A DNA stretch of 22,533 bases from a virus: IMG/VR virus record IMGVR_UViG_3300044971_003398, positions 1-22,533 of that record. One strand, 5' to 3'. Positions 1 through 22,533 of this stretch are shown piece after piece. The notes below the pieces were generated by a model, which did not search any database, was not told where the DNA came from, and saw only the letters and a list, made by a program, of their open reading frames with translations. The first letter of the stretch is position 1. Every line of letters begins with the position of its first letter. The translations under genes and the position numbers were made by a program.

Positions 1-185
1 ACGGCATCTACACCAACATGACCTTTGAATGGTCTGTGATCAATACGGGCTCCGGCACCTGCACCATCGGTGCGGGCACTGGTCACACCATTGTTGGTAG
101 CACCACTGTTGCGGCTGGCGCATCTGGTCGCTTTGCCTCACGGCGTACAGCAGCGAATACGTTCGTGACCTATCGCTTGAGTTAG
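1..185 (+). CDS. Structural protein, C-terminal end (5' truncated)
   Basis: The reading frame is open from base 3 and closes at TAG 183-185, so only the last 60 residues are present. The peptide is rich in Gly, Thr, Ser and Val with alternating small and hydrophobic residues (for example TIVGSTTVAAGASGRF), typical of the beta-structured ends of phage tail-fibre or capsid-decorating proteins. A strong terminator follows, so this gene ends its transcript. No domain boundary or enzyme motif is visible. Assignment as a virion protein is inference from composition and from the neighbouring putative structural gene at 812-2035. Confidence 0.6.
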   Translation, partial: GIYTNMTFEWSVINTGSGTCTIGAGTGHTIVGSTTVAAGASGRFASRRTAANTFVTYRLS

Positions 186-208
186 TAATCCTACTCACTA
201 AAAAAAAC

Positions 209-240
209 AAGGGGCGGTATTCCACCGTCCCTTTTCTTTT
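209..240 (+). terminator. Rho-independent terminator
   Basis: A 10-bp stem (209-218 with 224-233, one G-U pair, loop ATTCC) is followed by the T-rich tail TTCTTTT. It closes the structural gene ending at 185. Confidence 0.85.
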
Positions 241-248
241 CCATCGCT

Positions 249-254
249 TAAACT
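249..254 (+). promoter_or_regulatory. Possible -10 hexamer TAAACT
   Basis: TAAACT lies 22 nt before the ATG at 277. The same hexamer in the context TTAAACTAA occurs at 2041-2046, again exactly 22 nt before a start codon (2069). No -35 match is visible. It is offered as a candidate only because of the shared sequence and spacing. Confidence 0.25.
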
Positions 255-276
255 AACTAAGACCAATTGATTAATC

Positions 277-591
277 ATGGCCACTGAATTTACTTGGAAC
301 ATCGCTCAGATGGAGCGAGCCCTTTCTGACGGAATCGTCATGACCGTTCACTATACAATTGAAGCTTTTGACGGCACTTATCGTTCGTCTGCATATGGCA
401 GTCTCGGACTTGAGGCTCCTGATGAAGACGAAATGATTCCTTACGCCGATCTCACGCCTGAAATTGTCACCGATTGGGTGAAGGAAAAATTTGGCGAGGA
501 GAAGGTGCAAGAAATTTGCGATGCTCTCCAGGCTCAAATTGATCAGCAGAAAACTCCCACCACTGGCACTGGTCTGCCTTGGGCTAGCTAA
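277..591 (+). CDS. DUF7936-like phage protein
   Basis: A 104-aa acidic protein with a clear start at ATG 277 after the upstream terminator. It opens with a beta-rich segment (TVHYTIEAFDGTY, then YGSLGLEAP), followed by an acidic helical half (LTPEIVTDWVKEKFGEEKV) and a short tail PTTGTGLPW. This layout and the final LPW match small proteins I recall from cyanophages and pelagiphages, annotated as DUF7936 or hypothetical. Function is unknown. It sits between a structural gene and a 45-aa basic protein on the same strand with 23 nt between them, so it probably belongs to the late, virion-related set. No signal peptide or TM segment is present. The family name is from memory and should be treated as probable. 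Confidence 0.75.
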   Translation: MATEFTWNIAQMERALSDGIVMTVHYTIEAFDGTYRSSAYGSLGLEAPDEDEMIPYADLTPEIVTDWVKEKFGEEKVQEICDALQAQIDQQKTPTTGTGLPWAS

Positions 592-614
592 GCTTTTGTT
601 TTCATCGTCCTTCC

Positions 615-752
615 ATGGCGGCAAAATCAAAGATTGGCATCAGCGGACAAAAACTGTTCACGCCTGGCAAGCCTAAAAAATCTGCTCAAGGGCAAGGCAA
701 GAATAGCCGACCGAATCACGGGCGCAAGAAAATGCGCGGACAGGGTAAATAA
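615..752 (+). CDS. Small basic protein, 45 aa
   Basis: ATG 615 to TAA 750-752. The protein is strongly basic and Gly-rich with almost no hydrophobic residues. It starts MAAKSKIGISGQKLFTPGKP and ends GRKKMRGQGK, so it is probably unstructured or nucleic-acid/virion bound. I recall similar IGISGQK...FTPGKPKK peptides beside structural genes of other marine podo- and siphoviruses; their function is unknown. The start lacks a Shine-Dalgarno (SD) sequence; instead CGTCCTTCC directly precedes ATG, a pyrimidine-rich leader seen at several genes here. A perfect terminator begins 3 nt after the stop. Confidence 0.75.
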   Translation: MAAKSKIGISGQKLFTPGKPKKSAQGQGKNSRPNHGRKKMRGQGK

Positions 753-754
753 AC

Positions 755-780
755 AAAGGGCCGAAAGGCCCTTTCTTTTT
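755..780 (+). terminator. Rho-independent terminator (GAAA tetraloop)
   Basis: A perfect 8-bp stem AAAGGGCC/GGCCCTTT (755-762, 767-774) is closed by a GAAA loop and followed by CTTTTT. It ends the 277-752 unit. Confidence 0.9.
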
Positions 781-785
781 GCTCC

Positions 786-791
786 TACAAT
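786..791 (+). promoter_or_regulatory. Possible -10 hexamer TACAAT
   Basis: TACAAT starts 11 nt after the terminator hairpin and ends 20 nt before ATG 812. The -35 position falls in the terminator hairpin and has no consensus. The same hairpin, TANNNT, start arrangement recurs at 21878-21934 and 22204-22257. Confidence 0.35.
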
Positions 792-811
792 AAAAGAAAG
801 ACAGAATTGTC

Positions 812-2035
812 ATGGGACAAATTATTGCAGGTGGCGAACAGTTTGAAACTCATATTGAAGCCGACTATCGTGGAAAGATTTTACAAAAAGGACCAGATAG
901 TGGGGCTGTAGATGCTTTTGGAAGACAGCGTACCAGTGCTCCTTATACGCTTTTTGATAGCACAATGCGCTATGACAAGCGTCCTGATCAATGGTTTGAC
1001 AGTATTGTTGGTAGCGGCACTTCTACATTTTTGACGCATCAAAGCAGTGTTGCGATGAGTACCACCACTGCATCGGGAGATACTGTTCTTCGTCGCACTA
1101 AGCAGAACTTTCCTTACCAAGCAGGCAAAAGCATGATGCTTTTGCAAAGCTTTGCAGGAGCTCCGCTTGTTTCTGGCCTCATTCAGGAAGTGGGAATTTT
1201 CAACGACCAGAATGGCGTGATGCTACGCGCCAGTGGTACCACGGTGCAGTTTGTCATTAGAAGCTACGCTTCTGGCACTATCAATGAAAATACAGTAAAT
1301 CAAAGCGATTGGAATATTAATACGCTCTCTTCTCTTGATTTTTCAAAAGCGCAAATCTTTACTGCTGATCTGGAATGGCTTGGCGTGGGGCGTGTTCGGT
1401 GTGGTTTTGTTATTGATGGAGAAATAGTGTATTGCCATGAGTTTGAACATTTCAATGCATTGGACAGCGTTTATATGACAACAGCTATTTTGCCATTGTC
1501 ATATCGCATTCATAATGCAACGGCTCAAGCTTCTTCTGCAACGATGAAGCACGTGTGTTGCAGCCTTTTAAGCGAAGGCGGCTACGAGCCAGATGGCGCC
1601 ATTTATTCGGTGGGGCATGATCTTTCTACTGTAAGCAATACTTCTGGAGAGCGCATTACTGCTGGTATTCGCATGGCTAGTGGTCGCACTGGCAATGTCA
1701 TCCTTCCCGTGAGAATTTCTACTACTACTGCGTCTAGCGATGTGGTGTTATGGAGATTACGGCTGAATCCTACGCTTTCTGGCGTAACTTGGAGCGCTGC
1801 TAACAATGGCAGGGGTAACGTAGAAGTGACGACCAGTGGTACTGCTTCTGGAGGCACTGTAATTGACTCAGGCTTTGTTAGCCAAGGCAGTGCTAATAAC
1901 TATGCAGTGGCAGAGGCCATTCGCTTAGCGCTAGGGCAAAATGCCTCTGGCGTTAGCGACACTTTAATTCTCACAGTAGACAGCAGTTTGAGTGCCAAGG
2001 CTTTAGGCATGATTGGCTGGGTGGAAGTAGTTTGA
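812..2035 (+). CDS. Putative virion structural protein, 407 aa
   Basis: A long protein without TM segments or enzyme motifs, rich in Ser, Thr, Gly and Val. The N-terminal section (about 1-60) carries SGAVDAFGRQRTSAPYTLFDS. The centre (60-250) reads as alternating beta strands. The C-terminal third is highly repetitive in small residues (TTASSDVVLWRLRLN, TTSGTASGGTVIDSGFVSQG). This resembles phage base-plate, tail-fibre or decoration proteins and I recall similar hypothetical virion proteins in cyanophage genomes, but I cannot name a Pfam family. It forms its own unit behind a terminator and a candidate -10 (786-791). The start has only the weak leader AAGAAAGACAGAATTGTC. A tail-associated or capsid role is inference from composition and neighbours. 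Confidence 0.65.
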   Translation: MGQIIAGGEQFETHIEADYRGKILQKGPDSGAVDAFGRQRTSAPYTLFDSTMRYDKRPDQWFDSIVGSGTSTFLTHQSSVAMSTTTASGDTVLRRTKQNFPYQAGKSMMLLQSFAGAPLVSGLIQEVGIFNDQNGVMLRASGTTVQFVIRSYASGTINENTVNQSDWNINTLSSLDFSKAQIFTADLEWLGVGRVRCGFVIDGEIVYCHEFEHFNALDSVYMTTAILPLSYRIHNATAQASSATMKHVCCSLLSEGGYEPDGAIYSVGHDLSTVSNTSGERITAGIRMASGRTGNVILPVRISTTTASSDVVLWRLRLNPTLSGVTWSAANNGRGNVEVTTSGTASGGTVIDSGFVSQGSANNYAVAEAIRLALGQNASGVSDTLILTVDSSLSAKALGMIGWVEVV

Positions 2036-2068
2036 CCAGTTAAACTAAGGGGTCTTGCCTTTCCTTCA

Positions 2069-2266
2069 ATGGATGCTTTTAAGGACCAGTGGTATAAACA
2101 GCAAGTAGATCACATCTCTGACGCTCTTCAAGAGCTTCTCACTGATGATGATCCTTCTATTGCCGTCAAGGGGCTAAGCGATGCCATTGCTAGCTGGGAA
2201 GATTATCACGAGAAAGAGCTTGCCAAATGGAAGCGCTTGCGTTTATTGCTGTCGGCTTCTTCGTGA
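2069..2266 (+). CDS. Small acidic helical protein, 65 aa
   Basis: ATG 2069 to stop at 2264-2266, 33 nt after the structural gene. The product is helical and acidic in the middle (LQELLTDDDPSIAVKGL) with a basic end (KWKRLRLLLSASS). No family recognised. The leader is pyrimidine-rich (TTGCCTTTCCTTCA) without an SD, as for the gene at 615, and a TAAACT hexamer lies 22 nt upstream. It converges on the lysin gene, whose stop is only 6 nt away; I see no hairpin terminator between them, so the two transcripts probably overlap. Confidence 0.6.
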   Translation: MDAFKDQWYKQQVDHISDALQELLTDDDPSIAVKGLSDAIASWEDYHEKELAKWKRLRLLLSASS

Positions 2267-2272
2267 ATACTA

Positions 2273-3217
2273 TTAACCTTCTTGAAAAACGCTGATAAAC
2301 ACTGCTCCTTTCTTTGTGAGAGGAAGAATTTTATCGCGCAAATCAACATTATGACAGCGAACGCAGCCGTGGGTGGGGACTAGTGGTTGGTCTGGTGCCC
2401 ACGCGCCTGGCCAGCCATTGGCAGATCCACCGCCATGTGTCATAATTCCAGCCCTCCCATTGTTTCTTTCTTGCCCCTCCAAGTCAATCATGTCGAAGCT
2501 ATACCAGCCATAGGCCATGAGAGTACGATCAAAAGCGGGCTTATCGCCTACTTTTTCATAGTCCTTGTAAATGGTTCCGATTTTATAAAGACCAGGCGGC
2601 GTGTCTGAATTGGTGATTTTCCATTCAAAATCACTATATTGTCCACGAGCAAGGCAAGGAATTTCCCACAAAAGCTTTCCTTCATAGGAGAAAGCCTTCA
2701 TGGTTTCCATTGCATCGTTCACAACTAAGTGCGAATCGCTAGGCTTAAAGCCAAAATCATGGGGACGTTTCTTGGGGCCAATCATGGTAAATTGCGTAGA
2801 TTCTGGAGCGTATTCCTTCATAAGCTTTGAAAGCTTTGCAGGATAATCAGGATCGGTGGCATAGCTTTGCTCTTTTAGCATACGCGCCGCTGCGTAGCGA
2901 TTGGGCGCATTATTGACGCCCTTAAATTGACGATAGTCTTTATACCAGCGAGTGATTAAATATTCGATGCAAGCGGAAAGACTTGGGAAGTCAAGAAAGC
3001 CTGCCTTAATCGTCACCCATTGACCATCGTACCACTCTTGAGTGGTAGTCCTAGTGCCATCACCTTTGAGCCCTAAGTAGTTATGAGTGCCAGATGTGTG
3101 TTGTCCAAAGCCACTTTCTAAGCAGCATTGAGCTGCTACTAGCTCAGGAAAACGTGCGCCATGCCTGCGGGCGATAGTGTAGCAAGTGTCCCAGAATGCC
3201 TTGTTGGAAGCCGTCAT
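2273..3217 (-). CDS. Endolysin: glucosaminidase + L,D-transpeptidase-like domain
   Basis: A 314-aa two-domain peptidoglycan-active protein. Residues about 5-137 form a FlgJ-like endo-beta-N-acetylglucosaminidase domain: the AAQCCLESGFGQH segment carries the expected catalytic Glu34, followed by NYLGLKGDG and a Tyr-rich helical end. Residues about 165-312 look like an L,D-transpeptidase catalytic fold (YkuD): PPGLYKIG, then H261 in MTHGGGSA and THGCVRCHN with the nucleophile-type Cys285 and Arg287. Family knowledge says such a Cys enzyme cross-links or exchanges peptide stems; in a lysin it might cleave them or only bind. No signal peptide is present, so export must depend on a holin. It is the last gene of a leftward lysis cassette, 4 nt after the holin-like gene, with AAGGA before ATG. 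Assignment of domain 1 is firm, of domain 2 good. Confidence 0.87.
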   Translation of the reverse strand: MTASNKAFWDTCYTIARRHGARFPELVAAQCCLESGFGQHTSGTHNYLGLKGDGTRTTTQEWYDGQWVTIKAGFLDFPSLSACIEYLITRWYKDYRQFKGVNNAPNRYAAARMLKEQSYATDPDYPAKLSKLMKEYAPESTQFTMIGPKKRPHDFGFKPSDSHLVVNDAMETMKAFSYEGKLLWEIPCLARGQYSDFEWKITNSDTPPGLYKIGTIYKDYEKVGDKPAFDRTLMAYGWYSFDMIDLEGQERNNGRAGIMTHGGGSANGWPGAWAPDQPLVPTHGCVRCHNVDLRDKILPLTKKGAVFISVFQEG

Positions 3218-3221
3218 GGCT

Positions 3222-3365
3222 TCAGTCCTTCACGCGGAAGACTGCCTTAAGGGCAGTCATAATCAATTGCAGAATGTTATTTTCTTTATAAGGAGTACGC
3301 TCGATAATTTGATCGGCAGCAGCAACAAGAATGCCACCAACTACGAACCATTCGACACCGCTCAT
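3222..3365 (-). CDS. Putative holin, 47 aa
   Basis: ATG 3363-3365 to TGA 3222-3224, preceded by a good SD (GGAGAAAGCT). The peptide begins SGVEWFVVGGILVAAADQII, one hydrophobic N-terminal segment of roughly 17 residues, followed by an amphipathic basic end (NNILQLIMTALKAVFRVKD). One TM segment, small size, a charged C-terminus and a position 4 nt before the endolysin fit a small class II/III-type holin or another lysis membrane protein. I do not recognise a named family with certainty. Antiholin activity is the main alternative. Confidence 0.65.
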   Translation of the reverse strand: MSGVEWFVVGGILVAAADQIIERTPYKENNILQLIMTALKAVFRVKD

Positions 3366-3394
3366 AGCTTTCTCCTAAGAGATGTTCTTATAGC

Positions 3395-3604
3395 CTAGCG
3401 TTCAATCTCAAGACTGCGCACCCTTGTTTCAATGTCACTCATCTTATCTGTTAAAGCACTAAGCTTTTCCGTAATACTTTCAATTTGCACTGCAACTTTA
3501 GCCTGCTGATTGCCGACAGTAATAAGCATAGCTCCCGTAGAAAGAAGCATGCCAGCCGTGATAGTGGCCACAAAATTGGCCATGCCTTCTTTAAATGGTT
3601 CCAT
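3395..3604 (-). CDS. TM + coiled-coil lysis-cassette protein, 69 aa
   Basis: First gene of the leftward lysis cassette. After a short charged N-terminus a hydrophobic stretch (NFVATITAGMLLSTGAMLIT, about 10-29) is followed by a heptad-like helix to the end (ESITEKLSALTDKMSDIETR). This single anchor with a long coiled coil resembles inner-membrane spanins or haemolysin XhlA-like partners of holins, but no lipobox or second spanin subunit is visible next to it. The leader GGGAATCTCC precedes ATG 3604. It is separated by 29 nt from the holin-like gene and diverges from the HNH gene at 3634. The role as holin partner or spanin-like protein is inference. Confidence 0.65.
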   Translation of the reverse strand: MEPFKEGMANFVATITAGMLLSTGAMLITVGNQQAKVAVQIESITEKLSALTDKMSDIETRVRSLEIER

Positions 3605-3633
3605 GGAGATTCCCGCAATTTTTATATTAGCTA

Positions 3634-4173
3634 ATGCACATTATTCGCTTGAGGCCCGTTAGATTATTTCCAGAAAAAGTAAATAGTGCCATGCCAAGAG
3701 CGAATGGTCCCGATGAGCTGCTTTATTCTCTCATTGAACTTCGCCCTGGGGACGCAAGACGTAGGTTTCGCAAGAGTATTTTTGAGGACTATCCGCTGCG
3801 AGGACCACTTGGGCAATGTGCCTGTGCATATTGTGGGCGATGGGATCAAAAGCTGACTATTGATCACATTGTGCCAAAGAGCAAGGGTGGGCCTCATTTC
3901 GCAAAATATAATTTAGTGCCAAGTTGTCAGTCTTGTAATCTTTTAAAAGGAGCTGAGCCTATTTTTGAATGGTGGCGTCCACAGCGTTTCTGGACTGAGA
4001 AGCGAGAAGAGCTTCTTCTTGCATGGGTGCATCATAATAGCTTTGTTAGCGCCCACACTTCTTTGCAGGATATTGAAGCATTCGCGGAGGAGCGTGATTA
4101 TTACATTCCACCGTCAAAAGAAGAAGCCCCCATTTCTGGGGGCTTTTGTTATACAGAATGGCAGGCAGCTTAG
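3634..4173 (+). CDS. HNH endonuclease (McrA type)
   Basis: A 179-aa nuclease, the only rightward gene between two leftward blocks. The zinc/HNH core lies at about 63-110: CAYCGRWD, LTIDHIVPKSKGG (the catalytic DH of the beta-beta-alpha metal fold), then CQSCNLLKG, giving two CxxC pairs. N-terminal about 55 residues are basic; the C-terminal part (EWWRPQRFW...) is Trp-rich and may contact DNA. Such genes are usually free-standing homing endonucleases or accessory packaging nucleases. ATG 3634 has no SD; ATG 3691 (MPRANGPDELL) is an equally possible start. A terminator hairpin at 4124-4145 lies inside the last 17 codons, and the stop overlaps the convergent DUF3310 gene, as if the gene had been inserted beside an existing terminator. 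Confidence 0.85.
   Translation: MHIIRLRPVRLFPEKVNSAMPRANGPDELLYSLIELRPGDARRRFRKSIFEDYPLRGPLGQCACAYCGRWDQKLTIDHIVPKSKGGPHFAKYNLVPSCQSCNLLKGAEPIFEWWRPQRFWTEKREELLLAWVHHNSFVSAHTSLQDIEAFAEERDYYIPPSKEEAPISGGFCYTEWQAA
4124..4151. terminator. Bidirectional terminator inside HNH 3' end
   Basis: An 8-bp perfect stem AAGCCCCC/GGGGGCTT (4124-4131, 4138-4145, loop ATTTCT) is followed by TTGTTA rightward and by TCTTCTTTTG leftward. It can end the leftward thyX unit and lies within HNH codons. Confidence 0.8.
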
Positions 4174-4544
4174 GCTTTATCTACGGGATCAAATAGCACT
4201 TGCTTACCAGGAAGATCGTAGCGAATGCCTGGTATTGGACAGAAGCCATCCTTACAGCCATTGTCCACATTGTTTTCAATGGCAGCTAGAGCTTCACGCT
4301 CTTGATCAGTTTCAAGCGCAAAAATAAGCTGATTGAGATACCACTTGGCTTTCTCTAAATCTTCTAGGCCATTCTTGCTTTCATAGCGCCAAACGTATTT
4401 CAACACATTACCTTTACAAAAGCCGCGATAGGCTTCAGTGCTCATGCTGGCTTCAATGCCTTCAATGGCTTCAATGCCACCAAATGCATAGTGCTTGGGG
4501 CGTTCCACTGGATGGAAAGCTTCAGGAGCTTGTTCAAAAGGCAT
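4170..4544 (-). CDS. DUF3310 (SaV-like) protein
   Basis: A 124-aa protein. The core reads RPKHYAFGGIEAIEGIEA, then YRGFCKGNVLKYVWRYE and GLEDLEKAKWYLNQLI, the hallmark order of the phage DUF3310 family (HYn..G.E.I..I...F..GN..KYv.R). Function is unknown; such genes frequently lie among nucleotide-metabolism genes. Here it overlaps the thyX stop by 11 nt, so it is almost certainly coupled to thyX. I chose ATG 4544 because GAGG stands 9 nt before it; ATG 4550, two codons earlier, has the same box only 3 nt away. The longer upstream frame is just the thyX gene read out of frame. Confidence 0.85.
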   Translation of the reverse strand: MPFEQAPEAFHPVERPKHYAFGGIEAIEGIEASMSTEAYRGFCKGNVLKYVWRYESKNGLEDLEKAKWYLNQLIFALETDQEREALAAIENNVDNGCKDGFCPIPGIRYDLPGKQVLFDPVDKA

Positions 4545-5253
4545 TGCCATTTTCCTCGAATGCTTGAAAGGCTTCTTTAAAGAGAGGGCGAGCCAATGTG
4601 GCCAGTGCTTGAGCGTAGCATTGAATTTCGCCCTGTGCATCTGGCTTGTCGCGCAATGACAAGAAATGCAGAAGAGCCTGCAAGCTGCAGGTCCACGTGA
4701 AGCTTGTGTACGTTGACATAGGCATAATTCCACGAGCCTGCTCCTTGCTCACGCCTAGCGTCAGAAGAGCCCTGTAAGCCTGCTTAGCCTGCTCTAGCGC
4801 CTTGGCGTATTCGATCATCGCCATTTTGTTCATAGAGGGCTCTAGAGGGCCAGCAGAAGCTTGTTTGTTGCTGGCGCTTTGCTGCCTAAATTCACGAGGC
4901 ATGTAGTAAGTGTCATCATCGGCTTCGCAATAGCGAAAGCTTTTTTCATTCCAGCCGAGTTGGTCATTGGCATACGTGCCACCAATAACATGCTTCCACC
5001 ATTGACGAGCAATAAACAGCGGAGCTTTTACTTGCCATTTTGTGACAACGCCCCTAAAGGGACTGGTGTGCTGATGCTTCACCAAATAGTTAAGAAGCTT
5101 TTGATCCTTATCAGTCCACTCAGTAGAGGCTTGATCGAAAGACTGCCGCGCATCACAAACAATGTCAAGCGAAGTTCCCATCCAATCGATGAGCCTGACA
5201 AAGCTAATACCGTCACAGAGGGGATCAATGATCTGAAGGGGAGAAGATGTCAT
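4534..5253 (-). CDS. thyX: FAD-dependent thymidylate synthase ThyX
   Basis: 239 aa, normal length for ThyX, which methylates dUMP to dTMP using methylene-folate, NADPH and FAD, supporting phage DNA synthesis. Visible family blocks are KHQHTSPF (60-66), the FIARQWWKH strand (80-88), WNEKSFRY (101-108), YYMPREFRQQ, and the C-terminal ARGIMPMSTYTSFTW followed by LLHFLSLR. The signature RHRxxSxNExSxRY is altered: RHR becomes RQWWKH, and about 12 residues separate KH from NE, longer than usual. The essential S105 and R107 are kept. Its start overlaps the upstream membrane-protein stop by ATGA, its end overlaps the DUF3310 start. Function confidence is high; activity of the altered loop is untested. 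Confidence 0.9.
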   Translation of the reverse strand: MTSSPLQIIDPLCDGISFVRLIDWMGTSLDIVCDARQSFDQASTEWTDKDQKLLNYLVKHQHTSPFRGVVTKWQVKAPLFIARQWWKHVIGGTYANDQLGWNEKSFRYCEADDDTYYMPREFRQQSASNKQASAGPLEPSMNKMAMIEYAKALEQAKQAYRALLTLGVSKEQARGIMPMSTYTSFTWTCSLQALLHFLSLRDKPDAQGEIQCYAQALATLARPLFKEAFQAFEENGNAF

Positions 5254-5468
5254 TTGTTGTTGTAATTAGTGGGCCAAATAAGCATGCGAATAGTGATGAC
5301 AATTAGCACCCACTGCCAAAAGCCAAGGATGAATCCTGGAAAAATCCAGCCCACGCAAATGCTTAATAGCCATGAACGCAGGCAAATAAAGCCAAAGGCA
5401 ACAAGGATTTCAGCGATGACTTTGCTGACCACCTTGAGCGAATCGTCTTGTGTTGGAGATAAAGTCAT
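5250..5468 (-). CDS. Small two-TM membrane protein, 72 aa
   Basis: ATG 5468 to TGA 5250-5252, ending in a 4-nt ATGA overlap with thyX, which indicates translational coupling. After a polar N-terminus (TLSPTQDDSLK) there are two hydrophobic segments, about 17-42 and 44-62 (PGFILGFWQWVLIVITI), and a short Asn/Lys tail. No family recognised. Its first 59 nt overlap the end of the SH3-like gene at 5410-5769 in another frame. A role in the host envelope is possible but is not shown by the sequence. Confidence 0.65.
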   Translation of the reverse strand: MTLSPTQDDSLKVVSKVIAEILVAFGFICLRSWLLSICVGWIFPGFILGFWQWVLIVITIRMLIWPTNYNNK

Positions 5469-5769
5469 GAATCAAGAGGAAGGGGCGAAGCCTCTGGAAG
5501 CCAATGATAGGCGCCACCTTGGTTTCAGCGTGCCAAACAATGCGAGCTTTGCTTTGTCCTCCATCTTTCACGATGGCGGCAATGGTGCCCAAAAGGCTCG
5601 TGGGCATCCATCCCGCAGCAGTGGGCTGCACGTAGACGACGGTTTGCCCAACTTCCCAAGAAAAAGACCTTGGCGTTTTCGGGAGGGCTCTGAAGGAAGC
5701 CGTACCAAGCTTTTCGGCTTTCCTTCCATCGTCCACTGCGTAAACAAACTGCCTGCCATTTCTCTGCAT
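5410..5769 (-). CDS. SH3/KOW-like small protein, 119 aa
   Basis: Promoter-proximal gene of the thyX block. The middle (about 37-95) reads as a small beta barrel: WEVGQTVVYVQP, then LLGTIAAIVKDGGQSKARIVW, ending LRPF, a pattern common in phage KOW/SH3-like proteins that often contact RNA, DNA or polymerase. The N-terminal part (VYAVDDGRKAEKLG) is basic and the last 25 residues are Arg/Gln-rich. Those last residues overlap the next gene by 59 nt in another frame, so the true functional end may be earlier. ATG 5769 has no good SD. I do not recognise a named family; the fold call is pattern-based. Confidence 0.55.
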   Translation of the reverse strand: MQRNGRQFVYAVDDGRKAEKLGTASFRALPKTPRSFSWEVGQTVVYVQPTAAGWMPTSLLGTIAAIVKDGGQSKARIVWHAETKVAPIIGFQRLRPFLLIHDFISNTRRFAQGGQQSHR

Positions 5770-5799
5770 CGCTAGGCTAAAGCAAACGACGGGAGCCCT

Positions 5800-6177
5800 A
5801 TGTCAAGAATGTTTTCCATTCCAGTAGCATTAAGCTACAACGGACGCGACTACATTGCTGAAATGGGGCCTTTTGAACGGAGCATGGAAAGGGACTTTGC
5901 CCTTGTCGCCAATAAGAAAGCATTGGACGAATGTAACGACATTGATAAGCTCAAGGAGGTGGCATGGAATATGATGCAGGGCTGGAGCAACATGCAAGAT
6001 GCCACTGCTTCGCTTGTCAAGGAAAACCTTGAACTGCGTCAAGCCATGCAGATTCAGCAAATGGACTTAGAAGCAGCAGATGCTTTGCTTGGCGAAGCTG
6101 GAGAAGCCATCAAGACATTCGCAGAACAGCAGCAATCTTCTCAAGCCAAGCGATTTCTTTGGCCGTTTGGGAAGTAA
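5800..6177 (+). CDS. Coiled-coil protein, 125 aa
   Basis: A rightward single gene between two leftward blocks, with the SD GGGAG before ATG 5800. The N-terminal 35 residues are beta-like (IPVALSYNGRDYIAEMGPFE). From about 45 to 115 the chain is a long helix rich in Glu, Gln, Leu and Ala (SLVKENLELRQAMQIQQMD), a probable coiled coil, ending with the basic RFLWPFGK. No family is recognised. The last 68 nt overlap the 3' end of the convergent nuclease gene (6110-6472), so both mRNAs can pair there. No terminator is visible between them. Confidence 0.65.
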   Translation: MSRMFSIPVALSYNGRDYIAEMGPFERSMERDFALVANKKALDECNDIDKLKEVAWNMMQGWSNMQDATASLVKENLELRQAMQIQQMDLEAADALLGEAGEAIKTFAEQQQSSQAKRFLWPFGK

Positions 6178-6472
6178 GCAAAAATACTTTCCAACCACAA
6201 AGCATGGCTAAGTTAAACTTTCTGGCGTCTCGTTCGTAGCCAGAGCCAGTAACATGACGACCACGATTAAAAGTGCCGCCTTGTATTTCAATGAGAGAGC
6301 GAGAAGGAAGATGTGCAAAATCTGCCCTGTAACGTTTTGAACGCTTGCTTTTTGCATAGCGCTCTTGAAAATCAGCTTCCCAAGCCTCTACATCGCTGAA
6401 TTCCCTAATCAATGGGAGATCGGGATAGTGAGCTTGCCAAAGCCCGAGAAACTGATCTTCTAATGCGCTCAC
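6110..6472 (-). CDS. Small PD-(D/E)XK nuclease (VSR/DUF559-like)
   Basis: A 120-aa nuclease-like protein. Core motifs are RYRADFAHL with D51, LIEIQGGTF with E62 and Q64 (an ExQ variant of ExK), then GRHVTGSGYERDARKFN and GWKVFLLT, the order seen in small phage endonucleases of the Vsr/DUF559 type that process mismatches, nicks or junctions. It ends the long leftward replication/recombination operon, starting at GTG 6472 only 3 nt after the dcd stop; no SD is seen, so translation is probably coupled. Its end overlaps the convergent coiled-coil gene by 68 nt. The fold is well supported; the substrate is unknown. Confidence 0.75.
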   Translation of the reverse strand: MSALEDQFLGLWQAHYPDLPLIREFSDVEAWEADFQERYAKSKRSKRYRADFAHLPSRSLIEIQGGTFNRGRHVTGSGYERDARKFNLAMLCGWKVFLLTSQTAKEIAWLEKIAAVLRMS

Positions 6473-6475
6473 GAG

Positions 6476-7063
6476 CTATACAGCAGCAAAAGCTACTTTA
6501 GCTCCTTGATTTTGATATTTACCATCGCCATAGGCGCTGGCGACATCGTTTTCTAGCTTCATAAACATCACTTGAACGATGCCTTCATTAGCGTAGACCC
6601 TTGCTGGAAAAGCCAAGGGATTGACAATACAAATAGTGAGATAGCCAGACCAGCCAGGCTCAATTGGCGTAACGTTAATGATTGTGCCTTGACGTGCATA
6701 CGTTGACTTCCCGTCAGTGATGCCCATCACATTGTTAGGCATCGAGATGCGTTCAAGGCTAACGCCAAGAGCGTAGGAAAAAGGCGGAAGCACAAAGAAC
6801 GTGCTGCCATTTTCTTGCCGAGGCGTCTGCTCTTCCATCAGCTCCGTGTCGAAGCTTTTCACATCCAGATGGAAGTCCTTACTTACGCTGTTATCAATGA
6901 CCATAAAGCCTTCAGGAGAAAGGCGCAGGTCATATCCAGCATGAGACAGTCCATAAGACAATGCTTTCGTGCCATTGTCTAGTTCGCGACGCTTCTCTCC
7001 AGTGAAAGGAAAGATGATGTCGTTTTCAGCGAGAATGCTAATTTGCTTGTCGTTAAGAAGCAC
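6476..7063 (-). CDS. dcd: dCTP deaminase
   Basis: 195 aa from a GTG start, matching the about 190-aa bacterial enzyme, which converts dCTP to dUTP (some relatives go to dUMP), feeding dUMP to ThyX. Family blocks: LLNDKQIS at the N-terminus, SYGLSHAGYDLRLSPEG, LPPFSYALGVSLERISMP, the active-site stretch DGKSTYARQG followed by EPGWSGYLT, and a final KYQNQGAK. I chose GTG 7063 because LLNDKQI aligns with the usual family start and overlaps the upstream membrane-gene stop by 11 nt; a TTG at 7105 would add 14 atypical residues. It lies in the leftward recombination operon and complements thyX, which is transcribed separately. Confidence 0.92.
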   Translation of the reverse strand: MLLNDKQISILAENDIIFPFTGEKRRELDNGTKALSYGLSHAGYDLRLSPEGFMVIDNSVSKDFHLDVKSFDTELMEEQTPRQENGSTFFVLPPFSYALGVSLERISMPNNVMGITDGKSTYARQGTIINVTPIEPGWSGYLTICIVNPLAFPARVYANEGIVQVMFMKLENDVASAYGDGKYQNQGAKVAFAAV

Positions 7064-7253
7064 TGTTTGAAGAGCGAGAAAACAAGCCCATGGAGAGCCA
7101 AACAAGAATTGCGGCAGGCCAAAAGGGCACGGACGGCCAGATTGACTGGACCGCCCATGCCCCTACACAAGCCGCTCCAAAACTAAGTCCCAAGACAATG
7201 ACCAATGCCAAAAGATAGACAGGCCAGTCAGTGGGTTCGGAGCGCTTTGCCAT
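7053..7253 (-). CDS. Small two-TM membrane protein, 66 aa
   Basis: ATG 7253 shares its A with the upstream stop (TGATG), a classic stop-restart junction, and its own end overlaps dcd by 11 nt. Residues about 10-35 (VYLLALVIVLGLSFGAACVG) and about 41-58 (VPFWPAAILVWLSMGLF) are hydrophobic, giving two TM helices, with a Ser-rich tail SRSSNSAS. No family recognised. It is one of several tiny membrane proteins embedded in DNA-metabolism operons of this phage. The tight overlaps support it as real despite its small size. Confidence 0.65.
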   Translation of the reverse strand: MAKRSEPTDWPVYLLALVIVLGLSFGAACVGAWAVQSIWPSVPFWPAAILVWLSMGLFSRSSNSAS

Positions 7254-7537
7254 CAGAACAGATCGTCGTTAGACGAAGACGATGCGAAGCTGCTGCCTGC
7301 ACTTTCGCCGTTCTGCCAGAAGGAAGAATAAGCTTTAGGGCTATTCTCCATCTTGTTGACAGTCACTTGTCCCTTGAAATGAGGGGCAGTGTCCTTATCA
7401 CGCTTGTCGTTGTTCCACAGTGCCACGCGGAAGCTGTAGTTTCCTTGCGCATTGGGACCAGCCTTTTTGGCTGCATTCAGAATGTCGGGGGTGAGATCGA
7501 CAGTACCGCTGAAAACGGGGAGATTGCCAGAGGGCAT
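7253..7537 (-). CDS. Putative SSB-like protein with acidic aromatic tail
   Basis: A 94-aa protein preceded by the SD GAGGA. Residues about 8-70 look like a small beta barrel (FSGTVDLTPDIL, YSFRVALWNNDKRDKD, APHFKGQVTVNK, AYSSFWQN). A Ser/Gly linker follows (SAGSSFASSSS), and the chain ends NDDLF. A disordered Ser/Gly linker ending in an acidic tip with a C-terminal Phe is the hallmark of bacterial SSB and T7 gp2.5 tails that recruit replication partners. Its neighbours are an exonuclease, an annealing protein and dcd. SSB identity is inference from tail and context; I do not recognise the fold family, and a DUF736-like protein is an alternative. Confidence 0.6.
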   Translation of the reverse strand: MPSGNLPVFSGTVDLTPDILNAAKKAGPNAQGNYSFRVALWNNDKRDKDTAPHFKGQVTVNKMENSPKAYSSFWQNGESAGSSFASSSSNDDLF

Positions 7538-7608
7538 TTAGTGTTCCTCAGAAGGAGAGTGGTCGGCCCTGGAGGGGCTCTAGAAGCATAGCTGGTGCAG
7601 ACGAGGAG

Positions 7609-8409
7609 TCAAGCTCCACGGTCCATAGAAATGGTTAAGGGGCGTCCGCCTGGGTAGTGCTCAAAAAAGTACTGTTGAGTCTTCTGAGCCATGATCCCTG
7701 CCTGCATGGCAAGGTCAGTGCCATCAAGGCTCACGATTTGAGCCTCCTGCCCTTCACCAGTATCAGGGTCGTAAATGGCAATAGCGCAATGCGCCTCGTT
7801 GATTTCGATGCCATACATCTGCTCAATGGCTTGGCAATAGGCTCCGAGCTGCATGCGGTAGTCGCCTAGCTGCGTATCAGGCTTTTGTTTGTAGCTTGTC
7901 TTCCAATCAAGCAGGGCGATATTGCCGTTGCCCATGGTCGCAAGCATGTCAAATGTGCCTGAGTAGCCAGTTTCAGTGGAGGGGCAATACCAAGCAATGG
8001 CACTTTCCACCAACAATGGACTGGCCACGCTAGTTAGGAAGTTGGCAATGCTGTCGAAATAAGGAACGAACAATGGATGGGAGTCAAGATGACAGTTGAT
8101 GTCCTCGCCGTTCCAGAAATCCTCTAGCACGCCGTGAAGCCAATTGCCACGTTCTACGGCAGAGCGTGTGCGACGATTGGCTTCCTCATTGCCTACTTTC
8201 TTCCTCCAGTTCATGAGCGCCGCAATCTTGCCAGGCGGCGAACACGCGCTCGCAATAGTTGTCACAGAGGGCAAAACAATGCCTTCTGGGGCATTTGGAA
8301 AATTTTGCAAGCAATAGTAACGACGGTTGTTGATCTGAAGCCGATTGGGTTCGTAGCGGGCGAGAGAAGGCATAGAAAGGGCGTTGAGACATAGGTCGTA
8401 GCAAGGCAT
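7609..8409 (-). CDS. RecB/Cas4-type PD-(D/E)XK exonuclease
   Basis: 266 aa. The nuclease core is complete: H92 in ERGNWLHGVLEDF, LLVESAIAWY (E135), GYSGTFDMLA with D154, IALLDWKTS with D168 and K170, and YRMQLGAYCQAI with Q187, the order of RecB/YqaJ/Cas4-like exonucleases. Phage members resect DNA ends for a partner annealing protein; here the Sak3-like protein at 10623-11573 in the same operon is the natural partner. No Cys cluster for an Fe-S centre is evident. The start is ATG 8409, overlapping no gene and 3 nt from the upstream stop; ATG 8373 (MPSLARYEPN) is an alternative. 71 nt without a clear hairpin separate it from the SSB-like gene. Confidence 0.85.
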   Translation of the reverse strand: MPCYDLCLNALSMPSLARYEPNRLQINNRRYYCLQNFPNAPEGIVLPSVTTIASACSPPGKIAALMNWRKKVGNEEANRRTRSAVERGNWLHGVLEDFWNGEDINCHLDSHPLFVPYFDSIANFLTSVASPLLVESAIAWYCPSTETGYSGTFDMLATMGNGNIALLDWKTSYKQKPDTQLGDYRMQLGAYCQAIEQMYGIEINEAHCAIAIYDPDTGEGQEAQIVSLDGTDLAMQAGIMAQKTQQYFFEHYPGGRPLTISMDRGA

Positions 8410-8412
8410 TGA

Positions 8413-8637
8413 TTAAAGCAGTGCGCTCATTTCATCTTTGAGCATTTCAATGTCGTGCTCTAAATGGTGAACAGTGTCACGAAGATCCAAGATGTCATTT
8501 TGCATTTCTCCCAAGAGATTAAATAGGCTTTCTAATTTCAGGCCGCGATCAGCCATTAACAAATCAGCCACTTCGTGGCCGAGTGGATCCAGAAACGATG
8601 AGGAGAGGATCGTCTCGCGGTTGTTTTTAGTGGTCAT
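8413..8637 (-). CDS. Coiled-coil protein, 74 aa
   Basis: ATG 8637 begins 7 nt after the HNH stop and gives MTTKNNRETILSSSFLDP; an extension of 20 residues upstream would run through the HNH gene and was not used. The second half (about 32-72) is a heptad-like acidic helix (LESLFNLLGEMQNDIL, then HHLEHDIEMLKDEMSALL), probably a dimeric coiled coil. No family recognised. It lies directly before the RecB-type exonuclease with 3 nt between stop and start, so an accessory role to that enzyme is possible but only inferred. Confidence 0.65.
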   Translation of the reverse strand: MTTKNNRETILSSSFLDPLGHEVADLLMADRGLKLESLFNLLGEMQNDILDLRDTVHHLEHDIEMLKDEMSALL

Positions 8638-8644
8638 TTTTCGT

Positions 8645-9262
8645 TCAAGACATATCTGATGGAAGTAAATGCGAATTGGAAGCAATGTAATCACCAAGTA
8701 TTTGCTCTAATTGCTCTTGCCTTGTTTCTATACCTTTCATGTGCTGAATAATACTTAATTCAAGGTGTTGGTCGTTATCCAACCAGCAGCTTACATTTTT
8801 TTTACCTTCCCTAGTTTCTGGTCTTTTTGATTTAACTGGTGGAATAAAAGACGGATCGCGAAAAGACTGCATTTCCTTGCCGCTTCGCAAATGTTCATGT
8901 AATTTTTGACCAAGGGGTACTTTTTCGTAAGGCCAAAGAGATTCAGTGCTGGAAGGTCGTATAAATTTTACCCCTAAAAAAGTTGCTCGGCGTCTTAATC
9001 CATTGCGCGAAAGATTCCATTTTTTTTCTAAGTCCCTAATAGGAATTCCTTGCTCGGGATGATTTTGTGGAATTTTTGTTCCTTTTCCACGATTGCAGTC
9101 AGCGCATAGTACTTGAAGATTCTGCTCCACCGTGGCGCCTCCTTTGCTTCGTGGAATAATGTGGTCAATTTCAAGGCAGTTGGTCGCACCACATGCGCAA
9201 CATTTAAAACCATCACGCTCTAATATTTTGTAGCGAAGGGTTTTGGGAATTGTTTTGCTCAT
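8645..9262 (-). CDS. HNH homing-type endonuclease
   Basis: 205 aa with a textbook HNH core at about 15-60: RDGFKCCACGA, LEIDHIIPRSKGG, ENL-type NLQVLCADCNRGKG. The following segment (IPIRDLEKKWNLSRNGLRRR) reads as a helix-turn-helix that would bind DNA, and the C-terminal end is a Gln/Glu-rich helix. The layout fits a free-standing homing endonuclease. Base composition is visibly more AT-rich than the flanking exonuclease and dcd genes, with long T runs on the plus strand, a sign of later arrival. Its ATG overlaps the stop of the Cys-rich gene by ATGA, so it is translated with the operon. Confidence 0.88.
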   Translation of the reverse strand: MSKTIPKTLRYKILERDGFKCCACGATNCLEIDHIIPRSKGGATVEQNLQVLCADCNRGKGTKIPQNHPEQGIPIRDLEKKWNLSRNGLRRRATFLGVKFIRPSSTESLWPYEKVPLGQKLHEHLRSGKEMQSFRDPSFIPPVKSKRPETREGKKNVSCWLDNDQHLELSIIQHMKGIETRQEQLEQILGDYIASNSHLLPSDMS

Positions 9263-9414
9263 TTTTCATTCATGTCCCAGAAATATTCGCAGCCTTCTTC
9301 CGTATGAGGCGGCGCTGCAAAATAACTTTGGAAGCGATCAGCGGGCGCCATGTAACGCCAGCAATCTTCCTTGACAGGGCATTCGTGGCCCGTACACATT
9401 GCAATATCAGGCAA
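9259..9414 (-). CDS. Cys-rich small phage protein (TTG start)
   Basis: 51 aa from TTG 9414, chosen because a strong SD (AAGGAG, 9427-9422) stands 7 nt before it and because MPDIAMC is the usual opening of this small family as I recall it; ATG 9399 would lose both. The Cys spacing is CTGHECPVKEDCWRY followed by a late GCEYF, four Cys plus a His, suggesting a small zinc- or disulphide-stabilised fold. Function unknown; similar peptides are scattered in phages of many hosts. It overlaps the end of one HNH gene (by 8 nt) and the start of another (ATGA), so two nuclease genes bracket it. Confidence 0.75.
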   Translation of the reverse strand: MPDIAMCTGHECPVKEDCWRYMAPADRFQSYFAAPPHTEEGCEYFWDMNEK

Positions 9415-9979
9415 TTTTTTGCTCCTTTAAGACTTGAGGGACAAGGCGAATCCGCATTTTTGTATCAATACCAAGCTTGTTTTGGTGGCAAGATACATGC
9501 ATGGGATAACCGCAGTATCCCGTAATTAGACAGGCATATTTATAGCGAAAGCTTTCTTTTGTGCCCGCCGCTTGACACTGTTTCCAGTGGCCAGATTTGA
9601 CATTTTTCTTTCCTGCGATTGATCCTCCAATTTTTCCTGCATTTGAATACTGCTCAAAAGATAAAGCTTGACCACCTTTTGATCCAGCTTTCTTGTTTTT
9701 AATGGTCATCCACTCATGAAATAAATCCAATAATTCTGGCCAGTCATGCTCTATAAATACTTGTTCCCAGCTCCAAATACAAGGATGATTCATAACGCAA
9801 GATTGGATCACTCCATGGGCCGCATGTTGAGATGTGGTTAATTTGACTGTTTCCGTTCCGCCAAAGCACTTGGGTGTTGGATGATGTGCATTATGCAGTA
9901 AATCTGGATCAAGCCCAATTGATTCATTGTGCTCAAGGCATTTTGATGTGAAAAAATTTAAATCATCAATTGTTGGCAT
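9407..9979 (-). CDS. His-Me finger (HNH) homing endonuclease with NUMOD-like repeats
   Basis: 190 aa from ATG 9979; ATG 10036 would add 19 residues but overlap the previous gene by 71 instead of 14 nt, and neither has an SD. The nuclease block is LLHNAHHPTPKCFGG, then VKLTTSQHAAHG, the HH..P..GG..LT..H..H order of phage His-Me finger homing nucleases. Downstream, KAGSKGGQAL and NAGKIGGSIAGKK are Gly/Lys repeats resembling NUMOD3-type DNA-binding modules. A Cys/His-containing C-terminus follows (YACLITGYCGYPMHVSCHQN). AT-rich compared with its surroundings. The small gene before it may have been partly rewritten at its 3' end by the insertion. Confidence 0.75.
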   Translation of the reverse strand: MPTIDDLNFFTSKCLEHNESIGLDPDLLHNAHHPTPKCFGGTETVKLTTSQHAAHGVIQSCVMNHPCIWSWEQVFIEHDWPELLDLFHEWMTIKNKKAGSKGGQALSFEQYSNAGKIGGSIAGKKNVKSGHWKQCQAAGTKESFRYKYACLITGYCGYPMHVSCHQNKLGIDTKMRIRLVPQVLKEQKIA

Positions 9980-10211
9980 TGTTTTGTTTTGAACCCATTT
10001 CAACTCGGACAAGATTACAGGAGTGAGCGATGTCATAGAAAAATTGACAGGTGTCTGTTTTGGAGTGCAAGGCAAGTTGTCCGCTTAGCATTGAATCCGC
10101 CACCGTGGCCAGAACAGCAGCAATACGACGGTCGCTGCTAAGCGTATCGTCAGGAAAGCTCCAGAATGCTTCATGGCAGGCATCAATCAGCGTCCGTCTG
10201 TTCGTCAACAT
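9966..10211 (-). CDS. Small hypothetical protein, 81 aa, possibly altered 3' end
   Basis: ATG 10211 overlaps the upstream stop by 29 nt. The N-terminal half is a compact helical segment (RTLIDACHEAFWSFPDDTLS, then RIAAVLATVADSMLS) with the look of a conserved phage protein. The second half (FFYDIAHSCNLVRVE, ending SKQNNANN) is Asn/Lys-richer and runs into the HNH gene by 14 nt. A possible reading is that the HNH insertion replaced the original C-terminus. No family recognised and no SD visible; the start may be less certain than the frame. Confidence 0.5.
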   Translation of the reverse strand: MLTNRRTLIDACHEAFWSFPDDTLSSDRRIAAVLATVADSMLSGQLALHSKTDTCQFFYDIAHSCNLVRVEMGSKQNNANN

Positions 10212-10434
10212 TTTTCAGCAGGTCCGAAAACTCTTCTGCTTGTGCATTGAAGGCATCAACAATGAGAGAACGGGAGTAACCACAGCCCATCAAATAGCAA
10301 GCAAAGTCCTCGACAACTTCGTATATAGTTGCCTTGTAGCTTGTCACTTCAATGTCAAAGCTTGGATCGCCATAGCGATTAGTTATTGAATGCTTCCATG
10401 AATGTTTCCATGGAGAAAGAGAAGAATCGTTCAT
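10183..10434 (-). CDS. Small hypothetical protein, 83 aa
   Basis: ATG 10434 overlaps the stop of the upstream membrane-peptide gene by ATGA. The conserved-looking part is YEVVEDFACYLMGCGYSR, followed by VDAFNAQAEEFSDLL, a pair of helices I associate with short hypothetical proteins of cyanophages; the N-terminus is Ser/His/Trp-rich. The tail is acidic (NVDEQTDAD). It overlaps the next gene by 29 nt. Function unknown. Confidence 0.65.
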   Translation of the reverse strand: MNDSSLSPWKHSWKHSITNRYGDPSFDIEVTSYKATIYEVVEDFACYLMGCGYSRSLIVDAFNAQAEEFSDLLKNVDEQTDAD

Positions 10435-10571
10435 GGTAGAACTAAGCTTGCAAGGAACAGAATGAGCAAGGCTAGAGCTGTAGAGGCAAAAGCAACCAGC
10501 AGGAACAAGCCAAGAGGATCGTCAGCTAAAGAGGCTGGAAGAAATGCAATCAAGAGGGGCATGGTCTTCAT
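10431..10571 (-). CDS. Tiny membrane protein, 46 aa
   Basis: ATG 10571 (or the in-frame ATG 10562) to TGA 10431-10433, ending in an ATGA overlap with the next gene, which is the main support for it being translated. The peptide begins MKTMPLLIAFLPASLADDP, which could be a signal-like segment, then a continuous hydrophobic helix (LGLFLLVAFASTALALLILF) and a short end. Two TM segments or a signal peptide plus one TM are both possible. It lies just after the terminator that follows the annealing-protein gene. No family recognised. Confidence 0.6.
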   Translation of the reverse strand: MKTMPLLIAFLPASLADDPLGLFLLVAFASTALALLILFLASLVLP

Positions 10572-10593
10572 TAAGGCAAATGGTTCCAGCAAA

Positions 10594-10612
10594 GGCCCGC
10601 GCAAAGCGGGCC
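10594..10612 (-). terminator. Hairpin after the annealing-protein gene
   Basis: A 7-bp all-GC stem GGCCCGC/GCGGGCC (10594-10600 with 10606-10612) is 10 nt beyond the leftward stop at 10623. The leftward tail is only TTTGCT, so it may be a weak or attenuating terminator within the operon. Confidence 0.55.
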
Positions 10613-10622
10613 GCTGCTAGAT

Positions 10623-11573
10623 CTATGGCTTTTTTGCAACGAAAGCTTTCATTGCTTCAACCATTGCCTCCGCCGTATCACAGGCGCGAACAAGATCAAT
10701 TTCCTTGGTCATCTCTGTTTTGGTGATGACCATTTGCTCTTCTTTTGCCCAGACAGTCATCATGGCTGCTGCCACATTGCCAAACTGCTGCCACGTCTTC
10801 ACTTCAGTGGCACGAGACAAACCAATGGCTTCCAGGGCGGCCTTACCAAGCGCCATGCTGTTCTTCTCGTCGGCATAACCAAACGGATTGGCTTTGCAAA
10901 TGGTGGTCAGGGCAGTTTTGGCATCGAAGGCCCCTGCATCATCGGCGACAGGAGCTGACGCTGCTCCAGAAGGTTCAGGAGCTGGTTTAGCTGCCGCTGG
11001 CGCCTTGCTTGTCCGCGCAGCTTGCTTCGGAGCTTCCTGTTGCAGCGGGAGTTTGGCCGTTGCTTTTTCATCTTCTTTAGGGATGTCCTCTCCTGCATAG
11101 AGACGCAGACCAAGACCAGTGAAGGTGGCAATAGCCTTGACTGCAGCACGCTGACAGTTGTCAGAGATGGCACGACCATCAAGCTCCTTGATGGAATTGT
11201 GCTTCCTGTCCATGATCGGGAAGATCAAGGCAACAGTACGGCGGCAGCCATCAGTGAGATAGGGGCGAAGATAGTAAGCGCCTGGTGTGCCAAACACCAC
11301 TTCCCCAATGGTCTTTTCTTCAAAGGCCACAAAATACGTCGGGAAATGCTCCTTCAAATAGCGGTAGGCAAAAGGCCAAGACAAATAAGACAGGCCCTTG
11401 TAGTCTTTCTCAATGTGAGGGCCAATGTCGGGCGTGTCATAAGCGGCCTTGAAAGCTTCGGCACTGATCTCCAGGGGAGAGAAAATACCGTTGTAACGAT
11501 CCATTGCAGCTTGCTGGGCAGGGTCCATGGAAGAAAAATCAGACGGGGGGTAGAGCATAAAAGAATGATTCAC
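10623..11573 (-). CDS. DUF1071/Sak3-like single-strand annealing protein
   Basis: 316 aa from GTG 11573 (GTGA overlap with the upstream stop); ATG 11558 is the alternative. Residues about 60-170 carry the DUF1071 pattern: YLSWPFAYRYLKEHFP, a beta section, VALIFPIMDRKHNSIKEL, then DNCQRAAVKAIATFTGLGLR and LYAGEDIP. I recall this family being classed with Sak3-type, Rad52-like annealing proteins that pair complementary strands during phage recombination. An Ala/Pro linker (KQAARTSKAPAAAKPAPE) joins it to a helical C-terminal domain (about 215-316) that I do not recognise. The RecB-type exonuclease downstream in the same operon would supply the single strands. Confidence 0.82.
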   Translation of the reverse strand: MNHSFMLYPPSDFSSMDPAQQAAMDRYNGIFSPLEISAEAFKAAYDTPDIGPHIEKDYKGLSYLSWPFAYRYLKEHFPTYFVAFEEKTIGEVVFGTPGAYYLRPYLTDGCRRTVALIFPIMDRKHNSIKELDGRAISDNCQRAAVKAIATFTGLGLRLYAGEDIPKEDEKATAKLPLQQEAPKQAARTSKAPAAAKPAPEPSGAASAPVADDAGAFDAKTALTTICKANPFGYADEKNSMALGKAALEAIGLSRATEVKTWQQFGNVAAAMMTVWAKEEQMVITKTEMTKEIDLVRACDTAEAMVEAMKAFVAKKP

Positions 11574-11833
11574 TGCTTCGACTGTGGCAAGCTCATGTAT
11601 TCGCCATACATAATGACGAAATCAATGCTCATCTCAGAACCTTCGTTCTTGGTGATGATGCTCTTGCCAGGTAGGGGCCAATCAGGAATGGCGCGAATGT
11701 CAGTGGGTAGCTCGTAATACTTAGCATCGAAACCATCATCGATGGTTCCTTGCTCCCATAGGAGCTTTATGTCTTGATCGCCATGCTCAAGAAGAAATTC
11801 TTCGCAGGCAAGTTTAAGCTGAGAAACTTTCAT
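11570..11833 (-). CDS. Small acidic protein, paralogue A, 87 aa
   Basis: Starts MKVSQLKLACEEFLLEHGDQ, with DIKLLWEQG next; the gene immediately upstream begins MKLSDLMRQLEKAI, then YGDIEIGALG. The shared order (MKxSxL, a helix, GDxxI, a beta strand) suggests a tandem duplication followed by divergence. The remainder is acidic with LPTDIRAIPDWPLPG and a beta-rich end. Stop overlaps the annealing-protein start by GTGA. Function unknown; short proteins with this opening are common in phages. Confidence 0.65.
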   Translation of the reverse strand: MKVSQLKLACEEFLLEHGDQDIKLLWEQGTIDDGFDAKYYELPTDIRAIPDWPLPGKSIITKNEGSEMSIDFVIMYGEYMSLPQSKQ

Positions 11834-11836
11834 TGA

Positions 11837-12079
11837 TCAGTCGTTGTTGTAAAACAGGACGGCATAGGCAGATTCTTTTTCGTCTACCTCTTGCTCTTCA
11901 ATTGGCGTGCCGGGCAGGCCAGCATGCGGGCTGTTCATGATGCGCAAACCAATAATTTTGTACAAACTTGCAATACCGTTGATGTCGCCGGCATCGTAAG
12001 TGCCTAGCGCTCCAATTTCAATGTCACCATATTTAATGATTGCTTTTTCAAGCTGCCTCATTAAGTCAGAAAGCTTCAT
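11837..12079 (-). CDS. Small acidic protein, paralogue B, 80 aa
   Basis: ATG 12079 was chosen because MKLSDLMRQLEKAI then aligns with the paralogue at 11570-11833; the ATG one codon earlier is equally possible, and a 36-residue extension would run through the upstream gene. After the helix it reads YGDIEIGALGTYDAGDI and a beta-rich centre, ending with YAVLFYNND. Only 3 nt separate its stop from the next start. Its beginning overlaps the end of the RHH-like gene by 14 nt. Function unknown. Confidence 0.65.
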   Translation of the reverse strand: MKLSDLMRQLEKAIIKYGDIEIGALGTYDAGDINGIASLYKIIGLRIMNSPHAGLPGTPIEEQEVDEKESAYAVLFYNND

Positions 12080-12308
12080 CATGTTCTGGGGAGTCAATGG
12101 AAGATGTGGAATAGTCTTCAATGAGATCAAAGGCACCGTTGGCAAGAGTGGCGCTGCCCTCCCAAATTGGCGTGGAACGAACAAGGCGTTCTAGGGTTTC
12201 GCTGAGGCTCAATCGAGCTTCATGGGCGATGTTGCCAAGATGGGCGTAGGCAGTGTCAGTTAAGCTGAAATGCCGGCCCTTTTTCAGCTCTTTGTTACCG
12301 TTTGTCAT
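12066..12308 (-). CDS. Ribbon-helix-helix-like small protein, 80 aa
   Basis: ATG 12308 overlaps the stop of the 25-aa membrane peptide. Residues about 11-45 (GRHFSLTDTAYAHLGNIA, then ARLSLSETLERLVRS) have the beta strand, helix, turn, helix pattern of CopG/Arc-type DNA-binding proteins. An acidic tail follows (FDLIEDYSTSSID...). As the first soluble product of the long leftward operon, next to the divergent promoter region, it could autoregulate that operon. The fold call is pattern-based and the regulatory role is inference. Confidence 0.6.
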   Translation of the reverse strand: MTNGNKELKKGRHFSLTDTAYAHLGNIAHEARLSLSETLERLVRSTPIWEGSATLANGAFDLIEDYSTSSIDSPEHDEAF

Positions 12309-12372
12309 AAAACAGGGGGGCAAGCAGGTAGCCAATTGAAAAGCCGATAAGGCCGGCTAGCCAGAGTTCCAT
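12295..12372 (-). CDS. Putative 25-aa membrane peptide
   Basis: ATG 12370-12372 to TAA 12295-12297. The product MELWLAGLIGFSIGYLLAPL plus FYDKR has one TM helix with a small-residue face (GxxGxxxGY) and a short basic end. It overlaps the RHH-like gene by 14 nt, the spacing used by other coupled pairs in this operon. It would be the first cistron. No SD is visible, and the size makes chance a real alternative. Confidence 0.4.
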   Translation of the reverse strand: MELWLAGLIGFSIGYLLAPLFYDKR

Positions 12373-12540
12373 GAACGAGAGGCATCGGGAACATGGCCAG
12401 ACTAGCCATAGTTTTGAGCCCTGCCAACCGTCCAAGCTATTGTTTTCGCTTATCGTTTATTTCATTTTGCATTGTTTTAGCTTATAGGGCGGCTGCTTCT
12501 TGATTTCCTTGCTACAACGGGAGCGATTCCACCACTTTCC
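12373..12540. promoter_or_regulatory. Divergent intergenic region
   Basis: This 168-nt stretch separates the leftward recombination operon from the rightward primase-helicase, so promoters for both must lie here or within the first genes. The centre (about 12438-12488) is AT-rich. TATAAG on the minus strand (12486-12481) and TACAAC (12513-12518, 22 nt before ATG 12541) are possible -10 elements, but neither has a convincing -35. No repeats or clear operators were found by eye. Confidence 0.45.
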
Positions 12541-14577
12541 ATGGCATTCTCCATCCTGGACCACATTGAGAAGCTTGAGCCAAGTGATCATCCAGGAAAA
12601 TATATCTGCCCGGCATGCGGCGGCAATGATCTTTCTATCAATGAAAGCAATGGTGCCTATAACTGTTTCAATGATGATTCAGCCAAACATCGCGCTGAAA
12701 TTCGCAACATTCTTGCACCATTAGATCGCTGGGAACGTCCTCTTCGTGATGCACGTTCCTACACTTTCTCCTACAAAAATAAGCAAGGCGAAACCACAAT
12801 CAACGTGCATCGTGATGATGCCAGTGGCAAGAAAACAATTCGCCAAGCCTATCCTTCGGTACCACAAGGCACGCATCAACGCAAGGCGTACATTGATGAA
12901 ATAAGAACTACTGTTCTTCCCTATCGCTACGACGAAGCCCTCACTGCTTGTCAAGTGACAGGGCTTCCCATTTTCATTGTTGAAGGCGAACTCACCTGCG
13001 ATAGGCTTTGGGAAATTGGCCTGCCTTCTGTAACTTTCCTTGGTGGTAGTGGACAGTATCGCGCTAACGGCGACTATTCGCTGTTGTTTCGTGGCAAGAA
13101 GATCGTTCTCTGCCCTGATCGCGATGAGCCCGGCATTGCTCTCATGCGAGAAGTGGCTTCAGACAATCCTGGAGCACAATGGCTTTATGCCGACCCTGAT
13201 AATTTTGAATGGGATAGCCTTCCTCAAAATGGCGGCTACGACTTAGCTGACTGGTTAGACGATGGTGCAGACCAAGAGTTGATTCTTTCCTCCATTGTTT
13301 CCAAGGATCGCCATGAAGGCAAGGATGGTCTTCCTTCCTACGAGGAAATCATCGGCAGCTTCGAGCGCATGGTCGGCCTTTATGACAATGATGCTCGTGT
13401 GGCTTTCCAGGCAGCGCAATGGCTAGAAGCTCATGGCGTGAAGATGAGCCAAGCCAATATTGACAAGATGATTGACGAGGCGAAGTCTCGTTTGTTTGGC
13501 AAGGAAGAAATAGAAACTATTGACGTGCTGCAGCTCATTGATGATGATTCCGTTCGTGAATGGCTGATTGCTGGGATCGTTCCTCTTGGTAGCGTTACGC
13601 TTCTTGCCGCGCAAGGCGGCACTGGCAAAACCAGCTTGGTTTACAACTGGGCTCTTGGCGTTGCCACTGGCTCCTCATGGTCTGGTCGTCGTTGCCTGCC
13701 TGGTAAATGCCTGCTCATCTCTGCTGACGAACCATTGTCAGATACTAAAGAGAAGCTTTCTATCATCGGCTATCAAGAAGCCAACATCAAGCCTGGCATG
13801 ATTTCCTTCTGGGAAACCTGGCGTTTTGCTCACATGCAACAGCTTGAGCGTTTCATCAAGAAGCATCGTCCAGTGTTTGTCGTTATCGACTCGCTCACTG
13901 CTTGCTTTGCTGGAATGAATGTTGATCTGATCAAAAGCAATGCGGGCGATTCTCTCTATGCATTGCGCGACATGGCCAATGTCTACAAATGCTCCATCGT
14001 CATTCTTCACCACTTAAATCGTCAAGGTGGACTTCGTGACAGTTCTAGCTTTGTTGACAATGTGAGCGAAGTGGTGAAGCTCTATCGCCAGGAAGGTAAT
14101 TACGATCAAAATCAGTTCATCTTGGAATGGGTGAAGAGCAGGAGTGGCTTAGCTGGTAAACACGTCTTAAAGCGCAATGCCGTGAATTATGGATGGGATT
14201 ACGCCGGGCCTCTAGGCAATTCCATCGCTGAACTTGATCGCGTGGCAAACTATGTGAACATGCGTCCGCATGAGCGTTTCAGTAAGCAGCAGGTGTCACT
14301 AGGCACTGGCATGAACGAGAATGTCACAACTGGCAAGCTCCTCGAAATGGCACGCCGTCAAGGGCTCATCACCAGCAGCTTCATTGTTGGCCCGCACGAT
14401 GAACGCACTCGCATGTACCACTCATGGGACTACCAAGGCCCCGATCTGAATTTCAGTTCTCCCAATGAAGAGCAAAATATTGCTCCCGATCAGGAAGAAC
14501 TGCCAACAGCTCCGCCTGTTTCCATGGTTGCCAATGAAAATCTTCCCGAAAAGGAAGATCAGGAAGATTGGTTCTAG
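12541..14577 (+). CDS. Primase-helicase: zinc ribbon, TOPRIM, RecA-fold ATPase
   Basis: 678 aa. An N-terminal zinc ribbon has C23, C26 (CPACGG), C42 and perhaps H50 as ligands, a CCCH set. A TOPRIM primase domain follows: E148 in FIVEGELTCD, then VLCPDRDEPG with D193 and D195, and GGYDLADWLDDG. From about 335 comes a RepA/AAA_25-like helicase: Walker A AAQGGTGKTSL (357-366), Walker B VFVVIDSL (D450), and ILHHLNRQG. The C-terminal region (about 570-640) looks like a winged helix. The last residues are acidic and end EKEDQEDWF, resembling the T7 gp4 tail that docks on DNA polymerase. It should unwind the phage fork and prime the lagging strand. Pyrimidine-rich leader, no SD. A structured RNA region lies just after the stop. 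Confidence 0.92.
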   Translation: MAFSILDHIEKLEPSDHPGKYICPACGGNDLSINESNGAYNCFNDDSAKHRAEIRNILAPLDRWERPLRDARSYTFSYKNKQGETTINVHRDDASGKKTIRQAYPSVPQGTHQRKAYIDEIRTTVLPYRYDEALTACQVTGLPIFIVEGELTCDRLWEIGLPSVTFLGGSGQYRANGDYSLLFRGKKIVLCPDRDEPGIALMREVASDNPGAQWLYADPDNFEWDSLPQNGGYDLADWLDDGADQELILSSIVSKDRHEGKDGLPSYEEIIGSFERMVGLYDNDARVAFQAAQWLEAHGVKMSQANIDKMIDEAKSRLFGKEEIETIDVLQLIDDDSVREWLIAGIVPLGSVTLLAAQGGTGKTSLVYNWALGVATGSSWSGRRCLPGKCLLISADEPLSDTKEKLSIIGYQEANIKPGMISFWETWRFAHMQQLERFIKKHRPVFVVIDSLTACFAGMNVDLIKSNAGDSLYALRDMANVYKCSIVILHHLNRQGGLRDSSSFVDNVSEVVKLYRQEGNYDQNQFILEWVKSRSGLAGKHVLKRNAVNYGWDYAGPLGNSIAELDRVANYVNMRPHERFSKQQVSLGTGMNENVTTGKLLEMARRQGLITSSFIVGPHDERTRMYHSWDYQGPDLNFSSPNEEQNIAPDQEELPTAPPVSMVANENLPEKEDQEDWF

Positions 14578-14584
14578 CTCTCTC

Positions 14585-14640
14585 GCAATAGGAGGGAGGC
14601 TCTATTGCTAGCCTCCCCGCTGCTTACCGTCGCGAGCAGC
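14585..14640 (+). other. Structured RNA region with interlocking stems
   Basis: Starting 7 nt after the primase-helicase stop, GCAATAG (14585-14591) can pair with CTATTGC (14602-14608), while GGGAGGCT (14594-14601) can pair with AGCCTCCC (14610-14617). The strands interleave in the order of an H-type pseudoknot, but only 1 nt joins the second and fourth arms, so mutually exclusive hairpins are more likely. A third stem GCTGCT/AGCAGC (14619-14624, 14635-14640) follows. No T tract is present, so this is not an ordinary terminator. Confidence 0.6.
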
Positions 14641-14709
14641 TTGAATAGTCTAGCTTTTTCAGCAAGCGATAGTTTTCAATTACCATGAAAATTCCATCGC
14701 AATGAAAAA

Positions 14710-14847
14710 GTGAAAATTATTTGGGACAACAGTGAGAGCGCGGCGCTTGTGGCGCCGCTTTCGCCTGAAGCACAAAAGAAGCTTGTTGAACTTGCAGAAG
14801 ACTGGTTCAAGGCTCAACCAGATTTTGAAGATGACGATGAAGAATGA
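14710..14847 (+). CDS. Small acidic protein, 45 aa (GTG start)
   Basis: GTG 14710 to TGA 14845-14847. The product starts KIIWDNSESAALVAPLSPEA, continues with an amphipathic helix (QKKLVELAEDWFKAQP) and ends in the acidic run DFEDDDEE. Codon choice resembles the neighbours and a perfect terminator follows within 2 nt, which supports it as a real gene. No SD is visible and a 6-codon frame just before it (ATG 14685) may couple to it. No family recognised; the acidic surface could suggest a DNA-mimic or partner-binding role, but that is speculation. Confidence 0.55.
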   Translation: MKIIWDNSESAALVAPLSPEAQKKLVELAEDWFKAQPDFEDDDEE

Positions 14848-14848
14848 A

Positions 14849-14870
14849 AAAGGGGCCATCAGGCCCCTTT
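14849..14870. terminator. Bidirectional terminator
   Basis: A perfect 9-bp stem AAAGGGGCC/GGCCCCTTT (14849-14857, 14862-14870, loop ATCA). Leftward the tail is TTTTTC, rightward TTTGCTATTTG. It closes both the rightward unit and the leftward gene ending at 14872. Confidence 0.9.
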
Positions 14871-14871
14871 G

Positions 14872-15030
14872 CTATTTGCGCTTACCTTTGAAGCTTTGAG
14901 TGTCTATCAGCTTTTTGAATTCCTCTTCTTCTTTGCCTTTACCATAAAGCCAAGCTCTAGTGCTCTGTCCAGGCTTCGGACCATTCGGTGGCAGCTTGAC
15001 GATTTTGTAATCCTTGAATTCTTCGTTCAT
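14872..15030 (-). CDS. Small charged protein, 52 aa
   Basis: ATG 15030 to TAG 14872-14874, ending 2 nt before the shared terminator. The peptide begins NEEFKDYKIVKLPPNGPKPG, continues STRAWLYGKGKEEEEFKK and ends with basic SFKGKRK. It is highly charged with one short beta segment and no TM. Its 5' part overlaps the gene at 14957-15235 in a different frame by 74 nt. The terminator directly after it and its codon use support this frame. No family recognised. Confidence 0.65.
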   Translation of the reverse strand: MNEEFKDYKIVKLPPNGPKPGQSTRAWLYGKGKEEEEFKKLIDTQSFKGKRK

Positions 15031-15235
15031 AGTTCAATTGACGACAGAGCGGGCAGTGAAGCTGAGGGATGAGACGAGGGTCGCTGTATTTGTGCTTGAC
15101 CAGCCATTCAGTGATGGCTTCCTTGTCCATGGGAAAAGCGGATGAGGCAATGCCATCATGGCGCCGACCAGTTCCATCTCCATTTGCCTTGTGCCAGAAC
15201 AAGAAGCTGCATAAACCCGCTTGATTTTGGCTCAA
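14957..15235 (-). CDS. Small Cys/His-containing protein, start uncertain
   Basis: The open frame begins at TTG 15235 (92 aa) with AAAGGGAG only about 1 nt before it, which is too close for a normal SD; TTG 15202 and ATG 15130 are other starts. The plausible domain is LCSFLFWHKANGDGTGRRHD, then ITEWLVKHKYSDPRLIPQ and LHCPLCRQLNYE, whose CPLC and His residues suggest a small metal site. The last 25 residues are the gene at 14872-15030 read out of frame, so part of the C-terminus may not be under selection. No family recognised. Confidence 0.45.
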   Translation of the reverse strand: MSQNQAGLCSFLFWHKANGDGTGRRHDGIASSAFPMDKEAITEWLVKHKYSDPRLIPQLHCPLCRQLNYERRIQGLQNRQAATEWSEAWTEH

Positions 15236-15318
15236 ACTCCCTTTACCCTCACCACAGGTCTAGCCAAGTGTCGCAAGCCCATCAGCGATGGCTCCTTAGC
15301 GCATAGGCATGGCCAGCT

Positions 15319-15473
15319 AGGGCTAGCGTAGCCCTCAAGGGCGGAGCGTTCATTCATAAGGCCAAGATCACCTATCAAAAACGATCAAAGCCCAACGATG
15401 CCTAAAACCTCCGCAATGCCGCTCTAGCCAGAGTGGAGCCCCCAAGGGCGAAACGTTCATTGCATAAGGCAAA
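15319..15473. repeat. Two-copy hairpin-plus-box repeat
   Basis: Copy 1 (15319-15365) has the stem AGGGCTA/TAGCCCT with loop GCG, then CAAGGGCGGAGCGTTCATTC and ATAAGGC. Copy 2 (15422-15473) has the stem CTCT/AGAG with loop AGCC, then CAAGGGCGAAACGTTCATTG and CATAAGGC. The boxes start 107 nt apart and share about 30 positions. On the minus strand, short frames (38 and 41 codons) run through them but look non-functional. The 15236-15528 stretch holds no other gene I can support. Confidence 0.65.
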
Positions 15474-15528
15474 CAAGCCTTCATTGAACAAAACTCTCTT
15501 TAGTATTGCGAAGGAATTTCTCCTAACA

Positions 15529-15768
15529 ATGCTTAACGCTCCACGAGCAGTTGATCACTTGCCTCTGCTTGAACATAACGGCACTGAAATCTTGCCAATT
15601 GTTCACTATGGATTTTCTTCTCCTAAGAAAGGGCCGCAACCAGCGGCCCGTACGCTTTACGGAGCACGGGATAACAATGGAGAGCGCCATTGGCGCTCTA
15701 GCCTGCATGAAATTGAAAAGCTAATTGATAGCGGCTTTACCATTGAGCAGGAGGAGAACGATGCCTGA
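15529..15768 (+). CDS. Small hypothetical protein, 79 aa
   Basis: ATG 15529 was chosen over the open extension to 15433, which runs through repeat copy 2. The leader AAGGAATTTCTCCTAACA has AAGGA 13 nt upstream. The product begins LNAPRAVDHLPLLEHNGTEI, has a Lys/Pro/Gly middle (SSPKKGPQPAAR) and ends in an acidic helix (SLHEIEKLIDSGFTIEQEEN). It overlaps the start of the next gene by 8 nt, whose SD AGGAGGAG lies inside its last codons. No family recognised; first gene of the rightward cluster after the repeat region. Confidence 0.6.
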   Translation: MLNAPRAVDHLPLLEHNGTEILPIVHYGFSSPKKGPQPAARTLYGARDNNGERHWRSSLHEIEKLIDSGFTIEQEENDA

Positions 15769-15991
15769 GACAATCAAGAACGAATATTGCGACAGTCCTA
15801 AATCTTGCATGGCCGTAGCTTATCGCCGCGAAACTGGTGATGAGCTAGTACAAGCAGGGTTGGATGCTGCCTATGCGGAAATTATTAGCTCCTTCCATGG
15901 AGAAATGGAGGAGTTTGTAAGGAAGTATTGCCCTAAACGCTTGGTAGAGCTAGATGCCTTGATGGATCAAGCCTTTTGGCAGTATCATTGA
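15761..15991 (+). CDS. Small helical protein, 76 aa
   Basis: ATG 15761 has one of the best SDs in the window (CAGGAGGAGAACG). The product begins PETIKNEYCDSPKSCMAVAY, followed by two acidic helices (AGLDAAYAEIISSFHGEMEE, and RLVELDALMDQAFWQYH). A pair of Cys residues near the N-terminus is notable. A terminator follows within 12 nt. No family recognised. The extension 36 nt upstream is out-of-frame reading of the preceding gene. Confidence 0.7.
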   Translation: MPETIKNEYCDSPKSCMAVAYRRETGDELVQAGLDAAYAEIISSFHGEMEEFVRKYCPKRLVELDALMDQAFWQYH

Positions 15992-16002
15992 TTTTCTGGA
16001 AC

Positions 16003-16025
16003 GGGGCGCTTGGTGCGCCCCTTTT
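16003..16025 (+). terminator. Rho-independent terminator
   Basis: A 7-bp stem GGGGCGC/GCGCCCC (16003-16009, 16015-16021, loop TTGGT) is followed by TTTTGC. The next start codon (16029) lies immediately beyond, so the following gene either relies on read-through or on a promoter upstream of the hairpin. Confidence 0.85.
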
Positions 16026-16028
16026 GCT

Positions 16029-16205
16029 ATGACCATTTTTCCTGCATCGTCAGAAGAAGAGCTTTCGCAAGAAGAATGGCAAGAGCTATGTAGCTTGAAA
16101 AAAGCAATTGATGGCTATCCAGCAAGCATGGCCACCGCTCAAATGGAGCGTTTTACTGAACTATTTGTTCGCTCTCTCCATGGAAAAGGAGATACAATTC
16201 ATTAG
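16029..16205 (+). CDS. Small acidic helical protein, 58 aa
   Basis: ATG 16029 sits 7 nt behind the terminator tail and has no SD. The peptide begins TIFPASSEEELSQEEWQELC, then SLKKAIDGYPASMATAQMER and FTELFVRSLHGKGDTIH, two amphipathic helices. No family recognised. It stands 16 nt before the HTH/terminase-like gene and is probably co-transcribed with it. Codon use looks like the neighbours. Confidence 0.6.
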   Translation: MTIFPASSEEELSQEEWQELCSLKKAIDGYPASMATAQMERFTELFVRSLHGKGDTIH

Positions 16206-16221
16206 AGAATAGCGCGACGTA

Positions 16222-16974
16222 ATGGCTAAGCCTGAGATTGATTTTGAGAGCCCAGAACAGGAGCTTCAATACGCTGCTAATGCATTGAAGAAAGCCGGCA
16301 TCAGTCTTACGCAATTTGAAGCAGTGCGCGATACAAAAGTGAATGGCGGCACTGGCGCTGCCGGCTATAGCAAAGAAATGCTTGGCCTTAGGCGATGGAT
16401 GGTACAAGAGCTGCTTGCTGCCAGAATGAGCAATCGCCAAATTGCAAATGTTTTAAAGCTAAGCAAAGAAACAGTTAATGGAGACCGGCATTTCAATAGG
16501 CAGTTATATACAGAAGAAATCCTTAAAAACCAAGACGTGCATCGGGCACGTCTCCTAAAGGAGCAGATGGACCTCAAGGACCTGGCGCTCAATAGCTTTG
16601 AAAGCAGCAAGAAGAAACGCACTGTCACCATCATGGAAGGCGATGGTGAAGGCAGCAAGGAGATGGTCAAAATCGAAGAGAGTGCTGGCGATCCATCGTT
16701 CCTCAATGTGGCCAAGAACAGCTTGGTGGAACAGGCGAAGCTGCTTGGCCTTAACGAGCACAAGCCTGTAGAACAGCAGGACACGTCCTACCGTAAATTC
16801 CTGCAAGACCTTTCTTCCACCATTGCAAAGGAGAAGGAAGCGAAGGCTACGGAAGAACGCCGGGAGAATTCTTTGCCTGCATCGGCCTCGCCAGTATCGT
16901 TTGAGACCGAGCCTGAGAAAGAAGAATGGCCGGAGACCATCCCTTTACAAACAATTAATGAGAACGACTATTGA
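16222..16974 (+). CDS. HTH protein, candidate terminase small subunit
   Basis: 250 aa. Residues about 57-95 form a helix-turn-helix (WMVQELLAARMSNRQIANVL, then KLSKETVNGDRHFNR), followed by a basic linker helix. About 155-180 reads SFLNVAKNSLVEQAKLLGLN, a segment that occurs in many small terminase subunits and related phage DNA-binding proteins, and the C-terminus is acidic and disordered. Small terminases recognise pac/cos DNA and load the large subunit; the two-copy repeat 0.8 kb upstream would be a natural target, but no large subunit lies in the window. A transcription regulator with the same HTH is the main alternative. Confidence 0.55.
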   Translation: MAKPEIDFESPEQELQYAANALKKAGISLTQFEAVRDTKVNGGTGAAGYSKEMLGLRRWMVQELLAARMSNRQIANVLKLSKETVNGDRHFNRQLYTEEILKNQDVHRARLLKEQMDLKDLALNSFESSKKKRTVTIMEGDGEGSKEMVKIEESAGDPSFLNVAKNSLVEQAKLLGLNEHKPVEQQDTSYRKFLQDLSSTIAKEKEAKATEERRENSLPASASPVSFETEPEKEEWPETIPLQTINENDY

Positions 16975-17019
16975 CAAAGGCCGCTAGCGTGAGCACACTG
17001 TCATTGTTGCTCCCTTCCA

Positions 17020-17454
17020 TTGTCCTCAGATTTTACTTTTTCCACTGCTGAAGCATTTCTGCGTGAAGCTGCTGCAGCAAAGCAGGGCAAGCGTGAAGCC
17101 ATTTCTGCTTCCATTGCTCCCCATATCAGCGATCATGCCACTGTAGGCGTGCCTCCCAAGCTTCACGCTGCCATTGAAAGCTTCTTAGAGCACTATGGTG
17201 ATGAAACCTACCGCCAGGTGGCGCTGTACTGCCTAGGGAAGTGGTTTGAAGCCCATACGGACGCAGCAGAGGACTTGTTTGGCATTGGTCAAATGCCAGA
17301 AGCAGTGGCGTGCATGATGGATGCCACTCGCATTTCAGACTCTCTCCATCTTATTTGTGAAGTGGGAAGCTTAGGCGGTGATAAGGATTGGAAAATTATG
17401 CTAGAGAAAGAACTCTCTCAAGCCATTCTTGAACACATCGAGGAAGACTTATGA
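17020..17454 (+). CDS. Hypothetical helical protein, 144 aa (TTG start)
   Basis: The only usable start is TTG 17020, preceded by the pyrimidine-rich CTCCCTTCCA and a stop codon 30 nt earlier in frame. The protein is helical: STAEAFLREAAAAKQGKREA, AIESFLEHYGDETYRQVALY, a Cys/Trp segment (CLGKWFEAHTDAAEDLF), and an acidic C-terminus (LSQAILEHIEEDL). No family recognised. Its stop overlaps the next gene by ATGA, beginning a chain of coupled small genes. Soluble; no TM. Confidence 0.65.
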   Translation: MSSDFTFSTAEAFLREAAAAKQGKREAISASIAPHISDHATVGVPPKLHAAIESFLEHYGDETYRQVALYCLGKWFEAHTDAAEDLFGIGQMPEAVACMMDATRISDSLHLICEVGSLGGDKDWKIMLEKELSQAILEHIEEDL

Positions 17455-17609
17455 CTCCTTGCCGTACTTTCAAAATCACCACTTCCGAAGGCAAAACTAT
17501 TGCTCTAGGCGCCATTTCTCCTAAACAAGCTGAACATTTTATGCTTGCAATGCGTCCTGACATTAAGATTGCCATGATTGAAGAAATTAAGCCTCTTCCT
17601 GAACAATGA
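17451..17609 (+). CDS. Small protein, 52 aa
   Basis: ATG 17451 to TGA 17607-17609, with ATGA overlaps at both ends, strong evidence for a translated cistron. The peptide has a beta hairpin start (CRTFKITTSEGKTIALG), a helix with Met and Gln (SPKQAEHFMLAMRPD) and a beta end (IKIAMIEEIKPLPEQ), a small alpha/beta fold. No family recognised. Confidence 0.7.
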   Translation: MTPCRTFKITTSEGKTIALGAISPKQAEHFMLAMRPDIKIAMIEEIKPLPEQ

Positions 17610-17773
17610 ACGATTTCATCGGCATTATTTGCAGCAGCGACTGGGGAGCAATGTGGTTAGGACCACTTTCAATTAGCTGGCAGAACAGTATGGGTTCTGA
17701 AGCATTGCTTCCTCGTCGCACATGGGGCAACACGCTTGTTATCTTCAAAAACCGTGAATTCCTTTTCCATTGA
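17606..17773 (+). CDS. Small Trp-rich protein, 55 aa
   Basis: ATG 17606 overlaps the preceding stop by ATGA; the stop is TGA 17771-17773. The peptide has four Trp residues (SSDWGAMWLGPLSISWQNS, and RRTWGNTLVIFKNREF) and reads as a short beta-rich domain without a TM segment. No family recognised. The next gene starts 6 nt downstream. Confidence 0.65.
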   Translation: MNDFIGIICSSDWGAMWLGPLSISWQNSMGSEALLPRRTWGNTLVIFKNREFLFH

Positions 17774-17779
17774 TTCTTC

Positions 17780-18220
17780 ATGGACACCCATCAGCCTTCC
17801 TTCATTGTTGAAGGCACACCACTAGCACCCACGGTTCACATTGTGCTTCCTCCTGAGCTTCAAGAAGATGCCAAAGCTTTAGCGGCAGAAAACATTCATC
17901 CTGCATGGAACAAGGCTCAGCGTCGTGGACGCCATTTTGTTATCACGACCAATTCGCTAGACGATCTTTCTGAACTGGCGGACTATGCGCGAGTGGGCAT
18001 TGAAGAGCCAGAGCCTGGCCTTTCCAAAAGGAAGCGCCAAGCCTTGCAAATCTTGCTTGATCGCACCAATAGGCACGTCGTGCTAGAGCCCATGGGCGCA
18101 TGCCACTGCATTGCCACCAAATGGCGGGACAGACCTCTGCCAAGTCACAAGGCGGCTTATCGCACCACGCTTGAACTCAGGGAAAAAGCAGGCTCTGTTA
18201 AGTATTGTTACAACGCTTGA
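17780..18220 (+). CDS. Hypothetical protein, 146 aa
   Basis: ATG 17780 follows the pyrimidine-rich leader CCATTGATTCTTC. The N-terminal half is beta-rich (PTVHIVLPPELQEDAKALAA, GRHFVITTNSLDDLSELADY), followed by a basic helix (SKRKRQALQILLDRTNRH) and a Cys/His-containing segment (EPMGACHCIATKWRDRP). No family recognised with confidence. It is the last gene of the 17020-18220 chain, before a terminator at 18248. The N-terminal half could be a small nucleic-acid- or ligand-binding fold, but I cannot support a specific function. Confidence 0.65.
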   Translation: MDTHQPSFIVEGTPLAPTVHIVLPPELQEDAKALAAENIHPAWNKAQRRGRHFVITTNSLDDLSELADYARVGIEEPEPGLSKRKRQALQILLDRTNRHVVLEPMGACHCIATKWRDRPLPSHKAAYRTTLELREKAGSVKYCYNA

Positions 18221-18247
18221 CTCGGTCTGCTGAAGGCGGCATACTAC

Positions 18248-18285
18248 AGGGCATGCGGGCGAGAGCTTGCATGCCCTTTCTCTTT
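18248..18285 (+). terminator. Rho-independent terminator (GAGA loop)
   Basis: The stem AGGGCATGC/GCATGCCCT (18248-18256, 18269-18277) is extended by four more pairs (two G-U) and closed by a GAGA tetraloop, followed by TTCTCTTT. It ends the 17020-18220 unit. Confidence 0.85.
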
Positions 18286-18291
18286 AAAGCA

Positions 18292-18621
18292 ATGACTGCA
18301 AAGTTTTATCATTGGGGAGAGAAGCTTTCAGCCTTCACTTCTGACAATCGCTTGGTAATGAGCTTCGGCTCTCCCATTGCTAGCGTGCCTATCACAGTGA
18401 AAGAGCTTCAAGAATTTGTTTGCACATTAGAGCAGGCAATTGACGATGAGCCGAATGTTAAGCAGCGCATTGCGCTCGGTTCTATCAAGCACATTTTTCA
18501 GGCCTCTCTAAAGCAAGCACAAAAGGATCATGAACAGATTGTCGAAGAAACTCCTACTGGCGCAAATCTGGAAGAATATATGCTTTCTTACTCGCGTGCC
18601 ATCAAAGAAGGAGCTTTCTGA
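18292..18621 (+). CDS. Hypothetical helical protein, 109 aa
   Basis: ATG 18292 was chosen because the longer open frame from 18205 would read through the terminator. The product starts TAKFYHWGEKLSAFTSDNRL, a beta sheet-like segment with FGSPIASVPITVKELQEF, then two long helices (CTLEQAIDDEPNVKQRIALG, and KHIFQASLKQAQKDHEQIVE). The C-terminus is acidic. No family recognised. The next gene starts 2 nt after the stop, with its SD AAGGAG in the last codons of this gene. Confidence 0.65.
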   Translation: MTAKFYHWGEKLSAFTSDNRLVMSFGSPIASVPITVKELQEFVCTLEQAIDDEPNVKQRIALGSIKHIFQASLKQAQKDHEQIVEETPTGANLEEYMLSYSRAIKEGAF

Positions 18622-18623
18622 TT

Positions 18624-18797
18624 ATGGCCTTCTTTACTGATGGTGATTACGACAACGATCCTGAGCTTGACTGGGAACGCCCCCAACGTTTGAACAGACA
18701 GTTAAGTCTCCATCAATTGGAGGGTCGTTTAGAGCTATGGAAACAAAAGCATGAGCTTTTGTGCCTTAAACTTTACCGTGCTGCCACTGGCATTTAA
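18624..18797 (+). CDS. Small charged protein, 57 aa
   Basis: ATG 18624 has the SD AAGGAG 11 nt upstream. The peptide starts AFFTDGDYDNDPELDWERPQ (acidic), then a basic helix RLNRQLSLHQLEGRLELWKQ and KHELLCLKLYRAATGI. The split between acidic N-terminus and helical basic remainder suggests a partner-binding peptide. No family recognised. The next start is 2 nt after its stop. Confidence 0.65.
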   Translation: MAFFTDGDYDNDPELDWERPQRLNRQLSLHQLEGRLELWKQKHELLCLKLYRAATGI

Positions 18798-18799
18798 TC

Positions 18800-18991
18800 A
18801 TGAACAAATTCACCAAACTTCAGCAAATGATTGCAGAAGCCATGGAAGATGACATTCTTCCTGATGATCCGCAAGTGATTGCAGTGATTGATGTCATGGC
18901 AGAATGGTTTGAACTTGTGCTTGAAGACATGGGCCTTGAGCCTGCTTCTATTCCAGCTTTGCTGCGTTGGCAGTATTTGCATATCAATTGA
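18800..18991 (+). CDS. Small acidic helical protein, 63 aa
   Basis: ATG 18800, 2 nt after the previous stop. The peptide is helical and acidic (KFTKLQQMIAEAMEDDILPD, VIDVMAEWFELVLEDMGLEP) and ends PALLRWQYLHIN. No family recognised. It closes the 18292-18991 group; a 9-bp inverted repeat lies 7 nt after its stop. Confidence 0.65.
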   Translation: MNKFTKLQQMIAEAMEDDILPDDPQVIAVIDVMAEWFELVLEDMGLEPASIPALLRWQYLHIN

Positions 18992-18997
18992 ACGACA

Positions 18998-19021
18998 CAA
19001 GTGATTTGCTCTAATCACTTG
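18998..19021 (+). promoter_or_regulatory. Perfect 9-bp inverted repeat (possible operator)
   Basis: CAAGTGATT (18998-19006) and AATCACTTG (19013-19021) are separated by TGCTCT. A further partial half-site TAAGTGAC follows at 19023-19030. There is no T tract, so it is not a standard terminator; it lies just before the first of the paired ELEACC genes. Confidence 0.5.
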
Positions 19022-19061
19022 GTAAGTGACCATGCAAACCAACAAGCTATTGGCATCGAAA

Positions 19062-19415
19062 ATGACTGACAATTATTCTTTTCCCATTACCCCGCCGCCT
19101 GAGCTGTTTGCCGAGTGGCTCGCTGAGGCCAAGCGACTGCACCCTGGAGAGTCAACTGGCTTCATCGCCGGCGAAGTTGCCAGGCTCGCCTACCAAGCCG
19201 GCGCAGACACTGAGCTAGAGGCGTGCTGTGAGTGGTTCAAAGCCGATCCAGAACTTGTCGATGAACTCCGTGCTGCCCGCCGCCCCAAGCCGCCGAGCTT
19301 GAAAAAGCAGGCGCTGGATGAGCCGGATGGAATCGCAGCGGTATTTCGTATGTCTCACGGTGGCGATCTCGTATGCAACAAAATCCGCCGTGCACTGGAG
19401 CAACTCGATGACTGA
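19062..19415 (+). CDS. ELEACC/RRPKPPSLK family protein A, 117 aa
   Basis: ATG 19062 was chosen to match the paralogue start MTxxxPITPPPEL; ATG 19032 and GTG 19026 are possible. Family blocks: PITPPPELFAEWLAEA, AYQAGADTELEACCEWF, ELRAARRPKPPSLKKQAL, and a C-terminal helix (NKIRRALEQLDD). I recall this family as numerous in Synechococcus-type genomes and cyanophages, with unknown function. The gene is more GC-rich than its neighbours, in line with recent exchange with a host. Its stop overlaps the paralogue start by 8 nt. Confidence 0.8.
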   Translation: MTDNYSFPITPPPELFAEWLAEAKRLHPGESTGFIAGEVARLAYQAGADTELEACCEWFKADPELVDELRAARRPKPPSLKKQALDEPDGIAAVFRMSHGGDLVCNKIRRALEQLDD

Positions 19416-19758
19416 ACACCCCATCACTCCACCACCGGAGCTGATCCAGAGGTGGTCAGAACAGTTTGAAGCAGGGAGATCACTCTATGCAATGTTTGAA
19501 GATATTTACAGAGCAGGAGCAGACGCTGAGCTGGAGGCGTGCTGTATGGAAATTATTGATGGAGAAGGACGTTTCTACATTGACGAAACCAGTGACCGTG
19601 TTCGTTTGACCGAAGATCTCTGGACGACTCGCCGTCCCAAACCGCCGAGCTTGAAGGAACAGGCGCTTGAAGCTTTGGATGAAGAGCAGGCTGAGCTGAG
19701 CATCCAGAATTACAAGCTCATCCGCGCTGTACTTGAATCTCTACCCGATCACGAGTAG
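19408..19758 (+). CDS. ELEACC/RRPKPPSLK family protein B, 116 aa
   Basis: ATG 19408 overlaps the first paralogue by 8 nt; a longer open frame from 19318 only rereads that gene. It shares PITPPPEL, AGADAELEACC, TRRPKPPSLKEQALE and a similar C-terminal helix, but the middle differs, with a 20-residue insert (IIDGEGRFYIDETSDRVR). The two genes are thus a diverged tandem pair. Function unknown. It ends GAGTAG followed by TCGCTTCCCCTAATCACT, close to the sequence before the next gene. Confidence 0.8.
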   Translation: MTEHPITPPPELIQRWSEQFEAGRSLYAMFEDIYRAGADAELEACCMEIIDGEGRFYIDETSDRVRLTEDLWTTRRPKPPSLKEQALEALDEEQAELSIQNYKLIRAVLESLPDHE

Positions 19759-19777
19759 TCGCTTCCCCTAATCACTC

Positions 19778-19987
19778 ATGACTGACCAACAAAAACTTCA
19801 ACGCCTTCTTTCCAAGATTCGGGAAACTGCAAATCGCGAGCACTGCCTTGACGAGTGTGGCGATGATTACTGTTCTGCAGACAATGGCAATTATGATGAT
19901 GCCTTTAGCGATGGAACAAACTATGGCGAGATTGCGTTTGCTCGTGAACTGCTTCAGTGTATTACCGACGAGCCTGAAGCCCAGTAG
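19778..19987 (+). CDS. Small acidic protein, 69 aa
   Basis: ATG 19778 follows CTAATCACTC, a string also present before the ELEACC pair. The product begins TDQQKLQRLLSKIRETANRE, then an acidic, Cys-containing middle (HCLDECGDDYCSADNGNYDD) and a helix FARELLQCITDEPEAQ. Four Cys and a His could form a metal site, though the acidic composition makes calcium or simple disorder equally possible. It ends just before a terminator. Similar short proteins occur in cyanophages; no name known. Confidence 0.65.
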   Translation: MTDQQKLQRLLSKIRETANREHCLDECGDDYCSADNGNYDDAFSDGTNYGEIAFARELLQCITDEPEAQ

Positions 19988-19996
19988 TCACCTTCT

Positions 19997-20197
19997 CTAA
20001 AAAGCCCCATCAGGGGCCTTTTCTTTTGCCCAAGTATGATCTCCAGGAATTGGTTCCATTGAAGCTTCCCATGAATCGTAGTCTGGTTCATTGCGAGGAT
20101 CATAGATTTCCTCACTCGGTGGAATATAAATTTCTCCCCTACTAAGCCATCGTGCAAGACGTTCGCGTTCCTGCTCAGAAGACAATTTCCTTTTCAT
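19997..20197 (-). CDS. Small charged protein, 66 aa
   Basis: ATG 20197 to a TAG inside the terminator region at 19997. The peptide starts with a basic helix (KRKLSSEQERERLARWLSRG), then EIYIPPSEEIYDP and a Pro/Asp-rich tail. No family recognised. A leftward terminator stands 45 nt before its start (20242-20257), so it must have its own promoter in 20198-20241, where I see only AT-rich sequence without consensus elements. The tail residues overlapping the hairpin may not be under selection. Confidence 0.55.
   Translation of the reverse strand: MKRKLSSEQERERLARWLSRGEIYIPPSEEIYDPRNEPDYDSWEASMEPIPGDHTWAKEKAPDGAF
20004..20030. terminator. Bidirectional terminator
   Basis: The stem GCCCC/GGGGC (20004-20008, 20013-20017, loop ATCA) is flanked by A and T runs, with rightward tail CTTTTCTTTT and leftward tail TTTTTAG. 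It serves the rightward gene ending at 19987 and the leftward gene whose stop lies in it. Confidence 0.75.
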
Positions 20198-20229
20198 GGA
20201 AAACCAACTAATCTTCTCTAGCTTATCTA

Positions 20230-20257
20230 GGCAAAAGAAAAGGGGGCCAAAGCCCCC
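20230..20257 (-). terminator. Leftward terminator with strong T tract
   Basis: The stem GGGGGC/GCCCCC (20242-20247 with 20252-20257) has the leftward tail TTTTCTTTT. The rightward side has no T run, so it must end a transcript coming from the 20258-20560 stretch, where no ordinary gene is present. Confidence 0.8.
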
Positions 20258-20480
20258 GTCTCTTTACAGTCTCCGATACTCGAACACAACTAGGGGAAAA
20301 CTCCTCGCCTAGAAGGGCGGCGTGCCTCTCAGGAGAATGACTAGCTCCTTGGCGAAGCTATACAGCATCACCCACGCCACCGTCAAGCGTTCACCCTCAC
20401 GGCCCGCCTTACGACAGGAGAAGCAATTAAGCCTCTAGAACCGACTGCTCACAAACTGTAACACATGCTGCTGCTCACGA
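20258..20480 (-). ncRNA. Candidate leftward non-coding RNA or tiny peptide gene
   Basis: A roughly 220-nt stretch with higher GC than its surroundings, ending at the leftward terminator. It contains complementary segments such as CTAGG/CCTAG and no frame of normal length. The best leftward frame is GTG 20380 to TAG 20309-20311, 23 residues, mainly hydrophobic (LYSFAKELVILLRGTPPF). A tRNA fold was tried and not found. I cannot tell whether this is a small RNA or a membrane peptide, and no promoter is convincing. Confidence 0.35.
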
Positions 20481-20483
20481 CGG

Positions 20484-20515
20484 CATGCTTGACAGGCATG
20501 GCACAATGGTAAGAC
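20484..20515 (+). promoter_or_regulatory. Candidate promoter of the RlpA-like unit
   Basis: A perfect -35 TTGACA (20489-20494) is followed, with a short 15-nt spacer, by TAAGAC (20510-20515) preceded by TGG (extended -10-like). The -35 lies between the arms CATGC (20484-20488) and GCATG (20496-20500), so a repressor could cover it. The start codon is 49 nt downstream. Confidence 0.5.
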
Positions 20516-20563
20516 CGTTGTCCGCGAGGGCGATGGGCCTCTCTAGTTCTTTTCACCATTTTG

Positions 20564-20920
20564 ATGCTTTCACGATTTCTTCTTTCTCTGTTCCTTTTGG
20601 CTCCTACCATCCCTGCCCATGCCGCGTCAAGGCAATGCGGCGAAGCCTCGCACTATGGTATGGGAGATGGCTACCACGGGCAACGCACTGCCAGTGGCGT
20701 CAGGTTTGATGCCTACGGTTCCATTGCTGCTCATCCATGGCTTCCATTTGGTACACGCCTTCTCGTGACAAACCGTGACAATGGAAGGCAGACAGTGGTG
20801 ACGGTCAATGATCGCGGCCCATACTACGGCGGACGCATTCTTGACTTGTCCTACGGCAGTTTTTCAAGACTTGCTTCGCCTGGGCAAGGAACTGCCCGCA
20901 TTTGCTTCTCTCGCTTGTGA
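20564..20920 (+). CDS. Secreted RlpA-like double-psi beta-barrel protein
   Basis: 118 aa from ATG 20564 (a TTG one codon earlier is possible). The N-terminal about 20 residues are a signal peptide (LSRFLLSLFLLAPTIPAHA, cut after AHA). The mature part is a compact RlpA domain: GEASHYGMGDGYHGQRTASG, then SIAAHPWLPFGTRLLVTNRD, VTVNDRGPYYGGRILDLS. RlpA proteins are septal lytic transglycosylases acting on glycan strands stripped of peptides; the NDRGP block holds the usual catalytic Asp. No SPOR domain is present. In a phage it might aid lysis or entry, or act on the host wall during infection. Its stop is joined TGATG to the next gene. Confidence 0.85.
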   Translation: MLSRFLLSLFLLAPTIPAHAASRQCGEASHYGMGDGYHGQRTASGVRFDAYGSIAAHPWLPFGTRLLVTNRDNGRQTVVTVNDRGPYYGGRILDLSYGSFSRLASPGQGTARICFSRL

Positions 20921-21153
20921 TGACCATGCTTCGTAACGTGGCTTCTTTCGCGCTGTTTTCTTGCGCTTTTGGCATTGGTGTTTTTGCCATTGTCGCGGCT
21001 CCTCAGGCAATGCCAAACCAAGCAGGCCTGACAGAATGCCTAAAGCTCCATCCGGAACGCTACTGCCGCATTGCCAACGGCTTCCGCGTGGCGCCACTTC
21101 GTGGCTTAGAGCTGCAAAGCAGCTCTGCTCCTCTTGACAACGCAGTTCAGTAG
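20920..21153 (+). CDS. Membrane-anchored or secreted Cys-pair protein, 77 aa
   Basis: ATG 20920 shares a base with the RlpA-like stop (TGATG), so the two are translated together. A hydrophobic N-terminal segment (SFALFSCAFGIGVFAIVAA) acts as signal or TM anchor; the outer part has two Cys in ECLKLHPERYCRIANGF, fit for a disulphide in the periplasm, and ends Ser/Ala-rich. No family recognised. Linkage to a secreted wall enzyme suggests a periplasmic partner or inhibitor, which is inference. A full sigma70-like promoter for the next unit overlaps its last codons. Confidence 0.65.
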   Translation: MTMLRNVASFALFSCAFGIGVFAIVAAPQAMPNQAGLTECLKLHPERYCRIANGFRVAPLRGLELQSSSAPLDNAVQ

Positions 21154-21162
21154 ATCTATTGT
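21134..21162 (+). promoter_or_regulatory. Sigma70-type promoter
   Basis: TTGACA (21134-21139), a 17-nt spacer, then TATTGT (21157-21162): perfect -35, four of six at -10 and ideal spacing. The expected start of transcription (about 21169) is just upstream of the hairpin at 21180-21195. Confidence 0.6.
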
Positions 21163-21179
21163 CCCCATGGAAGCAAAAG

Positions 21180-21203
21180 GGCTCCGAAAGGAGCCTTTCC
21201 TTC
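21180..21203 (+). terminator. Terminator or attenuator hairpin (GAAA loop)
   Basis: GGCTCC/GGAGCC (21180-21185, 21190-21195) with GAAA loop, then TTTCCTTCCTTT. It could end the RlpA unit, but because it lies downstream of the 21134-21162 promoter it may instead attenuate transcription of the next genes. Confidence 0.7.
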
Positions 21204-21214
21204 CTTTACCAGCG

Positions 21215-21466
21215 ATGGTTCCTCCAATGACTCAAACGCCTTTTCTCACGCGCTCTCAACGTGCTATTGCCCGCATGGTCAAAAATGCAGGCTATGAACT
21301 GACAAACTATTCTCAGAATGATCGTCTTGCTGCTCGCACTAAGCTTTTGGCCGTTGTTTCTAAAGCGCCTGATCATGCCCCAGCGAGCAAACCATACAAG
21401 CGCACAAAAGCTTATTTCCGCACGTTAGCTGACAGCATGGAAGATCACGTCTGGCGTTATTTGTAA
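21215..21466 (+). CDS. Small basic protein, 83 aa
   Basis: ATG 21215 is preceded by CAGCG; ATG 21227 (MTQTPFLTRSQ) four codons later is an equal candidate. The product is basic and helical: TRSQRAIARMVKNAGYELTN, DRLAARTKLLAVVSKAPDHA, then KPYKRTKAYFRTLADSMEDH. This could bind nucleic acid, but no motif is recognised. It ends TAATG, coupled to the HicA-like gene, the usual location for an antitoxin partner in this toxin family, although it does not resemble HicB. Confidence 0.6.
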   Translation: MVPPMTQTPFLTRSQRAIARMVKNAGYELTNYSQNDRLAARTKLLAVVSKAPDHAPASKPYKRTKAYFRTLADSMEDHVWRYL

Positions 21467-21657
21467 TGGCATTAAAGGACAATAGACGCGCATTGCTCGA
21501 TCTTGTTAAAAAGCATGGTTTTATTCTTCATCGCAAGAATAAACACTATGTGTTTAAGCATTCTTCTGGCAAGACTCTCGTTTGCAGCACAAGCTGTACT
21601 GATTGGCGTGCATTGAAGAATGTTGAGCGAGACATCAATCGTCTGTTGTCCTCATGA
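21466..21657 (+). CDS. HicA-like (dsRBD-fold) protein, possible mRNA interferase
   Basis: 63 aa with the HicA/YcfA layout: a first helix (RRALLDLVKKHGFILHR), then KNKHYVFKHSSGKTLVC with the conserved His position, and a C-terminal helix (ALKNVERDINRLLSS). HicA toxins cut mRNA on ribosomes and are normally paired with HicB; no HicB-like gene adjoins it, so it may be a solitary nuclease, an RNA-binding relic, or be neutralised by an unrelated neighbour. It is linked by TAATG to the gene before and by ATGA to the gene after. AT-rich composition suggests acquisition from elsewhere. Confidence 0.65.
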   Translation: MALKDNRRALLDLVKKHGFILHRKNKHYVFKHSSGKTLVCSTSCTDWRALKNVERDINRLLSS

Positions 21658-21857
21658 AATTCTCCGTTGGCACCATTGTCGATTTATATGACTTTGGTTT
21701 TAAACAATGGAGAGGAGAATATATTATTACAAAAGTTATTCCTGAAACTGGCTTATACAAAATCAAGAATACAAAAACAAATAGCCAGCAATTCGTCAAG
21801 GAAAAAGCCTTGCGAATAGGGCGTCTCAAGCCTTTCCGCGTTGAGAGCCTCCATTGA
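21654..21857 (+). CDS. SH3-like small protein, 67 aa
   Basis: ATG 21654 overlaps the HicA-like stop by ATGA. The chain is a compact beta barrel: FSVGTIVDLYDFGFKQWRGE, YIITKVIPETGLYKIKN, then a basic end with RLKPFRVE. The LKPF ending and the beta layout echo the SH3/KOW-like protein at 5410-5769 (ending LRPF before a tail). No family name is known. AT-rich like the preceding gene, suggesting they moved together. Confidence 0.65.
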   Translation: MKFSVGTIVDLYDFGFKQWRGEYIITKVIPETGLYKIKNTKTNSQQFVKEKALRIGRLKPFRVESLH

Positions 21858-21877
21858 ATGTTACGAAATGCAACAAC

Positions 21878-21897
21878 GGGGCCGCCAGGCCCCTTTC
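21878..21897 (+). terminator. Rho-independent terminator
   Basis: GGGGCC/GGCCCC (21878-21883, 21888-21893, loop GCCA) followed by TTTCTC. It ends the 21215-21857 unit. Confidence 0.85.
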
Positions 21898-21902
21898 TCA
21901 TG

Positions 21903-21908
21903 TATTGT
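21903..21908 (+). promoter_or_regulatory. Possible -10 hexamer TATTGT
   Basis: TATTGT in the context TGTATTGTTC, 10 nt after the terminator hairpin and 25 nt before ATG 21934; the same string recurs at 22231. No -35 match. Confidence 0.35.
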
Positions 21909-21933
21909 TCCTTTGTTCGCGCCTCTCGCAACC

Positions 21934-22191
21934 ATGGCCACCATCCCCACTCTCCATCTCAACGGCACCTCCAAGACTGATCTAAGAGATGGCTACGCTG
22001 CTGCTTACGATGCCATCGAAAAAGCCATTGATGCTCTGGCAAATGCCGAGCTCAATGGCCGGGATTTCTATCCGCAAGGTCCCGATGCTTACTACCAAGC
22101 CCGCAAGGAGCGTGATCAAGCTTTTGAAAAGCTTCGCGCCGCTCACGACTATGTAGGGGAAGTGCTCGTGGGCATCTGCGACCAAATGTGA
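21934..22191 (+). CDS. Conserved phage protein, HLNGTS/NGRDFY type, 85 aa
   Basis: ATG 21934 was chosen because MATIPTLHLNGTS is the usual opening of this family as I recall it; the longer open frame reads through the terminator. Blocks: IPTLHLNGTSKTDLRDGY, AYDAIEKAIDALANAELNGR, then DFYPQGPDAYYQARKERDQA and a closing helix. Proteins with the NGT...NGRD-Y-PQG pattern are widespread in phages and prophages; no function has been given that I know of. It sits alone between two terminators, each followed by a TATTGT hexamer, and so is probably an independent transcript. Confidence 0.8.
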   Translation: MATIPTLHLNGTSKTDLRDGYAAAYDAIEKAIDALANAELNGRDFYPQGPDAYYQARKERDQAFEKLRAAHDYVGEVLVGICDQM

Positions 22192-22203
22192 AGCTTTGTA
22201 ACA

Positions 22204-22227
22204 GCCCCCGTTTAGGGGGCCTTTCTC
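22204..22227 (+). terminator. Rho-independent terminator
   Basis: GCCCCC/GGGGGC (22204-22209, 22215-22220, loop GTTTA) followed by CTTTCTC, 13 nt after the stop at 22191. Confidence 0.85.
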
Positions 22228-22230
22228 CTG

Positions 22231-22236
22231 TATTGT
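22231..22236 (+). promoter_or_regulatory. Possible -10 hexamer TATTGT
   Basis: TATTGT in the same context (TGTATTGTTC) and at the same distance from its terminator hairpin (10 nt) as at 21903; it ends 20 nt before ATG 22257. Confidence 0.35.
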
Positions 22237-22256
22237 TCTCTAGTCGTCAGGCAGCG

Positions 22257-22533
22257 ATGCCTCCTCTCATGGACAAAACCACTCTCATCAAACAGTTCAT
22301 CTTCAATGCTGGCAGCAGCATTGTCAGCGTGCAATTCATTAAGGCTGATGGCTCCGTTCGCAGTCTTCAGTTCAATCCTCGCGACAGCAAGGAAATTAAA
22401 GGCACCGGCACTGCCATCAAAAAGCCCAACATTGTTCGTTGCCGTGATTTCTCCATTGCTCGTAGCGTAGGTGAAGGTGCCTGGCGCTCCTTTGATTGTG
22501 AGCGCGTGATTAGCGTCAAAGCAAACGGCCAAT
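22257..22533 (+). CDS. WYL_2/SH3 beta-barrel protein (3' truncated by window)
   Basis: Open from ATG 22257 to the window end, so at least 92 residues; ATG 22269 (MDKTTLIKQF) is an alternative start. The sequence reads GSSIVSVQFIKADGSVRSLQ, a basic loop (KEIKGTGTAIKKPNIVRCRD), then WRSFDCERVISVKANG. The VSV-FIKADGSVR ... RSFD--RVISVKANG frame matches small Sm/SH3-like proteins of the WYL_2 family found in T4-like and other cyanophages, often one copy per early or middle region, function unknown. Independent unit behind a terminator and TATTGT. Truncation is by the window, not a mutation. Confidence 0.75.
   Translation, partial: MPPLMDKTTLIKQFIFNAGSSIVSVQFIKADGSVRSLQFNPRDSKEIKGTGTAIKKPNIVRCRDFSIARSVGEGAWRSFDCERVISVKANGQ

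Follow-up and report, generated by a model that had tools for sequence, protein, structure and literature searches.

We propose that a gene on the minus strand of a 22.5-kb virus record (IMGVR_UViG_3300044971_003398; 22,533 nucleotides, hereafter the window) encodes a two-enzyme cyanophage lysin, in which an N-terminal GH73 domain would cut the glycan and a C-terminal domain of the YkuD fold would hydrolyze the L,D bond (mDAP-D-Ala) of peptide stems and cross-links. We give this reading a probability of about 0.6. We consider it very probable that the protein is a lysin and that its YkuD domain is competent for catalysis. The features on which the argument rests are as follows.

2273..3217, minus strand: bicatalytic lysin gene, GH73 glucosaminidase plus YkuD (L,D-transpeptidase fold); 314-aa open reading frame, supported by Pfam, PHROGs and the match to S-CBS4 gp063
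2810..3178, minus strand: GH73 (PF01832) glucosaminidase domain, residues 14-136; Pfam and fold matches
3118-3116, minus strand: codon of the catalytic Glu34 of the GH73 domain
2276..2785, minus strand: YkuD-fold module (residues 145-314), which in relatives stands alone or is fused to other glycosidases
2336..2731, minus strand: PF03734 (YkuD) match, residues 163-294; Pfam
2348..2374, minus strand: active-site motif THGCVRCHN, residues 282-290, with the nucleophile Cys285; conserved among 70 relatives
2435..2437, minus strand: His261, partner of Cys285; invariant in 70 relatives
3222..3365, minus strand: 47-aa single-TM protein directly upstream of the lysin, holin candidate
3395..3604, minus strand: 69-aa protein combining a TM segment with a coiled coil; its gene opens the cassette, and it is a spanin/holin-like candidate

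An earlier note, made from the sequence alone, had described this gene as an endolysin joining a glucosaminidase to a YkuD-like domain. The span it gave, 2273-3217, is exact, and its residue numbers (E34 in CCLESGFG, H261 and T282-H283-G284-C285) are correct; we add the strand, as the frame runs from 3217 to 2273 and the plus strand across this interval is full of stops. A Pfam search with the 314-residue lysin matched PF01832 (Glucosaminidase) at residues 14-136 (E = 6e-17; 62.9 bits, cutoff 30.2) and PF03734 (YkuD) at residues 163-294 (E = 5.8e-6; 27.4 bits, curated cutoff 23.4), so that both domain calls agree with Pfam as well as with the Foldseek results below. The PHROGs matches were to the endolysin families phrog_3513 (7.6e-58, residues 1-306) and phrog_10051; together with the upstream TM genes and the single GH73 match in the related phage S-CBS4, they support the endolysin identity that the note had claimed.

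The window is related to Synechococcus phage S-CBS4, whose gp063 (YP_005098362.1) is 87% identical to the lysin across all 314 residues; judged by this end-to-end match, the sequence family is already known. The two genes share both domains and their neighbors, thyX, dcd, an exonuclease and HNH. The two-domain architecture is not a product of chance, since it is kept in S-CBS4 as well as in the majority of the viral contigs recovered along with the lysin. The annotation of gp063 reads endolysin, lysozyme or N-acetylmuramidase and leaves the C-terminal YkuD domain unmentioned; the last label is probably wrong, because GH73 is a glucosaminidase family. In the 69,420-base S-CBS4 record the only GH73 match is the fused gene itself, and searches for GH24 and SLT gave no match. 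By these three families, the fused gene is the only endolysin candidate in that phage. The corresponding contig search with PF00182 (GH19) matched nowhere, its control included, and is not usable as evidence.

The stop codon of the 47-aa gene lies 4 bases ahead of the lysin ATG. Genes for homologues of its product immediately precede YkuD or GH73-YkuD genes in L204, in L252-L254 and in S-CBS4 (gp064); homologues of the 69-aa protein occur in L204 and L252-L254, and S-CBS4 has gp065 in the corresponding position. The lysin N-terminus has no hydrophobic stretch and no signal peptide of its own, and the two small TM proteins are candidate holins. A terminator scan of the window returned a chance-level count, and a promoter scan found 7 candidates where 2.7 were expected, none of them strong at the start of the cassette. 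Elsewhere in the window (20561-20920, plus strand) lies a gene for an RlpA-like double-psi beta-barrel protein (PF03330, 9.5e-20), whose N-terminus is hydrophobic and signal-like. The cyanomyovirus S-CRM01, considered below, also encodes an RlpA-like lipoprotein close to its lysin.

In the proposed mechanism, the protein would serve an S-CBS4-like siphovirus as its endolysin; the host, assigned by relatives, would be Synechococcus or Cyanobium. Made without a signal peptide, the protein would probably gain access to the wall through the small membrane proteins whose genes lie just upstream. The GH73 center (Glu34) would cut the glycan, and the YkuD cysteine center (His261/Cys285) would attack the L,D bond that follows meso-diaminopimelate in the stem peptide, with the acyl-enzyme usually taken up by water and not by an amino group. 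Acting as an L,D-carboxypeptidase/endopeptidase, the YkuD domain would open cross-links at the same time as GH73 opens the glycan.

An AlphaFold2 model of the full-length lysin, built from a 70-sequence alignment, shows both domains (pLDDT 84, pTM 0.59), and the YkuD domain modeled alone reached a pLDDT of 91.6 and a pTM of 0.87. Foldseek matched the N-terminal half to FlgJ, Auto and AtlA. For the C-terminal half, the significant matches were exclusively YkuD-fold proteins, and so were all of the top 21 PDB matches. AlphaFold and Foldseek thereby recover the YkuD fold for residues 165-314, the region on which the earlier note had staked its reading. This fold search was needed because the module profile, searched against the PDB by sequence, gave spurious weak matches only. 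The best solved relatives of the YkuD domain are Bd1075 (5.7e-6) and Pgp2 (7.3e-6), followed by B. subtilis YkuD (8.3e-5) and then mycobacterial enzymes; these fold matches are modest, with a TM-score of about 0.58 and 20% identity. In the full-length model the C-terminus of the lysin coincides with the end of the YkuD fold, without a C-terminal NTF2-like domain.

Among 70 aligned, diverse relatives, H261, G284, C285, R287 and N290 are invariant and T282 is nearly so. The catalytic His and Cys of the YkuD family, in the context HG-x(n)-[S/T]xGC, are thus present in every one of these sequences. Residue 283, immediately before G284, is variable, with H, L, M, Y, W and others in the relatives. 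Selection is purifying on both halves of the protein (dN/dS of about 0.08 in the YkuD half and 0.07 in the GH73 half).

That the YkuD domain is active and that it is hydrolytic are our inferences, as is the bond proposed for it. We aligned the phage domain with 12 canonical YkuD proteins of Synechococcus and Cyanobium genomes and compared it in the model. Its L1 loop exceeds that of the secreted host proteins by about 8-9 residues, and its L2 lid falls short of theirs by at least 5. A long L1 and a short L2, leaving the site uncovered, are marks of hydrolytic YkuD enzymes, and a short L1 with an L2 lid over the site is the L,D-transpeptidase arrangement (PMC10653827); the latter is not seen in the phage domain. 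The host proteins (for example L278 and L279) share with it the His...Cys motif and the fold family, and differ by a hydrophobic, signal-like N-terminus, a short L1 and a long L2 lid. The length of the L3 loop was also considered as a hydrolase mark and was dropped, since one class of host YkuD proteins has a long L3 as well.

Bd1075 of Bdellovibrio and Pgp2 of Campylobacter, which are L,D-carboxypeptidases (PMC8938487, PMC10653827), offer the closest solved folds and the same His/Cys center, although rank in a fold search is not the same as activity. Both differ from the lysin in being shape enzymes of their own cells, at about 20% identity and with no Arg at Cys+2. Of the traits that mark Csd6, Pgp2 and Bd1075, the phage domain shows the closest fold, the long L1 and the uncovered site; it lacks the C-terminal NTF2-like domain and has Arg in place of Ala/Val at Cys+2. 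That position is Arg in most L,D-transpeptidases and Ala in Csd6, Pgp2 and YafK-like hydrolases (PMC8938487), and the invariant R287 thus agrees with the transpeptidases. The C. difficile enzyme LdtCd2 has L,D-endopeptidase activity in vitro (PMC12729407). The modeled loop lengths and the closest solved structures lean towards hydrolysis, and the lysin context favors it too. Our estimate for the hydrolytic reading reflects the fold relatives, the L1 and L2 loops, this context and the LdtCd2 precedent, set against the Arg at Cys+2. A further point against it is that an enzyme with L,D-carboxypeptidase activity alone, working on free tetrapeptides, would leave the cross-links intact.

The main competitor is a true transpeptidase, which would swap the terminal D-Ala for a D-amino acid or make 3-3 links, disrupting the wall or creating stems that the glycosidase prefers. 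Besides R287, it can draw on the antibacterial T6SS effector Tlde1a, which links L,D-carboxypeptidase with D-amino-acid exchange activity (PMC9638812), and on Salmonella Typhi, where an L,D-transpeptidase cooperates with a wall hydrolase (PMC12729407). Compared by description and not by sequence, Tlde1a resembles the lysin as a YkuD-fold enzyme turned on another cell's wall, and differs in being an injected effector, neither a lysin nor a glycosidase fusion. A domain that only added cross-links would, however, oppose the lysin fused to it, and the L1 loop is longer and the L2 lid shorter than in the host YkuD proteins; we regard transpeptidation as unlikely, if worth keeping in mind. Of the three roles that the earlier note had put forward, cleavage of peptide stems is the best supported. 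Host 3-3 cross-links might be reversed, given that host-like Synechococcus genomes carry canonical secreted L,D-transpeptidases. Such links are not required, however, because a hydrolase acting on L,D bonds could open cross-links of the ordinary 4-3 kind too.

The third role, substrate binding alone, fares poorly. The C-terminal placement of the YkuD domain resembles that of a cell-wall binding domain, and the variation at residue 283 also speaks for one that has lost catalysis, yet His261, Cys285, Arg287 and Asn290 are constant in all 70 sequences, and the module is also found as a separate gene. Because the catalytic set is invariant and selection on this half is as strict as on the GH73 half, a passive binding role is improbable. 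Still less probable is a DpaA-like amidase that would free proteins or polymers from meso-diaminopimelate and so loosen the outer membrane, leaving cross-links closed. Such lifting of outer-membrane anchorage would aid the lysis of a Gram-negative host, and DpaA (8ikr, 4e-3) is among the fold matches, but far more weakly than Bd1075 or Pgp2, and Cys+2 is Arg instead of Ala. It is also very improbable that the protein serves another stage altogether, as a virion-associated or wall-remodeling protein. The gene does adjoin DNA-metabolism genes (thyX, dcd, exonuclease) and lies outside the tail operon; small membrane proteins are nevertheless encoded directly upstream in phages carrying it, S-CBS4 has no GH73, GH24 or SLT elsewhere, and the annotated L,D-transpeptidase of cyanophage Mic1 is expressed late, peaking alongside the lytic genes (PMC11237433).

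The YkuD domain recurs with other partners. It is 73% identical in B23 and 61% identical in S-CRM01, two unrelated cyanomyoviruses, which differ from the window lysin in pairing it with GH19 and with a frameshift-split GH24, respectively, instead of GH73. In B23 gp319 the YkuD domain comes first and GH19 follows, and in S-CRM01 gp113/gp112 GH24 precedes YkuD, with a frameshift inside GH24. We scanned viral contigs and counted partners by distinct YkuD sequences, more than 100 in all, with Pfam checks. GH73-YkuD fusions account for 87 of these, YkuD-GH19 fusions for 4 and GH24-YkuD fusions for 2. Separate YkuD genes stand beside a same-strand GH24 in 9 cases, S-CRM01 included, at 3-162 bp from the GH24 match; another overlaps a GH19 gene, one lies about 460 bp from GH19 on the opposite strand, and 2 lie beside a gene weakly resembling Phage_lysozyme2. 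Contig ends cut 6 YkuD sequences. Pairing with a glycosidase is not universal: for 13 distinct YkuD sequences, the flank that was fetched contained no match to any of the glycosidases tested. A missing partner gene is weak evidence there, as the contigs are mostly fragments.

In L252-L254, the two small membrane genes are followed by YkuD as a gene of its own, at the place taken by GH73-YkuD in the window. A module tree requires GH24 to have been paired 3 separate times and GH73 at least 2 times, although it is a quick tree with several long branches. These comparisons mark the YkuD domain as a mobile lysis module of cyanophages. One of the options in the earlier note had the YkuD domain acting before glycan cutting, an order that finds no support, as the domain lies C-terminal to GH73 and GH24 yet N-terminal to GH19. 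Comparison of L006:4755-5696 with the window lysin suggests recombination at the interdomain linker, because the GH73 halves are near-identical (dN 0.003, dS 0.33) and the YkuD halves are far more diverged (dS 1.34).

For S-CRM01 (L084:3700-3900), the frameshift falls in an A-rich run (AAAAGAAAAAG), and the second frame encodes the rest of GH24 plus YkuD. We considered gp112 as a true separate gene and rejected this, since its frame reads upstream into the missing GH24 end (WNYVPSALMLYRNPGS); by sequence, gp113/gp112 is a frameshifted fusion, and the shift is either a sequencing error or a programmed one.

Other cyanophage and prophage proteins combine related parts. PSS2 gp098 (L085:3992-5218) is a cyanophage two-enzyme lysin of GH73 and a C39/C70 papain-like peptidase, which gives GH73 a second partner other than YkuD. 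Prophage-type proteins in L163, L165, L168, L176 and similar loci join YkuD to an N-terminal domain of about 55 residues (MTPERFxxRFxxF), which also begins the GH24 endolysin of S-CRM01; Pfam gives no match for this N-terminal domain, which may bind the wall. A Phage_lysozyme2-like gene follows in L166, L168, L171, L173, L176 and L178. The podovirus-like contig of the L262 record (G010:C1:25224-25556) carries a stand-alone YkuD gene and also a GH73 domain set within an open frame of 980 aa, whose product is probably a wall hydrolase carried by the virion.

Copies of the module in Cyanobium and Synechococcus genomes show about 55-63% identity. Of these, the copy in WH 5701 was checked and is prophage-borne, because portal, major head and scaffold genes lie nearby. 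Six such cyanobacterial genomes, with 3-6 YkuD matches each in total, encode additional YkuD proteins, and the canonical host proteins are distant from the phage module, with signal-like N-termini where read. A recent capture from a host L,D-transpeptidase was rejected on these grounds, and the module resembles a viral lineage of long standing.

In the part of the PhaLP account used here (PMC8310338), YkuD is listed as a rare peptidase-type phage lytic domain with 10 cases, as against the more than 100 distinct sequences found here. The same part reports 40 cyanophage endolysins with two catalytic domains (EAD-EAD), which it explains by a thick, highly cross-linked wall, and contains no account of the cyanophage YkuD module, its partner swapping or its activity. 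A survey of gut phages includes one protein with GH25, choline-binding and YkuD domains (PMC13284279). Our literature search, with most subscription journals outside it, returned catalogue mentions only of cyanophage L,D-transpeptidase or YkuD endolysins, and no description of partner swapping of the YkuD module in cyanophages or of its biochemistry. The recurrent module thus seems undescribed. What is known is the sequence family and the bicatalytic kind of endolysin; what would be unusual is the predicted second activity. The literature searched contained no biochemical description of an L,D-endopeptidase class of endolysin.

Known endolysin activities are mostly glycosidase, amidase or peptidase. 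As a tentative wider proposal, rather short of even odds, cyanophages may have converted a YkuD-fold enzyme into a dedicated lysis L,D-endopeptidase, shuffled among GH73, GH24 and GH19 and standing alone at the endolysin position in L252-L254. If true, this would add a new bond class for lysins, through an L,D-acting module repeatedly paired with unrelated glycosidases, and a fold known mainly for wall building and editing would become a lytic tool. The fused and split versions would form a natural set for asking what makes a YkuD enzyme hydrolyze or transfer. Cyanophages may need to open the wall in two steps, as the walls of their hosts are reported to be thick and heavily cross-linked (PMC8310338).
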